From Spirochaetaceae bacterium (GTDB taxonomy: Bacteria; Spirochaetota; Spirochaetia; Treponematales; Treponemataceae), in assembly GCA_017416145.1 (NCBI GenBank), contig JAFQDD010000002.1, forward strand, positions 1 through 64,000: a DNA stretch of 64,000 nucleotides, given 5' to 3'. A model generated the notes under the pieces. The model had not been told where the DNA came from, searched no databases, and was given only the letters and a program-made list of their open reading frames with translations. Shown here one piece after another: positions 1 to 64,000 of this stretch. Position numbers and translations under genes: made by a program. Positions within the stretch are counted from its first letter, which is position 1, and the number at the start of each line of letters is the position of its first letter.

Positions 1-41
1 CTTAATTCTTAATTCTCAATTCTTAATTCTTAATTCTTCAT
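1..41. repeat. Short tandem repeat of about 8 bp (TTAATTCT-like)
   Basis: The window opens with about five imperfect copies of a short T/A-rich unit, CTTAATT. One copy differs by having CTCAATT. It lies upstream of the hexosaminidase promoter region and probably extends beyond the window. No function can be assigned. Confidence 0.7.
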
Positions 42-276
42 AATCAGCCATTTTGTTTTTATTTGTTTTGATAAGAGAAGTTTGTTTGTATTATTATGAA
101 ATATTCTGAAAAAAAGGAGGGTATTTTTTTTCAGAAGTTCTAAAAATTATATTATTTATATGAAAAAATTATACTTTTCGATTTTTATTGTATAATTATC
201 TTGCAAAATATTTTTACTTGTGGTATGTTTGTACACAGATAGAACAAACTATAAAATAATTTTCAGGGGGCTTTTT

Positions 277-1962
277 ATGAGCATTGAAAACACTATCAAA
301 AATATGTCTTTGGACGAAAGAGCTGGTCAACTTGTTATGTCTAGCTTTACTGGAAGAACTTCAATTCCAGAAGAAACTGTTGAATTAATCAAAGCTGGAG
401 CAGCAGGTTCTATTCTTTACTTTTCTGGCTGTAATGTTGTAGATGCTCTTCAGTTAAGAGGTTTAACTGAAAAAGTGCAAAAAGCTTCTTTAGAATCAAA
501 AGCTGGTTTACCACAATTTATCGCAATCGACCAAGAAGGCGGACAACTTGCACCTATTACAAAGGGTGTTTGTATCGGGCCTGGAAATATGGCTTTAGCT
601 GCAATTCGAGAAAACGGTGCAGATTATGCTTACAAAGTTGGAAATATCACTGGAAAAGAGCTAAAGGCAATTGGAATTGACGTGTGTTTTGCACCAGTTG
701 TGGATTTATGTTTTGAAGAAGGATTACCAGTAAAAGATAACCGCTATTTTGGAAGCGACCCTGTAAAAGCAGGAGTTTTAGCCGCAGCCTTTACCAAAGG
801 TTTACAAGATGCTGGAGTTATGGCTTGTGCAAAACACTTCCCTGGACAAAGAAATGTTGATATTGACAGTCACTTTGAACTAGACACAGTTCCATACACA
901 TACGAACAACTTATGAATTGCCAATGGATTCCATTTAAAGCTTCAATTGACGCTGGTGTTAGCATGATGATGACACTTCACGCTTCATTCCCAGAGCTAG
1001 ACAAAACTGGAACTCCAGCAACCCTTTCACCAACAATTCTAAACGAATACCTACGGGGCAAACTTGGTTTTAACGGCCTAATCGTAACAGATGATATCCA
1101 AATGAAACCAATCAAAGACAAATACGGAATCGACGGTGCTTTAATAAAAGCTGTAGACGCTGGAGTAAACCAAATCATAGTTTCAGGTGGAGTTTGGGAT
1201 GCAAACAAAATCATTGCAGATGCAGTACGCCGTGGAGAACTTTCTGAAGACAAACTAAACCTAGCTTGTGCAAGAGTTCTAGAATTCAAAGAAAAGTACG
1301 TTTCAAAAACTGTACCAACAGAAGAAACTGCAAAATCACTTCTAGTTACAGAAGAAAACAAAAAAGCAATCCAAGATGCAGCAGACGCTTCTATTACAGT
1401 TATTAAAAACAAAGGCGAATTACTTCCATTAACAAAGGAAAAAATCTTAGAGGCAACAAAAGGCACAAAAATTAAACCTCGTGTTGCCCTACTTCGCCCA
1501 ACTTATGGCCGTCTAATGATGTCTGACAACACAAACTTCTATTTACACACATTCAAAGAAGTATTTGAAGAAGTTTACGGTACAGAAATCGATTTTTGCG
1601 AATACACATTCGGCCTAGATCCTTCTGACGTAGAAATTCTTGCAGCTAGTGACTGGGCATTTATGGCAGATTACACAATTTTGTGTACATATAACTCATA
1701 TCAACACCCACAACAACAAAAATTACTAGATGCTTGTTACGCTTTCACAGGAAAAGACAAAATGGTTGCAGCAATTTTAAGAAGCCCACACGACCTAACA
1801 GTTATTCCAGAAAACGTAGAATCAGTAATGCTAAGTTACGGTGTTGCAAAATGTTCAGTAAAAGCCCTTGCAAACGTAATTGCAGGAAATGCAAAACCAC
1901 AAGGTGCACTACCAGTTGGAATCGGAAACCTTCCACGAGGAACAGGAAAATCTGATTTCTAA
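277..1962 (+). CDS. GH3-family beta-N-acetylhexosaminidase (NagZ-like)
   Basis: A 561-residue glycoside hydrolase family 3 enzyme, predicted to release beta-linked N-acetylglucosamine from peptidoglycan or chitin fragments. No signal peptide is visible, so it is probably cytoplasmic. The NagZ-type barrel is recognisable: AIDQEGG near residue 83, KHFPG near 186 followed by the DSH that supplies the family's His/Asp acid-base pair, and TDDIQM near 270 with the likely nucleophile Asp272. About 220 further residues form the second GH3 domain, so it is longer than the single-domain E. coli NagZ. The ATG at 277 is preferred over an upstream in-frame GTG-type start at 220 because CAGGGGG lies just before it. 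A TATAAT at 191-196 may be its -10 box. It stands alone and is followed directly by a dispersed repeat. Confidence 0.88.
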   Translation: MSIENTIKNMSLDERAGQLVMSSFTGRTSIPEETVELIKAGAAGSILYFSGCNVVDALQLRGLTEKVQKASLESKAGLPQFIAIDQEGGQLAPITKGVCIGPGNMALAAIRENGADYAYKVGNITGKELKAIGIDVCFAPVVDLCFEEGLPVKDNRYFGSDPVKAGVLAAAFTKGLQDAGVMACAKHFPGQRNVDIDSHFELDTVPYTYEQLMNCQWIPFKASIDAGVSMMMTLHASFPELDKTGTPATLSPTILNEYLRGKLGFNGLIVTDDIQMKPIKDKYGIDGALIKAVDAGVNQIIVSGGVWDANKIIADAVRRGELSEDKLNLACARVLEFKEKYVSKTVPTEETAKSLLVTEENKKAIQDAADASITVIKNKGELLPLTKEKILEATKGTKIKPRVALLRPTYGRLMMSDNTNFYLHTFKEVFEEVYGTEIDFCEYTFGLDPSDVEILAASDWAFMADYTILCTYNSYQHPQQQKLLDACYAFTGKDKMVAAILRSPHDLTVIPENVESVMLSYGVAKCSVKALANVIAGNAKPQGALPVGIGNLPRGTGKSDF

Positions 1963-1963
1963 T

Positions 1964-2115
1964 TTTTTGGAGCAACCTACTTCAGTTTGGGGGCTATCCA
2001 GGATTCCGCGGGGATAACCCGCTCCAAACCTTCGGTTCAAGGGGATTTTTGCGTGGCAAAAATCCCCTTGTCCTTACTATCCCGGCTAGGCTGGTAAAAA
2101 AGAAAAGTTTTTTCA
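1964..2115. repeat. Dispersed repeat, copy A, with 15-bp perfect hairpin
   Basis: About 150 bp starting at the stop codon of the hexosaminidase. It is nearly identical to 15440-15590 and related at both ends to 25742-25868 (inverted) and 40877-41007. It begins with TTTTTTGGAGCAACC and ends with CCCGGCTAGGCTGG. A perfect stem occupies 2038-2070, with arms CAAGGGGATTTTTGC and GCAAAAATCCCCTTG around a GTG loop. It is far more GC-rich than the surroundings and contains no ORF. It could act as a 3' UTR or terminator element, or as a small mobile element. Confidence 0.85.
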
Positions 2116-2339
2116 GTTTTCACAATATTAGGAAAAATAGTAGCCTCCCACATAAATCATTACAATAAAAATAATAATTATGAAAGAAAAAGAAATACTA
2201 GGCAAACAAAGAAGTACCTAGAGATTCTTTTTGTGGTTTTATTATGCCAATTAATTCAAATATCAATCCAAATCGCTCATATTATAACTTGTTCTAATTA
2301 TTTTATATTTATTTTCTCAACTTCCTTAATAAGCATTTC
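2116..2339. other. Intergenic stretch with no recognised gene
   Basis: AT-rich sequence between repeat copy A and the end of the following minus-strand gene. I see no convincing ORF, RNA or operator here. Confidence 0.5.
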
Positions 2340-3074
2340 TTAAAATATATTTTTCAGAAAATCCTTAAAGTTCTGATTACTTTCTTTTAATTTCTTTTCT
2401 TTAGTTTCTTCTTCTATAACTTCTGCCGTTGCACTCATTTCACTAATACATGTGTCTTGATATTTTTCTCCCGGGTAAACATCAAGTATTGTAAGCTGAG
2501 CATAAAGATATAGGCTTCCTTCTAAAAATGGTGCTTTTGGTGAACAGGTAAATGAGAAATTTTGTTGATTCATTGTATCTTCTAACAAAATCTCTGTTTC
2601 ATACATGATACAAGGTTCTTCTAAGGCTTGTGTACCTCTAAAGTCTTCATAAGCAATTAAAGGAACCTCATAAAGTGTAATTTTTGCTTTTTTTACTCTA
2701 TTATTATTATAAAAGGTTTTCTCATTTTTACAAAAACCATTATTTATTCTTAAATTAACATTAAGTTTTTTATTCAATATATTATCTTCATAATCTAGAT
2801 ATTGATAATTTCCATCTACATCTACAATTATCCATTCATTTATACCGTTTCCTTTTACCCCCTCGACCCATGCAGTTGTTATATCATCATCCCAAATAGA
2901 TTCCCATGCATAATTATAACCTTCTTCAATAAGTTTAGAACTAGCACCATGTTCCCAAAAAGCAATGTCTTTCCAATGTTCATTAACAGTTTCTCTAGTA
3001 AGAGCTTGTTTTTCAACTGCATATACAGATATCGTCATTAAAAAAATACATGTACTAATTATTCTTTTCTTCAT
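2340..3074 (-). CDS. Secreted protein with NADase-type glycan-binding domain
   Basis: A 244-residue exported protein with signal peptide at residues 1-19. Residues 55-120 match the discoidin-like NADase-type glycan-binding domain seen in many Treponema proteins: a SIWDDDITTAWVEGVKGNG core, then INNGFCKN and NNNRVKKAKI. Near residue 199 it carries YPGEKYQDTCISE, a C-terminal signature shared with the products at 6846-7946 and 9812-10111, so these are paralogues. The last 25 residues are Lys/Glu-rich. It probably binds glycans in the envelope or outside the cell; no catalytic domain is visible. It lies 34 bp downstream of the fic gene on the same strand and may be co-transcribed with it. Confidence 0.7.
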   Translation of the reverse strand: MKKRIISTCIFLMTISVYAVEKQALTRETVNEHWKDIAFWEHGASSKLIEEGYNYAWESIWDDDITTAWVEGVKGNGINEWIIVDVDGNYQYLDYEDNILNKKLNVNLRINNGFCKNEKTFYNNNRVKKAKITLYEVPLIAYEDFRGTQALEEPCIMYETEILLEDTMNQQNFSFTCSPKAPFLEGSLYLYAQLTILDVYPGEKYQDTCISEMSATAEVIEEETKEKKLKESNQNFKDFLKNIF

Positions 3075-3108
3075 TTTCTACCTCTCTAAGTCAATACCAC
3101 TCTTTCGC

Positions 3109-4155
3109 TTATATACTTTTCCGCACATAGAAAGTTTTACTTGCCTGACCGTGCTTCTCAATTTTGCCTTCATCACAAAGCTGTTTAAGAGCTTTTTCGA
3201 TTGTTTGTCTTGCAAGTGTTGGACAATGTTCCTTAATATCACTTTTTGTGAATTTTCCAAGTTGATTTTTAATAACTCGCTCAACCATTTCATAAGCTGA
3301 AATTTTGTATTCTATAAGATTTAATCTGTCTTCAAAATCTCTATAGGCTGAAAGAACAATGCCCAAAATATATTTTACAAAAGCTGTATTGTCATTAGTT
3401 CCTTCATGCCAATTTTCAGAAGTTGATTCTAGAACATCATAATAAGAATCTTTTGTTTTTTCGATTTTTTTCTCTAAACTTATGTATTTGCAAACAACAA
3501 AACCTGCTCTGTAAAGTAGAAGTGTTGTGAGTAAACGAGACATTCTTCCGTTTCCATCGTTAAAAGGATGAATACACAAAAAATCTTTTATAAAATTACT
3601 TATTAAAAGAAGAGGTTCAATTTCTCCAAGATTCATAGCTTTGTTGAAGGTTTCACAGAGTTGTTCAATTGCAATTGGAGTTTCAACAGGACTTAGAGGT
3701 TCAAACAGAACTTTTGAAGTTCCATCAATAAGATTTGCAACAATGTAATTTTGTGTATTTTTGAATTTTCCACCAAAATCAGGATTTGAATATTGATAAA
3801 GATATTTATGTAGTTGAAGAATATAGCTTGGTGTAATGGGAATATATTCAAAATTTTCGTGAATAATATTGAGAACATCACGATATCCCATGATTTCTTT
3901 TTCATCTCTGTTTCTTGGAGTTGTTTTATCCTGAACTAATTGTTTAATTCGTGTATTTGTAGAAATAATACCTTCAATTTTATTAGAGCTTTCTATACTT
4001 TGAATCTTTGCTATTTCAACGAGTTTTTCGAGTTTATCTTTTTTTTGTTTTGTATAAAGCTGTTGCTTTCCTTTATATTCATGAATTTTAGCAATATAAC
4101 CCAGAACTTCATTATCAATGGTACAATTCAGTTTTGAATAATCAAAAGTTTTCAT
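3109..4155 (-). CDS. Fic-domain AMPylase with N-terminal inhibitory helix
   Basis: A 348-residue Fic/DOC-family protein. The catalytic motif HPFNDGNGRMSR begins at residue 196, with the His that family knowledge assigns as the base for AMP transfer to a target hydroxyl. SNKIEG at residues 57-62 fits the autoinhibitory (S/T)xxxE(G/N) motif, so it is a class II Fic protein held inactive by its own N-terminal helix. The last 60 or so residues look like a winged helix (KSDIKEHCPTLARQTIEKALKQL), as in other bacterial Fic-wHTH proteins. It is a cytoplasmic post-translational modifier with unknown target. An unusual leader with repeated AGGAG motifs precedes the ATG. Confidence 0.9.
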   Translation of the reverse strand: MKTFDYSKLNCTIDNEVLGYIAKIHEYKGKQQLYTKQKKDKLEKLVEIAKIQSIESSNKIEGIISTNTRIKQLVQDKTTPRNRDEKEIMGYRDVLNIIHENFEYIPITPSYILQLHKYLYQYSNPDFGGKFKNTQNYIVANLIDGTSKVLFEPLSPVETPIAIEQLCETFNKAMNLGEIEPLLLISNFIKDFLCIHPFNDGNGRMSRLLTTLLLYRAGFVVCKYISLEKKIEKTKDSYYDVLESTSENWHEGTNDNTAFVKYILGIVLSAYRDFEDRLNLIEYKISAYEMVERVIKNQLGKFTKSDIKEHCPTLARQTIEKALKQLCDEGKIEKHGQASKTFYVRKSI

Positions 4156-4203
4156 CTCCTATTATTCTCCTATATCTCCTATTATAGCATAAAAATTAGG
4201 AGA
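4155..4203 (-). promoter_or_regulatory. fic leader: triple AGGAGA repeat and inverted repeat
   Basis: Immediately before the fic ATG the minus strand carries three AGGAGA motifs (plus-strand TCTCCT at 4155-4160, 4166-4171 and 4175-4180). A further inverted copy lies upstream (plus-strand TTAGGAGA at 4196-4203). The transcript could fold TCTCCTA against TAGGAGA and hide one ribosome-binding site, or the repeats could be binding sites for the winged-helix domain of Fic. Both are inferences from the sequence pattern. Confidence 0.5.
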
Positions 4204-4305
4204 TTGCTATTTTTTATAGGTAATTTTCGTTATATTTTAAGGTTCAACTAGTTTAAAAATAACTGCTAATAATTTTTTCATTTTAGACCTCTCTTATTTA
4301 TTATA

Positions 4306-4869
4306 CTAGAAAAATATCTTTGAAATAAATGGCAAAAGCAAACCTACTAAAGCCATGGCAACTAATACTTTTAAAATTCTTGTGATTATTTGTCTAAAAA
4401 CTGCTAGTACTGCTACCTTTCCAACGCTTTTCTTAGAATCATCTTCTGGAATATTAAATGATGAATATTCTAAATAATATGCAATCCAAGTTAATAAACA
4501 AATCAATAAAGGTACATTCAAACCATTTGAATCTAGTGTGTAAGCTTTTGAAATCCCATAAAGCACACCGCTAGAAGGAAACATAAAAAAATAACCTTGA
4601 TGAATATAAAAATTCACATATATAATTCCATAAGGAACCACATAATAAGACAATATACTTAAAAAATCCAATGCAACAAATATTAGAAAAATTGTTCGTA
4701 ACCTTTTTGATTCAATATTTTTCTTGAAAGAAAAAATTATCAATGCAATATAAGGAATCATTTCTAACCAATAAAATATATGAGTATTTTCAAAATTGAT
4801 AATTTCAAAAATCATATAATAAGCCAGAATAGAAATTAAAATACATTTTGATATTACAGACTTAACCAT
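4306..4869 (-). CDS. Hypothetical multi-pass membrane protein
   Basis: A 187-residue protein with about five or six hydrophobic segments spread over its length (for example residues 8-24, 33-47, 60-77, 118-133 and 165-185). I do not recognise a family. It starts 21 bp after the YD-repeat/TPR membrane protein on the same strand, so the two are probably co-transcribed. A role as its membrane partner is a guess. Confidence 0.6.
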   Translation of the reverse strand: MVKSVISKCILISILAYYMIFEIINFENTHIFYWLEMIPYIALIIFSFKKNIESKRLRTIFLIFVALDFLSILSYYVVPYGIIYVNFYIHQGYFFMFPSSGVLYGISKAYTLDSNGLNVPLLICLLTWIAYYLEYSSFNIPEDDSKKSVGKVAVLAVFRQIITRILKVLVAMALVGLLLPFISKIFF

Positions 4870-4890
4870 ATATTATCCCTTTTTTATAAT

Positions 4891-6591
4891 TTACAAATAT
4901 CGTTTTACCATTCGCCTTAATTGACTTTTCCGAATGCCATTTGCGATTGCTTTTTGCTCGTATTTTTTAATTTCTTCTTGATTATCTAAAATTGTGTAAA
5001 TCAAATACAACAAAGAAATTCCTTCTTGATAATCGTTTTTTACTTCAAGAGTGTTTTTTGCCCATTGAATTGCTAAATCATAATCTCCATCTTTAAAATA
5101 ACCACAAGCAACATTGTAATATGGAACAGGATTTTTTGAATCAAAAGTTGCAGCTTTTTTACAAAGCTCTATTCCCCTTTCAAAGTTTCCTTGTTGAACG
5201 TAAATTGAGCCTAAATTTGAATAAATTCTGCCGTTTGCATTTCCTACAACAATTAAAGATTCATACAAATTGACTGCTTTTTCAGTTTCTCCAATCTGTT
5301 TGTAGTTCATCGCTAAAAACAAATTTAAAATATGTCTATCTTTTGTGATTCTGCATTCTTGGGATAATTTTTCTAAAATCTTAATTGATTTATCGTATTC
5401 TTCTACATTGTAATGATTTAATGCTTGTAAAAGTTTTTTTTCTGATTTTAGATCATTTTCAAAAGCTCCAGCTATTAAGTCCTGATTTTCATTTTTTACT
5501 CTTCTTAATGAACTTTTTCTTGCTTTCCTAAAACGAGTTCTAAACAATTTTGCAAGTCCAAAAAAGAATGCAGGAATTGCCAAGGCTGTAATTTCATTAC
5601 CTAACAAGAAATCTTCGCCTTCATTGTAATATGAATTGTAACAAAACAATGCAACTGAACCTAAGAAACCAATAATATAAATCGGAATAAAAAAGTTGTT
5701 GAACAGTTTCCAATCTTTTCGTTTTAATGAAATAATAAAAACAATCAAAAATACAAAGACAAAACTAAAAAAAACAACTGGACCAGCGTAATTTTCAAAA
5801 AAAGATTCTGACTTTGTGTAAATTGTGGTGGTTTCTATATCTCCAATTATCTGATAAACAAACCATTTTTCAGTGCCGTTTGATTTTTTAGAATAAATCT
5901 TTTTTCCCTCTGAATTGTATTCAAACCATTCTTCAGAAAAAGAAAAATCACTTTTATTTTTTTTGTGAATTAAATTTCCATTAGAATCGTAATCATAAAA
6001 TGTTTCTTGAGAAAGCCCACTTTTTTCGTAAATTAAATTGTTGCTTTCATCATATTCTTTAAAATATTCATTGGAATTTGAATCATAATAATATATTAGA
6101 TTGTTATTTTCGTCATATTTATAGTTTAATGCAAAACCATTACTGTATTCTTTTTTTATAAGATTATTATTTGAATCATAAGTATATGTAAATTCAAAAA
6201 CAACTGTATCATTAACTAATTCTTTTTTGGAAATTAAATTTTTATTTTCATCATATTTAAAAATATATTCCCCAGAAGCAGAACCTTTTTCATAAATTAA
6301 ATTATTATCTTCACTAAATTCTCTAAAAATCTCGTTGGAACCACCTAAAGAATCACTTTCAAATGCATAAATTTGATTCCCCATTGAATCATATTCATAT
6401 TTTGTGTTTTTAAATGGAGTTACTTCAGCAATCAGATTTCCCTGTAAATCATATTCTCTTACTTGCGTTTCTTTTGATACGAATTTAAAAAGAGTTTTTC
6501 CATTGTGCTTAAATATTTCAAAACTAGATTCTGCAAATAAATTACTACAAAGAAAAAATATAAATAAGGAAAGAATTGGCAACTTTTTCAC
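4891..6591 (-). CDS. Exported YD-repeat / transmembrane / TPR protein
   Basis: A 566-residue protein starting with GTG, preceded by ATGGAGA on the minus strand. It has a signal peptide at residues 1-20. Residues 40-245 contain about ten degenerate RHS-type YD repeats of the form YDxNxNLI, with a strikingly regular YDENNNLIY core. Two or three membrane segments follow (about 262-325), then a basic linker and four or more TPR-like repeats (about 385-550) that would be cytoplasmic. The likely topology is an outside YD-repeat stalk, membrane anchor and inside TPR scaffold. It lacks the RHS core and toxin tip, so it is not a classical Rhs/Tc toxin. Its upstream sequence is a decayed copy of another gene's leader. 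Confidence 0.65.
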   Translation of the reverse strand: MKKLPILSLFIFFLCSNLFAESSFEIFKHNGKTLFKFVSKETQVREYDLQGNLIAEVTPFKNTKYEYDSMGNQIYAFESDSLGGSNEIFREFSEDNNLIYEKGSASGEYIFKYDENKNLISKKELVNDTVVFEFTYTYDSNNNLIKKEYSNGFALNYKYDENNNLIYYYDSNSNEYFKEYDESNNLIYEKSGLSQETFYDYDSNGNLIHKKNKSDFSFSEEWFEYNSEGKKIYSKKSNGTEKWFVYQIIGDIETTTIYTKSESFFENYAGPVVFFSFVFVFLIVFIISLKRKDWKLFNNFFIPIYIIGFLGSVALFCYNSYYNEGEDFLLGNEITALAIPAFFFGLAKLFRTRFRKARKSSLRRVKNENQDLIAGAFENDLKSEKKLLQALNHYNVEEYDKSIKILEKLSQECRITKDRHILNLFLAMNYKQIGETEKAVNLYESLIVVGNANGRIYSNLGSIYVQQGNFERGIELCKKAATFDSKNPVPYYNVACGYFKDGDYDLAIQWAKNTLEVKNDYQEGISLLYLIYTILDNQEEIKKYEQKAIANGIRKSQLRRMVKRYL

Positions 6592-6744
6592 TTAACAATC
6601 TCCATACCACTTTTTTTTGACAAATTTCATCATATTGACATTTTGTTTTTTTTACAATACAAAAAAAATTTCTACTGTCAAACTTTCGACATTTTATATA
6701 CTTTGGTTTTTGCTTATTTTTGTTTCAATTTTGAATTGCATTTC
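6592..6744 (+). pseudogene. Deletion remnant of a DUF3592-like membrane-protein gene, copy 1
   Basis: Read on the plus strand, this carries the same leader as the intact gene at 13371-14225 (GACAAA, then CATATTGACATTTTG). It is joined directly to sequence matching that gene's last 100 bp or so (CTTTCGACATTTTATATACT onward). Everything between is missing. A second remnant with the same junction lies at 7973-8156, so the deletion happened before this segment was duplicated. No functional product is possible. Confidence 0.75.
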
Positions 6745-6845
6745 CATCAGCATCTGAACTAATTTATTATCTTTTGAATATCTTTCATACCAGATACATT
6801 GATTTTTTCTTTGTGAAAAATACGGTACTTCTAAGTTTCTAAAAC

Positions 6846-7946
6846 TCAATTTATACCTCCAAATAGCCATCCATCTTTTTGAAATAAATAATCAACTTCA
6901 GCAATACAAGTATCTGAATAACTGGAACCTTTATAATAAGATTCTATTATTACACTTGGAATACATGTGTAATTCGCTTGTGTGTTTAGTTCAAGAATTT
7001 GATAAGTATGAATTAAATCTTTTAAGCTAAATCGGTTATTAATAACAATTTCATAATTTTTATCGTTTATTGATTCACATGCAATATCTTTTATCCTATT
7101 ATTCATCTTGTAAAGTTTTTCATTTAGTGTATATCCATTAATAAGAGCTATTTTCTCAAGTTGCCTTTGCGAGCCAAAGCTAATATACATCAAGTCATCC
7201 TCTGTATCTTCCACATAGCTTGTTGCTGGATTTTTATCAAAGGCATTTTGTATTGTATATTTGAATGTTTCTTTCTCGTCAATCAATGGTTTTGAACAGT
7301 CAATATATATATCAGCTCTATTTGAATATGTATTTCTTAAATCTGCCGTTGAAAAATCTTCTCTCCAATAGACAGCAGCCTTATGATTTAATATTTCTGA
7401 TGAACCTTCATTTTCAATTATTGATTTTTTCTCATTATATCTTTCAATTCCATAAATCATAATTCCTGCTATCTTATTTTCTTTTATAATAGGCATAAAA
7501 TTATTATTTACTCTTACAGAAGTAATTCTTTGTCCTAAAACCGTTGCGTCTACTTCATAAAATTCTGCAAAAATCAAATTGGGCTTTGATTGCCCATTTG
7601 AATAATATCCCTTTTGGAATATCCCACCTTTCGCAAATGGTTCTGGTTCTTCTGTATATGACATAACTCTATACAAAATTTCATCTGTTTCTTCAAATGT
7701 TTGCTTATAGATTTGTACTGCAGAATCAAAATCCGCTTCTTGTACCGCTGGAAACCAGGAATTATACTCCAAAACTCCATAAAATTCTTTGTTTATATCT
7801 TTTATTTCTTGTTCGGAAAGTCCTAACTCATTCATTGCTTGGGATAGACTTATTTCTTCCAATTCCCCTTTGTTTATGTGTGGTGTTAATGCAAAGAATT
7901 TTGTTATACACAATCCTAATATTATTAAAGCTATTGGTCTTTTCAC
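6846..7946 (-). CDS. Secreted protein with NADase-type glycan-binding domain
   Basis: A 366-residue protein. I chose the GTG at 7946 because AGGAG lies 7 bp upstream and a clean signal peptide follows (KRPIALIILGLCITKFFA). The longer in-frame extension runs into repeated leader DNA. The C-terminal half has the NADase-type glycan-binding pattern (NAFDKNPATSYVED, then LINGYTLNEKLYKMNNRIKD) and ends with YKGSSYSDTCIAEVDYLF. The paralogues at 2340 and 9812 share that ending, and the one at 9812 also shares the WLFG terminus. The N-terminal 180 residues are unrecognised. It is probably periplasmic or surface-exposed with a binding role. Confidence 0.65.
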   Translation of the reverse strand: MKRPIALIILGLCITKFFALTPHINKGELEEISLSQAMNELGLSEQEIKDINKEFYGVLEYNSWFPAVQEADFDSAVQIYKQTFEETDEILYRVMSYTEEPEPFAKGGIFQKGYYSNGQSKPNLIFAEFYEVDATVLGQRITSVRVNNNFMPIIKENKIAGIMIYGIERYNEKKSIIENEGSSEILNHKAAVYWREDFSTADLRNTYSNRADIYIDCSKPLIDEKETFKYTIQNAFDKNPATSYVEDTEDDLMYISFGSQRQLEKIALINGYTLNEKLYKMNNRIKDIACESINDKNYEIVINNRFSLKDLIHTYQILELNTQANYTCIPSVIIESYYKGSSYSDTCIAEVDYLFQKDGWLFGGIN

Positions 7947-7972
7947 TTTTATTCTCCTAAAAATCATCTGAT

Positions 7973-8156
7973 ACTTAACAATCTCCATACCACTTTTTTT
8001 TGACAAAATTCATCATATTGACATTTTGTTTTTTTTACAATACAAAAAAAAATTTCTACTGTCAAACTTTCGACATTTTATATACTTTGGTTTTTGCTTA
8101 TTTTTGTTTCAATTTTGAATTGCATTTTCAATACAGATTTATTACAAATATTATAA
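7973..8156 (+). pseudogene. Deletion remnant of a DUF3592-like membrane-protein gene, copy 2
   Basis: Almost identical to 6592-6744, including the fusion of the leader to the gene's 3' end at CTGTCAAACTTTCGAC. It extends further into the 3' end of the intact gene at 13371-14225, ending in an equivalent of its ATTATAA terminus. The leader still carries the TTGACA-type -35 box found upstream of the intact gene. It reads plus, between minus-strand genes. Confidence 0.75.
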
Positions 8157-8199
8157 GTTATATAAGCGTTACAGACACCTTGTGTAAGTAGTGCTTAAC

Positions 8200-9456
8200 C
8201 TAACTAGTTAAAACAGTAAGTCGTGAATTGATTTGTTTATGCAAAAGTTCTATTAGATTTTCGCATTTTGAAAACTCTGGCATATTTGAAACTTCCGTAA
8301 AGGCAGTCATTAGATTTTTTGAAAAATCTTCTATCGTATTTAGCCAAAATCTATTTTTTATATCAAAAATTTCTGCTTGTTTAAAAAAATCATTACGATT
8401 AATTTTTTCTATTTCATAATTACTGCCTAATTTCATTGCCATTTTTGTTGTCAACGAAGGATAAACAGTTGTGCTAACTAAATCATATAGCGGAGAAAGT
8501 TTGATTTTTGAATCTTCAAACATCAATGAAAAATTTTTCCCATGGGAATCACAATTTCCAATCAAATAATTGAATAAAATTGATTTTAAGAAAATGTTTA
8601 TTTGTTCTATTTTGTTAGAGAATTTTTGCTGAATCAAATTAAAACAATCTTTAAAAGACGGTCCTCCATCTGCTTGATATTTAATATCATTCATAATTCC
8701 AAGAGCTTGGCAAAAATCTTCTTGATGGATTCTTTGTATTGTCCCTTTTTCAGAATCAAATTTTCTATCGTATCGTTGGCAAACAAAAACTGATAAATCC
8801 TCCATTTCTAGAATTTGAGTAGTTGGAACTGGTAAATTTAACTTTTCAGCAAGATTCATACAAAAAAACTCGTTTTGTGCCATTGTAGACAGTTCACCAC
8901 TTCTAGTTGGTTTTAATATGTGTGTAGATGGCGCTCCATTTTTTGGTAAATGCCAAGTATCGTTAAAATATGCTAAAGAGATTTTTTCTTGAGCACCAGC
9001 CAAAGAAAGTCGTAAATCTTTAGAACCCAAAAGCATTGGTTTATTTTTTGATTCTTTTATTAACGTGTATAAGCTTTCATTTGAAAAAGGAATGTAATTT
9101 TCTTCTGAAAATTCCCAATTTTGTTTTGGGGAATTTATTTCATCTTCTGAATTATAAAACGAAACTGTTCCACTACACTCACCACCTAAGGCTTGAAGAA
9201 ACTTAATTGTACTTGATTCAGAAATATGCAAATATTCAGAAATCCTGCTTCTAATCATACCTTCTGGTAAGAGCCCCGAAAAATATGGCATACATTTTTT
9301 TTGCGAAAATTCTTCTTTTTGAAGTGGCAAAGATAAAGACAAAGGCATTCCGTTATTGTTTATATAGTCTTCGTCATAGGCAAAAACAACACCTCTATCG
9401 GCTGTAGAAAAAAGATAACCTGCTAATGTGTTAAACAAAAAAACATTCAATTTCAT
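8200..9456 (-). CDS. hipA: HipA-family serine/threonine kinase toxin
   Basis: A 418-residue HipA-like kinase. The N-terminal HipA domain (YFSGLLPEG near residue 58, then a QALGGECSGTVSF region) and the C-terminal kinase domain are both present. The catalytic segment is visible as GNCDSHGKNFSLMF, with the invariant Asp and Asn, followed by the metal-binding SPLYDL. E. coli HipA phosphorylates glutamyl-tRNA synthetase and induces persistence; the target here is not known. The gene starts 17 bp after the hipB antitoxin stop. Its length is typical of full-length HipA, unlike split HipS/HipT systems. Confidence 0.9.
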   Translation of the reverse strand: MKLNVFLFNTLAGYLFSTADRGVVFAYDEDYINNNGMPLSLSLPLQKEEFSQKKCMPYFSGLLPEGMIRSRISEYLHISESSTIKFLQALGGECSGTVSFYNSEDEINSPKQNWEFSEENYIPFSNESLYTLIKESKNKPMLLGSKDLRLSLAGAQEKISLAYFNDTWHLPKNGAPSTHILKPTRSGELSTMAQNEFFCMNLAEKLNLPVPTTQILEMEDLSVFVCQRYDRKFDSEKGTIQRIHQEDFCQALGIMNDIKYQADGGPSFKDCFNLIQQKFSNKIEQINIFLKSILFNYLIGNCDSHGKNFSLMFEDSKIKLSPLYDLVSTTVYPSLTTKMAMKLGSNYEIEKINRNDFFKQAEIFDIKNRFWLNTIEDFSKNLMTAFTEVSNMPEFSKCENLIELLHKQINSRLTVLTS

Positions 9457-9473
9457 TTATTTTACCTATAATT

Positions 9474-9677
9474 TTATTCTGCAAAAATCTTTATATCAAA
9501 GAAGTTTGCAACTTTTAAAACCTTATCAATTTGTAAAGTTGGTTTTCCGTTTTCTAATTCTGATAAAAATCTTATTCCCACATTACAAAGTGCAGAAGCA
9601 TCAGATTGTGTCATACCAAGAGCTAAACGTTTTTCTTTTATTAATTTTGATAGGTCTTTAACAGTAAAAATTTCCAT
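9474..9677 (-). CDS. hipB: HipB-type XRE antitoxin and autorepressor
   Basis: A 67-residue single-domain XRE helix-turn-helix protein (LALGMTQSDASALCNVGIR, then SELENGKPT), the classical partner of HipA. It would neutralise the kinase and repress the operon by binding palindromes upstream. There is no ribosome-binding site before the ATG. A promoter places the transcript start close to the ATG, so translation may be leaderless. Confidence 0.88.
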   Translation of the reverse strand: MEIFTVKDLSKLIKEKRLALGMTQSDASALCNVGIRFLSELENGKPTLQIDKVLKVANFFDIKIFAE

Positions 9678-9683
9678 AAAATA

Positions 9684-9712
9684 ATAGTATCATTCCCGAA
9701 CGGGAAAATCAA
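9684..9712 (-). promoter_or_regulatory. hipBA promoter with operator in the spacer
   Basis: On the minus strand TTGATT (9707-9712) and TACTAT (9684-9689) are separated by exactly 17 bp. That spacer contains the palindrome TTCCCG-TT-CGGGAA. The -10 box ends 6 bp before the hipB ATG, which suggests a leaderless mRNA. Binding of HipB or HipAB here would block RNA polymerase. Confidence 0.7.
9693..9706. promoter_or_regulatory. HipB operator O1
   Basis: Palindrome TTCCCGAACGGGAA inside the hipBA promoter spacer. An identical copy lies 49 bp upstream. Confidence 0.8.
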
Positions 9713-9741
9713 GCAAATCTTGTTATCAAAACAAGTGTTTT

Positions 9742-9755
9742 TTCCCGAACGGGAA
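9742..9755. promoter_or_regulatory. HipB operator O2
   Basis: Second exact copy of TTCCCGAACGGGAA, flanked by one further symmetrical T/A pair. The centre-to-centre distance to O1 is 49 bp, nearly five helical turns, so bound dimers could face the same side of the DNA. Confidence 0.8.
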
Positions 9756-9811
9756 AACTATTACTAGATAAACTGTAAAAAAATGGTACTGCAAGGTTTC
9801 TTTTATGTGAA

Positions 9812-10111
9812 TTACTCATCTATTTCTCCAAACAACCATTCTTTTTCATATAGATAATTTATTTCTGCTATACATGTATCATTGTACTTTTCCCCATTAT
9901 AATACGATGTAAATGAAACATTTGTCATGTAATTTTCATTACTTAATGGTAAAGATTCTTTTCCAGTTGATTCTAATACCATTTCTCCAGTACCAAAAAT
10001 ATCCTCATCAATTGTAACTGTAAAGCCTTTTCCTGTAAAATACTTATTTATATTAGTTGTATCACCTTCCGAAAACTGTTTTAGCACAGAAAAAGCCACA
10101 GATTTGAACAA
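9812..10111 (-). pseudogene. C-terminal fragment of a glycan-binding paralogue
   Basis: A 99-codon open stretch related to the last third of the product of 6846-7946. It shares YYNGEKYNDTCIAEINYLY and a WLFGE terminus. There is no signal peptide, no ribosome-binding site, and the first codons lie inside a strong stem-loop at 10092-10128. It is best read as the 3' relic of a third gene copy, truncated at its 5' end. Confidence 0.65.
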
Positions 10112-10128
10112 TCAAAATCTGTGGCTTT
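10092..10128 (-). terminator. Stem-loop terminator after the SH3 operon
   Basis: Perfect 14-bp stem (AAAGCCACAGATTT and its complement) with a 9-base loop. On the minus strand it follows the SH3-domain gene ending at 10220 and continues into a short T-run. A T-rich stretch also follows on the plus strand, so it may work in both directions. Confidence 0.65.
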
Positions 10129-10219
10129 CGATTTTTTCTTCTAAAATATTTAAAGATGCAAAGATAATTCAGGTGATCAAGGGAGTTAGTAAAATATCCC
10201 TTTATTACTTGTACAAATC

Positions 10220-11146
10220 TTATTTAGCAATAAAGTAACCGCCAAAAATCCATCCAGTTAGTTGGGTATCATCCATTACTGTGATTTTGTACCATTCAGC
10301 AGTTAAACCTTCAATTGTTTGTGTTTTAGTTGTTTTTCCAACAACTAAAATTGGTGTGTTAGTTTCAATTTGACCAACAACTTCACCAATACCTGGGAAT
10401 GAACGAACATTGATTCTTGCCGCATCTGCTGTTACAGCATAACCTTCTAGAGGAGAATCTAAAACAACAATATCATTTTCTGTAAAACTTGGTCCAAAGA
10501 TTTCTTGTTCTGTTTCTTTGATAATATTCAAAACTTCTGTACAAACATTTAAAGACATTGCATCATTTAAAAGTTGTTTTTGAAGATTTTTATCACTCAA
10601 AGTTAAAACTTTTTGCACAAGTTGAATTGCATCAATATCAGCAGAATTGCTACTATAACCTTCTTTCAAAATATAACGAGTTCTTTTTGTCCATGCAGTT
10701 GTATCATAGAATTCAATTTCCATAAAAGATAAACCCTTTGATTCAACTGTTTTTCCACAAGAAATAATTGTTCCAGGTTCTAGATATGCATTTCTAAAAG
10801 AGTCTAGAGTTGGATATGTAAACAAAACAGAGTTTTCAATAATTACACCAACTGAAGAGCCAACTGTTGCTTCGCTTTCACGAATGTAATATTCTTTTCC
10901 CTGATATTTTACGTGATAAAAACTAATATCTGGTGTTATTTCTTTTGAAGTTACCAAATCTTTTTTTACAGGTGCTGGAGAAAGAAGTTCCATTTTGATG
11001 CCAGAAAGGATTTCCATAGCATAAACTGTTCCTCCCTTTCCGTTGTCAGTTCTAAGAGAAGCATTGTCTTTTAAAACAATTACAGATTGAGCAAAAACAG
11101 AAATACTTAAAACACAAAGAAAAATTGATATTAAAACTTTTTTCAT
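10220..11146 (-). CDS. Secreted SH3-like domain protein
   Basis: A 308-residue exported protein. The start at 11146 is chosen because the preceding GGGAGAACA is a good ribosome-binding site and a signal peptide follows directly (KKVLISIFLCVLSISVFA). The C-terminal 70 residues form a bacterial SH3b-like domain (AARINVRSFPGIGEVVGQI, then WYKITVMDDTQLTGWIFGGY). The N-terminal region looks like a degenerate SH3 domain (VIVLKDNASLRTDNGKGG). Such domains usually bind peptidoglycan or peptides. The start codon is 2 bp after the stop of the preceding lipoprotein gene, so the two are translationally linked and likely function together. Confidence 0.75.
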   Translation of the reverse strand: MKKVLISIFLCVLSISVFAQSVIVLKDNASLRTDNGKGGTVYAMEILSGIKMELLSPAPVKKDLVTSKEITPDISFYHVKYQGKEYYIRESEATVGSSVGVIIENSVLFTYPTLDSFRNAYLEPGTIISCGKTVESKGLSFMEIEFYDTTAWTKRTRYILKEGYSSNSADIDAIQLVQKVLTLSDKNLQKQLLNDAMSLNVCTEVLNIIKETEQEIFGPSFTENDIVVLDSPLEGYAVTADAARINVRSFPGIGEVVGQIETNTPILVVGKTTKTQTIEGLTAEWYKITVMDDTQLTGWIFGGYFIAK

Positions 11147-11148
11147 AA

Positions 11149-11910
11149 TTATTGTTCTCCCGCAAATAAGAATTCCCAAACAGCTGGGGTAATTTCCATA
11201 TCAACAAAAATTTCTAGTAATTTGTTTTCTACAACAGGATCAAGTTTTTCATAGGATTTTACTTTTTCCATTGTTTTAACAGCAAGAACATCTGCTTCTT
11301 TTGTTGAAATTGCATCTGTTTTAAGATAAATTTCTTTTCCATTATCTGCACCATTATAAATTGTAACAGCTGTAAAAACTGATTCATAATCTATATTATT
11401 TTTTAAAGCTACTAATTCACCTTTTTTTAGTGTATTTCCTGTTACGTCAAATGATTGAGGAGAATTATAGATGTATGAATCTTCTAAAATTACACCGCCT
11501 ACAGAATGTTCTTTTGCAAAGAAAAGTTCCCGTGTCCAATAATCTCCAGAAAATTCTGTTGCAACGCGAACAAATGTAAATGGATCTTCTTGTCCACTTT
11601 TTAGTTTACGAATTGCTTCTTTTGAATCTACATTATCACCGTCATAATAAACATAAAGTTTATCTCCCTTTGCAACTTCATCAGCATAAATCATTTTGCC
11701 ATCAACATCTTCTGTGTATAAAGGTGTACCAGGATACAAAACAATTGCTTCCTTTTTTGCAAAGACTTTTTTCACAGGTTGTACTGTTGTTTCTGTAACA
11801 GTTTGTTCTTGAACTAGAGATTGTCCTTCAGTTTTTTCTTCTGAATTATCACAACCAATAAATATCAAACTTATACAGAAAACAAAGAAAAATAAAGTTA
11901 GTTTTTTCAT
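11149..11910 (-). CDS. Lipoprotein with SH3-like regions
   Basis: A 253-residue lipoprotein. The start at 11910 follows GGAGAAAGAA; the signal sequence ends in the lipobox LIFIGC, giving a lipidated Cys near residue 18. The rest resembles the neighbouring SH3-domain protein in layout (ALYPGTPLYTE-like and DSYIYNSPQ-like strands, then an alpha-helical end rich in acidic residues), suggesting that the two genes are distant duplicates. No catalytic motif is seen. It is the first gene of a two-gene operon. Confidence 0.65.
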   Translation of the reverse strand: MKKLTLFFFVFCISLIFIGCDNSEEKTEGQSLVQEQTVTETTVQPVKKVFAKKEAIVLYPGTPLYTEDVDGKMIYADEVAKGDKLYVYYDGDNVDSKEAIRKLKSGQEDPFTFVRVATEFSGDYWTRELFFAKEHSVGGVILEDSYIYNSPQSFDVTGNTLKKGELVALKNNIDYESVFTAVTIYNGADNGKEIYLKTDAISTKEADVLAVKTMEKVKSYEKLDPVVENKLLEIFVDMEITPAVWEFLFAGEQ

Positions 11911-12050
11911 TTCTTTCTCCATTTTTGCAAATAATTTGCTTTTTTTGTGATTGTAACATAATAACAATATAAAAAAAAGATTCCCAACCTCTAAATTCTA
12001 GATTTTCTACAAAAAAACCATCTGAAAAAGATTTTTACCTTCCAAGAAAC

Positions 12051-13193
12051 TTAACAGCTAAAATCTAAATACTCTTCTGGATTTATTATTCCTTCTTCTG
12101 CTTTAAAAAGCATCCATCTATTATCAATTAAAACTTGCCAATACCCATTGTCTGGATTCGGTTCTATTTTTTCACATATCGCGTTTAGAACAAAATTTCC
12201 AGATGAATCAATAAGTCCATATTTTGTCGAACCATCTATAGTAATAGAAAATATTGCAGTATTATCAAAAAAGTCAGATAAAATTTCTAGATTTGTGGGA
12301 AGGGATTTTAGTATATTTTCTTCTAAATCTACTATTCTCCAATTTCCCAATTTTACAGATAGTACCTTTCTTGAATAATTATATATTTTTTCATATTTTG
12401 GAAGAATAATCCAATCACCTTCTTTATTAAGTAAACCATACAATGAGTTTTCAGTTTCTGCAATTAAGACACCTTCTACAAATTCCTTTCCTAGACTTTT
12501 ATATACAGGTGGTATCACAACTGTTTTATCGTTTTTTATCATACCAAAAAGCTTTTTATCATTATTCCAAATATAAAATCTTGCAAATCCATTTGAGAAT
12601 GGGTCATACATAACTTCATACTTGACGATTTCATTTGAAATAGATTTATAGGAAAATGTGTCTGGTAGTTGTATTTTTTTTCGTTTTATTCCGTTATTAT
12701 CAAAAAATAAGAAAATATAGTTAGATTTTTTGTGGGTTACAATACACTCATTATTCATTGAATATATAAAATTTGTTTTGAAGACGAGTTCACCTTTGTA
12801 ATTATATAAACCATGATACTCTTTGTTTTGATCATAGATAACATCATTTTCTACATCGTAATTAACAACCATAAAAAATCCGTTATAACAATGTGTGTAA
12901 CTGAGAGGTTCTGTTTTATAAGAAAAAAGTATATTACCAAAAGTATCTATAACTTCACAAGTTCCACCTTCTTCGCCCAAAACACCTAGACCGTATCCAT
13001 TTGAAAAGTTTTCAATATAGGTATAACGAGGATATACAATTACTTCTTTTGTGTCTGGATTGAATAATCCATATTTTCCTTCATTATTTATAAATCGAAC
13101 TGGTGAATAAGTATATAAAGATTGCTCTGTACTGTTATCTTTTGTACAACCTATGAAAAATAATGATAAAAATACTATAATTATTTTTTTCAT
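12051..13193 (-). CDS. WG-repeat lipoprotein
   Basis: A 380-residue lipoprotein with lipobox FFIGC near residue 16. The body is built of WG-type beta repeats: NNEGKYGLFNPDTKEVIVYPRY, shortened here in several later copies such as KKLFGMIKNDKTVVIPPVY, NSLYGLLNKEGDWIILPKY and STKYGLIDSSGNFVL. These probably form a beta-propeller-like or solenoid surface domain. WG-repeat proteins are common in Treponema and related gut bacteria; their function is mostly unknown. It stands alone on the minus strand, divergent from the DUF3592-like gene. Confidence 0.75.
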   Translation of the reverse strand: MKKIIIVFLSLFFIGCTKDNSTEQSLYTYSPVRFINNEGKYGLFNPDTKEVIVYPRYTYIENFSNGYGLGVLGEEGGTCEVIDTFGNILFSYKTEPLSYTHCYNGFFMVVNYDVENDVIYDQNKEYHGLYNYKGELVFKTNFIYSMNNECIVTHKKSNYIFLFFDNNGIKRKKIQLPDTFSYKSISNEIVKYEVMYDPFSNGFARFYIWNNDKKLFGMIKNDKTVVIPPVYKSLGKEFVEGVLIAETENSLYGLLNKEGDWIILPKYEKIYNYSRKVLSVKLGNWRIVDLEENILKSLPTNLEILSDFFDNTAIFSITIDGSTKYGLIDSSGNFVLNAICEKIEPNPDNGYWQVLIDNRWMLFKAEEGIINPEEYLDFSC

Positions 13194-13306
13194 GCTTATT
13201 CTCCTAATGGCATATATCTAAAATTTGAATATTTAAAACTAGTTTCAATATTCTTAAAACTATATTTTTCTCTAATTATCTGCTTTTTTTGACAAAATTC
13301 ATCATA

Positions 13307-13335
13307 TTGACATTTTGTTTTTTTTACAATACAAA
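13307..13335 (+). promoter_or_regulatory. Candidate promoter of the DUF3592-like gene
   Basis: TTGACA at 13307-13312 and TACAAA at 13330-13335, 17 bp apart. The same leader sequence survives in the two deletion remnants upstream of positions 6660 and 8040. Confidence 0.5.
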
Positions 13336-13370
13336 AAAATATATTCAAAAAAAAGGAAAGTTTCTAATTT

Positions 13371-14225
13371 ATGGTTGGAAGTTTTAATATTTTTTTTATT
13401 TTGATTGTAGGAATTTTTGTTTTATTACTTGTTTCTAAATTTCAAAAAAAATATTTAAAATTTATAAAAGATTACATTATTAAATTTTTAGGAAAACCTC
13501 AAAGTGGCGATTCTATAAAATGGTCAAAGAACTCTTTTTTTATAAAAGGATTTTTTGTTTCTTTGCTTTTGTATTTTATGTTTCGGTTCATTTTTCCAGT
13601 ATTTTTTATCGCAATTCTACTAAATATAATTATTGCTTCTGTTTTAATTAAAAAATCAAAAAAATATACAGAATACAAATCAGAAAAAATAAAATCCTAT
13701 ATTTTAGGGAATTTACTTGTTTCCTTGATTTTTGTTGCAAAACTTTTAATTATTTTATTTTTGGATTCAGAAGATGGATTAGCATTTTTATCTTCCAAAG
13801 ACGGTCAAACAATTTTTGGAAGCCTTTTTCTTATTGTAGCAATTTTTATTATTGGTCAGATTTATACAAAAAAATCTAGATTATTAAAAAATACCGCTGC
13901 CACAGCTTATACAGAAGGCAAAATTACAAGAATTACTAAAGTTCAATACAGTTTTGTAAAATTCATTACCTATGAATATGAGTTTGTTGTGAATGGAACT
14001 GTTTACAATGGAGTTTCTGGCGAACCCGAAAGAATTATGAAAAAAAGAGAAAGCCAACTTTCTGAAACTCAAAAGATATTTTATGTATATGAAAATCCTT
14101 CAATCTCAAAACTTGAAGCAGTAAAAGACAAAAAGCTTTCGACATTTTATATACTTTGGTTTTTGCTAATTTTTGTTTCAATTTTGAATTGCATTTTCAA
14201 TACAAATTTATTCCAAATATTATAA
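13371..14225 (+). CDS. DUF3592-like multi-pass membrane protein
   Basis: A 284-residue membrane protein with hydrophobic segments near residues 5-22, 58-100, 110-128 and 140-160, and another at the C-terminus. Between the last two is an exposed beta-rich region (TEGKITRITKVQYSF, then YEYEFVVNGTVYNG) that resembles DUF3592. Function is unknown. AGGAAAG lies about 12 bp before the ATG, a rather long spacing. Two internally deleted relics of the same gene lie at 6592-6744 and 7973-8156, so this is the surviving member of a small multicopy family. Confidence 0.65.
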   Translation: MVGSFNIFFILIVGIFVLLLVSKFQKKYLKFIKDYIIKFLGKPQSGDSIKWSKNSFFIKGFFVSLLLYFMFRFIFPVFFIAILLNIIIASVLIKKSKKYTEYKSEKIKSYILGNLLVSLIFVAKLLIILFLDSEDGLAFLSSKDGQTIFGSLFLIVAIFIIGQIYTKKSRLLKNTAATAYTEGKITRITKVQYSFVKFITYEYEFVVNGTVYNGVSGEPERIMKKRESQLSETQKIFYVYENPSISKLEAVKDKKLSTFYILWFLLIFVSILNCIFNTNLFQIL

Positions 14226-14305
14226 TAAATTACAAAACAATATTTTACCTTGACATTACATTGATTAAATGTCATACTGATAAAACTAAGCTAAGGAGTA
14301 TAAAA

Positions 14306-15439
14306 ATGAAAAAATCAGTTTGCTTAATCCTCTTTTTTCTATCACTTTCAATTTGTTTTGGTTTGAATCCTCGACCATTACATATTTCACAAATTTTTAA
14401 AGGTGTTGATGAAAAAATAGAACAACTTCAAGTTTTCAAATCTGGTTCTTACGAATACTACGGAGAATTCATCGAAGGTGAAGATATTCTTTTAAGCCAT
14501 ACTGTATTCGATTGGAAAAACTTAAAAACTTACACAATCGAATATATATCAGGTGGTACAGAGATAAAAGAATATAGAGAAAGAACTTTCAATAAAGACT
14601 TATTAATTGTACAAGATATTTGGGTAGATTATTCTGGTGAACTAATTTTAGACTATGAATATGCCTCTGATTATTCTAGTTTTAAATGTTATGCAACAGA
14701 AGATGGTGAGAAATATTTGTACGACGAATATTACATCAAAAAAACAGCTACTGGATATAACGGTTTTTATCGTGACTATTATTCAGATGGCGATATTTAT
14801 GCCGCCTCAAAATATTCAGACCCACTACCATATTTTTATGATAGATCAAAAAAAGAAGCTGTAAATAAAATTTATTGTATGAAATACGGTATAGAATCAG
14901 TTACCGAAATCGAATATTACGATAGCAATTCAATTGACACAATATACGATTACATCTTTTCAGAAAAATCCTATGTGATGATAGATAATGACTATGACGA
15001 AAAATACGAATATTTTTTCGATGATGATTACAACTTAATAAGAGAAGTTGAATATTACGCTATTGATGATCCAGATATTTATTATGATACACGTTACATA
15101 CTCGAAAAAGATTCAAAAGGCAGAAAGATTTCTCAAAAACTCTATGAAGATGTTTCAGAAACATACAATTTCAGTCCAGACGCTTATTCCCCAGACGAAA
15201 CATTGATAATCAAATATCCAAAAACTGGGTTAAAATCCTTAGAACGTCCTACAGAATTCTACAATTATTATGGTGACGAAGAAGGATATTACTGCGAATA
15301 TTGTGACGAATATCACTACTACGATGACTATTATTACGACGACGAAGACTATTATTACGACGAAGAAGGATATTACTGCGAAGACTGTGATGAATATCAC
15401 TACTCCGAAGACGAATGTTACGAATCTAAAGAAATATAA
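14306..15439 (+). CDS. Exported protein with repetitive Tyr/Asp/Glu-rich Cys tail
   Basis: A 377-residue exported protein. AAGGAG lies just before the ATG and residues 1-19 form a signal peptide. The middle part contains loosely YD-like beta strands (DYNLIREVEYY, DSKGRKISQKLYED). The last 55 residues are extraordinary: two repeats starting DEEGYYCE, each with CxxCxEYHY, separated by runs of Tyr and Asp. Each repeat offers two Cys, one His and several acidic side chains, which suggests metal binding, but that is inference. I do not recognise a family. Repeat copy B starts directly at its stop codon. Confidence 0.65.
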   Translation: MKKSVCLILFFLSLSICFGLNPRPLHISQIFKGVDEKIEQLQVFKSGSYEYYGEFIEGEDILLSHTVFDWKNLKTYTIEYISGGTEIKEYRERTFNKDLLIVQDIWVDYSGELILDYEYASDYSSFKCYATEDGEKYLYDEYYIKKTATGYNGFYRDYYSDGDIYAASKYSDPLPYFYDRSKKEAVNKIYCMKYGIESVTEIEYYDSNSIDTIYDYIFSEKSYVMIDNDYDEKYEYFFDDDYNLIREVEYYAIDDPDIYYDTRYILEKDSKGRKISQKLYEDVSETYNFSPDAYSPDETLIIKYPKTGLKSLERPTEFYNYYGDEEGYYCEYCDEYHYYDDYYYDDEDYYYDEEGYYCEDCDEYHYSEDECYESKEI

Positions 15440-15590
15440 TTTTTTGGAGCAACCTACTTCAGTTTGGGGGCTATCCAGGATTCCGCGGGATAACCCGCTC
15501 CAAACCTTCGGTTCAAGGGGATTTTTGCGTGGCAAAAATCCCCTTGTCCTTACTATCCCGGCTAGGTTGGTAAAAAAGAAAAGTTTTTTC
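15440..15590. repeat. Dispersed repeat, copy B, with 15-bp perfect hairpin
   Basis: Nearly identical to copy A at 1964-2115, differing by one G in the CGCGGG run and a C/T in GGCTAGG. Like copy A it starts at the stop codon of a plus-strand gene. The perfect hairpin lies at 15514-15546. Confidence 0.85.
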
Positions 15591-15620
15591 AGTTTCCTTT
15601 GTAAAAAGCTAAAAGACAAA

Positions 15621-15660
15621 AAAATACCCAAAACTTTTTATTGTTTTTGGGTATTTTTTT
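15621..15660 (+). terminator. Rho-independent terminator
   Basis: Stem AAAATACCCAAAAC with its complement GTTTTTGGGTATTTT, followed by a T-run. It is a good intrinsic terminator for the gene ending at 15439. A second hairpin (GTTTAGGTTT arms) follows at 15661-15693. Confidence 0.75.
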
Positions 15661-15744
15661 GTTTAGGTTTCACAATATTTGGAAAACCTAAACAAAAGTG
15701 AGTCAAAGGTTTAAGTGAAACGCCCCTTGTCCACAAAATAAAGT

Positions 15745-16983
15745 TTATTTATCAAATCCACGAGAAATCAATTCTAAGCACATTCTTCCGTTGTGATAAG
15801 GACACTTCCAAGGTTCTGTGATTCCGTGAGTATCAGGCTTACCGTCTTTAGAAACCGCCCAAAACCATTCAGAACCAGGTCTTTTATCAGTTAGCACATT
15901 TTCAATGTATGAAAAGATTTTTTTAGCAGCTTCAAGATATTTTTCATCTTTTGTAACTTCATAAGCATTTACAAAACCTACAACAGCTTCAGCTTGAACC
16001 CACCAAATGCGGTCTGTATCAACGTGTTCCTTTCCTTGTCCCTTAGCTTCAGCAATCTCTCCACGGCTTTCGTTGTTAAGAGCTTCTCCATCAAAGGCAA
16101 CTTCTAAAATTCGTTTTGCAACTAATGGTGTGTAGCTTAGAGTTTCCTTTGCAATTTCTAAAGCTTTTGGTGAATAATATGCGTGTTTTCCGGAATCTTT
16201 AGAAATTACATCTTCCAAAACCTTTGCACCCCGATCTAAAAGCCAAGTTGCTTCAATATCGTGCCCATAAGAGTGAATATCAGCAAGACTTCCCATTTTG
16301 CTATCAAAAAAAGTTTCTAAGCGAACAAACTCAGGATTGTAAACTTTGTGAGCAGCAATTTCCAAAGTTTTTGCAAGAGCTTCTCCCACCACAGGATGAG
16401 CGTCAGCTAAAAAAAGCTCCGTATAGGCTTCTAAAACGTGTAAAAGCGTGTTCATTGTTTTTTCAGCCACAACACCTTGGTCACAAATTGCACTTTCTAC
16501 AGGAGCTTTCCAATCTTGGGTAAAAGCTTCCTTGTAACCATAATCATCCTTGCAATATGTTTCTAAACATTCAAAAAGTCTATATGCCAAAGCTAAAGCT
16601 TCTTGATTTTTTGTTGCTCTGTAGTATGAAGCCAATCCGTAAATACAAAATGCTTGATTGTAGGCATTTTTGATTGGATCTTTTACACTTCCATCAGCAT
16701 TTAACATCCAGTAAATTCCACCATAAACATTGTCAAAACAATATTTTTTGATAAATTCATAAGTGTGTGTTGCATTTTTTAGATTATCTTCCCCACCAAT
16801 TGTTAAATATGTATTGGAATAAAACCACAAAATTCTGCTATGAAGAATACAACCTTTTTCATTTTCTTTTAAAGTTTCAAGTTCATAAGTTTTAAAACCA
16901 TAAAATCCACCATTTTCTGTGTCTTTCATAGAATTCCAATATGGTAAAATTACTTTTTCTAAGTGTTTTTTTGCGGCAAACAT
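15745..16983 (-). CDS. Cellobiose 2-epimerase (AGE family)
   Basis: A 412-residue AGE-family epimerase that closely resembles the Ruminococcus cellobiose 2-epimerase. Family knowledge gives it the interconversion of cellobiose with glucosyl-mannose (and action on related beta-1,4 disaccharides such as mannobiose), in the cytoplasm. Visible landmarks are ILHSRILWFYSN with Arg50, DIHSYGHDIEATW with His241 and Glu244, and the C-terminal CPYHNGRMCLE; these fit the known Arg/His/Glu active site. GGGAGG precedes the ATG. It is transcribed divergently from a LacI regulator, with an operator-like palindrome just downstream of its predicted start site, so induction by a beta-glucoside or mannoside is likely. 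Confidence 0.88.
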   Translation of the reverse strand: MFAAKKHLEKVILPYWNSMKDTENGGFYGFKTYELETLKENEKGCILHSRILWFYSNTYLTIGGEDNLKNATHTYEFIKKYCFDNVYGGIYWMLNADGSVKDPIKNAYNQAFCIYGLASYYRATKNQEALALAYRLFECLETYCKDDYGYKEAFTQDWKAPVESAICDQGVVAEKTMNTLLHVLEAYTELFLADAHPVVGEALAKTLEIAAHKVYNPEFVRLETFFDSKMGSLADIHSYGHDIEATWLLDRGAKVLEDVISKDSGKHAYYSPKALEIAKETLSYTPLVAKRILEVAFDGEALNNESRGEIAEAKGQGKEHVDTDRIWWVQAEAVVGFVNAYEVTKDEKYLEAAKKIFSYIENVLTDKRPGSEWFWAVSKDGKPDTHGITEPWKCPYHNGRMCLELISRGFDK

Positions 16984-17025
16984 TTCTAGCCTCCCTAAAA
17001 GTGATATAAACCATTAACAAAAAGA

Positions 17026-17037
17026 GAAAACGGTTTC
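17026..17037. promoter_or_regulatory. LacI-type operator before cellobiose 2-epimerase
   Basis: GAAAACGGTTTC, a near-palindrome with a central CG typical of LacI-family sites. It lies about 3-14 bp after the predicted transcription start of the epimerase gene, a classical repression position. The divergent LacI regulator is the likely ligand. Confidence 0.6.
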
Positions 17038-17046
17038 TTTATTCAC

Positions 17047-17075
17047 AGTATAGTTAATATCAAAGATTTTTGCAA
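17047..17075 (-). promoter_or_regulatory. Promoter of the cellobiose 2-epimerase gene
   Basis: On the minus strand TTGCAA (17070-17075) and TATACT (17047-17052) are separated by 17 bp. Confidence 0.6.
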
Positions 17076-17208
17076 GTTGATTAAAAGTAAAAATACTTCT
17101 TTGGTAATTTTTTTACATTTCTTAACATACTAAATACTTGATTGTTATAAATCAAGAAATTCATACATTCTATACAAAAAATCCTTTTCCGTGTACAATG
17201 TCAAAAGA

Positions 17209-18213
17209 ATGTCAAAATTAACAATCAACGAAATTGCTAAAATGGCAAATGTTGCTAAAAGTACAGTCTCAAAAGCTCTAAATGGTCAAAAAGGTGTTAG
17301 CGACGAGGTTCGACAAAAAATATTGTCCCTTGTAGCTGATGTAAATTATCAACCAAATGCTACAGCAAGAGCCTTGGCACAAAACAAAACTGGCATAATC
17401 GGATTTGTACTTCCTCACTCAGCTTCCACTTCTCTAGCAGAAACCTATTGGATTGAAGTTATTACTGCTATTACTGAAGAAGTTGAACTAAAGGGAAATA
17501 ATCTTATGGTGATTGCCCCCTCTAGCAACAATGAAGATCCTTACGAATCTTTGCGAAATATTGTTTTACGACATTCTGTTGATGGTTTGATTATGGGAGC
17601 GGAAAACCTAAACTCCGAAATTATGGATTTAATACAAAAAAGTGGAATTCCCTTCGTTTTCATTGGTCAAAATCCTTTGTATCCTCACTTTTCCATTGAT
17701 GTAAACAATGAAGAAGGTGCTTATCTTGTTACAAAGGAAATAATTAAACACTTAGGAGATAATCACAAACAGATTTGCTGTATCACAGGTCCAAAAGAAT
17801 ACATTTACACAAAAAACAGAATAAATGGATTTATAAAAGCTTGTGACGAAGAAAATTTTTCTGGATATCACATTTTTTCCACTGATTACAGTGCAGAAAA
17901 CACTCAAAAAACAGTTGTAGAACTTCTCGAAGTTTGCCCAAATCCTGATGCATTTTTTATTGCCGCTGGAGGAGATTTTTTCTTGTCAATTATGGATATT
18001 TTACGGTTAGAAGGATTAAACATAAAAAAACAAGTTTTAGGTGTTTTTGATGATGCTAGAATTTTTGATTATCTAGACTTTTCCATAATTTCAGCAAAAC
18101 AGCCTTTGCAAGAAATAGGTCAACTTGCAGCAAAAAATCTTTTTGATTTGATGTTTGATAAACAACCTGAAAAACAGGTTCAATATCTTTCTGTAAATAT
18201 AATTCTTCGATAA
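17209..18213 (+). CDS. LacI-family transcriptional regulator
   Basis: A 334-residue regulator. The N-terminal LacI helix-turn-helix is clear (INEIAKMANVAKSTVSKAL), followed by the hinge NYQPNATARALAQNKT and a periplasmic-binding-like sensor domain. The ATG at 17209 is preferred; an in-frame GTG six codons earlier is possible, and neither has a strong ribosome-binding site. Divergence from cellobiose 2-epimerase makes that gene the likely target. Two envelope genes follow 21 bp downstream and may be in the same transcript. Confidence 0.88.
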   Translation: MSKLTINEIAKMANVAKSTVSKALNGQKGVSDEVRQKILSLVADVNYQPNATARALAQNKTGIIGFVLPHSASTSLAETYWIEVITAITEEVELKGNNLMVIAPSSNNEDPYESLRNIVLRHSVDGLIMGAENLNSEIMDLIQKSGIPFVFIGQNPLYPHFSIDVNNEEGAYLVTKEIIKHLGDNHKQICCITGPKEYIYTKNRINGFIKACDEENFSGYHIFSTDYSAENTQKTVVELLEVCPNPDAFFIAAGGDFFLSIMDILRLEGLNIKKQVLGVFDDARIFDYLDFSIISAKQPLQEIGQLAAKNLFDLMFDKQPEKQVQYLSVNIILR

Positions 18214-18234
18214 GGAAAAAACAAAGGTAAAAAA

Positions 18235-18651
18235 ATGCTTGAATTATTTATGAAAATAATATTTTTTCCAATTTGGTTTCCAATTATTTTAGTTATATCA
18301 ATATTATTATTTGTAATATCAATAGTTGTTGCAGTTTTAGGATTTAGCGTTTTCGTAGTTTTTGCTACATTATTTTTAGCTGCACTAATTCTTGGCTGCG
18401 TCGGATTTTTTAATATTTTTACAAATTTCTTTACTTCTCTTTTATCATTTGGATTGACACTAATATTGTTTGGTTTTGGACTTTTATTGCTACTTTTTGG
18501 GGTAGCTTTATGCACAAAAATTATCCCAAGTATGATTGGTGCGATTTCTTCGATTTTTAGAAAAATGTTTAGTTTAAAAAAGAAAAAATCCAATTATCAA
18601 AATTATTCAGATACAACAAAGGAAATAACAACTTATGAAGAAATCAACTAA
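18235..18651 (+). CDS. Small membrane protein
   Basis: A 138-residue protein with two long hydrophobic stretches (about residues 6-60 and 65-100, each able to span the membrane twice) and a Lys-rich, polar C-terminus. I do not recognise a family. Its last codons overlap the start of the next gene by 17 bp, and the position directly before a DUF4097-like protein recalls the common membrane-protein/DUF4097 gene pairs of other bacteria. Confidence 0.6.
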   Translation: MLELFMKIIFFPIWFPIILVISILLFVISIVVAVLGFSVFVVFATLFLAALILGCVGFFNIFTNFFTSLLSFGLTLILFGFGLLLLLFGVALCTKIIPSMIGAISSIFRKMFSLKKKKSNYQNYSDTTKEITTYEEIN

Positions 18652-19507
18652 ATTTTTTTGCGTATTAAGTTTTTTATCAATTGTTTTAGGACTTATTCTT
18701 TGTGGAATTTCCTTCGGTTTTGGAGCAAATTTTAACGATATTACACGGGAATTTGCCAACAACAAAATATTATCCTACTTCTACAGAAATGATAATTCAG
18801 ATTTAGACAAGGATGCTTTGATTTGGGAAAATCCTGATTTTTCTCAAGAAAACTACTTTTTTGTTGAACCTTCTGGAAAAGAAAATCCAATAAAGTCTAT
18901 GGAAATTAACATTGATTCTTGCTCATTAACTTTTCAACAGGGAGAAAATTTACAAATAAAAGTTTCAAATTTACAAGAAAACAATATTTCCTGCAAGATT
19001 TCAAAATCTGGAGTTTTCAAGATTCAAGATTCCTCAACATTTGGACTTTTAAACATTTTCAGCCGAAAGAGCTTTTCAAAAAACGGAATGATTGAAGTTA
19101 CACTTCCTTCTTCTATTTCCTTGGAAAATCTTTCCGTAAAAAACAATAATGGCTCTGTTTCAATTTTGAATAATTCTATAAATTGTAATAAATTGCTGAT
19201 TCAAAACGAAAATGGTGAAATTGCTATGACAGACTTTACTTCCAAGGAATCTGATATTTTCACAAATTATGGAACACTAATTTTGTCTGGAAATCTTTTT
19301 AATCAAACAAAATTAGATTGTGCTTCTGGAAAAATTGATTTAGCAATTGGAAACGACTTTTCATACAAAGTTGGTCGAGGTTTAGGAAATATTATTATCA
19401 ATGGGGAAAGTTTTTCAAATTCTTCAAAAAATATTTCCTCTACAAAGCAAACAAATCATCTTAATATTCAATGTGATTTGGGAACTGTAAATATTTACTC
19501 AAAATAA
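18635..19507 (+). CDS. Membrane-anchored DUF4097-like beta-repeat protein
   Basis: A 290-residue protein with one N-terminal membrane segment (residues 8-30). It is followed by an extracytoplasmic region of repeating beta strands (VKNNNGSVSILNNS, LIQNENGEIAMTDF), typical of DUF4097/adhesin-like beta-helix proteins. The start overlaps the preceding gene, indicating translational coupling. Function is unknown; such pairs are often linked to envelope stress. A LacI regulator as operon partner is unusual, since PadR-type regulators are more common. Confidence 0.65.
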   Translation: MKKSTKFFCVLSFLSIVLGLILCGISFGFGANFNDITREFANNKILSYFYRNDNSDLDKDALIWENPDFSQENYFFVEPSGKENPIKSMEINIDSCSLTFQQGENLQIKVSNLQENNISCKISKSGVFKIQDSSTFGLLNIFSRKSFSKNGMIEVTLPSSISLENLSVKNNNGSVSILNNSINCNKLLIQNENGEIAMTDFTSKESDIFTNYGTLILSGNLFNQTKLDCASGKIDLAIGNDFSYKVGRGLGNIIINGESFSNSSKNISSTKQTNHLNIQCDLGTVNIYSK

Positions 19508-19571
19508 TTTACTAACTACAGGTGCTACTCAACGTTCAAAGGTCAACTTTGTTTAAATTCTCCAAATTGAC

Positions 19572-20168
19572 CTAAATCAAAAAATAGAACAAACAATTTA
19601 GCAAAATTAAGAGAATTGTCCAAAATTTTTCACTAGATTCTTCAGTTTTATGTGCATTATTATTTTTCTCTTGTTTTTCCTCAAAATATAGTTCACATAA
19701 ATATTCGTCAATGGATTTTAAACTTAATTTGGATTTTTTCTTTTCATCAATTAGAAGTTTTGATTCTGACTTCGCCTTCTTAGAAAAATCGGAAAAAATA
19801 CTAAACCAATAAAAAACTTCTGAAATCATTTTTCCAAAATTGCCTTTTATGTTGAATTCAAAGGATGTGGCAATTTGTGAAATAAAAACCATTCCGCAAA
19901 GCACAAAAGATTTTTTTAGTCCAAGTAAAAAAGCTCCTTCTGTAATGGTAAAGTTTCCAATGGAAAACCAAACTTTTCCAAAGGGAGAAAGCAAACTAAA
20001 AAAAACTAGAGAAAGGGTGATAAAAAAACTTGGCAAAATTTTTACTCGTTTTTTGCGAATAAAAGCAAAAATTATCATTAAAATAAACTGAATAAAAAGA
20101 ATAAGTAAGTTTTTTTGTAAAACCAAGGGAAAAATCAGTAAAAGGCTTAATATTAAGTTTATCATCAA
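19572..20168 (-). CDS. Membrane protein resembling an ECF T component
   Basis: A 198-residue membrane protein. Residues 1-125 hold several hydrophobic helices, including the stretch GKVWFSIGNFTITEGAFLLG, which resembles the FSLG...T.EG segment of CbiQ/EcfT proteins. The usual Ala-Arg-Gly coupling motifs are not recognisable; instead a Lys-rich cytoplasmic region follows (about 135-178) and one last membrane helix. It overlaps the Gx transporter gene by 4 bp. A transporter partner role is plausible, but the family assignment is tentative. Confidence 0.45.
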   Translation of the reverse strand: MMINLILSLLLIFPLVLQKNLLILFIQFILMIIFAFIRKKRVKILPSFFITLSLVFFSLLSPFGKVWFSIGNFTITEGAFLLGLKKSFVLCGMVFISQIATSFEFNIKGNFGKMISEVFYWFSIFSDFSKKAKSESKLLIDEKKKSKLSLKSIDEYLCELYFEEKQEKNNNAHKTEESSEKFWTILLILLNCLFYFLI

Positions 20169-20704
20169 TAAGCCTCCACCCTAGCAAACCATTTTGAAAT
20201 TTTTATGAATCTGTTTGTAAGGATTCCGATTAAAAATCCTGTTACAAATCCAAATATTAAAATTACAGGAATTGCGTAAACTATGGTTTTCCCAAAAAAG
20301 AAAAAATAGCTTAAAAGAATTTGTAAAAGATTGTTTCCCAAAGCACCAAATAAACTGATTCCCACAACAGAGATTTTTTCTTTGAAAAGGGATTTTGCAA
20401 AAAGCATAAAAAAACTTGATGCAAAACTTCCACAAAGGGAATACACAAAAATATATGAAAAAAAAGTGCCGCTTATTAAACTTTGAAAGATAACTTTAAG
20501 CAATACAAGAAAAAAATATTCTCGTTTTTTTAATTTAAAAAGTCCCAAAATAAAAGGAATATTTGCAAGTCCAAGACGTAAAAAAGGTAGAGGTTTTGGG
20601 ATTGCGTATTCAATCATAGAAAAAAACATACACAAGGCAGCGGAAAAACTTAAATATTTAAATGTTTTTTCGTTTGTTTGCTTTGTTTTAGAATCAATAT
20701 TCAT
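20165..20704 (-). CDS. Gx transporter family protein (Hpre_diP_synt_I-like)
   Basis: A 179-residue integral membrane protein of the family named after heptaprenyl diphosphate synthase component I and now annotated as Gx transporter, related to ECF substrate-binding (S) components. Visible signature: PKPLPFLRLGLANIPFILGL near residue 36, and a Gly/Ala-rich C-terminal helix region (FGALGNNLLQILLSY). About six membrane segments. It overlaps the upstream NusG-II gene by 11 bp and the downstream gene by 4 bp, so the proteins are almost certainly made together. The substrate is unknown. Confidence 0.75.
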   Translation of the reverse strand: MNIDSKTKQTNEKTFKYLSFSAALCMFFSMIEYAIPKPLPFLRLGLANIPFILGLFKLKKREYFFLVLLKVIFQSLISGTFFSYIFVYSLCGSFASSFFMLFAKSLFKEKISVVGISLFGALGNNLLQILLSYFFFFGKTIVYAIPVILIFGFVTGFLIGILTNRFIKISKWFARVEAY

Positions 20705-21080
20705 CTAAAACCTCGCTGCCAGTTTTTTTTCCAGAAGTTTCTCCTTTTATTGTAACGATTACCATATTTGGAAGACAGGCTAGATATTTTGCCTTATTTT
20801 CTCCAGCTTCTCCCATTTTTATGCAAGTTGAATCATAACAAGTACTTTCTAAAAATCTAATTGTACCATTTTTGATTTCTAAAACAGATTTCCCCATTTC
20901 TCCTTGAAACTCCAAAAGGCAATCTTTATCCAATGGGTAAACATATTCTGTATCTTTTACCATTATGGAAGCATAGGCATTACCTGAGGAAGAAGAAAAT
21001 TGATGTACAAAAAAAAAGGATACAGCTATTATCAAGAGAAAAAAACTGATAATAACCGCATCCCCTGCTTTTATTTTCAT
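20694..21080 (-). CDS. NusG domain II-containing membrane-anchored protein
   Basis: A 128-residue protein with one N-terminal membrane helix (residues 8-27) and an extracytoplasmic NusG-domain-II-like fold. Markers are VLEIKNGTIRFLES, then CYDSTCIKMGEAGE and LACLPNMVIVTI. Three Cys residues are conserved in this family. Such proteins usually sit next to Gx transporter, ApbE/FMN or Rnf genes, as here with the Gx gene, which hints at a flavin- or redox-related envelope role. Its ATG overlaps the stop of the G3E GTPase gene by one base (TAATG). Confidence 0.75.
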   Translation of the reverse strand: MKIKAGDAVIISFFLLIIAVSFFFVHQFSSSSGNAYASIMVKDTEYVYPLDKDCLLEFQGEMGKSVLEIKNGTIRFLESTCYDSTCIKMGEAGENKAKYLACLPNMVIVTIKGETSGKKTGSEVLDEY

Positions 21081-22417
21081 TATAGACTTGGGTCAACTGT
21101 ACAAGCGTCTAAATCTGCACAGATTTTTGCTTTATCCATTTTTCTACCGATGAAAACAAGTTTTACCATTCGGTCTCCAAGTTTTTCATCCCAATTTTTA
21201 GCAAATTCTGGATCATTGGCAAGAGCTTTTTTGATTTGTGATTTTGGAGCTGTAGCCATCCAATCTCCAGAATAACCACAAGTAATTTGTTTACCAGCTT
21301 GTTCCAAAACGTAAGCTTCTTCGTTTACATCAGAAAACCAAACCAAGCCCTTTGTTCTGATTACTGTAGCTGGCCAGTTTTCTGCAAATTTTTCTAGTTT
21401 TGCTCTGTCAAATGGTCGGCGTACATAGTAAACAAAAGTACCAATTCCGTATTCTTCCGCTTCACCTTCCCCATGATGATGGTGATGACAACCACAAGTA
21501 CATTTTTCACCGTGTTCGTGATGATGTTCGTGTTCTTCATGGTGGTGATCATGGTCATGACAGCCGCAAGTACAGTTTTCATCATGCTCATGATGGTGGT
21601 CGTGTTCTTCATGATGATGTTCTTCGTGGTGGTGATGCTCGTGAAGATGTTCACCTGGTTCGTGATGTTCTGCGTCGTGTTCTTCTAGTTTTTTAATCCA
21701 ACCAGCTGTTGAATAAACTTTTTCAAAATCAAAACTGTTTGTACCCAAAATCAATGATAAATCCACAACACCTTTTTGAGTTTCAATCATATTTGCAGAA
21801 GGTTGCAATGTACGAACAACAGCTTTTACTTCTTTTAATTGATCTTCTGTTACTAAGTCAGTTTTATTGATTAAAATTGTGTTACAGAACTCAATTTGTT
21901 GAATTAGTAAGCCTTCAATATCTTCTTCATCTAAATTTTGATTTAATAATGAGTTTCCACCAGCAAATTCTGTAACTAACCGTAAAGCGTCTACAACTGT
22001 AACAATGTTGTCTAGCTTTACCACAGCTGGAATAGATTTATCTCCTGTTTCCCCAGAAAGAGCCATAATACTTTGAGCAATTGGCATTGGTTCACAGATT
22101 CCACTAGCTTCAATTAAGATGTAGTCAAATTTTCCTGTTTCAGCAAGAGAAATAATTTGATTCATTAAATCAGTTTTCAATGTACAACAAATACAACCAT
22201 TTTGAAGAGGAACTAAAGAATCTTTGTCTTCTTCTACAATACTAGCCTCTTTTGAAATCAAAGCTGCGTCGATATTAACTTCTCCAATATCATTTACGAT
22301 AACTGCAACTTTGTAGCCTTTTTGATTGTTCAAAACATAATTAAGTAGAGTTGTTTTTCCAGCTCCTAAATAACCTGTTAGGAGTGTTACGGGAATAAGA
22401 TTTTTCTTTGTTTTCAT
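21080..22417 (-). CDS. G3E (CobW/COG0523) GTPase with His/Cys-rich metal linker
   Basis: A 445-residue metallochaperone-type GTPase. GYLGAGKTT near residue 15 is the P-loop, CICC at 75-78 is the conserved metal site, and NKTDL near 158 is the base-recognition motif. A CobW C-terminal domain ends the protein. Between the two domains (about 240-312) lies an unusually long run of His and Glu, with two CTCGC clusters embedded in it. Members of this family insert or deliver zinc, cobalt or nickel. The linker looks built to bind many metal ions. It is the first gene of a four-gene overlapping operon, so metal supply to that membrane module is likely. No Zur-like site was recognised upstream. Confidence 0.85.
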   Translation of the reverse strand: MKTKKNLIPVTLLTGYLGAGKTTLLNYVLNNQKGYKVAVIVNDIGEVNIDAALISKEASIVEEDKDSLVPLQNGCICCTLKTDLMNQIISLAETGKFDYILIEASGICEPMPIAQSIMALSGETGDKSIPAVVKLDNIVTVVDALRLVTEFAGGNSLLNQNLDEEDIEGLLIQQIEFCNTILINKTDLVTEDQLKEVKAVVRTLQPSANMIETQKGVVDLSLILGTNSFDFEKVYSTAGWIKKLEEHDAEHHEPGEHLHEHHHHEEHHHEEHDHHHEHDENCTCGCHDHDHHHEEHEHHHEHGEKCTCGCHHHHHGEGEAEEYGIGTFVYYVRRPFDRAKLEKFAENWPATVIRTKGLVWFSDVNEEAYVLEQAGKQITCGYSGDWMATAPKSQIKKALANDPEFAKNWDEKLGDRMVKLVFIGRKMDKAKICADLDACTVDPSL

Positions 22418-22585
22418 AGTTAAATAATATAATAAAACTTTTTAATATTTGCAATTAGATTTAACAACTTTGTTTTTAACTAAACCATAAATCTAAACAT
22501 TTTTTTGTATCATTTTTTTATAAAAACTTGCATTTTGCAAATCTTCCCTTTAAAATATAGAGACATTTATTTTGAGGACAGAACA

Positions 22586-24886
22586 TTGAAGCAAATTTTT
22601 ACTTTTCTATTTATTTTTTCAGGAATAATTTTATTTTTAACAATCAGAAAATGTAAATCTATCAAAAATCCAATGATAAATTCTATGCGAAATCTTTTTT
22701 ATTTTGCGATTTTATCAACTGTTGCAAATATTGGAATCCTAAATTCCCAAAATATTTTCTTGTCATATATTTGTTATTCTTTGTTTTTTATAGGAATTGA
22801 TGGTCTAGTTTATTCGCTTTTTAAATTTAGTTTATATTACGTTGATTTGAAAATCAACAAACAAATTTTGCTTGCAGTAGTTCTTTCGATTTTTTCAATA
22901 GACGCATTTATAATGTTTATAAACATCTTTTTCCATATTGCATTTGGAATAAAATCAGTTGTATTCCAACAAGATGTTTTCCTACTGGCAAATCATTTCT
23001 TTTTGTACAAACTTCACCTAATTTTATCTTACGTTATAATTGCTTCTGTTTTTGCTATGATGGTTTTCAAAACCATAGTTTCACCAAAAATGTATCGAGT
23101 AAAATATTTGTCACTTTTAACTGCCTTTATTATTGTTACAATTGGTGATGCATTTTACGTCTTTTTACAACTTCCTGTAGACTTTTCAGTTATTTTGTTT
23201 TCCACAACTGGTTTAATTTTCTACTATATTACATTCCATTACACTCCTCATGCTTTAATTTCAAAGTCACTTTCTTTAGTTGTAGAAAATTTGGAACACG
23301 CAATTATTTTCTTTGATGATAATGGAAAGTGTATCTACAAAAACAAAAGTTTCGAAGATTTGTTTGAAAAATACAAAAATGTTGGGATAATTCCCCATAA
23401 TTTTTTGGCAGACAACTGGTTTCAAACAGATTTATTTGCAAATCAAATCGATACAAATCTTCAAGACCAAGAAATAAACAAAGTATACGAAATTGGCGAA
23501 ACCACTCACTACATAAACTTAAAATTTCAAAAATTAAAAGATGAAAAAAACAAAGTTCTTGGTAGTTTCTTTTTGATTCAAGACAAAACAAAAGATGAAG
23601 AAAAGATTCGCTATCAAAAATATCTATCCACTCACGATGGATTAACTGGCGTTTACAATAAATTTTACTTTTATGAACAAGCTCAAAAAATTCTACAAAA
23701 TCAAAAAGACAATGAATACATAATGATTTGTACTAAAATTTCTAATTTTAAATTTATTAACGAAATTTTTGGAAATTATGTTGTAGATCAATTTTTGTTA
23801 AAATATAGTCAAAAACTTTTATCAAATACAAGTCAAAATGCAATTTACGGTCGCCTAGAAAATGACAATTTCGCATTTTTAGTTGAAAAAGAAACCTTTG
23901 TTTTGGATAAGTTGCTAAATTTCACACGCCACTTCTCTAAATTATCAAAAGACAAATATTTCCCAATTCAAATTTTGATTGGAATTTACGAAATCGATGA
24001 TAAAAATGTTCCAATATCTGTAATTTGTGACAGAGCAAATATGGCAATTTCAAACATTAAAAATCCTACAGAAAATCCAGTTGCTTATTACAATTTGGAA
24101 GTGAAAAATCGACTATTTTTTGAGCAAACAATTATTAGTGATTTTTCAAAAGCCATAAAAGAAAAACAATTTAAAGTATTTTTACAACCCCAATTTACAG
24201 CAGACAAAAAAATATACGGTGCAGAAGTTTTGGCAAGATGGAATCATCCAACAGAAGGATTGTTAGCACCAGAACAATTTATTTATCTTTTTGAAAATAA
24301 TGGAATTATTACTCAACTTGATATGTTTATCTGGGAAGAAACAGCAAAAATTCTTCAGCAATGGCAAGCACATGGAGTCAAAGATATTCCTTTATCAATC
24401 AATATTTCACCAAAAGATTTTTTCTACATCGATATTTATTCCTTCTTTACAGACCTTGTAAAAAAATATAATATTAGTGCAAGTCAAATCAAACTTGAAA
24501 TTACAGAAACTGCTTTTATGATTGATACAAAAACTCAAGGTTCTACAATTTCAAAATTACGTCAGGCTGGATTCAAGATTGATTTAGATAACTTTGGAAC
24601 AGGTTATTCATCTCTAAATATTGTTAGAGATATACATTTTGACGAAATAAAACTTGATTTATCCTATTACAATCAAAGTGATGATATTCAGCGAACTCGC
24701 AAAATAATTTCTACTATTTTATTGTTGGCAAAAAACTTAGAAATTCCTGTGATTTCAGAAGGCGTAGAAACGAAAGAGCAATTTGAATTTTTAAAACAGT
24801 TTGATGGAACAATTTATCAAGGATATTATTTTGAAAAACCAATTGAAATTTCCTATTTTGAGAAAAAATATATAAATGAAGAATAA
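22586..24886 (+). CDS. Membrane-bound EAL phosphodiesterase with degenerate GGDEF
   Basis: A 766-residue signalling protein. The TTG at 22586 is chosen because TGAGGA lies 8 bp upstream; a further in-frame TTG at 22505 has none. Seven or so N-terminal membrane helices (to about residue 230), a PAS-like region (about 240-345), then GGDEF and EAL domains. The GGDEF signature is replaced by ENDNF, so cyclase activity is unlikely. The EAL domain has EVLARW, SINIS, EITET, KLDLS, SEGVE and YQGYYF at the expected places, but LDNFGTG replaces the usual DDFGTG, losing one metal-binding Asp. It may be a weak cyclic-di-GMP phosphodiesterase or a binding sensor. The acyltransferase gene follows 14 bp on. 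Confidence 0.85.
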   Translation: MKQIFTFLFIFSGIILFLTIRKCKSIKNPMINSMRNLFYFAILSTVANIGILNSQNIFLSYICYSLFFIGIDGLVYSLFKFSLYYVDLKINKQILLAVVLSIFSIDAFIMFINIFFHIAFGIKSVVFQQDVFLLANHFFLYKLHLILSYVIIASVFAMMVFKTIVSPKMYRVKYLSLLTAFIIVTIGDAFYVFLQLPVDFSVILFSTTGLIFYYITFHYTPHALISKSLSLVVENLEHAIIFFDDNGKCIYKNKSFEDLFEKYKNVGIIPHNFLADNWFQTDLFANQIDTNLQDQEINKVYEIGETTHYINLKFQKLKDEKNKVLGSFFLIQDKTKDEEKIRYQKYLSTHDGLTGVYNKFYFYEQAQKILQNQKDNEYIMICTKISNFKFINEIFGNYVVDQFLLKYSQKLLSNTSQNAIYGRLENDNFAFLVEKETFVLDKLLNFTRHFSKLSKDKYFPIQILIGIYEIDDKNVPISVICDRANMAISNIKNPTENPVAYYNLEVKNRLFFEQTIISDFSKAIKEKQFKVFLQPQFTADKKIYGAEVLARWNHPTEGLLAPEQFIYLFENNGIITQLDMFIWEETAKILQQWQAHGVKDIPLSINISPKDFFYIDIYSFFTDLVKKYNISASQIKLEITETAFMIDTKTQGSTISKLRQAGFKIDLDNFGTGYSSLNIVRDIHFDEIKLDLSYYNQSDDIQRTRKIISTILLLAKNLEIPVISEGVETKEQFEFLKQFDGTIYQGYYFEKPIEISYFEKKYINEE

Positions 24887-24900
24887 TATAAGGAAAAAAG

Positions 24901-25725
24901 ATGGAAAAACGCGAACAAATCAACAATGAAAATACTTTTGTGCCAAAAACGAACTTTGTTTACCCAGAAGAACCCAACACTCCCTTTTTGCAGCCAAAAA
25001 TTAAGCATGAAATAAAAATTGATTCAGATTACCCTTTTCTTTCAAAAAAATTAAAAGATAGACTTTGGAACGGTTTTGTATATTTTGTAATTTTTACATT
25101 AGTGTTTCCTTTGCAAAAAATTCGATATGGTCTGAAAATCAAAGGTCGAAAAAACTTTACTAAAAATAGAAAACATTTCAAAAACGGCGGAATGACTGTA
25201 AGTAATCACGTTTATCGCTGGGATTTTTTGGCTTGTTTACAGGCTGTTAAATTCAGAAGAATGTGGTTTCCTGCTCGAGCGTTACAATTAAGTGGAAGTG
25301 ATGCAAATCTTATCAAAGGTGCTGGTGGAATCCCAATTCCAGATTCAATAGCTGCAATGAGAGGATTTAACGAGGCTTTTGACACTTTACACGCAAAAAA
25401 GAAATGGATTCACGTTTTTCCAGAAGGTTTCCGCTGGGATTTTTACCAACCTATTCGCCCATTTTTAAAAGGTGCTTTTACAATGGCTGTGAAATACAAT
25501 ATTCCTGTATTACCAATTGCAATTTCATACAGAGAACCAACTGGCATTTACAAATTGTTAAAGGTAAAACATCCTCTTATCACAGTTTCAGTTGGAACAC
25601 CGATTTTTCCATCAGAAGAGCTTTCTAAAAAGGAAAACATCTTTAAACTTCGGGAAGAAGCTCATAAACAAATTGTGGAAATGGCTGGAATCAAGCAAAA
25701 TATGTGGCCCTTTGACGCTGATTAA
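24901..25725 (+). CDS. 1-acyl-glycerol-3-phosphate acyltransferase family protein
   Basis: A 274-residue PlsC-type acyltransferase. The catalytic HX4D motif is NHVYRWD (His103, Asp108) and the substrate motif is FPEG near residue 174. The IP(I/V)LPIAISYREP segment follows. The enzyme would acylate lysophosphatidate or a related lipid at the inner membrane. About 50 polar residues precede the first hydrophobic helix. AAGGAAAAAAG precedes the ATG. It shares a transcript with the EAL protein, which suggests linked membrane and signalling functions only by position. Confidence 0.85.
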   Translation: MEKREQINNENTFVPKTNFVYPEEPNTPFLQPKIKHEIKIDSDYPFLSKKLKDRLWNGFVYFVIFTLVFPLQKIRYGLKIKGRKNFTKNRKHFKNGGMTVSNHVYRWDFLACLQAVKFRRMWFPARALQLSGSDANLIKGAGGIPIPDSIAAMRGFNEAFDTLHAKKKWIHVFPEGFRWDFYQPIRPFLKGAFTMAVKYNIPVLPIAISYREPTGIYKLLKVKHPLITVSVGTPIFPSEELSKKENIFKLREEAHKQIVEMAGIKQNMWPFDAD

Positions 25726-25741
25726 GGATTTTGAAATCGAG

Positions 25742-25868
25742 GATAAGGCTAGCCCAGACATTAGGGGCGTTAGTTCTAGGTTGTGAAGTGAAACGGAGCA
25801 ACCTAGAATGGAGGCGTAGGCCGGAACCCCGTTTGGCTGGAACAAAGGGGATTTTGGTTGCTCCATAT
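25742..25868. repeat. Dispersed repeat, copy C (inverted orientation)
   Basis: Read on the minus strand it begins GGAGCAACC, contains TTCCAGCCAAACGGGGTTCC and ends CCCCTAATGTCTGGGCTAG. Those three blocks are shared with copy D at 40877-41007. The outer ends also match copies A and B. An internal second copy of GGTTGCTCC and AACCTAGAA arms can form its own hairpin. It lies between convergent genes. Confidence 0.75.
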
Positions 25869-25869
25869 T

Positions 25870-26559
25870 TTAGGATTCTTGGACTATTTTTGAAAAATCT
25901 TCAAATGAGTACAAAGGATGATTTGGTTTATAATCTGGTTTTGTTTTATGGGTTTTGATTTGAACAAACTTCATACCAGAGTCAAAAGCTCCTTTTCCGT
26001 CCGTATCTGCCCTATCTCCTACCACAAGACAATTTTCTGGAGAAACCCCTATTTTTTCTGTCAGTTTAAGGAAGCCTTTTTTTGCAGGTTTCAAACAAGC
26101 AAAATCTTCACTGGCAAAAAATCCATCAAAATATGATAATTCTTCCTCTGTAAATTTAACAGCCTTTAGTCGTTCTTTTAGCATCCTGTAATCAGAATAA
26201 ACAACTAGTTTTATATTTTTTGATTTTATGCATTTTATCAAATCCAATAATCCATCACGTTTTTTGTATTTTTTTGATAAAACCAAAATCATTTTTTTCA
26301 TATATAAATTGTTATACCAATTTTTTGCTACATCTGGAGTTTTAAATTTTCCAAAGCTTTTTAGCACAGAAAAAAACTCTTTTTCGTATTCTTCAATAGA
26401 GGGAAAATCTCTACCTTTTAGGGATTTTCTAGTTTTTTGCACTGCACTAATTTTTAGCATATTTGGAATGGAAGATAAACAAAGGTTTTTTGGCAAACCT
26501 TTAAAATCGTATAGTGTTCCGTCAAAGTCAAAGATTATTGCTTTTATATTGTCTAACAT
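25870..26559 (-). CDS. HAD-family hydrolase
   Basis: A 229-residue haloacid-dehalogenase-type phosphatase. Motif I is FDFDGTLYD near residue 10, motif II is VVYSDY near 135 (Ser replaced within a YSD context), and motif IV is VVGDRADTDGKGA near 190. A helical cap region lies between. The substrate cannot be predicted; related small HAD proteins act on phosphosugars, phosphoglycolate or nucleotides. It is a single gene whose 3' end abuts repeat copy C. Confidence 0.85.
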   Translation of the reverse strand: MLDNIKAIIFDFDGTLYDFKGLPKNLCLSSIPNMLKISAVQKTRKSLKGRDFPSIEEYEKEFFSVLKSFGKFKTPDVAKNWYNNLYMKKMILVLSKKYKKRDGLLDLIKCIKSKNIKLVVYSDYRMLKERLKAVKFTEEELSYFDGFFASEDFACLKPAKKGFLKLTEKIGVSPENCLVVGDRADTDGKGAFDSGMKFVQIKTHKTKPDYKPNHPLYSFEDFSKIVQES

Positions 26560-26579
26560 TTTTTCCTCAAAAAAAACAA

Positions 26580-26613
26580 GGGTTGTCCTAGAAGCGAACT
26601 TTTAAGACAACCC
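26580..26613 (-). terminator. Rho-independent terminator after the adenylating-enzyme gene
   Basis: On the minus strand GGGTTGTC pairs with GACAACCC and is followed by TTGTTTTTTTT. It ends the four-gene operon that finishes at 26632. Confidence 0.7.
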
Positions 26614-26631
26614 ATTTTTGCTAATTTGTGA

Positions 26632-28338
26632 TTATTTTCTAATTAAATCTTTGAACATTGCGTGACGTTTTTCGTCTTGCATCAAAAGATTTAGCTTAAA
26701 TTGACCATCACGAGCACCCATTTCAATACAACGAGCTTTGTATGTTTCAAAACTTTCAGATTGAAGAATGTGAGTAATTGGATCTTTTACGCGGAAAGAA
26801 TCACGTTTTGCTTCATATTCAACATTGATTTTCTTAAGTTTAGCATCTACAACCTTTGTAAAATCTTCTGCTTTTCCTTGGTCAATGTCTTTATCTGCAA
26901 ATTCAAAATACAAGTGATATACAGAATCTTGAATATCTGCAAACCCTACAAAGAATTTTGTTTTGATACCAGTTTCTGCTTCAGCTTCACGCACAGCTTC
27001 GATAAACTGTCTTTCGTGAACTTTTTCTCCAGTCATAGAAATAATTCCGTTTACTTTTTGGATAAACTGAATTGTTGGAATTGTGTTGTATTTTCCAGTA
27101 ACTTCGACTAGGTCGTTCATATTGTAGCGGTACAATCCTGCGTATGTTGTTACATAAATACAATAGCGTTTTCCAACTTCTAGTTCGTGTAGTTGATAGA
27201 ATTTTGGATTTGGATTGTCCAAGTCTTCTTGTGCTGTGAACTCAAAATAGTGCATATGTGGGAAAAGTACAGTATCATCTCCACCGTTCATTACAAGACC
27301 TGCTCTACATTCAGATGCAAAATATCCAAATTCTTGGTGTAGCATTTCTTTTGGGAAAGAATCTTTGAATTTGTCCATATACACGTGAGTATTTCCACAT
27401 TTCCAAGTTGTTAAAACTTGAAGATTTGGCCAGTAGTGCTTTGGAAGGATTTTATCTCCGTATTTTGCTTTTAGTTCACGTAGTTCTTTTGCTCTTTCTG
27501 GATTTGGTGAATATAGAGGTTCTAGTTTTGCTCTAACTTCTGGTTCGATTTTTAAATCTTTGTTCAATGTTCCGTTTTCAATGTCTGTAACGTATTGATC
27601 AAAGAATTCGTTTGCATTGTTTTGCATTTCTACAATTGTAGAAGGGTTTGCTGTAACTAGAAGGTGAACGTCTTGTTCGATACCGTTACGCATAATTGTG
27701 TAGTAACGAGCTTTGTAATCAGAAATTGCATAAACATCAGCTGTTTCTGCATACAAACCTTTAATAAATTCTGGACAGTCACGACGTGTAACACCAGAAA
27801 CTGAACCACAAACTGTTCCGTCTGGAGCAGCCCCTTCAATAGCTTTTCCTACGATTGATGTACATTTTCCTTCGTATACGTGTTTTCTGTGCATATAAAA
27901 ACTGTATAACCAAAGTTTTGTCATCTTACTGTATACGTTTCCGTAATATTCGTTTGTAATAGGAATCCATTTTGGTTCTTTTGTTGTTCCAGATGTAGTT
28001 GCATACATCATTGGTTTTCCAGGGAAAAGAATATTTTCTTCTCCGTTTTTGTGACGTTCAATTGAAGGTCGCAAGTCTTCGTAATCTGATACTGGCTGAT
28101 ATTTTTGCCATAACTCAACTAATTCTTCAAAATTCTTAGCTTCTAAAATTTTTGAATAATTATGAGCTTTTCCCCATTCTGTATCCTTGGCATATTCTAG
28201 AATACCACGTAAAGTTTTTTCAGAAGAATTTGCACAGTTTTTTGCTGCTTTATCAAGTTTTGCCTTTTGAATTTTTCCAACAGTACCTAACAAAAATGCA
28301 ATTTTTCTGTGTCCTTTAATCTTTTTTTTCTTTGCCAT
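26632..28338 (-). CDS. GH3 auxin-responsive-promoter family acyl-adenylating enzyme
   Basis: A 568-residue member of the GH3 branch of the ANL superfamily, named after plant amino-acid/hormone conjugating enzymes. The ATP-binding motif is TTSGTTKEPKWIP near residue 110, TTYAGLYRYNMNDLVEV is near 390 and ITGEKVHERQF near 425. It should activate a carboxylic acid as an acyl-AMP and transfer it to an acceptor, but the substrates of bacterial members are largely unknown. It is cytoplasmic and last in an operon with a TPR/NHL/VWA protein, a TPR protein and a galactokinase-like kinase. Confidence 0.88.
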   Translation of the reverse strand: MAKKKKIKGHRKIAFLLGTVGKIQKAKLDKAAKNCANSSEKTLRGILEYAKDTEWGKAHNYSKILEAKNFEELVELWQKYQPVSDYEDLRPSIERHKNGEENILFPGKPMMYATTSGTTKEPKWIPITNEYYGNVYSKMTKLWLYSFYMHRKHVYEGKCTSIVGKAIEGAAPDGTVCGSVSGVTRRDCPEFIKGLYAETADVYAISDYKARYYTIMRNGIEQDVHLLVTANPSTIVEMQNNANEFFDQYVTDIENGTLNKDLKIEPEVRAKLEPLYSPNPERAKELRELKAKYGDKILPKHYWPNLQVLTTWKCGNTHVYMDKFKDSFPKEMLHQEFGYFASECRAGLVMNGGDDTVLFPHMHYFEFTAQEDLDNPNPKFYQLHELEVGKRYCIYVTTYAGLYRYNMNDLVEVTGKYNTIPTIQFIQKVNGIISMTGEKVHERQFIEAVREAEAETGIKTKFFVGFADIQDSVYHLYFEFADKDIDQGKAEDFTKVVDAKLKKINVEYEAKRDSFRVKDPITHILQSESFETYKARCIEMGARDGQFKLNLLMQDEKRHAMFKDLIRK

Positions 28339-28356
28339 AAACTTTTCCTTTAACTT

Positions 28357-30372
28357 TTAGTTCAATGGTGCATAATATCCTGTTTCTGCACGTCCCGAAC
28401 GATTTAATAAATATGCTTCAACTTCCACCGATAAAAAATCTCTACCAAAATTAGTTGGCAAAGATGATGTATAAGTAAAAGTATATAACCCAGATGATAT
28501 ATCCAAAATATCACTTATAATTGACGTAATTCCTTCTGGACGATAAATATAATATGAAAATCCCTTAGAATTTTCAACTAGAAAATTTATCTCAGAAGAA
28601 GCACTTGTATTTTCAAGATTTATTGTAGAAAATGATATTTCGTTATTATTCATATAATTAGACAATTCAGTCAAAGAATAATTTTTTAAACTAGAATTTG
28701 ATTTTCCGTTGGACAAATAGATAATTCCTCGTTTTAGTTCTCCGTTTACAAGTTCATTACAAGCTAAACGTATAGCTAAATCTGTGGAATTTTTATCAGA
28801 ATAATTTGATTTTAGTTTTGAAATTTGGAAATTTGTAACATCAGAAGGATTTGCTACTAGCTCGATTGCAGGAATTGCTCCATCTGAAATCACACGTAAA
28901 GTGCCTTTGCCATTCATAGCAGCAGCAATCTCTTTTATAGCTTGAGTAACTTCGTCTTCATACTGTTTCATAGATGTATTTCTATCAACAATGATTGTAA
29001 TGTCACACACATCATTTTCTGTGGCAGTTCCAGTTAATTTTTGGTTTGTTACGTTGTATTTATTTTCTGTTATTAAGAAATTTACGTCTTTTAACCCCAC
29101 AACAGGTTCTCTTCGACGATTTTCAACTTTTACTTCCAAAGCAACTTGTGGAAAATTATCTGCATTAACTCGAACAATTTCTACATATAATCCGCCGATT
29201 AACTCTGACATTCTTGAGAGCACATAAACTTGATTGCCTTGAAAATCCGTAGCAATTAAATTGCTATTCTCGTCTAAATCTGCTGACACCAATCTTGAAG
29301 GACTATTTCCAGCATTTGCAATTTCTGTAATTTCCCCAGATTCAACATTTACGCCAAAAATTTTGTTTGAATCAGTTACTATAAGATAATCACCTACAAC
29401 AGAAATTGATTCTGGTTTCGCAAAACTTTTATCTTGAAGCAGCATTTCTATGTAATTTCCAGAATTATCATATCGATAAATATTTCCAATTACACTATCC
29501 ACCACATAAACATAATCATCCACGATGGCAATTCCAGTTGGAGATACAAAATCCCCAAAATCAAATAAAGGATTTCCATTATTATCAAAAACACAAATTC
29601 TACCATTTCCGTAATCTGTAACGAAAATGTTATCGTTGGAATCCATAGCAAGATATTGAGGACCTAAAAATTGACCTAAACCTCTTCCCTTTTCTCCAAA
29701 GGATGAAATATAGTCTCCATTTTCATTTAAAACTGTAATTCTATCTCCATTAAACTCTGTAACTAAAATCCGATTATCAGAAGTCTTTTCAATATCCATA
29801 GGACCGTCAAAACCATTTATGGGTCCACGTTTTCTGTCAATAATTGTTCCATTTACATCGAATTTTATAAGTTCATTGGTACTGTATGCCGAAACCCAAA
29901 ACGACCCGTCATTACAAGACAAAATCCCAGCAGGTTGACCGAAAAATACATTTTCAGAGTTAGAACCGAAAAAATCTCCAGCTTCCACATATCGCTCCTC
30001 AATAGTAAAATCATTTTCCATTGAGCGACGACCACGTATAATTTCCAAAGTATTTTGGAGAAGTTGTCCACCATAACCAAGTTCTAAAGCGAACTGCCAT
30101 TGTTGCAAGGCTGCACTTTCTAAACCGGCTCTGTAGTAGGATTTTCCAAGCCAATCTAAAATCAGTCCTTCTTCTGGCAAATAAGACAAGGCTTTTTCAA
30201 ACTGAAGAATGGCATCGTTAAAAGAACCACGATAAAATGCTTGAACACCTCGGCGAAATTCTTCCTCTGCATAACCAATATCTTGCCCTGTCTGCCCAAA
30301 TATTGAAAAAGAAAATGTTATGAAAAAAAGTGATATAAAAAAATATTTTAGAACTGATTTCTTGCTTTTCAT
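28357..30372 (-). CDS. Exported TPR / NHL beta-propeller / VWA protein
   Basis: A 671-residue exported protein. Signal peptide at residues 1-28 from the ATG at 30372; the start five codons earlier is also possible. Then come TPR repeats (about 35-110), an NHL-type six-bladed propeller (about 135-395; DNIFVTDYGNGRICVFDNNG is one blade) and a von Willebrand factor A domain (about 450-640). The VWA metal site is modified: ITIIVDRNTSM replaces DxSxS, giving DxNxS, so metal binding may be reduced. These three modules indicate a scaffold in the periplasm. It lies 12 bp after the TPR gene. Confidence 0.8.
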   Translation of the reverse strand: MKSKKSVLKYFFISLFFITFSFSIFGQTGQDIGYAEEEFRRGVQAFYRGSFNDAILQFEKALSYLPEEGLILDWLGKSYYRAGLESAALQQWQFALELGYGGQLLQNTLEIIRGRRSMENDFTIEERYVEAGDFFGSNSENVFFGQPAGILSCNDGSFWVSAYSTNELIKFDVNGTIIDRKRGPINGFDGPMDIEKTSDNRILVTEFNGDRITVLNENGDYISSFGEKGRGLGQFLGPQYLAMDSNDNIFVTDYGNGRICVFDNNGNPLFDFGDFVSPTGIAIVDDYVYVVDSVIGNIYRYDNSGNYIEMLLQDKSFAKPESISVVGDYLIVTDSNKIFGVNVESGEITEIANAGNSPSRLVSADLDENSNLIATDFQGNQVYVLSRMSELIGGLYVEIVRVNADNFPQVALEVKVENRRREPVVGLKDVNFLITENKYNVTNQKLTGTATENDVCDITIIVDRNTSMKQYEDEVTQAIKEIAAAMNGKGTLRVISDGAIPAIELVANPSDVTNFQISKLKSNYSDKNSTDLAIRLACNELVNGELKRGIIYLSNGKSNSSLKNYSLTELSNYMNNNEISFSTINLENTSASSEINFLVENSKGFSYYIYRPEGITSIISDILDISSGLYTFTYTSSLPTNFGRDFLSVEVEAYLLNRSGRAETGYYAPLN

Positions 30373-30399
30373 TAAATTATCTACCACTACAATTAAAAA

Positions 30400-31092
30400 T
30401 TATCTTAATAGTTTATTTTCTGATTCTAAAAGAGTTATAGCTGAAAAATGTTCTGCTATTTCTGGACTCTTTGAATCTTTATCTCTCGCTCGTTTTATGT
30501 AATTTTTGGCTTCCTTATACAAACCAAGTTTATAATAAACCCACCCAAGAGAATCCAAAAATGCTGGATTATCAGGATGAATGTCTACTGCTTTTTTGCA
30601 TAAACTTAATGCTCGAGTTAAATCCTTATCCAAACAGGCTAAAACATATCCTAAACCATTTAACGCAGTTGCATTTTCAGGATTGCTCTCCAAAACTTTT
30701 TCGTATAATTCAACAGATTCCTCTTGTTTTCCTTGAATCCAAGCTGTATAAGCCAAAGCTCCCAAAACCTCTGGAGTTTGATATCCGTTTTCTTTTAGTT
30801 TTTGGAGTTCATAATCTGCAAGACGAGGTCTATCAGTTTTTGTGTAAATAACCGCAAGAGTCATTCTACATTGATAAACACGCTGAGAATCTTGTCCAGC
30901 TGTAACAACTTGTTCCAGATATAACAAAGCTTCATCATAGCGTTTTAGTCGAGCGTAAGAAAGTCCAACATAATACGCCAAATCAATGTTATTTACGTTC
31001 TCCTCTGCTGGAATAGACAAAAACACAGCCAAAGCATCTTTGTAATTCCGCATTTTGTATAATGTTATACCTTCATTAAATGCTTCAGACAC
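30400..31092 (-). CDS. TPR-repeat protein
   Basis: A 230-residue protein made almost wholly of about six tetratricopeptide repeats (LYKMRNYKDALAVFLSIP, LAYYVGLSYARLKRYDEALL, LNGLGYVLACLDKDLTRALS and so on). No signal peptide is seen, so it is probably a cytoplasmic adaptor. It is 11 bp downstream of the galactokinase-like gene and 12 bp upstream of the TPR/NHL/VWA gene, in a compact operon. Confidence 0.8.
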   Translation of the reverse strand: MSEAFNEGITLYKMRNYKDALAVFLSIPAEENVNNIDLAYYVGLSYARLKRYDEALLYLEQVVTAGQDSQRVYQCRMTLAVIYTKTDRPRLADYELQKLKENGYQTPEVLGALAYTAWIQGKQEESVELYEKVLESNPENATALNGLGYVLACLDKDLTRALSLCKKAVDIHPDNPAFLDSLGWVYYKLGLYKEAKNYIKRARDKDSKSPEIAEHFSAITLLESENKLLR

Positions 31093-31103
31093 AAAAAATC
31101 CCC

Positions 31104-32276
31104 TTAAAAATCATTTATGATTTTAGCCCCACCACTAGGTTTCACTTCGTAATAACTAGGCTTAAACCCAAAGATTTTTTCATATTCCCCTAATTTTTGT
31201 ATATATTTATCTATATCACAAGTTTTCAAAATAGTATAGGTACATCGCCCAAAACCTTTTCCAGTAATTCGAGAACAAGCACCTGTTATCCCTTCTTTCA
31301 AAGAAGAATCCAATTCCAACACTCTTTTTGTTAGCCAATCAATTTCAGGACAAGAAATATTGTATAAATCTCTCATTCCCTCGTGGGATTTGTTTACGGC
31401 TCGAGCAAATTGCGAAATATTTGATGATTTTAATCCTGCAACAGCTTCCATAATCAATTTATGTTCTTTTATCAAACAGGATAATCTTCTGCGAGTATCC
31501 TCTGTAACAACTGAAAACACATCGTTAATTTCTGTAGGTGATTCTTCATAAATCCAATATCCATTTTTTTGACGCTTTAACTCTGCCATCAAAAGGAAAT
31601 TTTCCGCAGTTCTAACAGTTTCTTCTGACCAAACAGAAATTCGCGGAACTTTTGCATCTGTCAACAAAATCGTATAATCTGGAAAATCAAATGGGATTGG
31701 TGTATGAGTGTTTTTTAAGTGATCGGTAAGCAAACAAGATTTTTCTTCGGCAAAAAGACAAGTATAAATATCCGCAAGATAATTTCCTACTTTTAGGAAA
31801 AATTTGTTACCTCTCTCGATAGCTTGTAGCAAAACGTTTTCTGTACAATTTGGATAAAACAAGGCTTTTATCATTAAAGCTGTAGCAACTTTTATCGCTG
31901 TAGTAATTCCAAAACCACTATTTGGCGGTACATCAGTCCATAAAGTAATATTCAAACCTTTACAAGGGAAACCACATTCTGTAAAACCTACGATAATTGC
32001 CTTTAGAATGTTTGCCCATTTATCTTCTTTGCGAAATTTACAAGTTGTAACATTGGCTTTTCGCTTGTCATTAATTTGAGGATAATAAAATTTTAGAGAA
32101 GAGTCATTTCTAACACTAGCAGCTATGTAAACAGGAATATCTGCTGCCATAGAAAGAGTTTTATCTTTAAAATACCAAGTATGCTCTCCAATCAAATGAA
32201 AACGCCCTGGTGCCATAACAACCACATCAGGTTTTTCTGAATATTCTTGAATGTGAGCTTGAACAACTTGTTCCAT
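31104..32276 (-). CDS. Galactokinase-like GHMP kinase
   Basis: A 390-residue GHMP-family sugar kinase closest to galactokinase. Motif 1 is APGRFHLIGEHTWY near residue 22, motif 2 is PPNSGFGITTAIKVA near 115 and motif 3 is GKGFGRCTYTI near the C-terminus. True galactokinases have GEHTDYN, where the Asp contacts galactose; here that Asp is Trp34, and the Gly-rich ATP loop reads NSGFGITTA rather than GAGLSSSA. The phosphorylated sugar may therefore not be galactose, or the protein may be a regulator. It opens a four-gene operon with TPR and GH3-type genes. Confidence 0.8.
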   Translation of the reverse strand: MEQVVQAHIQEYSEKPDVVVMAPGRFHLIGEHTWYFKDKTLSMAADIPVYIAASVRNDSSLKFYYPQINDKRKANVTTCKFRKEDKWANILKAIIVGFTECGFPCKGLNITLWTDVPPNSGFGITTAIKVATALMIKALFYPNCTENVLLQAIERGNKFFLKVGNYLADIYTCLFAEEKSCLLTDHLKNTHTPIPFDFPDYTILLTDAKVPRISVWSEETVRTAENFLLMAELKRQKNGYWIYEESPTEINDVFSVVTEDTRRRLSCLIKEHKLIMEAVAGLKSSNISQFARAVNKSHEGMRDLYNISCPEIDWLTKRVLELDSSLKEGITGACSRITGKGFGRCTYTILKTCDIDKYIQKLGEYEKIFGFKPSYYEVKPSGGAKIINDF

Positions 32277-32395
32277 TTCTACTATTTTCTCCGACTTTTC
32301 TTTTTCTTGAAAATGATTTTAATCCCAAAAGGTTACATTTTTTCAAAAAAACAATATTGATTATTTGAAACAAATTCACTTATGATGATAACACA

Positions 32396-34015
32396 ATGAA
32401 AGGATTTTTACAAATTTTTTTTTATACAGTTTTATCAGCCTGTTTATTGGCACTAGGTATTCCAAATGAATTTTTCCATTTTGGCTCACCATTTATTGGT
32501 TTATTTTCACTAGCTCCCTTATATCTTGCTTTTAACGCTTGTCCAAATTACAAAAAAGCTGGAACAATTGGAGCCTTGCATTTTTCCTTAGTTCACATAT
32601 TATCAAGCTTTTGGTTAGCTAATTTTAAAGGTTTTGCAATTTTTACTTTGGGGGCATCTGCAGCAGCTTATTTTGTTGCTGGATATGTATTTGGACTTGT
32701 TTTATATCTTCCATTTTCCAATAAAAAAAACAAATTAACTTCTCCTTATCAGGATAAATATTACTTTCCAACTAGAATTTTATACTTTGCTTGTATTTGG
32801 ACAATTCATGAATGGTATAAATCTGTTGGATTTTTAGCTTATCCTTGGGGAACTGTACTAATGTCCGCCTACAAATGGAAATTATTAACTCAAATTGTTT
32901 CTATAACTGGAACTTTTGGATTAAGTTTCCTATTCAGCCTTTTTTCAGCAGTAATTGGGGAAGGTATCATTATTCTAAAGGAATATCCAAAACGGACTTT
33001 TTCTGGGTACAACTGGACTGTAGCTTTTTGTATGGTAATATTTGGTCTTTCCACAGTTTATGGCGTTTTCACTTATACAAAAACTCGAACCCCAATTAAA
33101 ACTTTTGACGCTGTTTTAGTACAACAAAACTCTGATTCTTGGGAAGAAGGTGGTCAAGACAATTCTATCTTAAAAGCTCAAAACCTTACAGAAGCGGCTG
33201 TAATGGATTTTTATCAAAAAACCGATACAAAACCCGATATCGTACTTTGGAACGAAGCTATACTCACCTACGCCCTTCCAGATTCCTATTTATATTATAA
33301 CGCATACCCAAGAGAAAACCCTCTTGTGAAATCCATTAGAAAATTAAACATTCCTCACTTAATTGGAGGTCCAATTCTTGTAAATGAAGAAGAAAACCTT
33401 TTTTCCAATTCTGTAATTTTTTTTGAAAAAAATGGTGATATGGGAAAATGGTACGGAAAAATTCATCTTGTACCTTTTGCAGAAGCTATTCCTTATGCGG
33501 ATAATCCCCTTGTAAAAAAACTTATGGATGCTATGGTGGGATTTTCATCTGGTTGGACACCTGGAAAAGAATTAACATTGTTTCAGTTAGAAAACAAACA
33601 AGGACAAAATATCAATTTTTCAACTCCAATTTGTTTTGAAGATGCTTTTGCAGATTTATGCCGACTACATTTTTTGAATGGAAGTGAAGTTTTTGTCAAT
33701 TTAACAAATGATTCTTGGTCATTAACTAAATCTGCTGAATATCAACACTTTGTAATTGCTTCTTATCGTGCCATAGAATGTAGAACAACTTTAGTTCGAA
33801 GCACTAATTCTGGATTTTCCGTTGTTGTTGACCCAGCTGGAAATATTTTAGATTCTATGCCTCTTTTTGAGTCAGTTTCAAAAACTATGACAATTCCAGT
33901 CTATGAAAGGATTTATACTCCATACGTAATTACAGGTGACATTATTCAATATTTTGCAATATTTTTTGCATTGCTTGTAATTTTTAGATTTAAAATTTTT
34001 CAAAAAAATTCTTAA
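32396..34015 (+). CDS. lnt: Apolipoprotein N-acyltransferase
   Basis: A 539-residue inner-membrane enzyme that adds the third acyl chain to lipoproteins, fitting the many lipoproteins nearby. Several membrane helices fill residues 1-225 and a nitrilase-like domain follows. The catalytic Glu is in LWNEAIL near residue 285, the Lys in GKIHLVPFAE near 360 and the Cys in TPICFEDAF near 415. A last membrane helix closes the protein. Length is normal for Lnt. It is a single gene on the plus strand. Confidence 0.92.
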   Translation: MKGFLQIFFYTVLSACLLALGIPNEFFHFGSPFIGLFSLAPLYLAFNACPNYKKAGTIGALHFSLVHILSSFWLANFKGFAIFTLGASAAAYFVAGYVFGLVLYLPFSNKKNKLTSPYQDKYYFPTRILYFACIWTIHEWYKSVGFLAYPWGTVLMSAYKWKLLTQIVSITGTFGLSFLFSLFSAVIGEGIIILKEYPKRTFSGYNWTVAFCMVIFGLSTVYGVFTYTKTRTPIKTFDAVLVQQNSDSWEEGGQDNSILKAQNLTEAAVMDFYQKTDTKPDIVLWNEAILTYALPDSYLYYNAYPRENPLVKSIRKLNIPHLIGGPILVNEEENLFSNSVIFFEKNGDMGKWYGKIHLVPFAEAIPYADNPLVKKLMDAMVGFSSGWTPGKELTLFQLENKQGQNINFSTPICFEDAFADLCRLHFLNGSEVFVNLTNDSWSLTKSAEYQHFVIASYRAIECRTTLVRSTNSGFSVVVDPAGNILDSMPLFESVSKTMTIPVYERIYTPYVITGDIIQYFAIFFALLVIFRFKIFQKNS

Positions 34016-34100
34016 AAATTTTTTTATGGTTAATTTCAAATTTTATAAGATGTTAATAATCTAAACAAAAAATTCTTTGAGTTTTCCACAAGTTTTACAC

Positions 34101-34130
34101 TTGAACAATATATATTTAGTGTTGTAAGAT
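34101..34130 (+). promoter_or_regulatory. nrdR-nrdD promoter overlapping an NrdR-like box
   Basis: TTGAAC at 34101-34106 and TAAGAT at 34125-34130 are 18 bp apart. The spacer holds an AT-rich half-conserved NrdR box ending TTTAGTGT (34107-34122). Confidence 0.6.
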
Positions 34131-34148
34131 AATATCAACACAAATTAA

Positions 34149-34164
34149 ACACTAAATACGAAGG
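34149..34164 (+). promoter_or_regulatory. Second NrdR-like half-site
   Basis: ACACTAAATA, the inverted partner of TATTTAGTGTT at 34112-34122. The 11-bp arms are perfect complements. It lies between promoter and nrdR start, so NrdR probably autoregulates this operon. Confidence 0.5.
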
Positions 34165-34174
34165 AAAAAGTAAT

Positions 34175-34639
34175 ATGCGTTGTCCTTATTGTGGGAGTAT
34201 GGATGACAAGGTTTTAGAGTCTAGAACCATGGCCAACGGGGAAAGCATTCGTAGAAGACGGGAATGCATTTCTTGTGGTTATCGCTTCACCAGTTACGAA
34301 CACATCGAAGAAAAACCATTTATGGTTGTAAAACGTGACGGAAGACGGCAGCCTTTTGACAGAAACAAACTTGCAAAAGGAATTGAACGAGCCCTAGAAA
34401 AACGTCCGATTTCGACCACATCCTTAGAAAATATTGTAAATGAAATTGAAGACCAAGCTATAATGAAAGGTAAAACCAATAGAGAAATATCTACAGAAGA
34501 GCTTGGGGATTTAGTTCTAGAAAAACTTAACTTTGTTGATAAAGTTGCTTATATTAGGTTTGCAAGTGTTTATCGACATTTTGAGAATCTAGACGAATTT
34601 ATAAAAGAAGTTAACAAATTGGGGGAAAGTAATGAGTAA
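34175..34639 (+). CDS. nrdR: Transcriptional repressor NrdR
   Basis: A 154-residue repressor of ribonucleotide reductase genes. The zinc ribbon CPYCG at residues 3-7 pairs with CISCG near 31, and an ATP-cone domain follows (VVKRDGRRQPFDRNKLAKGI). It senses ATP/dATP and binds paired boxes related to ACACTATATATAGTGT; such boxes occur upstream of this gene and again at 36863-36910. Length is typical. Its last 8 bases overlap the nrdD start, so the two are translationally coupled. Confidence 0.95.
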   Translation: MRCPYCGSMDDKVLESRTMANGESIRRRRECISCGYRFTSYEHIEEKPFMVVKRDGRRQPFDRNKLAKGIERALEKRPISTTSLENIVNEIEDQAIMKGKTNREISTEELGDLVLEKLNFVDKVAYIRFASVYRHFENLDEFIKEVNKLGESNE

Positions 34640-36734
34640 CCAGCAATTTTTTCCAGAATGGAGCAATTTTTTGGGATCTAACAACGATTCTAGTGCAAGA
34701 CAATTTTTGAAATCTGTTGTAAAACGCTCTGGAGAAGTTGAAGATTATGACAGAACCAAGATTTTTACAGCAATTGGAAAAGCTATTGAAGCTGTAGAAA
34801 AATATCAAAATCCAGATAAGGCTGAACTATTAACCAATGCTGTAGAAGAAAAACTACGGATTTTTATGGCAGGTCGCCACGAACATTCAATCCCTGCAAT
34901 TGAAGAAATTCAAGATGTTGTTGAATCAGTTCTTATCGAGCAAAAAGAAGTTGCTGTTGCAAAAGCATATATTTTGTATCGTGCAAAGCATGATGCAATT
35001 CGTGATGCAAAAAATCTTATGCTTGACATTAACGCCACAATGGACGGCTATCTTGGTCAATCTGACTGGCGTGTAAACGAAAATGCAAACGTAAACTATT
35101 CTCTTGGTGGTTTGATTCTTCACAACTCAGGAACAATTACAGCTAACTATTGGCTAAAAAATATTTACTCAAAAGAAGTTGCAGAAGCTCACAAAACAGC
35201 TGCATTCCACTTGCACGATCTTTCTATGTTCAGTGGATATTGTGCTGGTTGGTCAATTAGACAACTTGTGGCAGAAGGTCTTGGTGGGGTTACAGACAAA
35301 ATCACATCAACTCCAGCAACACACCTTTCCACATTGGTAAACCAAATTGTAAACTTCTTGGGAATTATGCAAAACGAATGGGCTGGAGCTCAAGCTTTCA
35401 GTTCTTTTGATACATATCTTGCTCCATTTATCAGAAAAGACAATCTTGATGAAAAGCAAGTTCGTCAATGTATTCAAAGTTTTATCTACGGTGTAAATAC
35501 TCCAAGCCGCTGGGGTTCTCAAGCTCCATTTACAAACATCACATTAGACTGGGTTTGTCCAGATGACTTGAAAAACAAACCAGCTGTTGTTGGTGGAAAA
35601 GAAATGGATTTCACTTATGGCGACTGTCAAAAAGAAATGGATATGATTAACAAAGCCTTCATCGAACTTATGATTGAAGGTGATGCTGCCGGTCGTGGTT
35701 TTGCTTACCCTATTCCAACTTACAACATTACAAAAGATTTTGATTGGAACAGTGAAAATGCAAAATTATTGTTTACAATGACAGCTCAATATGGAACACC
35801 AAACTTCCAAAACTTTGTAAACTCAGACCTAAATCCAAGTGATGTTCGCTCAATGTGTTGTCGTCTACAATTAGACAAACGTGAACTTCGTCGCCGTGGT
35901 GGTGGTTTATTCGGTGCAGACGAATTTACAGGTTCTTTAGGTGTTGTTACCATCAACCTTCCACAAATTGGATATCTAACAAAAACAGAACAACAATTTT
36001 TTGCTCGTTTAGATTATCTAATGGAACTTGCAAAAGAAAGTTTGTGCACAAAACGAAAAGTTATTCAAAAATTACTTGATGGTGGACTTTTCCCTTACAC
36101 AAGAAGATATTTATCAACATTAAATAATCACTTTAACACAATTGGTTTGTGTGGAATGAATGAATGTTGTCTAAACTTCTTAAGTGTTGATATTACAACT
36201 CAAAAAGGAAAAGAATTTGCAGAAAAAGTGCTTTCTTACATGAGAAAACGCTTAGCAGATTACCAAGAAGAAACAGGTGAATTGTTCAATCTGGAAGCAA
36301 CTCCTGCAGAAAGTACATCTTATCGTTTAGCACGACACGATAAAGAACAATATCCAGATATCATTACTTCTGGAACAAAAGAACCATTTTATACAAACTC
36401 AAGTCAGTTACCAGTTGACTACACTACAGATGTTTTTGAAGCTCTTGATCACCAAGAATCTCTACAAACAAAATACACAGGCGGTACAATGTTCCACGTG
36501 TATATGGGCGAAGCAATTAAAGATTGGGAAACATGTCGCGATTTAGTAAAATCTATTGCCTCAACTTACAGAATTCCATTCTTTACAATTTCACCAACCT
36601 ATTCAATATGTCCAGTTCATGGTTATATTAATGGTGAACACTTTACTTGTCCAAAATGTAAAGCAGAAATTGAACAAGAACTAAAACATCGTCTTGCAGA
36701 ACTAGAAGCCGAAAAAGCTTCCCTTCTAGCATAA
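34632..36734 (+). CDS. nrdD: Anaerobic ribonucleotide reductase large chain lacking the glycyl-radical segment
   Basis: A 700-residue class III reductase chain that makes deoxynucleotides without oxygen. An N-terminal ATP-cone (VVKRSGEVEDYDRTKIFTAI) and the ten-stranded barrel are present, including RRGGGLFGADEFTGSLG and the loop GLCGMNECCLNFL. The zinc site is C660/H663 and C673/C676. In normal NrdD the RVxGY glycyl-radical motif follows soon after. Here the chain ends 24 residues later in a charged helix (EIEQELKHRLAELEAE), with no such motif. The missing segment is encoded by the separate gene at 36965. The protein should be inactive without it. The next gene has its own promoter 230 bp away. 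Confidence 0.93.
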   Translation: MSNQQFFPEWSNFLGSNNDSSARQFLKSVVKRSGEVEDYDRTKIFTAIGKAIEAVEKYQNPDKAELLTNAVEEKLRIFMAGRHEHSIPAIEEIQDVVESVLIEQKEVAVAKAYILYRAKHDAIRDAKNLMLDINATMDGYLGQSDWRVNENANVNYSLGGLILHNSGTITANYWLKNIYSKEVAEAHKTAAFHLHDLSMFSGYCAGWSIRQLVAEGLGGVTDKITSTPATHLSTLVNQIVNFLGIMQNEWAGAQAFSSFDTYLAPFIRKDNLDEKQVRQCIQSFIYGVNTPSRWGSQAPFTNITLDWVCPDDLKNKPAVVGGKEMDFTYGDCQKEMDMINKAFIELMIEGDAAGRGFAYPIPTYNITKDFDWNSENAKLLFTMTAQYGTPNFQNFVNSDLNPSDVRSMCCRLQLDKRELRRRGGGLFGADEFTGSLGVVTINLPQIGYLTKTEQQFFARLDYLMELAKESLCTKRKVIQKLLDGGLFPYTRRYLSTLNNHFNTIGLCGMNECCLNFLSVDITTQKGKEFAEKVLSYMRKRLADYQEETGELFNLEATPAESTSYRLARHDKEQYPDIITSGTKEPFYTNSSQLPVDYTTDVFEALDHQESLQTKYTGGTMFHVYMGEAIKDWETCRDLVKSIASTYRIPFFTISPTYSICPVHGYINGEHFTCPKCKAEIEQELKHRLAELEAEKASLLA

Positions 36735-36768
36735 CTATAAAAACTAAAATTGTCTTAAATTTTTGCAA

Positions 36769-36857
36769 GAAAAACAAAGTTTTTTTCTATATTTTTCGTG
36801 AGAAAAACATAGTTTTTCTCACCGGTTTTTGAAAAAACTAAAGTTTTTTCAAAAACC
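36769..36857. repeat. Cluster of three stem-loops between nrdD and its radical-domain gene
   Basis: Three adjacent hairpins: GAAAAAC/GTTTTTTTC (36769-36787), a perfect 10-bp stem GTGAGAAAAA/TTTTTCTCAC (36798-36822) and a perfect 15-bp stem GGTTTTTGAAAAAAC/GTTTTTTCAAAAACC (36824-36857). They probably end or attenuate the nrdR-nrdD transcript, or protect its 3' end. Confidence 0.7.
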
Positions 36858-36862
36858 AGACG

Positions 36863-36878
36863 ACACTATATCTAGTGT
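36863..36878. promoter_or_regulatory. NrdR box 1
   Basis: ACACTATATCTAGTGT, a nearly perfect match to the known NrdR consensus. It begins 32 bp before box 2, the spacing expected for two boxes on one face of the helix. Confidence 0.85.
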
Positions 36879-36884
36879 TAATCA

Positions 36885-36913
36885 TTGACAAATCACACTA
36901 AATATAGTAAATT
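36885..36913 (+). promoter_or_regulatory. Promoter of the glycyl-radical/redoxin gene and nrdG
   Basis: TTGACA at 36885-36890 and TAAATT at 36908-36913, 17 bp apart. NrdR box 2 occupies the spacer and box 1 lies just upstream, so NrdR should repress it. Confidence 0.65.
36895..36910. promoter_or_regulatory. NrdR box 2
   Basis: ACACTAAATATAGTAA, the second NrdR box, lying between the -35 and -10 elements. Confidence 0.75.
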
Positions 36914-36964
36914 ATGACTATAAACTAAATGGTGTACATTAACTATAAACGGGAGGAAAGATAA

Positions 36965-37504
36965 ATGTCAGCCACAAACAAAAGAACATTAGAACAAGTT
37001 GAAGCAGAAATTGCTCAAACAAGAGAAGCTTTAGCAAACGCTAAAGGTCGTGATACAGAAGTTTATGCACGTATCGTAGGTTACTATCGTTCTGTTAGAA
37101 ACTGGAACAAAGGTAAACGCGATGAATACGACCAAAGAAAACAGTTTATTTATAACGGTGAAAACACAAGTGCAAATGTTGTTGTTGACGCACCACTTTA
37201 TCAAAGTGAACCAGTTCAAGTAGAAGAAAGACCTGCTTGTAACTGTGGCAATATTGCATCCTTTGAAATTTTCACAAGAAAAACTTGTCCAAATTGTCCA
37301 CCTGTAAAAGACTATATGGCAAATGTTGCATTAAATAGAGTTGATATTGATGTTGATACAGAAGAAGGTATTGCAAGAGCAGGAGAACTAGGTGTTTTCG
37401 CAGCTCCAACAGTAGTTTTCTTTGATGCAGAAGGTAATGAAGTAGCAAGAGCACACAGTGTTGCAGAACTTGCAGAAATCTTACCAGCATCAGTTTGTGC
37501 ATAA
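36965..37504 (+). CDS. Separate NrdD glycyl-radical domain fused to a redoxin domain
   Basis: A 179-residue protein. Residues 30-62 read as the missing C-terminal end of NrdD: TEVYARIVGYYRSVRNWN with Gly39 as the predicted radical carrier, then GKRDEYDQRKQF. Before it is a charged helix (TLEQVEAEIAQTREAL) that could pair with the helix ending the large chain. After a short linker, residues 95-175 form a thioredoxin/glutaredoxin-like domain with CPNC at 108-111 and a cis-Pro-type AAPTV near 147. The redoxin probably reduces the active-site cysteines of NrdD. GGGAGGAAAG precedes the ATG, and two NrdR boxes control the promoter. nrdG follows 33 bp downstream. Confidence 0.85.
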   Translation: MSATNKRTLEQVEAEIAQTREALANAKGRDTEVYARIVGYYRSVRNWNKGKRDEYDQRKQFIYNGENTSANVVVDAPLYQSEPVQVEERPACNCGNIASFEIFTRKTCPNCPPVKDYMANVALNRVDIDVDTEEGIARAGELGVFAAPTVVFFDAEGNEVARAHSVAELAEILPASVCA

Positions 37505-37537
37505 TCACAAAATCAAATAAAACAGAGGGAAAATCGT

Positions 37538-38260
37538 ATGAAAATTGGCGTACTAATAAAAACTACAGCTGTAGATTTTCCTTCTGTACTTGCTGCAAGT
37601 GTTTTTTTGACAGGATGCAATTTACGTTGTCCATACTGTTACAACAAAGCACTTGTAACAAACAACCTTTCATCAGAAGAAGGTGTTACCTTTGACGAAG
37701 TTATAAATCACCTAGAAAAGCGAAAAAACGTACTCAAAGGATTTGTAATTTCTGGAGGAGAAGCCCTACTTTCGCCCCACCTAGAACCACTTATCAGAGA
37801 AGCAAAAAAACTTGGCTACAAGATAAAAATCGATACAAACGGAACTCTTCCCTTTTTACTAGAAAAATTGATTCAAAATTCGGAATTATGTCCTGATTTT
37901 ATTGCTATGGACGTAAAAACTAGCCTTGAAAAAACAGAATTACTTATGCCATTTTGTGATAATCCAGAACAAATCAGCAAAATTCAAGAATCCATAAAAG
38001 AATCCATAAAAATTATTTCAAATTTTCCAACAGAAAAAAGAGAATTTAGAACAGTCTTAGTTCCACCCCTTGTAAACAAATCTGATATAGAAAAAATAGC
38101 AACATTATTACCAAAAGACGCTTCCTGGCAATTCGCCCAATTTAGAAATGAAAATTGCTTAGATGCAACCTATAACGACATTTCCCCATACATTGAAAAA
38201 GAAGCTCTAGAATTAGTAGAACACGCAAAGACTTTTATACCAGCCGCTAATCTACGGTAA
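37538..38260 (+). CDS. nrdG: Anaerobic ribonucleotide reductase activating enzyme (radical SAM)
   Basis: A 240-residue radical SAM protein. The cluster motif is CNLRCPYC near residue 28 (CxxxCxxC), followed by SGGEALLSP, the SAM-binding GGE motif, and IKIDTNG. It would make the glycyl radical on Gly39 of the preceding gene's product. GAGGGAAAA lies before the ATG. It is shorter than activators with extra ferredoxin domains and resembles the compact NrdG/PflA-like type. Confidence 0.88.
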   Translation: MKIGVLIKTTAVDFPSVLAASVFLTGCNLRCPYCYNKALVTNNLSSEEGVTFDEVINHLEKRKNVLKGFVISGGEALLSPHLEPLIREAKKLGYKIKIDTNGTLPFLLEKLIQNSELCPDFIAMDVKTSLEKTELLMPFCDNPEQISKIQESIKESIKIISNFPTEKREFRTVLVPPLVNKSDIEKIATLLPKDASWQFAQFRNENCLDATYNDISPYIEKEALELVEHAKTFIPAANLR

Positions 38261-38295
38261 CAACGTAGACACTAAATAAACGCTAAAACACAAAA

Positions 38296-38331
38296 AAAGC
38301 CAGAGAAACGAGCAACCATTTCTCTGGCTTT
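38296..38331. terminator. Bidirectional terminator between nrdG and ilvE
   Basis: Perfect 13-bp stem AAAGCCAGAGAAA with a 10-base loop. On the minus strand (after ilvE) it is followed by seven T residues. On the plus strand, after nrdG, the T-tract is weaker. Confidence 0.75.
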
Positions 38332-38348
38332 CAAATTTAAGCTAATAA

Positions 38349-39371
38349 CTATTTGATTTCGTAAATCCAACCTTCTGGAGCTGGGATTCTACCCATTTGC
38401 ATACCAGTTAAAGTGTCATAAAGCTTAGTCATAACAGGCCCCATTTCAGTGCCACCGTTGAAAACATACTCTTTATCGTGGTCAGTAATTTTTCCAACAG
38501 GAGAAATTACAGCAGCAGTTCCACAAAGACCACATTCTACAAAATCTTTTAGTTCATCCTTGTGAATCTTTCTTTCTTCAACTTCCATTCCAAGATAATC
38601 TTTAGCAACAGAAACCAAAGAACGTCTTGTAATAGATGGAAGAATAGTATCAGATTTTGGAGTAACAAGTTTTCCATCTTTTGTAACAAAAATTACGTTT
38701 GCACCACCAGTTTCTTCAATGTAAGTATGAGTTTCTGGGTCTAGATAGATGTTTTCAGCAAAACCACAATTATGAGCGTCTACAATATTGTAAAGACTCA
38801 TAGCATAGTTTAGACCAGCCTTAATATCACCAGTACCTCGAGGAGCAGCACGGTCTCTGTCAGAAATACGAACAGAAATTGGTTTTACACCGCCTTTGAA
38901 ATAAGGTCCAACTGGAGTACACAAAATGCGGAATTGATATTCTTCAGCAGGTTTTACACCAATAACAGGACTAGAACCAAACATATAAGGACGAAGATAT
39001 AAAGTAGCTCCAGTCCCATAAGGTGGAACAAAGTCGATATTTGCTTTTACAACATCCAAACAAGCCTTAACAAATTTTTCTTCATCAAAAACAGGCATTT
39101 CAAGACGACGACAAGAATCTGCCATACGTTTTGCATTTAAGTCAGGACGGAAAGTTACAACTCTACCATCTTGAGTAGTGTAAGCTTTTAACCCTTCAAA
39201 ACAAGTTTGAGCATATTGAAGAACACCAGCACATTCAGAAATAACAACTTTATCATCATCAGTTAGGACACCTTCATCCCACTTGCCGTCTTTAAAATTT
39301 GCAACAAATCTTTTGTCAGTCTTTGTGTAAGCAAAAGATAAGTTAGACCAATCAAGATCTTTTTTACTCAT
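38349..39371 (-). CDS. ilvE: Branched-chain amino-acid aminotransferase
   Basis: A 340-residue PLP-dependent class IV aminotransferase that interconverts branched-chain amino acids and their keto acids. Visible features are FEGLKAYTTQDG near residue 58, the PLP-lysine segment GDIKAGLNYA near 185, and YIEETGGANVIFV near 215. Length fits the larger BCAT type. ACGGAGGTAAA precedes the ATG, and a promoter lies 57-85 bp upstream. It is a single gene. Confidence 0.93.
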   Translation of the reverse strand: MSKKDLDWSNLSFAYTKTDKRFVANFKDGKWDEGVLTDDDKVVISECAGVLQYAQTCFEGLKAYTTQDGRVVTFRPDLNAKRMADSCRRLEMPVFDEEKFVKACLDVVKANIDFVPPYGTGATLYLRPYMFGSSPVIGVKPAEEYQFRILCTPVGPYFKGGVKPISVRISDRDRAAPRGTGDIKAGLNYAMSLYNIVDAHNCGFAENIYLDPETHTYIEETGGANVIFVTKDGKLVTPKSDTILPSITRRSLVSVAKDYLGMEVEERKIHKDELKDFVECGLCGTAAVISPVGKITDHDKEYVFNGGTEMGPVMTKLYDTLTGMQMGRIPAPEGWIYEIK

Positions 39372-39427
39372 AGATTTACCTCCGTATAAAAATCCCCATT
39401 AAAAAATAGGTTTAATAATACTTAATT

Positions 39428-39456
39428 ATCTTAAACAATATTAAATTTTTTTTCAA
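39428..39456 (-). promoter_or_regulatory. ilvE promoter
   Basis: On the minus strand TTGAAA (39451-39456) and TAAGAT (39428-39433) are 17 bp apart. No T-box or attenuator is visible in the short leader. Confidence 0.55.
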
Positions 39457-39527
39457 GAGTAAATAATTAGAAATATAAGATTTTTTTATAAATTAAGAAA
39501 ATAAAAAGAAATTAAACGGAATACTCA

Positions 39528-39812
39528 CCAGAACCATTCCCGAGCCATCAGTCTCATTCACGTAAGCTAAACACGGCACGCTCCCCAGAACCATTCCCGC
39601 CCCATCAAGCCCAATCACGTAAGCCACCCACGGAATGCTCCCCAGAGCCATTCCTGAGCCTTCAAGCCCAATCACGCAAGCCACCCACGGAATGCTCCCC
39701 AGAGCCATTCCCGAGCCATCAGCCTCATTCACGCAAGCCACCCACGGAATGCTCGCCAGAGCCATTCCCGAGCCTTCAAGCCCAATCACGCAAGCCACCC
39801 ACGGCACACTGG
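39528..39812. repeat. GC-rich tandem repeat, five units of exactly 57 bp
   Basis: Copies start at 39528, 39585, 39642, 39699 and 39756. A partial unit precedes them. One unit has 35 G/C of 57, far above the surrounding DNA. Units come in two alternating sub-types (with AGCCTCATTCACG or AAGCCCAATCACG). Since 57 is divisible by 3, several frames stay open on both strands, e.g. SIPWVACV-type 19-residue repeats on the minus strand. No ribosome-binding site or start supports a real gene. An unusual A/C-rich flank follows to about 39885. Confidence 0.9.
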
Positions 39813-39936
39813 CACAGCCGTGCCTAACATCATCCCAGCACGAAGAAACCAACCCCGTAAACCAAAACCAACCCACTTGCCCAGAGTCCAGAGACCGGCA
39901 GGTCTTTGGTCGTTCTTTTGGGAGGTTGGGGAGTTT

Positions 39937-39983
39937 GAGGGGAAGGAACCCGTTTTATCGAAAAAAATGGGTTCCTTCCCCTC
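39937..39983. repeat. Long perfect hairpin downstream of tpiA
   Basis: Arms GAGGGGAAGGAACCC and GGGTTCCTTCCCCTC, 15 bp perfect, with a 17-base loop. It ends 33 bp from the tpiA stop and may form its 3' end. It resembles in design the hairpins of repeat copies A and B, and is followed by a similar AAAAAGTTTACCAGCTTTTT segment. Confidence 0.75.
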
Positions 39984-40015
39984 AAAAAGTTTACCAGCTT
40001 TTTCAAAGCTGAAAA

Positions 40016-40768
40016 TTAATATGTTTTACAAATAGCCTCAAAAGATTCAACTTTCAATGCTGCTCCACCAATCAAACCACCGTCAATATCAGGACAGTTT
40101 AGAAGGTCTTGAGCATTTTCAGGTTTCATTGATCCACCGTATTGGATAATTACGCCATCAGCAACTTCTTTTGAATAAAGTTTTGCAATATGATCACGAC
40201 AGAACTTGTGAATAGCTTGAGCATCTTCTGGAGTTGCAGTTTTTCCAGTACCAATAGCCCAAACAGGTTCATAAGCAATAGTTACGTTTTTCATTTGTTC
40301 AGCAGTTACACCAGAAAGACCAGCAGAAAGTTGGAAAGCACAAACTTTTTCAGCATTTCCAGCTTCACGGTCAGAAAGAAGTTCACCAATACAAAGAACA
40401 ACTTCCATACCTTGTTCTAGAGAACGAAGAACTTTTTTGTTAATAAGTTCATCAGATTCACCAATTTCGTGACGGCGTTCTGAGTGACCTAGGATAACAA
40501 CATTACATCCAATGTCTTTTAGCATTTCGCAAGAAACTTCACCAGTGTGAGCACCGTTTCCAGTTGCAGCAACGTCTTGAGCACCTAAAAGGATATTAGA
40601 ACCTTTTACAACTTGAGCAACTGCATCAAGATAAACATAAGGAACACCAATCATGTACTTGTTCTTACCATCTTTTAGAGCTTCAACAAGCCCCTTTGCA
40701 AGATCCAAAGCCTCAGCCTTGTTTTTGTTCATTTTCCAGTTTCCAGCAATGTAATACTGTCTAGCCAT
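40016..40768 (-). CDS. tpiA: Triosephosphate isomerase
   Basis: A 250-residue glycolytic enzyme interconverting dihydroxyacetone phosphate and glyceraldehyde-3-phosphate. Landmarks are AGNWKMNK near residue 7, the catalytic His in LGHSERR near 95, the catalytic Glu in IAYEPVWAIGTGKTA near 165 and QYGGSMKPEN near 210. The ATG at 40768 is chosen because AGGAG lies 7 bp before it. Length is standard. It is a single gene followed by the hairpin and tandem-repeat region. Confidence 0.95.
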   Translation of the reverse strand: MARQYYIAGNWKMNKNKAEALDLAKGLVEALKDGKNKYMIGVPYVYLDAVAQVVKGSNILLGAQDVAATGNGAHTGEVSCEMLKDIGCNVVILGHSERRHEIGESDELINKKVLRSLEQGMEVVLCIGELLSDREAGNAEKVCAFQLSAGLSGVTAEQMKNVTIAYEPVWAIGTGKTATPEDAQAIHKFCRDHIAKLYSKEVADGVIIQYGGSMKPENAQDLLNCPDIDGGLIGGAALKVESFEAICKTY

Positions 40769-40876
40769 TTTCATTCTCCTATTGCGTAAGCGTGGCAAAA
40801 ATACCACAGATTTTGTATAATTCTATAAAATTATACTGATTTAATTGTTATATTTCAAGTCTGAATTCACAAATTA

Positions 40877-41007
40877 TTTTGGAGCAACCTTTATTCCCTA
40901 TGATTCCAGCCAAACGGGGTTCCCTAACGGTCAGCCTCCTCAAATGTGGCTACGCCCCATTCTCCGGTGGCTTGCTTCGCAACCCCTAATGTCTGGGCTA
41001 GGCTCAT
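40877..41007. repeat. Dispersed repeat, copy D
   Basis: Starts TTTTGGAGCAACC, shares TTCCAGCCAAACGGGGTTCC and AACCCCTAATGTCTGGGCTAG with copy C, and ends GGCTAGGCT like copies A and B. It lies between the divergent tpiA and HD-phosphohydrolase genes, not at a 3' end. Confidence 0.75.
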
Positions 41008-41050
41008 AAAAATACTAGATAATCCCCTTTTTAAATGCTAAAATAAAATT

Positions 41051-42247
41051 ATGGAAAATACAAAAAACACATCCTCAAATTTTTTTACACCTTATGATTT
41101 TTCTACAATATTAAACCAAAATCTTGGAGATTTTCACCAAAAAATAGATTATTTCAAAAATCTAGAATCAAAACAAAAAACACAAAAAATAATTTCAGAC
41201 TATCACAAAATTCTTTCACCAGATTTTCCATCATTTTTAACGCCTTACATCAACTTACCAATAATGCAGCGACTTTCTGGAATTGGTCTACTTTGCGGTT
41301 CAGACTATACATCCCTTTTTCAAAACCGATTTTTCTACACAAGATTAGACCACAGCATCGGCGTTGCCCTAATTATTTGGCATTTTACAAAAAGCAAAGC
41401 CCAAACCCTTTCTGGTCTCTTCCACGACATTTCTACCCCAATTTTTAGCCACGTTTCCGACTTTAGAAAAGGAGACGCCCTAACCCAAACCATAACAGAA
41501 ATCTCCACATCCGCCTTTATCCGAAAAGACAAAGAACTTTTAGACTTACTCAAAAAAGACGGACTAACTCCAGAAGAAATAGAAGATTATCACAAATATC
41601 CCATTGCAGATAACGAAATCCCAAATCTTAGTGCCGACCGCTTAGAATATATGTTTCCTTCTGGCATGGTTTTGGAAAACAGTTGGAAACTAAGTGATAT
41701 AGAAAAAATCTACAATGATATTGAAATTTTAACCAACGAAGAAGGGAAACCAGAACTAGGTTTCGCCACAGAAGAACTTGCTCTTGAATATTGCAAAAAG
41801 TTTTGCATTACAGGTCATCTATTGCAATTAAACGAAGACAAACTCACCCTCCATCTTCTTGGACAAATTATGAATCTTGCAGAAAAACTAAATATCCTTA
41901 CAGAAGATGATTTTTATAATTTAACAGAAAAAGAAGCCATAGAAAAAATCCAAAACACCAAAATCGATTATAATAATCCTGAACGTGTCTACTTTTTTAG
42001 ACTTTTTAACACATTTTTATCAATGAATAAGATTTTCCACGTGGAAAAATTGGAAGATTTACCAGAACCAGCTGAAAATTACTTCATTGTAGACATAAAA
42101 GTAAAACAACGATATATAAATCCACTAGTAAAAACAACTTCTAGTGCAAAACGAATCTCTAAAATCAACAAGGAAGCTGCAAAAATCATCCAAGATTTTC
42201 TCGCTTTTCAAGATACAAAATACGGTTGCGTAAAATTGATTTACTAA
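41051..42247 (+). CDS. HD-domain phosphohydrolase
   Basis: A 398-residue HD-superfamily protein. The metal-binding residues are in TRLDHSIGVALI near residue 98 and GLFHDISTPIFSH near 120 (the HD pair). The early part, MQRLSGIGLL, recalls dGTPase-like and YfbR-like enzymes, where Arg and His come before the HD pair. It probably cleaves a nucleotide or phosphate ester in the cytoplasm. The RNase gene begins 13 bp later and is likely co-transcribed. Confidence 0.85.
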   Translation: MENTKNTSSNFFTPYDFSTILNQNLGDFHQKIDYFKNLESKQKTQKIISDYHKILSPDFPSFLTPYINLPIMQRLSGIGLLCGSDYTSLFQNRFFYTRLDHSIGVALIIWHFTKSKAQTLSGLFHDISTPIFSHVSDFRKGDALTQTITEISTSAFIRKDKELLDLLKKDGLTPEEIEDYHKYPIADNEIPNLSADRLEYMFPSGMVLENSWKLSDIEKIYNDIEILTNEEGKPELGFATEELALEYCKKFCITGHLLQLNEDKLTLHLLGQIMNLAEKLNILTEDDFYNLTEKEAIEKIQNTKIDYNNPERVYFFRLFNTFLSMNKIFHVEKLEDLPEPAENYFIVDIKVKQRYINPLVKTTSSAKRISKINKEAAKIIQDFLAFQDTKYGCVKLIY

Positions 42248-42260
42248 TTATATTTATATT

Positions 42261-44204
42261 ATGTTTGCAAAAAATACCCTTGTACTTTATAAAAAACAAC
42301 CAGCCATAATTACTGAAGTTGGTGAAAAATATACTATTGAATATCAATCTGTTCCAGGAACTTCTACTGGAAAAAAAGCTCAATACGCTACGCAAAAAGT
42401 TCGAGATAAGGACATCTCAGAACTATTTCCAAACGCAAAAGTTAGTCTTGAATCAATTATCAATCAAAATACAAACTCAGCCGTAAAAGAAGACTTTTCC
42501 AAGGCTTTAGAAGAAGCCTACGAACTTTTACTCTCCGACGAAGAAACCGCCTCCTCTACCTTTGATTTTGCCACTCTAGTAGAATATTCCATTGGCGAAT
42601 TAACAGATTTAAATTCTTTTGCTTTTTTTGACTCAGTTATCAACGACATTCATTTTAAATATGATGAAAACACAAAACTTTTTTCCCTTCGCACAGAAGA
42701 TGAAATTAAACAAATCCAGCAAAAAAACTATGAAAAAGAACACGAAGCTGAAATCAAAGAAGCTTTTATAAATCGTCTAAAACAAAAGAAAATCATTCTC
42801 CCAGATGATACAAAGTTTATGCAAGAAATTGAGGCTCTAGCCCTTGGAAAAACTGATAAATCAAAATTCTTAAAAGAAGCTGGAATCAAAGAAACTCCAG
42901 AAAAAGCTCATAAAGTCCTTTTAGACACAGGCTTTTGGCACATGGGAAAAAATCCTTACCCAAGTCGCTACGGTGCTTCTATGCAATCTGCCACAGAAAA
43001 CCTTGCCTCTCCTCCTGAAGAAGAACGCATAGTTGTAAATCACACAGCTTACGCTATTGATAATATCTGGAGCACAGACCCAGACGACGCTATTGGTTTT
43101 GACGGAGAATATGTGTGGGTTCATATTGCAGACCCAGCAAGTTCTGTTTTGCCAGATTCTAAAATTGATATAAAAGCTCGAAATCGTGGTGCCACTTTAT
43201 ACATACCAGAAGGTGCAAGTCGAATGTTAGCAGAGGAATCTATCGAAGATTATGCCTTAGGTCTTTGTGAATATTCAGATGGATGCAAAACTGGAAAACT
43301 TTCCAATGCTCTTTCTTTCAAAATCAAACTTGATGATAAGGGAAACATTACAGAAACAGAAGTACTTAAAACTAAGGTTTTTGTAGAGCGTCTAAGCTAC
43401 GAAAAGGCTGATGAATTAAAAGAAACTCCAGAATTAAAGCCTCTTTTTGAAATTGCAGAAAAAAATGAAACAAGACGCAAAGAATCTGGAGCTGTTTTTA
43501 TAAATCTTCCAGAAGTTCATATTGATTTAGAAAAAGTTGATGATTCCCCAGTGCCAAACGTAAAAATTTTTGCAATGGAAAACAAGCCTCAATCTTGTAA
43601 TGTTGTGCGAGAATTTATGCTTTTGGCAGGAGAAGCTGCTGCAAAATATGCTTTTAAACATCAAATAGCTTTTCCATTTATTAGTCAATCTTCTCCAGAT
43701 ATTCCAAAGGATTTGCCAGAAGGTCTTGCAGGTCAGTACCGTTTGCGTCGCAGCATGCGCAGTAGGTCGGTGGGCGTAAGTCCAGCGGCTCACGCTGGAC
43801 TTGGGCTTGGCATGTACAGTCAGGTAACAAGCCCATTAAGGCGCTACAGCGACTTAATCGCCCACCAGCAACTGAGGGCACATTTAAACCAAAGCCCACT
43901 TCTAGACAAGGATACAATGCTAGAACGCATTAGTGCTGGGGATGCAGCTATGAGTGCCTCTGTAAAAGCAGAAAGAGCCACAAAATTACACTGGACTTTG
44001 GTTTATCTTTTACAAAATCCTGAGTGGACTGGAAAAGGTGTTGTGGTAGAACTTAGAGGAAAACAAGCTGTTATTTTGATTCCGGAATTAGCTCAAGAAA
44101 CAATAATTGTTCCAAAAAGTCAACTTAACTTAAACGATGAAATAACAGTTAAAGCAGGAAATATCAATCTTCCGACTCTAGAAGTAAGTTTTTTTGAAGT
44201 ATAA
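42261..44204 (+). CDS. RNB-domain exoribonuclease (RNase II/R family)
   Basis: A 647-residue 3'-5' exoribonuclease. The catalytic Asp cluster is in STDPDDAIGFD near residue 273, and RNRGATLYIPEGASRMLAEE follows near 310. The C-terminal part has YSQVTSPLRRYSDLIAHQQL near 520 and a short S1-like end. It lacks the full N-terminal cold-shock domains of RNase R and has a novel-looking 200-residue N-terminal region. No clear ribosome-binding site precedes the ATG, so translation may be coupled to the HD gene. Codons near 43740-43830 are notably GC-rich. Confidence 0.85.
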   Translation: MFAKNTLVLYKKQPAIITEVGEKYTIEYQSVPGTSTGKKAQYATQKVRDKDISELFPNAKVSLESIINQNTNSAVKEDFSKALEEAYELLLSDEETASSTFDFATLVEYSIGELTDLNSFAFFDSVINDIHFKYDENTKLFSLRTEDEIKQIQQKNYEKEHEAEIKEAFINRLKQKKIILPDDTKFMQEIEALALGKTDKSKFLKEAGIKETPEKAHKVLLDTGFWHMGKNPYPSRYGASMQSATENLASPPEEERIVVNHTAYAIDNIWSTDPDDAIGFDGEYVWVHIADPASSVLPDSKIDIKARNRGATLYIPEGASRMLAEESIEDYALGLCEYSDGCKTGKLSNALSFKIKLDDKGNITETEVLKTKVFVERLSYEKADELKETPELKPLFEIAEKNETRRKESGAVFINLPEVHIDLEKVDDSPVPNVKIFAMENKPQSCNVVREFMLLAGEAAAKYAFKHQIAFPFISQSSPDIPKDLPEGLAGQYRLRRSMRSRSVGVSPAAHAGLGLGMYSQVTSPLRRYSDLIAHQQLRAHLNQSPLLDKDTMLERISAGDAAMSASVKAERATKLHWTLVYLLQNPEWTGKGVVVELRGKQAVILIPELAQETIIVPKSQLNLNDEITVKAGNINLPTLEVSFFEV

Positions 44205-44475
44205 TTTTACACAAAAAAATTAAAAATAATTTCTTAAAATTACTCACTTAAACAGAAATGAAAAGGTGTTTTTTATTTTTTAAGACAATCAATTTCACAA
44301 ATACTCTGGAAAAAATAAACCGATTTTGACAATTTTGGTAGTTTAACAATGTGGGAAAGAATAAGTTTGTTTGATAAAATTATAGCCATTTTCGCAGTTA
44401 GCAAATTATGTATTAAAATAGTGCTTTTTATGTATTCGTTAAATAAAATCCACCAAATTTATAGACATAGCCTAT
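44205..44475. other. Intergenic stretch with no recognised gene
   Basis: AT-rich sequence between the RNase gene and the terminator shared with the ABC ATPase gene. I see no ORF with a start signal, no RNA gene and no repeat here. Confidence 0.5.
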
Positions 44476-44510
44476 AAAAAAAGCCACCCTCATTCGGGGC
44501 GGCTTTTTTT
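44476..44510. terminator. Bidirectional rho-independent terminator
   Basis: AAAAAGCCACCC pairs with GGGGCGGCTTTTT (one mismatch region) and has T-runs on both sides. It serves convergent transcription from the RNase gene and the ABC ATPase gene. Confidence 0.85.
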
Positions 44511-44524
44511 GCACTTAGCAAAAA

Positions 44525-45637
44525 TTATTCACTAGCAACAGTTTCACAGATGTTTAATTCTGTTTCTTTGTCGAAGAACTTAGCTTTTTCCATTAGAGGA
44601 ACAAAGTTTACAGTATCACCAAGTGAGAACTTGATATCTGGATCTGTTCTTACAACAACTTGTTGTGTTTTTGAATTTAGGAATAAGTTTGTTTCAGCTC
44701 CAAGTGGTTCGATAACAGAAACTTTCATTTGCATGTTATTTACAGCAGCTGGAGTTTTTGCATATTCCATATCTTCTGGACGAATACCGAAAAGAACTTC
44801 TTTACCGATATAGTCTTTTAGTGTTTTAGCTTGTTCTTCTGTAGGAGTGATTTCAAATGAACCTTCATCAGCTACAAGTTTACCAGCTTTTTCCATAATT
44901 TTTACTGTTAGGAAGTTCATTGGAGGTGAACCAATGAATCCAGCAACGAATTTGTTGATTGGGTGATTGTAAAGATACATTGGAGAACCAATTTGTTGTA
45001 CTTTACCATCTTTCATAACAACGATTTTGTCAGACATTGTCATAGCTTCAATCTGATCGTGTGTTACGTAAATCATTGTTGCTTTTAGTCTGTGGTGAAG
45101 GTCTGAAATTTCAGCACGCATCTGAACACGAAGTTTAGCATCAAGGTTTGATAGAGGTTCGTCGAAAAGGAATACTTTTGGATTACGAACAATAGCACGA
45201 CCTACAGCTACACGTTGGCGTTGTCCACCAGAAAGAGCTTTAGGTTTTCTGTCAAGAAGTTTTTCGATATCTAGGATACGAGCAGCTTCATTAACACGGC
45301 GTTCAATTTCTGCTTTTTCTGTCTTGCGGATTTTTAGACCGAAAGCCATATTGTCATATACTGACATATGTGGATACAAAGCATAGTTTTGGAATACCAT
45401 TGCGATGTTACGATCTTTTGGTGGAACGTCGTTCATTAGTTCACCATCGATCAATAGTTCACCTTCTGTGATGTCTTCTAGACCAGCAACCATACGAAGA
45501 GTTGTTGATTTACCACATCCAGATGGACCAACGAATACTACGAATTCTTGGTCTTCTACTGTAATGTTAGCATTGTCTACAGCACGTACGTTTCCGTCGT
45601 ATACTTTACCAATGCCTTTAAGTTCAACTTTAGCCAT
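44525..45637 (-). CDS. Sugar ABC transporter ATPase, UgpC/MsmX type
   Basis: A 370-residue ATPase of the carbohydrate-uptake CUT1 class. Walker A is GPSGCGKST near residue 38, the signature is LSGGQRQRVAVGRAI near 135, Walker B is VFLFDEPLSNLD near 155, and His of THDQIEAM is near 193. The C-terminal regulatory TOBE-like domain is present (FGIRPEDMEY). Stand-alone MsmX-like ATPases energise several sugar transporters, consistent with no permease genes next to it. TAGGAGG precedes the ATG. Confidence 0.92.
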   Translation of the reverse strand: MAKVELKGIGKVYDGNVRAVDNANITVEDQEFVVFVGPSGCGKSTTLRMVAGLEDITEGELLIDGELMNDVPPKDRNIAMVFQNYALYPHMSVYDNMAFGLKIRKTEKAEIERRVNEAARILDIEKLLDRKPKALSGGQRQRVAVGRAIVRNPKVFLFDEPLSNLDAKLRVQMRAEISDLHHRLKATMIYVTHDQIEAMTMSDKIVVMKDGKVQQIGSPMYLYNHPINKFVAGFIGSPPMNFLTVKIMEKAGKLVADEGSFEITPTEEQAKTLKDYIGKEVLFGIRPEDMEYAKTPAAVNNMQMKVSVIEPLGAETNLFLNSKTQQVVVRTDPDIKFSLGDTVNFVPLMEKAKFFDKETELNICETVASE

Positions 45638-45673
45638 TTAGCAAAAGCCTCCTAAAAGTTATTTTATAATTTA

Positions 45674-45702
45674 ATTGTATAATATAAATTCTCAGTTGTC
45701 AA
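45674..45702 (-). promoter_or_regulatory. Promoter of the sugar ABC ATPase gene
   Basis: On the minus strand consensus TTGACA (45697-45702) and TACAAT (45674-45679) are 17 bp apart, giving a strong constitutive-looking promoter. Confidence 0.75.
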
Positions 45703-45758
45703 ATTTTATTTTTAAAAACTTTAGTTTTTTTTTGTAAAAATCAGATAATTTTGTGGAT

Positions 45759-48505
45759 TTATCTGATAAAATCATTTATTGCATTTAGCAATTCATCTAT
45801 ATCAATTGGTTTTGAAACAAAGCCATTCATTCCTTCTTTTATAGCTCTTCGTTTATCATCATCAAAGGCGTTTGCTGTCATTGCAATAATTGGTGTAGTT
45901 GCTTTTTTTACATCTGGAATAATTCGGATTTTGTTCGTGGCAACATAACCGTTCATAATTGGCATCTGAATATCCATTAAAATTAAATCGTAGTCATTTT
46001 TTGTTGCCAAATCAACAGCAGCAGCTCCATTATCAGCGATTTCGATATTTACCCCAAAACTCTTCAAAATTTCGTTTGCAATTTGTTGGTTTAATTTATT
46101 ATCTTCAACTAGAAGTATTTTTTTTCCAATTAAATTGTTTTGAGTTAGAGAAGTCTTTTGATTCTTTTTTGTATTTTCTGGTTTTGAAGCAATTTTTAGA
46201 GAATAACCGATTTTAAATTCCGTACCCTTGCCTACTTCGCTTTTTACGTCCAAGGTTGCTCCAAGTAAGTCACAGGTACGTTTTACAATGGATAAACCAA
46301 GTCCAGTACCCTGAATTCCTGATTCAGTGGAAGTACGTTCTCGAGAAAAGGCTTCAAAGGCTTTTTTTAGATAATCTTCTGACATTCCAATTCCAGTATC
46401 TTTTATGGTAAGTTCAATTTTTACCATTCCGAAAATATCAGGTTTTGAAACTTGTTTTAAACTATGAATAATTGTTCCACCGCAAGGAGTAAATTTCAAA
46501 GCATTTCCCATAAGATTAACGCAAATTTGAGTCATCATACTTTGATCAACATAGTAATATTCATCTTGGATATCAGTTTCTAATATCAATTTGATGTCGT
46601 TGGCGGCAGCGGCGGTTTCAAACATTGAACGCATTACTTCATCAAATTTATACAAGCTTTCTACATCATAGTTTACTTGGATTTTGTTACTCTCGATTCG
46701 AGCAAGGTCTAAAACTTGATTTATTAAATCCAAAAGAGTGTCTGAGGAAATCTTTATCTTTTTGAGGTAATCTTCTAATTTTTCTGGGTTTGTAAGGTTT
46801 TGCTGAGCCATTTTTGTAAAACCAACTACGGCATTCATTGGAGTTCTAATATCGTGGCTCATATTAAACAAAAATGTGGTCTTTGCAGCGTTGGCAAATT
46901 CTGCTTGTTCTCGAAGAACGATTAGCTTTTTGTTATTTTTGCGGATAATTACGATATATCCAATAAAGAAAAGCAAAATTAACATAAAGAAACCCAAACC
47001 AGCGAAAAATACGGTTTTGGGATGGCTTTTTAGGATTTTTTTCAAGGAAATCTGTTCTTCAACGAAGGAAAATTCTACAAGAGAATCGTTGATTAAGGAA
47101 CGAGGAATAGAGGATAAACCCTTGTTTAAAAATGACAAAAGTTCTGTATCACCTTTTTTTACAGCAAAACATATATTGATTGAATCATTTAACAAACTTA
47201 TTTGGAAAGAATCAAAAACATCATAAACATTTTTGTCTACGTGAAAACAACTAGCATTGAAAATTGTGCTTAGACTTTCGTCAGCGTTGGCTGCGTCGAT
47301 ACAATCCCAAATCGTGTCATAATAGAATAATTCTGCGTTTGGATAGAAGATTTTTGCGTAGTTTTCACTAAAGGGACTGGATTTTGTTACTGCGATTTTT
47401 TCTGTAAGATGTTTATTATATTCTCCTTTGTAAAAAAGCAACATATTACTTGTGGTAACAGAATCGGTTAGAGCAATTTTCCCCATTTCAGCAACCCAAA
47501 AATCACCTAAAATTGGGAAGGCAATATCAATTTGATTTGAATTTAGGGCAAATATTAAATCTTCATAATCGTGAAAAGTTATAGGTTGAAAAGCAATGGT
47601 AAATTCTTTTTCGATATAGTCTAAGACAGAGCTAATTAGTCCTGTTAATTCTCCGTTTTCGTTTAAAGTATTACAAAATGGAGCATAGTCGACTAAATAT
47701 CCAATTTTAATTAGAGGATGCTCCAGTAGCCAATTATGTTCTAAATCTGTTAATTCGTGAGAATTAATTTCTTGTCCCCGTAAATATTTGATTTTTACTT
47801 CGTCATTGTAAAATCTATTGGATGAGAGGATTTTGTCTTGAGCTTGATTTAGTTGCTTTAGAATATCTGGACGAGATTTTGAAACTGCAAAATAAAATGG
47901 AGCTGACCCAACATTAAATGTAGATATCCAGTTTTGGCTTAATTCTGTTCGACCAACGATATTTGATTCGATAATACCAAAAAGATACCTAGAGTTTAGA
48001 TCTTTTCCTCGCTTTTCATCATCTTGGTATTCTACAATAGTGCAATCTATATCATTATTTTTACACCATTCTTCAAAAAGTGTTTTTGGTATGAACCTGC
48101 ATTTACACCGACTCGTTTTCCATTTAGGATTGATAAATCAAGTTTTACAAGATTTGCATTTTCTGATAATACATAAAAATAAAAAGTTTCCAATCCTTGT
48201 TCTACGGCAGAAAAACTCATTTTATTTGCACGTTCTTCTGTGTAGGAAACATTTCCCATAATATCGATTTCGTTATTGCTGATTTTGTCTAATAATTCAG
48301 AAAATGAACCGTATACGTATTGAAATTCCCAACCTGTATAATATGAAAGTTTTTGTAAATATTCGTATCCAAATCCAGTTTTGTATTCATTTTCAAGACC
48401 TTCTTGATATCCGTGATAATTTACGTATCCTACTTTAATAGTTTCTGAATATAGAGAAAAAATTATTGTTAGTAAAAATAATATTGAAATTGTAAGCCGT
48501 TTCAT
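45759..48505 (-). pseudogene. Frameshifted BvgS-like hybrid sensor kinase
   Basis: Two minus-strand reading frames belong to one gene of about 915 codons. The first starts at 48505 with a signal peptide and a bacterial extracellular solute-binding (SBP_bac_3) domain, and stops at 48047. The second frame is open from the same place without a stop to 45759; its start at an internal Met (47486) is not real. They join at a run of five T on the plus strand (48083-48087; AAAAA in the mRNA); one extra base restores the frame. The whole protein would have two SBP_bac_3 domains, a membrane helix, HisKA (MSHDIRTPMNAVVGF), HATPase (GTGLGLSIV) and a receiver (LILMDIQMP). This could be a real pseudogene or a sequencing error. 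Confidence 0.85.
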
Positions 48506-48611
48506 AATGCCTCTATTTTTAACCTACACAATTTTGAAATAATATTTAGAGAAGAAACTTATTTAAATTTTACAATTCAAGTGGAATATTGTCAAATTTT
48601 TATTTATTTTT

Positions 48612-49655
48612 TTAGCAAGTTTGTCGTTCTATGATGGATGTTGGAAGCATTACACAAACTGCGTTTTCGCTTGGTTTGGCACTTCCGTTTACTATCATTT
48701 CTACAGCTTGATATCCCATGGCGGATTTTTGCACGTTTATGGTGGTTAGTGGAGGAAATGTGTATCCAGACATTTCGATATTGTCTATGCTGACTACGGC
48801 AACTTCATTTGGTATGGAGATTTTTTGTTGGTTTAGGTAGCACATTACACCGATGGCAACTTCGTCCGAACCACAGATTATGGCTCTTGGTAGTTTGTTT
48901 TGTTCAATAACTTCTTTTATTGCGTCGTGTCCGCCCCACATATCAAAGGCTTTGGAAAGATAAAACTCTTTGATGGAGGATTTTTGCTCGTGTTGTAGTA
49001 AAAATTGTTGTACGCCGAAAACTCGTTCGTCGTCTAATCCGATATAAGCTATGTGTTTGTATCCTTTGGAAAAGGCGTATTCACAGGCTTTGTAGGCGGC
49101 TTCTTGGCGGTTAAACATAACTGAGGTGAGATTTTCGCTTTTCCATTCAATGCAAACGATTTGCGGAATTCGTTCTTTTATTTTTTCGATAATGATTTTG
49201 TCTTCTTTGGTTTTTATGCTTTGGTCTAGGGAAACTAGGATTAAGCCGCCAATTTCTTCGTTGTGGATAAGTTCGTTAAAAAGTACTGGGTCTTTTAGTT
49301 CGTGAAAAAAGCGGATAAAGCTAACGTAGTGGTTTAATTCGTGGGCGGCAGAGTGGATTCCTGCAAGGATTTCTGCGTAATATGGGCGGCGAAACATTTC
49401 TGCATTGGCAAGGACTACACCGATTTTTTTTGCAGCGAAGGCAACGTCTCCTTGTTGGAGAGCTTGGGCTGCTTTGTTTGGTCGGTAGCCAAGTTGGTCA
49501 ATAACTTCGAGAATGCGTTGGCGTGTTTCTGGAGCAACGGAGCGATCTGTTCTTCCGCTAATAACATAGCTAACTATGCTTCGGGTAACTCCTGCGGCTT
49601 TTGCTACGTCGTTTTGGGTGACTTTTGATGTTTCTGATTTTTGTATTGTGCCCAT
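48612..49655 (-). CDS. LacI-family regulator, probably of the galactan operon
   Basis: A 347-residue LacI-family protein with helix-turn-helix VTQNDVAKAAGVTRSIVSYV, hinge LGYRPNKAAQALQQGD and a ligand-binding domain ending IIERQTC. It lies at the 3' end of the galactan genes on the same strand. It has its own promoter after a cluster of three hairpins, so it is not simply part of that operon. The perfect palindrome upstream of the galactanase operon is its likely target, by analogy with GanR-type control; this is inference. Confidence 0.88.
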   Translation of the reverse strand: MGTIQKSETSKVTQNDVAKAAGVTRSIVSYVISGRTDRSVAPETRQRILEVIDQLGYRPNKAAQALQQGDVAFAAKKIGVVLANAEMFRRPYYAEILAGIHSAAHELNHYVSFIRFFHELKDPVLFNELIHNEEIGGLILVSLDQSIKTKEDKIIIEKIKERIPQIVCIEWKSENLTSVMFNRQEAAYKACEYAFSKGYKHIAYIGLDDERVFGVQQFLLQHEQKSSIKEFYLSKAFDMWGGHDAIKEVIEQNKLPRAIICGSDEVAIGVMCYLNQQKISIPNEVAVVSIDNIEMSGYTFPPLTTINVQKSAMGYQAVEMIVNGSAKPSENAVCVMLPTSIIERQTC

Positions 49656-49675
49656 AATTTTTTACCTTCGTCTAA

Positions 49676-49713
49676 ATAGTATAAAATACAACTTTCTTTT
49701 TCAATATATATTG
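49676..49713 (-). promoter_or_regulatory. Promoter of the LacI gene with AT palindrome
   Basis: On the minus strand TTGAAA (49699-49704) and TACTAT (49676-49681) are 17 bp apart. The palindrome CAATATATATTG (49702-49713) overlaps the -35 box and could be a weak autoregulatory site. Confidence 0.5.
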
Positions 49714-49749
49714 TAATATTTTTGTATTTTGAAGAAAGTTTTTTGATAG

Positions 49750-49860
49750 CCACTATGAATAAGATTTTTGCGTAAAATCTTATTCATAGTGGGTCAAGGG
49801 AAAGTTTTTCCCTTGACCTCAGGTTGGTGCTAAACCAAGGGGATGATGTGCCTTGGTTTA
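49750..49860. repeat. Three consecutive perfect hairpins
   Basis: A 19-bp stem CCACTATGAATAAGATTTT (49750-49792, loop TGCGT), an 11-bp stem GTCAAGGGAAA (49793-49817) and a 10-bp stem TAAACCAAGG (49831-49860). All are perfect and almost touching. They separate the galactan operon from the LacI gene. No T-tract follows any of them on the minus strand, so they are not standard terminators. Confidence 0.85.
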
Positions 49861-49874
49861 GGCGAGGTTTGGGG

Positions 49875-51179
49875 TTATTCTGTTGTGTAGGATACTGTTA
49901 CTGTGGCGGAAGTTGAATCACTTTCTATCCATAAACCATTTATTGCCAAAGCTGTAATAAATGTGGAACTATCAATATAGGTAGTAGTATCATGACATTT
50001 ATCTTGATAAGTATCTGCAACCCATCCATTTGCAGCAGATAAAGAAGACCAAGTTCCATCAGCATTTACTAATGTTACTTTTAATGATTTAATTGTTAAT
50101 CCTTCAAAAACACTTGCTTCTAAGATTTGAGTATATCCCGAACCTGGTAATGTTAATTCTTTATCAACACAAAGATCTGTAAATTCCGCAACGACATTAT
50201 AAAGTTTAAAGCTTAACTCATCTGTTGTAAACGCAACCCAAGTATTGTCTCTAGAATCTGTATAACCTTCAATTACATTACCTTCTGCATCTTTTAATAC
50301 AACTTTTATTTCAAGCCAGCCATCACCATTTTTGTAGTCAGAACTTAATGAAGTTGTTGCTTGTGTTTTATCTGCATTCAAAGTTACTTCTGCTGCAACA
50401 TAGTCAATACCATCATAACCATAAGTTACCTCAACAGTTTCTACATCTTCAATATTTTCTAAATTGATTGTTACAGGCATATATTCCGCTTCTGTTGGTG
50501 TTTTTTCAATAGTAAGGATTACACCATTTGGCCATGTCTCTGTATCTGTATAACAGAAATTATTTGTTGAATCACTTGTTGGACGTAATGCAATTGTATC
50601 TTCTCCAACAGTTGCTGAGAATGTAATACCATTATACCAGAACCATTCGTTTGCTAATTCTTTTTTGAATTTTGCAATAGCGGATTTTCCATCTTCAGAA
50701 ATTGTAGCTTCAATATCTTCAAAATCACTATTTTCGTTATTACCATAATGAACAGTTAATACATCATCTTGGGTTAAAGTGAATTCGCTGAAATTGATTG
50801 TTACATCAACATAAGGATATGTAATAGTAAATGGAATTACAATATCATCAGCTCTTTCTTCGCTTTCATATAATGTAATTGTTCCATCGTAGTCAGCATC
50901 TTTTAAAGATGTTACTGTACACACTCCGTCTTCCAAAACAACAGAAATTTGTTCAGGATCTAAATCCTCGTCATATACAAGCCAAGTTCCATCTTTACTT
51001 GCTACTGTAAATGTTTTTGATTCACCTGCTGTAAGTTCAATGGATTCAACGCTTACTGTTGCTGAATAATCTTTTTCCGGAGTTGGTGTTGGAGCTGGTG
51101 TTTCCTGTTCACATCCAATAAATCCCAAAATTGCCATTAAACATAATGCAATTTTCATAACATTAAATAATTTTTTCAT
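49875..51179 (-). CDS. Multi-domain surface lipoprotein of the galactan operon
   Basis: A 434-residue lipoprotein (lipobox ILGFIGC, Cys near residue 23) with a Thr/Pro linker TPAPTPTPEK. At least four beta-sandwich-like repeats follow, rich in Thr, Asp and Glu. The first resembles a bacterial Ig-like domain (VESIELTAGESKTF). The last 100 residues, with aromatic side chains and paired Cys, look like a carbohydrate-binding module, but I cannot name the family. It is last in the operon, 58 bp after the second galactanase gene. A role in capturing galactan at the cell surface is inferred from position. Confidence 0.65.
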   Translation of the reverse strand: MKKLFNVMKIALCLMAILGFIGCEQETPAPTPTPEKDYSATVSVESIELTAGESKTFTVASKDGTWLVYDEDLDPEQISVVLEDGVCTVTSLKDADYDGTITLYESEERADDIVIPFTITYPYVDVTINFSEFTLTQDDVLTVHYGNNENSDFEDIEATISEDGKSAIAKFKKELANEWFWYNGITFSATVGEDTIALRPTSDSTNNFCYTDTETWPNGVILTIEKTPTEAEYMPVTINLENIEDVETVEVTYGYDGIDYVAAEVTLNADKTQATTSLSSDYKNGDGWLEIKVVLKDAEGNVIEGYTDSRDNTWVAFTTDELSFKLYNVVAEFTDLCVDKELTLPGSGYTQILEASVFEGLTIKSLKVTLVNADGTWSSLSAANGWVADTYQDKCHDTTTYIDSSTFITALAINGLWIESDSTSATVTVSYTTE

Positions 51180-51237
51180 TTTTCCCCCTTTTAGGATTTT
51201 CCTATATTAAAACTTTTATACAAAAGTTTTATATACA

Positions 51238-52539
51238 TTAGTTTGTGCCTTTTACAGCGAATACATCCATACTTGGTAATACTTTTCCTTGTGCATCAAA
51301 CAATGCTTGATTTTCATAAGCACTAGCCATAATATCATCTACACCAAGATAACAAGTTCCCCAATAAAAGATACCTGTAGAACCTGCTGCGGCTGTTTTT
51401 TCTAAAACTTCTCGAACAACTAAAGCTTGATTTTCAATTGTGCCTTCAATTTTTCCTTCTTTATCAGCCAAGGAAGGAATATTGGTTCCTGCCACATCAC
51501 TTTGGTTATAGAAAATGTTTCCGAGATTATCTGTGTATGCATCTTTGTTATAACAATAGGAAATTTCAGCAATTACAGGCTTGTATCCTTTTTCTTTTAT
51601 TGTTTCACAGTTAATTACAAGGTTGTCTAATGTTTTATGACTTGAATAGAATGGATAATATGAAAGTCCAACTGCATCACAAAGTTTTGTATCTCCATCT
51701 ACCATTTTATTCACATAATTTGTAAAGAAATTAGAAAGTCTACCTGTATCTCCACCTGCACTCATATGAAGCATAATTTCACATTCTGGTAATTCTTCCC
51801 TAACAACTTTTGCAGCTGCAACTAGACATGCGGATATTTGGTCATGGTTAAAACTTAATTCATTTCCAAGATAATCTTTTTTGAAAAGTCCGCCTTCGCT
51901 TTCATTTCCAAGTTGAATCATATCTGGGGCACAATCAGCTTCTTTCATTGCAACAATTATTTCTTTTGTATAATCGGCAACAGCCACCGCAAGAGCTTCT
52001 GAGTTCTCCTTATATTCTTGCCACATTTTTGGTAAGAATTGTTTTGCAGGATCTGTCCAAGTATCTGAATAATGGAAGTCTAGTAAAACTTTTAAACCAT
52101 TTACTTTGGCTCTTTTTGCCATATTGATTGTTCTAGAAAGATTGTTCCATCCATAAGGAGCAAAATAACTATCTCCTAGAGCACCATAGGCTGGATCCAT
52201 TGCAACAGTGTAATCATTCCAGATTCTTAAACGAACCCAATTTACACCGTGATTTGCAAAGATTTCAAAAACATCTTTTTCTGTGTTATCACTGTCGTAA
52301 AATTTTAGTCCACATTCTTCAAGAGCTTTTACTTCACTTGCATCAACACCTCGCATATAATCTTCTGATAATGAAGCAGCAACAGGTTGTATGTTTAAGT
52401 CTTCATATTCTGTAAAAGTTTTTCCAGCTACAGAACCTGGTTTTACTGCCAAATTTTCAGGATAAGAAATTTCACTACAAGCTGTAATAGAAATAACTAA
52501 TAAAATTGCTATTAAAATATTTATAAAATTCTTTTTCAT
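51238..52539 (-). CDS. GH53 endo-beta-1,4-galactanase lipoprotein
   Basis: A 433-residue lipoprotein (Cys21 after ISITA) with a single GH53 domain. It would cut beta-1,4-galactan side chains of pectin. Landmarks are RGVDASEV near residue 63, GVNWVRLRIWND near 98, DFHYSDTWTDP near 154, acid/base Glu213 in QLGNESEGG and nucleophile Glu325 in PVIAEISYCY. It lacks the extra binding module of the paralogue at 56276, so one enzyme may be surface-tethered and the other freer. Gap to the previous gene is 12 bp. Confidence 0.92.
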   Translation of the reverse strand: MKKNFINILIAILLVISITACSEISYPENLAVKPGSVAGKTFTEYEDLNIQPVAASLSEDYMRGVDASEVKALEECGLKFYDSDNTEKDVFEIFANHGVNWVRLRIWNDYTVAMDPAYGALGDSYFAPYGWNNLSRTINMAKRAKVNGLKVLLDFHYSDTWTDPAKQFLPKMWQEYKENSEALAVAVADYTKEIIVAMKEADCAPDMIQLGNESEGGLFKKDYLGNELSFNHDQISACLVAAAKVVREELPECEIMLHMSAGGDTGRLSNFFTNYVNKMVDGDTKLCDAVGLSYYPFYSSHKTLDNLVINCETIKEKGYKPVIAEISYCYNKDAYTDNLGNIFYNQSDVAGTNIPSLADKEGKIEGTIENQALVVREVLEKTAAAGSTGIFYWGTCYLGVDDIMASAYENQALFDAQGKVLPSMDVFAVKGTN

Positions 52540-52551
52540 AGTAGTTACCTC

Positions 52552-54030
52552 TTATTTTACTGTGTACATAAGTCCATTAGAAAAATCGTATTGCACAGAC
52601 ATATTGTTATCATCAAGACTCTTAGATACTCCGGCATTTGGAGCTACATCACAAACTGCATTTCCGTCATCCCAGTGTAATGAAGATATAGCGATTACAG
52701 AAATTGGATCATCTTTTGTTAAACCCAAATCTGCAAGAGGAATTGAATATTCAAGGAATGTACCTGTAGAACTTGTTGTCCAACCTGTAGGATTTGCTAC
52801 AGAATTAGCTGTAATATTTGTTTTTGTGCCAGTTGAATTAGAATAAACTCCAAATTCTCCACTTACAGAATCTCCACCTGCGCCTGGTTTATGAAATAAA
52901 TAAGCAAAAGGTTTATTTGACCCACGTTTAAAACTTTCTGTAGTTGCAGCTTGATATTCTGAACGAGAGATTTCTGTACCACCTTCTTCTGCAATCATGA
53001 TTACAAGACCATCATTCCATGTGAAAGAAAGGTTTCCTGCTACACCGATATAAAGATTTTTATCATCATTTACAATGCTTAGTTTTGTAATGTCTGCATT
53101 TGAAGAAACATCGTAACCAAGACCTGCAAAAGCTGATTGGTCACTTGAATCATCTGTTACAGAAACAGCTCGTTCATTGCTATAGTTTATGTCTTCTTTT
53201 CCATCCATTACGATGGCATTTTTTACAAAATTTAAGTTAAGTGTAGTTGAATATGAATCTCCAGCATTTTCAGCCATAATATCTAGTAGGCTAATTGTAG
53301 TTGTTGATTCTTTTCCAAAAATATTAGTTGTCGGAGTTAATAATATTTCATTTTCTTTAGTGGTAATTGAAAATTCATCTCCATTTGAAGATTTTACATT
53401 GTTTAAAGATACTGTAACTTTTCCGTTTAATGGAATGCTTACATAATCACCTTCTTTATACCAACAAGTTGAAAAATCTACATCGTAACTCTTGAACAAT
53501 GGCATAATTGTCATTTTATGTTCGATAGCAGGAATTGCTCTTCCACTTTGACTACCTTCTGCACATACAAAACCACCAACTTTTATTGTCATAGAAGCTG
53601 TTCCTGAAGGAATTGTTGTTGTATCAAAATAAGCTAAAACATCAGCCATATTGATTTTGTAACCTCTATAATCTTGAGTAAAAGATCCAGAAAGTTGTTG
53701 GAAAGTTTTTTTTGTTGAAAGACCATCCTCGCCAGTATAAGTTAATTCTATTGATCCAACAGGATTTTCTGATTTTAGAGCAACTTGTTTTCCAAAAGAT
53801 ACCAAAACACTAGAAGCAACATAATTTTCAGAACCTAAACTTGTTAGTTCTTTCATATTTGTGTCTTTTGTTCCGTTGTAATACCAATTTGCTGAAGAAA
53901 TGGTTGCAATTCCACTATCTTCTAAAACACTTTTTTCAATTTCAGAAGATAGGCTGCTTTGCAAAAACTCACATCCTGTTAAAACTAGAAGTGCTATTAA
54001 AATTAAAAATAATCTATTTGTTCTTTTCAT
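52552..54030 (-). CDS. Lipoprotein with CBM9-like C-terminal domain
   Basis: A 492-residue lipoprotein (lipobox LVLTGC). The C-terminal 200 residues resemble a family 9 carbohydrate-binding or DOMON-like beta-sandwich: LSIVNDDKNLYIGVAGNL, LVIMIAEEG, and FLEYSIPLADLG close to the end. The N-terminal half has beta-rich domains without a recognised family. It probably binds galactan or its fragments on the surface. It sits 11 bp after the small lipoprotein gene and 12 bp before the galactanase gene. Confidence 0.7.
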   Translation of the reverse strand: MKRTNRLFLILIALLVLTGCEFLQSSLSSEIEKSVLEDSGIATISSANWYYNGTKDTNMKELTSLGSENYVASSVLVSFGKQVALKSENPVGSIELTYTGEDGLSTKKTFQQLSGSFTQDYRGYKINMADVLAYFDTTTIPSGTASMTIKVGGFVCAEGSQSGRAIPAIEHKMTIMPLFKSYDVDFSTCWYKEGDYVSIPLNGKVTVSLNNVKSSNGDEFSITTKENEILLTPTTNIFGKESTTTISLLDIMAENAGDSYSTTLNLNFVKNAIVMDGKEDINYSNERAVSVTDDSSDQSAFAGLGYDVSSNADITKLSIVNDDKNLYIGVAGNLSFTWNDGLVIMIAEEGGTEISRSEYQAATTESFKRGSNKPFAYLFHKPGAGGDSVSGEFGVYSNSTGTKTNITANSVANPTGWTTSSTGTFLEYSIPLADLGLTKDDPISVIAISSLHWDDGNAVCDVAPNAGVSKSLDDNNMSVQYDFSNGLMYTVK

Positions 54031-54041
54031 TTTTTTTACTC

Positions 54042-54476
54042 CTATTCTGTTACTGGAAATACAGGACTAATACTTCCATCAATTACAAGAGTTATTTCTC
54101 CTGCACTTAAATCCAAACCGTCAATATAAAAGTTGTGCATTGTTCCAGCATCACTTCCGTTTCCTTCAACGGCTGGATACCAACTTCTTGTCCAATCATT
54201 TACTTTAACCAATGAAAACTGGATATTTGAAACTGAAATTACAATTGGTGTTGACGAACCGTTTCCAGCAGTTAATTTTATTGTAGATTTTGTATTATCC
54301 CAATTATTAAAGTTGCCAGGAATTGTGTATTCTCCATCCACAGTTTCAGGGAAGTTTTTGAAAACGAATGTTACCATAGCTGCTTCTTGGTTATGTAATC
54401 CGTTTACATCTGCACAGCCAAAAATACATAGAAGTAAACAAGCTATTATTGATAAAAATGTTAATGACTTTTTCAT
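54042..54476 (-). CDS. Small lipoprotein with starch-binding-like fold
   Basis: A 144-residue lipoprotein (lipobox CIFGC). The body has the pattern YTIPGNFNNWD near residue 48, followed by a beta-rich end. This resembles CBM26/CBM48-type or glycogen-recognition modules, where the NxWD segment binds sugar. With no catalytic part, it is likely a small surface sugar-binding protein. It is closely spaced (11 bp on both sides) in the galactan operon. Confidence 0.65.
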   Translation of the reverse strand: MKKSLTFLSIIACLLLCIFGCADVNGLHNQEAAMVTFVFKNFPETVDGEYTIPGNFNNWDNTKSTIKLTAGNGSSTPIVISVSNIQFSLVKVNDWTRSWYPAVEGNGSDAGTMHNFYIDGLDLSAGEITLVIDGSISPVFPVTE

Positions 54477-54487
54477 GTTTTACCTCC

Positions 54488-56266
54488 TTATAGATTCCAA
54501 ATCAAACCAAGGCTGATTTCGCTAATATTTGTATCTTCATTTAATGTATTTAGAAGATATGATGTGTATTCTGGGTTGTTTAATCCGTCATCTGCTCTGT
54601 AAAGTGTGTAATTATTTGATTCATAAGGATTCATTCCGTATGTTGCGTGAGCCCAGAATCGTGGATTTCCTGGAAGTGGTGTTTCAACAAGTGTAAATCC
54701 AACTGCGATTCCAAATGGAACAAGTTTTTTGTCTTCTGTTGATTTTGTACGAATGATAGAACCTAGATTTACAGAAATATTGTCTGTAAAATCTGCTGTC
54801 AACATAATTGAATTGTATGTCATATCGTATTTGTAAGTTGTATCTTCGTAAGCTCCTTCCATTTTGATACCGTAATCAAGAGTTAATTGATTTGCAAATG
54901 GTAGAGATTTTGAAATCACTTGAAGTCCTGCTTCTTGGAAATATGGAACAATTTTTGTTTTTTCGCTGGTTGCTTTTGCAAGTTTGTCTAAACTCATAAC
55001 ACCGTAAACAGAAGTTTTTAGTTCTTTTCCAACAAGGGCTGACATATCCCAATTAAGAATTGCTTGATTGCGAAGTGTCATTAAGCCTTCCATTGTGTCA
55101 AATTCGTTAATTGTAAATGTTTCAACAAGTTCAAAGCCTAGATACTGACTTGCTTGATATCCAGCATTTACATAAGTGATTGCTGTATTTGGTGTAACTG
55201 TAGAATATCCACTTGAATCAGTACCCCAAACTGATGTTGCTTCTTTTCCAGAAATTGTTTGTTGTGCTGTAATATCAAAATTGTTTCCAATGTATGTTGC
55301 TTTTAGTGCTATTGCAGAAGAATCTAGACTTGGGTCAATATTTGTTCCCATTGCCATAATTCCGTGAGCTTCTACTTTTAGAGCATCAAGTGGTGAAATT
55401 GCAAAGTATGCTGAAATAGCATTTGTGTTTGTTCGGTTATAGAAAAACAATTCTTCTTCTGTTGTGTAAGAAGTAGCTGTTAATGCTAAATCGATATTGT
55501 CGATTTTTGCTGTATTTACATTATAAAATCCGTAAGTTCCACGTGTTCGGCTTAATCCGATTGTAGAATTTAGATTTACTTTTCCAATATTTTGTAGATT
55601 TGAACCAAGAGATAATTCTGTAAATCCCTTTCCTACATCATTCCAACGAGAAACTACTGGAAAAATACCTTTGTAGTCCATCATTCCGTTTGCTCCAAGA
55701 TTTCCGTAACCGAGTTTTACGTTAATATATGGAGTTGCAACAGAAAATCCCATTTTGTTAAATGAACCGATTGAGTCTTCACTTGTACCGTAAAGTGGTG
55801 CAAATGGAACTGACAACAAATCTTGAAATCCATCTCCCCAAGTTACTGTTGGCACGTTTAATGCATAACTTGATGCTTGATAAAGTGTTTTATCAAAATT
55901 CCAAGCAGAAATCTCTGCGTCTAAAATTACACCTGGAACAAGTTCGCCCCACATCCACCAGTTTGCATTTGACAAGAAGTGAGAATTGTCAAACTCATAT
56001 CCTGATTTTTCACCAGTTGCAACATCTCTAATCAATGATTGATTATCACTAGTTACTTCAATCCAAATTCCTTGTGAAATAGCTGAAGAACTACTTGTTG
56101 ATGAAGAAGTTGATTCTGCTGGAGAAGATTCTCCTTCTGTAGCAGACGAACTACTATTTCCTGTAAAGTCTTCATGAATTGGCACAACAAAGCCGTCGTC
56201 TGCAATTTGTGCGAAAACACTAGTAATTAAAATTAATGATAAAATGATACTTAGTAATTTTTTCAT
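54488..56266 (-). CDS. Outer-membrane beta-barrel protein of the galactan operon
   Basis: A 592-residue exported protein (signal peptide to residue 19). A Ser/Thr/Glu-rich linker occupies about 35-65. The remainder consists of alternating hydrophobic/polar strands with many aromatic residues, ending SLGLIWNL. This is the profile of a spirochaete outer-membrane barrel. In this operon it may act as a porin for galacto-oligosaccharides, by position only. It starts 9 bp after the first galactanase gene. Confidence 0.7.
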   Translation of the reverse strand: MKKLLSIILSLILITSVFAQIADDGFVVPIHEDFTGNSSSSATEGESSPAESTSSSTSSSSAISQGIWIEVTSDNQSLIRDVATGEKSGYEFDNSHFLSNANWWMWGELVPGVILDAEISAWNFDKTLYQASSYALNVPTVTWGDGFQDLLSVPFAPLYGTSEDSIGSFNKMGFSVATPYINVKLGYGNLGANGMMDYKGIFPVVSRWNDVGKGFTELSLGSNLQNIGKVNLNSTIGLSRTRGTYGFYNVNTAKIDNIDLALTATSYTTEEELFFYNRTNTNAISAYFAISPLDALKVEAHGIMAMGTNIDPSLDSSAIALKATYIGNNFDITAQQTISGKEATSVWGTDSSGYSTVTPNTAITYVNAGYQASQYLGFELVETFTINEFDTMEGLMTLRNQAILNWDMSALVGKELKTSVYGVMSLDKLAKATSEKTKIVPYFQEAGLQVISKSLPFANQLTLDYGIKMEGAYEDTTYKYDMTYNSIMLTADFTDNISVNLGSIIRTKSTEDKKLVPFGIAVGFTLVETPLPGNPRFWAHATYGMNPYESNNYTLYRADDGLNNPEYTSYLLNTLNEDTNISEISLGLIWNL

Positions 56267-56275
56267 AGTTTTCTC

Positions 56276-58255
56276 CTACTCGTTTAGATAAAGTTCAACA
56301 TCGTCAAAATTACCCCAGTTACCAGGATTTGTATCCAAATAAATACCTATTGTTATTTCCCCGGATGTTACAGGGACATCAATTTTGTATTGAACCCAGT
56401 TTTGCCATCCAGTATTTGTGATAATTGATGTTAGTTGTTTTTCTTTATTGTTGGCATCAAAATCTGTAGCAAATAGACGGATTGTATTTTCGCCACCGCC
56501 ACCCATTGCCCAAATTGAAAGAGTGTATGTTCCGTTTTTAATATCTGTAAACTTTCTACTCAAAATTGATTTAAATCCAGTTCCAAGCCAATATTTATAT
56601 GTAATATTTCCAGTATGAGCATTACTCTTGTTACTTTCTAATAAACAAGCTGTACTAGGACCATTTAGAACCCAAGCACCAAATTGTTCACTTTCAAAAG
56701 ATGGGTCATCTATCAAATTTTCTCGAGTTGTTACTTCAACTGTTGCAACTGGTGCAAATTTTGAACCAGCTAATTTTGCTTTTACTTGTACAACATCCCC
56801 TTTTTGAGTTTTTGACCAATCGTATTTTTCCCAAGACACGAATGCAAGTTTTTCAGAATCATTTGTGTAAACAAGTTTTGCAAGAGCCGGTAATTTTGGA
56901 GTTTCACCTGGTTTTGCAACAAGTTTAATTTCATCAGTAATTGAATATGGAACAAATCCAGAGCCGTTTTTAGCAGAACCACCCCAAACATTTGAAACTT
57001 CGCCTTTTCCACTAACTAGATTCCATACAGCAAGAGATGGAAGTGCACGACCTTCAAAGTCAAACATAGATTGATTTTCCCAAGTACAACCTTCTGTTGC
57101 TGAAAGTCCTGCTCCTTCTACAGGAATCCAAGCTGGTTCCCAGTAAAAAACACCATTTCCACCTTTTACACTTGCTACAGTTTTGATTACATCTGCAATT
57201 GCAGTTGCTTGACCTTGAACTGATGGAATGTACCCTTCTTTTTCGTTACTGTAAACTTGGAAAACATTTCCTTGATCATCCCCATCTTCTGGAGTAAAAG
57301 CATAGGCTGTTTCCATTACAATAAGTTCTTTTCCATAGCTTTTTGCTAAATCAGTCATATTAGATTTTAGATCTGTTGTTGAGCCGTGCCAATATGTGTA
57401 AAATGATAGCCCAATTACATCATAATCAAGTTTTGCTGATTTGATAGGGTCAAAAATACTATGATACAATCCGTTGTTTCCACCGTCAGCTAAGTGAATT
57501 GCAATTTTGATTTTTTCTCCATTTCCTTGTGCAGACCGAACTCCCTTTGTTGCACTTTTCAATAGAGTGATAAATCCATCCATTCCACCAACTTTTTCAC
57601 CAGCATCGCCCCAAATTTTTCCATATGGCCACATAAAACCGTTATTTAATTCGTTTCCGATTTGAACCATATCTGGACGAGCACCAGCTTTGATAAAAGC
57701 TTCTAGTGATTCTTTTGTATATTTTTCTACTGCTGCATTAAGTTTATTTTCGTTTAAGCCAACCCAATCTTGTGGCATATTTTGTTTTCCAGGATCTGCC
57801 CAAGTATCTGAATAATGGAAATCCAATAATAATTTTAATCCAGCTTTTTTTGCACGAACTGCAAGTGGAATGTCAACTTCTACACTGTTATTTCCACCAC
57901 CGTAAGCTTCACCTTTTTTTGCAATTAAGTTGCCATATGCATCATATAAATCTTCTGCATAGGTTGGATTATTCCAGATTCTTAAGCGAACCCAGTTTAC
58001 ACCATTTTCTTTTAAGATTTCAAAAATATCTGCTTCTTTACCTTGGGCGTTGTAATACTTTCCGCCAGCTTTTTCAATATCAGCCAATGAACTGATATCA
58101 ACACCTTTGATAAAATCATCAGACAAACCTTTTACAGGTTCTACCAAAATGTTTTGCTTAACTGCCAAATCTGCTGAATTGTCAGCAAAAACAAAAGTTA
58201 CACATAGCATTAAACATAATGCAATTAAGCTTTTTGCGATAAGTTTCTTACTCAT
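56276..58255 (-). CDS. GH53 endo-beta-1,4-galactanase with C-terminal binding module
   Basis: A 659-residue secreted enzyme with signal peptide at residues 1-24. The second of two adjacent ATGs is preferred for its 5-bp distance from GGGGG. The GH53 domain spans about 40-420, with acid/base Glu202 in QIGNELNNG and nucleophile Glu315 in VMETAYAF. A beta-rich linker follows. The last 145 residues (NLIDDPSFESEQFGAW to NFDDVELYLNE) match the style of CBM61, which binds beta-1,4-galactan and is known from Thermotoga GH53 enzymes. It is first in the operon, behind a strong promoter and operator. Confidence 0.92.
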   Translation of the reverse strand: MSKKLIAKSLIALCLMLCVTFVFADNSADLAVKQNILVEPVKGLSDDFIKGVDISSLADIEKAGGKYYNAQGKEADIFEILKENGVNWVRLRIWNNPTYAEDLYDAYGNLIAKKGEAYGGGNNSVEVDIPLAVRAKKAGLKLLLDFHYSDTWADPGKQNMPQDWVGLNENKLNAAVEKYTKESLEAFIKAGARPDMVQIGNELNNGFMWPYGKIWGDAGEKVGGMDGFITLLKSATKGVRSAQGNGEKIKIAIHLADGGNNGLYHSIFDPIKSAKLDYDVIGLSFYTYWHGSTTDLKSNMTDLAKSYGKELIVMETAYAFTPEDGDDQGNVFQVYSNEKEGYIPSVQGQATAIADVIKTVASVKGGNGVFYWEPAWIPVEGAGLSATEGCTWENQSMFDFEGRALPSLAVWNLVSGKGEVSNVWGGSAKNGSGFVPYSITDEIKLVAKPGETPKLPALAKLVYTNDSEKLAFVSWEKYDWSKTQKGDVVQVKAKLAGSKFAPVATVEVTTRENLIDDPSFESEQFGAWVLNGPSTACLLESNKSNAHTGNITYKYWLGTGFKSILSRKFTDIKNGTYTLSIWAMGGGGENTIRLFATDFDANNKEKQLTSIITNTGWQNWVQYKIDVPVTSGEITIGIYLDTNPGNWGNFDDVELYLNE

Positions 58256-58288
58256 CATTTCCCCCTATTTTCTTTCAATCAACGTGTA

Positions 58289-58304
58289 ATCAACACGTGT
58301 TGAT
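58289..58304. promoter_or_regulatory. LacI-type operator of the galactan operon
   Basis: Perfect 16-bp palindrome ATCAACACGTGTTGAT with central CG, placed right after the -10 box at the predicted transcription start. A related half-site ATCAACGTGT lies just downstream at about 58278-58287. Confidence 0.8.
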
Positions 58305-58310
58305 AGTTTT

Positions 58311-58339
58311 AGATTAAGGCACAAATTTGTATCTGTCAA
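58311..58339 (-). promoter_or_regulatory. Galactan operon promoter
   Basis: On the minus strand consensus TTGACA (58334-58339) and TAATCT (58311-58316) are 17 bp apart. The spacer includes the palindrome ACAAATTTGT, a possible second regulatory site. Confidence 0.75.
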
Positions 58340-58466
58340 GGAAAAAATCACATTTTTTAAATATTTTTTTTGTTGTTAGTGTTGAACATTTTACCTATTT
58401 CGTAACTCTATACAAATAAATATTTATTATTATTGAATAATATTGCCACATTTTTTCAAAAACCTA

Positions 58467-58495
58467 TTTACATTTTTTTTATTTTTGTATATATT
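58467..58495 (+). promoter_or_regulatory. tRNA-Val promoter
   Basis: TTTACA at 58467-58472 and TATATT at 58490-58495, 17 bp apart, just upstream of the tRNA. Confidence 0.6.
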
Positions 58496-58508
58496 ACTAA
58501 ACATCAGG

Positions 58509-58581
58509 GGCGATTAGCTCAGCTGGGAGAGCACCTGGTTTACACCCAGGTTGTCGGGGGTTCGATCCCCTCATCGCCCAA
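58509..58581 (+). tRNA. tRNA-Val (anticodon TAC)
   Basis: A 73-base cloverleaf. The acceptor stem GGGCGAT pairs with ATCGCCC, the D-loop has AGCTCAGCTGGGAGAGC, the anticodon arm is CCTGG-TTTACAC-CCAGG, and the T arm is GGGGG-TTCGATC-CCCTC. The discriminator base is A and CCA is not encoded. It is the only tRNA in the window. Confidence 0.97.
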
Positions 58582-58672
58582 AGCGTCTATAGGAAACTGT
58601 AGACGCTTTTTTTTGTTTTAAATCAATTATCAGCAAATAAATACCGAGGGAATCGAAACGGAATGTCCGCCG
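58564..58672 (+). repeat. 109-bp direct repeat, first copy, including the tRNA-Val 3' end
   Basis: Runs from the T-loop of tRNA-Val through its terminator to GTCCGCCG. It is repeated exactly 198 bp downstream at 58762-58870. The 89 bp between the copies is unlike the surroundings in base content. Confidence 0.9.
58581..58614 (+). terminator. tRNA-Val terminator
   Basis: AAGCGTCTA pairs with TAGACGCTT and is followed by a T-run. A second exact copy lies within the downstream direct repeat. Confidence 0.8.
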
Positions 58673-58761
58673 AGCAAGAGCGAGGAAAAGTGCACAGGAT
58701 GTGCACGGCAGGACATGTAGGTGGGCTGGAAGGAACAAACAGGACGTTTGTGACTGAAAGC

Positions 58762-58870
58762 CGATCCCCTCATCGCCCAAAGCGTCTATAGGAAACTGTA
58801 GACGCTTTTTTTGTTTTAAATCAATTATCAGCAAATAAATACCGAGGGAATCGAAACGGAATGTCCGCCG
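58762..58870 (+). repeat. 109-bp direct repeat, second copy (partial tRNA-Val)
   Basis: Carries the last 18 bases of tRNA-Val, its terminator and the following sequence, identical to the first copy. It cannot make a tRNA. It may mark a tandem duplication or an old integration event at the tRNA 3' end. Confidence 0.9.
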
Positions 58871-58933
58871 TAAATAAAAAAGTGGACTAACAAAATCGTC
58901 AATCCACTTTCTAGTTTCCATTTTCAAAATAAA

Positions 58934-60820
58934 CTAAAGTTTAAAACCACCTAATTCTTTTCCAAGCTTTTTCATACCCTCTGCATTTTCAGAAGTTTTT
59001 TCGGAAACTGAATCCATTATTTCTGAAATATCTCCAATACTTTGAGACATCAAAGCCATTTCGCTATTTATACTTCTTGTAACACTTTGTAGTTTGTTCA
59101 TTTCAGAAGCAATTTGTTGACTTTCTGAATACATTTCTGTTGTTCCGCTTTTTACAACCGTTGCAGAATCAGTAATTTCTCGCATTGCTTCAATTACTTG
59201 TTTGTTACCTTCGCTTTGCTCAAGAACAGCAGCGTAAACAGTTTGTTCTTGAACTTTTACTTTTTGTGAAAGTTCGTATATCTTTTCAAATTCGTTATGA
59301 ACTTGCTTAGTTGTGGTAGAAACATTTTCAATTTCTGCAGAAAGTTTCAAAAGGTTATCGTTTATCACCTTACCTTGAGCATTACTTTGTTCAGCCAATT
59401 TACGGATTTCAGATGCAACAACAGAGAAACCTTTTCCAGCTTCTCCAGCATGAGCAGACTCGATAGCAGCATTCATTGCAAGAAGATTAGTTTGACTTGC
59501 AATATTTTGGATAATTTTTGCAGCATCAAGTAGTGATTCGGATTCTTTACTGATGATGTCGGCTGTATCAACAGCTGATTGAACACTTAATCGACCGGAT
59601 TCTGATGCTTCTGTCAAATGGGTTACCGCTTCTTCATTTTTTTTCAATATATTTGTGATACTTTCAACATTTGCAACCATTTGATTTACAGCAGCACTAG
59701 ATTGTTCAACTGCATTTGACTGAGTTTGAGCACTTTTTTGTAATTCTGAAATTTTTCCAGTAATTTGATTAACAAAATTTTCTACATTATCAACAGTTTG
59801 AGTTTGACTTTCGATTTTTTGAGTTACATTTCCAATTCCGTCAGTAATAGACAAAACATTTTTTGAAGCGTGTTCCATATTATTATTTAAGGAATTAGCA
59901 GTTTCATTTGTTGTATTTACAGTAGTTTGTATTCCCACCAAAATATCTTTTGTATTTTCAAAAAATACGTTCATATTTCGAGTAAGTTCACCAAGTTCAC
60001 ATCTACAAGTAATTGGTAGTGTTTCCATATCATAATTTCTTTCAGATAGATTTCGGCTAAAATCCTGTATTTTATCAATACTATACTTGATATCAGAAAC
60101 GTTGATATAACAAACAAGTCCCAAAACTAACAATGCAAAAATTGTAAGAGGAACTTCAACTTTTAACAAAAGTGAAAAAATTGGAATATCCATATTTGCA
60201 GGAATTGTGAAAACACTCAAAACGATTAAAATTAATCCTGCTGTACTCATTAATGATGAATATAAAATTCTAAAAAGTAAGGAAAATGTTTTGTCATTTG
60301 AAGAATATGGCAAAAAGCTCAAATATTTTTCAGCAATATGCACTGTCAATAAAACAAAAACTTGTGAACAAAGCATATATATTCCAATAAGTCCACAATA
60401 CCAAAGAGGATATAAAGTTTGTCCCTTGAATGCAACGAAAACCAAACCTCGAGCATTATTACTTGCTTGGTAAATTACTGGTTCACATAAATACAAAGCC
60501 AATGGCACAACTATGGAAGTAATGTATAAAAGTCTTAACGATGATGACAAAGAAGAGGCACTTTCTGGTGAACCGTCATAACTATAATATTTTCTGCTGA
60601 AATTTTTATAAAATAAAAATCCGATAACTGCCATTCCTGCCATAAATGGAACTGCAACGGGACCTGCTAAAACTGTAAAAAACTCTTTAACTGTAATCGC
60701 CCCAACAAAGATAAACAATTCCCCAACTAACATACTAGGCAAAGCATAGGTAAGCAAAACACATAATAATAATGTTTTTGGTAATTTTGGCAATGTAAAT
60801 GACTGATTCATTTTTTTCAA
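58934..60820 (-). CDS. Methyl-accepting chemotaxis protein with multi-pass N-terminus
   Basis: A 628-residue chemoreceptor. About six membrane helices fill residues 1-250; no periplasmic sensor domain is present, so it may sense membrane state or a ligand within the membrane. A HAMP-like region follows (about 250-305). The highly conserved signalling tip is [20 protein letters not shown] near residue 445, flanked by long coiled coils with methylation-type Glu/Gln pairs. It would couple to CheA/CheW. It is a single gene. Confidence 0.9.
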
Positions 60821-60915
60821 AATCTCCTAAAAATATTTATTAAATTCCATTATGAATCAAAAAGTCGAAAATGAAAGTATTTTGTTATAATTTTTAAGAT
60901 TTCTTTAAAAAAATG

Positions 60916-60950
60916 TGGGAGAAACTCCTTGAGCAAAGGAATTTCTCCCA
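60916..60950 (-). terminator. argG terminator
   Basis: TGGGAGAAA pairs with TTTCTCCCA, continuing into TCCTT/AAGGA. On the minus strand it is followed by CATTTTTTT, 46 bp after the argG stop. Confidence 0.8.
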
Positions 60951-60995
60951 TTATAAAAAATTACAGATTAAATTATATTCAAATATGAAAAATGA

Positions 60996-62261
60996 TTATT
61001 CTGTAGGGCGATTTTTCAAGTTTTTGCTATTCGTAATAGCTTGTCCTTCTCCTACAGTCTGCTCCATCATGGCTCTTACTTTTAGTGGGAGGCCGAATAG
61101 TGTGATGAAGCCTTCTGCGTCTTTGTGGTCGTAAAGGTCGCCTGTTGTGAAAGATGCAATGCTTTCGTTGTACAAGCTGTATTTTGAGTGGCTTCCTGCA
61201 CCGCGGATTGAGCCTTTGTATAGTTTTAGATTAACCCAACCTGTTACAGTTTCTTGAGTTTTGTCCACAAATGCCATACAAGAATCCATCAATGTTGTAA
61301 ACCATTTTCCGTCGTAAATCAATTCAGACATGCGAAGAGCAATTTGTTGCTTAAAGTGATATGTGTCTCTATCTAAGCAAAGATGATCTAGCATTTCGTG
61401 AGCGGCGTAAAGGATTGCTCCACCTGGTGTTTCGTAAACACCGCGAGATTTCATACCAACACAGCGGTTTTCACAAATATCAACTAAACCAACACCGTTT
61501 CTTCCACCGATTTTGTTTAGTTCAAGCATAATTTCAAGTCCATTCATTTTTTTGCCATTTACAGCAACTGGAATACCTTTTTCAAATTCGATTTTTACGT
61601 ATTCCCCTTCTTCTGGAGCTTTTTCTGGAGTTGTTGTCAACTGAAGCATGTGTTCCCAGTTTGGTTCGTTTTCAGTTTGTTCAAGTTCAAGCCCTTCGTG
61701 AGAAAGATGCCAAATATTTTCGTCACGAGAATATGATTGGTCTTTTTTCATAGGAACTTCAAGTCCTCTATCTTCTAGATACTTGATTTCAGCTTCACGA
61801 CTGTCCATATCCCATTTATCATCACGCCAGGCTGCAATAACTTTTAGGTCTGGAGCAAATGCTTTGATTGCAAGTTCAAAACGGATTTGGTCGTTACCTT
61901 TTCCTGTTGCACCGTGACAAATTGCAACAGCACCTTCTTGACGAGCATATTCTACAAGGATTTTTCCGATAAGTGGACGAGCTGTAGATGTTCCTAAAAG
62001 ATATTTATCTTCATAAACACAGTTTGCTTTTACAGCTGGCCAAATGTATTCTTCAATATATTCTTGACGAGCATCAACAACGTAACAAGCAGAAGCTCCT
62101 GTTTTTAGAGCACGGTCTTTGATTTTTGACCAATCATCACCTTGACCAACGTCAATACAAACAGCAATTACATCGTAATCGTAGTTTTCTTTTAACCATG
62201 GAATGATAACAGTTGTATCAAGTCCACCTGAATAAGCTAGAATAACTTTGTCTTTACTCAT
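60996..62261 (-). CDS. argG: Argininosuccinate synthase
   Basis: A 421-residue enzyme that joins citrulline and aspartate in arginine synthesis using ATP. The PP-loop is LAYSGGLDTTVIIPW at residue 8, with GATGKGNDQIRFE near 118, SREAEIKYL near 160 and YETPGGAILYAAHE near 275. Length is normal. No argH lies beside it in this window. The leader has a short hairpin TTGCAT/ATGCAA, but no recognisable ArgR box. Confidence 0.95.
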   Translation of the reverse strand: MSKDKVILAYSGGLDTTVIIPWLKENYDYDVIAVCIDVGQGDDWSKIKDRALKTGASACYVVDARQEYIEEYIWPAVKANCVYEDKYLLGTSTARPLIGKILVEYARQEGAVAICHGATGKGNDQIRFELAIKAFAPDLKVIAAWRDDKWDMDSREAEIKYLEDRGLEVPMKKDQSYSRDENIWHLSHEGLELEQTENEPNWEHMLQLTTTPEKAPEEGEYVKIEFEKGIPVAVNGKKMNGLEIMLELNKIGGRNGVGLVDICENRCVGMKSRGVYETPGGAILYAAHEMLDHLCLDRDTYHFKQQIALRMSELIYDGKWFTTLMDSCMAFVDKTQETVTGWVNLKLYKGSIRGAGSHSKYSLYNESIASFTTGDLYDHKDAEGFITLFGLPLKVRAMMEQTVGEGQAITNSKNLKNRPTE

Positions 62262-62313
62262 AATCTTTCACCTTTTATAGAAAATTGCATAAAAATGCAA
62301 GAATTATGTATTT

Positions 62314-62342
62314 AGTATACATTTTTTGTATTTTTATGACAA
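62314..62342 (-). promoter_or_regulatory. argG promoter
   Basis: On the minus strand TTGTCA (62337-62342) and TATACT (62314-62319) are 17 bp apart. Confidence 0.65.
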
Positions 62343-62411
62343 TAGAACTGCATAAATATTTATCATTTTTTTTGAAATTGTAAGATAATCTTGTAGACTG
62401 TTACAAAAAAA

Positions 62412-62443
62412 GGCTGATTTTAAGACGAATCTCAAAATCAGCC
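62412..62443 (-). terminator. Terminator of the htrA-type gene
   Basis: GGCTGATTTT pairs perfectly with AAAATCAGCC around a 12-base loop. On the minus strand it is followed by TTTTTTT. Confidence 0.85.
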
Positions 62444-62466
62444 TAGGGTGGTATATTTTTTGGAGT

Positions 62467-63963
62467 TTAGAATTTATATTTTAATGTGGACATTTTCATA
62501 CCATTTCTGTAAATATCGTACCAAACTTCTTTTGTTGCCTTCTCTCCAAGAACAGAGTAAAAATCTTCTATTCCAGAAATTTCAGTATCATTTACAGCGA
62601 TAATAATATCACCTGATTGCAAACTTAGTGCTGCTGCAGGAGATTTTGACTGAACACTAGAAACAACAACTCCTTCAATTTGATTATCCTTTAAGCCTAA
62701 ATCTTTTTTCATATCATCTGTTAAAGGAAGTGCAACAAATCCTGGCCATTGTTTTGAGCTATCTGCGATAACTTCCTCAGAGCGACTTTCGATTACACAG
62801 GTTAATGAAAGGTTTTTTCCGTCACGAATCACTTCAAATACAGCAGATTCCCCAACCGTTAAATCTCCAACATCTCGCACAAGTTGGTCAACGTCTTTTA
62901 CAGCTTTTCCGTTTAATCCAACAACAAAGTCACCTGGTTTTAATCCACCTTTTGCAGCTGGTGAACCAATAAATACTTGTGAAGCAAATGCACCTTTTTG
63001 GCCTTTTACACCTAAAGCTTCTTTATATTGTTCTGTGATTTCAACAAGAGAAACACCCATCCAACCGTAAGTAACCTTTCCGTCTTGGATAAAAGCATCT
63101 ATAGCTTTTTTAATATTGTTAATTGGAATACTGAATCCTAAGCCCTGAGAACCACCAGAAGAAGAAGCAATCCAAGTATTAATTCCAATAATTTCGCCAT
63201 AAATATTTACAAGCGGACCACCAGAGTTTCCTTGATTTATAGCAGCATCAGTTTGAATAAAGTCACTAATATTTCCAATTGTGCTTCCAGTTCTACCAGT
63301 TGCACTAACAATTCCCTGTGTTACAGAAGAAGCATAACCCATTGGTGTTCCCATGGCAAAACAAATATCACCAATTTGAACTGTATCAGAATCTCCAAGT
63401 TTTGCAACTGGCAAATCTTCTGTACATTCAAAAGAAACAAGAGCGATATCCTTTCTGTCATCAGAACCAACTAAAGTTCCTTCAAATTCACGATTATCAT
63501 AAAGTTTTACAGTAATTTCACTTGCAGAACCAGCCACGTGATGATTTGTCAAAACATAGTAAGTATTTTTATCTTTTCTAACAATTACCCCAGAACCAAG
63601 ACCAGATTGTTTGTATTCTTGAGTTCCGTTACTAGAATCATCACCGTAGTTAAAAAAATAGTTGAATGGGAAACCGTTCATAAAATTACTAGTATCAACA
63701 GTTTTTGTTTCAACAATATCAATTTCCACAACAGAAGGAAGAACTTCTGAAGAAACACTTCTAAAGGCTGATTGTAGAGCCTCAACTACCGCAAGAGCAT
63801 CTTCTGGCATAGAAACAGCTGGACTGTTATCTGCGAATACAGTGTTTTTTAATTTAGCCGCAGTTTTTTCAGAAGAGCATGAAAAAGAAAACAAGAAAAA
63901 TGATGCACAAAATACGCCCAAAATCATAAGAGCAAACTTTGTGAGTGTTTTTTTTGATTTCAT
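62467..63963 (-). CDS. HtrA/DegP-type serine protease
   Basis: A 498-residue periplasmic quality-control protease. GGAGG lies 5 bp before the ATG at 63963. The N-terminal membrane segment ends in SFSCSS, a possible spirochaete lipobox, so it may be membrane-anchored. The catalytic triad is His in LTNHHVAGS, Asp in RKDIALVSF and Ser in QGNSGGPLV. Two PDZ domains follow (about residues 295-385 and 410-495), with GLKPGDFVVGLNGKAV in the first and LSLQSGDIIIAVND in the second. It degrades or refolds damaged envelope proteins, suitable for a cell with many lipoproteins. Confidence 0.93.
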   Translation of the reverse strand: MKSKKTLTKFALMILGVFCASFFLFSFSCSSEKTAAKLKNTVFADNSPAVSMPEDALAVVEALQSAFRSVSSEVLPSVVEIDIVETKTVDTSNFMNGFPFNYFFNYGDDSSNGTQEYKQSGLGSGVIVRKDKNTYYVLTNHHVAGSASEITVKLYDNREFEGTLVGSDDRKDIALVSFECTEDLPVAKLGDSDTVQIGDICFAMGTPMGYASSVTQGIVSATGRTGSTIGNISDFIQTDAAINQGNSGGPLVNIYGEIIGINTWIASSSGGSQGLGFSIPINNIKKAIDAFIQDGKVTYGWMGVSLVEITEQYKEALGVKGQKGAFASQVFIGSPAAKGGLKPGDFVVGLNGKAVKDVDQLVRDVGDLTVGESAVFEVIRDGKNLSLTCVIESRSEEVIADSSKQWPGFVALPLTDDMKKDLGLKDNQIEGVVVSSVQSKSPAAALSLQSGDIIIAVNDTEISGIEDFYSVLGEKATKEVWYDIYRNGMKMSTLKYKF

Positions 63964-64000
63964 ATTATCCTCCAATTTTGCTTGTTGACTATAAAATAAT

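Follow-up and report, generated by a model that had tools for sequence, protein, structure and literature searches.

The window, a stretch of 64,000 nucleotides from a Treponemataceae species whose genome spans 2.9 Mb in 35 contigs, contains four copies of a short repeat, with the ends that a preliminary description of this DNA had given for them. A search of the whole window with the family covariance model, run without filters, returned exactly these four copies (E 5e-22 to 6e-16), while the next-best match lay at E 0.6. The copies, as delimited by this search, and the genes next to copies 3 and 4 are as follows.

1968-2093, + strand: element copy 1
15445-15569, + strand: element copy 2, 99% identical to copy 1
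24901-25725, + strand: acyltransferase gene, convergent with the HAD hydrolase gene
25745-25865, - strand: element copy 3, 121 nt
25870-26559, - strand: HAD hydrolase gene
40016-40807, - strand: triosephosphate isomerase gene (tpi), with copy 4 upstream of it
40880-41005, + strand: element copy 4

Copies 1 and 2 each start immediately 3' of the TAA stop codon of the upstream gene (open reading frames 220-1962 and 14156-15439), as had been claimed for two of the copies, and are indeed nearly identical. Their identity continues past the element on both flanks, over about 1960-2119 and 15437-15595 respectively, and because it reaches 99% the duplication must, on this comparison, be recent. The copies have common ends and differing centres; the proposal that the centre is exchangeable stands insofar as the centres differ, but what differs is the variable hairpin part within one conserved fold. 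Genetic code 25 was considered for the window and is not needed.

The window also holds repeats of other kinds. Three near-identical non-coding stretches of ~80-106 nt (TTTTTTTGACAAAATTCATCATATTGACATTTTG...), noted at 6590-6746, 7973-8130, 13262-13343 and 14094-14199, look from their letters like repeated upstream or promoter regions. A direct duplication with a ~200-nt period (65-nt copies 100% identical, 59-nt copies 95%) occupies 58563-58870, just after the tRNA gene at 58508-58580, and tandem 57-bp repeats at 39516-39804, which have relatives at many other sites in the genome, probably represent a repeat-protein family.

The element is ~65-200 nt long. Read on the strand on which it was found, its core runs through P1, a C.T mismatch, 2 bp, a 3x3 internal loop, P2, TTCC, hairpin 1, TCCATT, hairpin 2 (the most variable part of the core) and hairpin 3, and then back. 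P1 is formed by CCAG/CTGG, CCGG/CCGG, CCTG/CAGG, GGG/CCC and other combinations, and P2 is mostly GGGG/CCCC. In copy 4 the parts are placed as follows.

40883-40885, + strand: 5' side of the outer stem P0 (AGC), paired with 40997-40999 (GCT) and backed by covariation over the copies
40906-40909, + strand: 5' side of P1 (CCAG), paired with 40993-40996 (CTGG)
40910 and 40992, + strand: the conserved C.T mismatch, with C at 40910
40911-40912, + strand: 2-bp step (CA), paired with 40990-40991 (TG)
40913-40915 and 40987-40989, + strand: 3x3 internal loop between the 2 bp and P2
40916-40919, + strand: 5' side of P2 (GGGG), paired with 40983-40986 (CCCC)
40972-40982, + strand: hairpin 3, TTGC-TTC-GCAA, which on the bottom strand has a GAA (GNA-type) loop
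40997-41003, + strand: 3' end GCTAGGC, including the 3' side of P0

P0, a short stem formed by the ends of the element, differs among subfamilies and covaries: it is AGC/GCT in the window's type and ACG/CGT, ACC/GGT, GCGTT/AACGC, GCGAC/GTCGC or GCAGT/ACTGC in others. A complementary match of five letters between the two ends was found in 72 of 102 elements with ends other than the window's type, whereas shuffling the ends gave 24 of 102 on average and never more than 33.

The core behaves as a paired structure under constraint, with double changes in 12 of 14 pairs, 97% of cells paired, and covariation far above both shuffles and slid controls. In 195 distinct cores P1 and P2 comprise 1790 Watson-Crick pairs, 4 G.T, 6 A.C (an A.C on the finding strand being a G.U on the opposite one) and 34 other pairs, most of the last at the weak outermost pair. 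The C.T mismatch is kept in 184 of these cores and the hairpin-3 loop reads C-TNC-G in 172 (TTC 144, TGC 10, TAC 9, TCC 9), which corresponds to GNA on the bottom strand; unusually stable DNA mini-hairpins, for example GCGAAGC, are known to form where such a loop is closed by G-C pairs (PMC4686876). Calculated with DNA energies, the fold of the bottom strand is the more stable of the two in 146 of 150 copies, and RNA energies likewise favour the bottom strand, so that the comparison supports the strand and does not decide the molecule. When the bottom strand is folded as DNA at minimum energy, the P1-mismatch-2 bp-loop pattern appears in copy 4 and much of it in copies 1 and 2; copy 4 taken alone folds no better than its shuffles. 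The view of the repeat as hairpin-forming, modular and non-coding is upheld.

Conserved unpaired segments and covariation would also be typical of a structured RNA, either small or cis-regulatory, that had been multiplied by duplication or hitch-hiking. An RNA helix with such turnover should, we infer, pass through many wobble intermediates, yet nearly no G.U or A.C pairs occur at the variable positions. The scarcity of wobble pairs despite compensatory changes, together with the TNC (GNA) loops of hairpin 3, points to selection acting on folded single-stranded DNA and not on RNA. An intrinsic terminator was considered and rejected: the T-run precedes the hairpins and the A-rich stretch follows them, which is the wrong order, and no terminator was called at copy 1.

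The repeat is dispersed, as first described, with copies spread over the genome. The count of four applies to the window but not to the genome, which has from ten to 49 copies depending on the method: a genome-wide search for both end motifs at the right spacing gave ten exact end-to-end matches and no control match, the first covariance model gave 27 copies, and a broader model gave 49 at E <= 0.01, diverged copies included. Of 195 genomes sampled across the window's family, 127 carried relatives, and many of these carriers had at least 17 matches each. The core string is almost confined to Treponema records, namely rumen metagenome assemblies, T. bryantii, T. saccharophilum, T. socranskii, T. 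parvum and strain JC4, and deeper scoring gave 20 matches each in the T. socranskii and JC4 genomes, nine in T. parvum, three in T. bryantii and four in one Bacteroidetes assembly. Phage records gave no element match and the core string was absent from viral contigs; phage, viral and plasmid reservoirs were rejected, the sole match being one degenerate core (E 7e-8) on a plasmid of the betaproteobacterium Nitrosospira (L380:1501-1561). Among the papers searched, none described a Treponema repeat of this kind.

The positions of the copies are not common to relatives. At the junction occupied by copy 3, the acyltransferase and HAD hydrolase genes overlap or lie no more than about 20 bp apart in four congeneric species, while in the window they are separated by a gap of 144 nt that contains the element. 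No copy was found in the tpi regions of six congeners. Further empty sites were seen in L246 and L178: where L177 has a copy, L246 runs on through a T-tract at the corresponding site, and a copy that follows a stop codon in L234 is missing from T. bryantii. No target-site duplication is visible at the L177/L246 T-tract site, the sites being too diverged for base precision. These comparisons involve diverged species, in which ends and target are not base-exact and loss is possible at each site. The expectation of mobility was thus borne out in the positions, which differ between species, but not in target-site duplications, none of which was seen at these diverged sites, and the non-autonomous mobile element that had been suggested is the best reading of the repeat. 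Clean empty sites were also sought between L227 and G194, where the intergenic DNA proved too rearranged. A different repeat of ~155 nt (L227:1662-1820) has relatives at several sites in G194, and comparison of two close Treponema genomes shows it inverted or replaced. The elements themselves tend to sit near the 3' ends of genes, on either side, and their orientation relative to the genes is not consistent, which argues against a structured RNA.

The element resembles two families that Rfam lists as sRNA genes. With permissive thresholds, the bottom strand of the element aligns from end to end with the Flavo-1 RNA (RF01705). The helices of both follow one pattern (3 bp, mismatch, 2 bp, 3-nt loop, second stem), and the bottom strand has both the consensus secondary structure and the conserved letters (UAGCC..GAUUG..AAAGC) of the Rfam family. 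Such matches occur in 22 of 46 Treponemataceae genomes, the best at 41.4 bits, and none of the 46 genomes searched passes the Rfam gathering cut-off of 42 bits; the window's own genome has one match, of 31.8 bits, to a copy on C34 (84880-84969). The Treponema copies differ from Flavo-1 in their longer arms, in their variable hairpins and in the presence of several end types. The second family, the TD-2 RNA (RF03162), resembles the top-strand 5' arm of one Treponema subfamily (L184, L185, L208), although the match is sub-threshold (36.5 versus a cut-off of 48.7 bits) and covers the arm and not the core, and the window's subfamily is without this arm. Because all scores lie below the curated cut-off, the element is, by comparison of sequence and predicted fold, a close relative of Flavo-1 and not a formal member; the TD-2 scores likewise all fall below their curated cut-off. 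Two rumen Treponema records (L231:3422-3543 and L156:949-1065) carry matches to a further family, drum RNA (RF02958), above its cut-off.

These partial, sub-cut-off matches to families filed as sRNAs, Flavo-1 with function unknown, lend some weight to a structured RNA. In L184, however, and in L185 for the arm, a TD-2-like arm is joined directly to a Flavo-1-like core in a composite repeat that has one match on each strand, and a DNA element would fit such a fusion of two opposite-strand "RNAs" better than two RNA genes. The original description of Flavo-1 presented it as a probable RNA from Bacteroidetes (PMC2864571). It has been listed as an sRNA family since 2010 and is counted with the most abundant sRNA families of bacteria for which no function is known (PMC9029176). 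In the transcriptome of Flavobacterium psychrophilum its matches lie indistinctly sense or antisense to transcribed regions, and many lie outside them (PMC9723704), which speaks against Flavo-1 as a transcribed small RNA. While Flavo-1 is filed as RNA, the Treponema evidence favours DNA, and we regard a structured RNA as an unlikely explanation of the repeat.

The preliminary description had the repeat moved by an enzyme elsewhere and pointed to a REP-type tyrosine or other transposase. The likeness to REP and BIME sequences is considerable: the element is short, intergenic, non-autonomous and abundant, its imperfect hairpins keep a conserved mismatch (49 copies; 184 of 195 cores), it folds as a single strand, and no target duplication is visible. 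Several relatives, one of the same genus, have Y1 genes, some of them RAYT-sized, so that a true REP or IS200-IS605-type family whose Y1 (HUH) transposase or RAYT has been lost from the genome, or went undetected, deserves consideration. Against it, a search of the window's genome for Y1_Tnp (PF01797) gave no match, Y1 genes occur only sporadically across the family and are absent from several high-copy genomes, and no element lies within the ~1.5-kb flanks of the RAYT-sized Y1 genes of relatives. The element also differs from REPs in being a multi-hairpin core and not one palindrome. In the strict REP/RAYT sense the earlier attribution is not upheld, and we find a family of this type improbable; the element is REP-like by analogy and not by membership. 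Nor does it have the terminal inverted repeats of a MITE of a DDE transposon, its ends pairing over only ~3-5 bp.

The folded bottom strand, with its two stems, unpaired spacer and variable terminal structure, also recalls the attC sites of integrons, and a copy on C7 adjoins a tyrosine recombinase gene, as might be seen if the repeats were attC-like sites of an integron-like or Xer-type recombinase. That gene, however, adjoins ftsZ and looks like a chromosomal Xer; the adjacency looks coincidental and was rejected as a link. The element ends read GGAGCAACC and GGGCTAGGCT, without the RYYYAAC and GTTRRRY boxes of attC, and form no cassette arrays, and no integron integrase (TIGR02249) over the cut-off was found in the genome, the best match reaching 74.9 bits per piece against a cut-off of 265 bits. 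Among the integrase-like tyrosine recombinases of the genome, all far under that cut-off, two are, by their neighbour genes, chromosomal Xer-type genes, and the third is by similarity Xer-like. This combination makes attC-like sites a very unlikely reading. At the contig end of C19 (1-8000, L054), an Xer-like tyrosine recombinase is followed by small genes (a methyltransferase, a tautomerase and acetyltransferases), partly in two similar copies and cassette-like in arrangement; the first 8 kb of C19 contain no element copy and no recognisable attC-like repeat, and this recombinase was for that reason rejected as the mover. More generally, among the genes beside the element copies no gene family travels with the element, and genes that recur as neighbours mostly represent one locus shared by related genomes. 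No enzyme that moves the element was found, and it is probably moved by one other than those considered here.

Taken together, we consider it likely that the copies belong to a non-autonomous single-stranded-DNA hairpin insertion element of the Treponemataceae that is moved in trans. The bottom strand, when single-stranded, would adopt the conserved multi-hairpin form of P0, P1, the C.T mismatch, 2 bp, the 3x3 loop, P2 and the GNA-loop hairpins. This strand may be exposed during replication or repair, and its folded form would be what a trans-acting enzyme recognises and inserts, frequently at T-rich positions close to the ends of genes, with no visible target duplication. The C.T mismatch and the loops would then be the binding marks of the enzyme, and the variable hairpins tolerated filler.

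What is new here is that Flavo-1-type motifs look like DNA elements. We suggest far more tentatively that they might be mobile single-stranded-DNA hairpin elements across phyla, with a mobilising enzyme of their own, distinct from both Y1/RAYT transposases and integron integrases. If Flavo-1 is a DNA element, its Rfam entry and the annotations that depend on it need re-reading, and the search for a single-stranded-DNA-handling enzyme shared by spirochaetes and Bacteroidota becomes concrete. For the treponemes of the gut and the mouth, the element accounts for a large share of the intergenic repeats that lack annotation.
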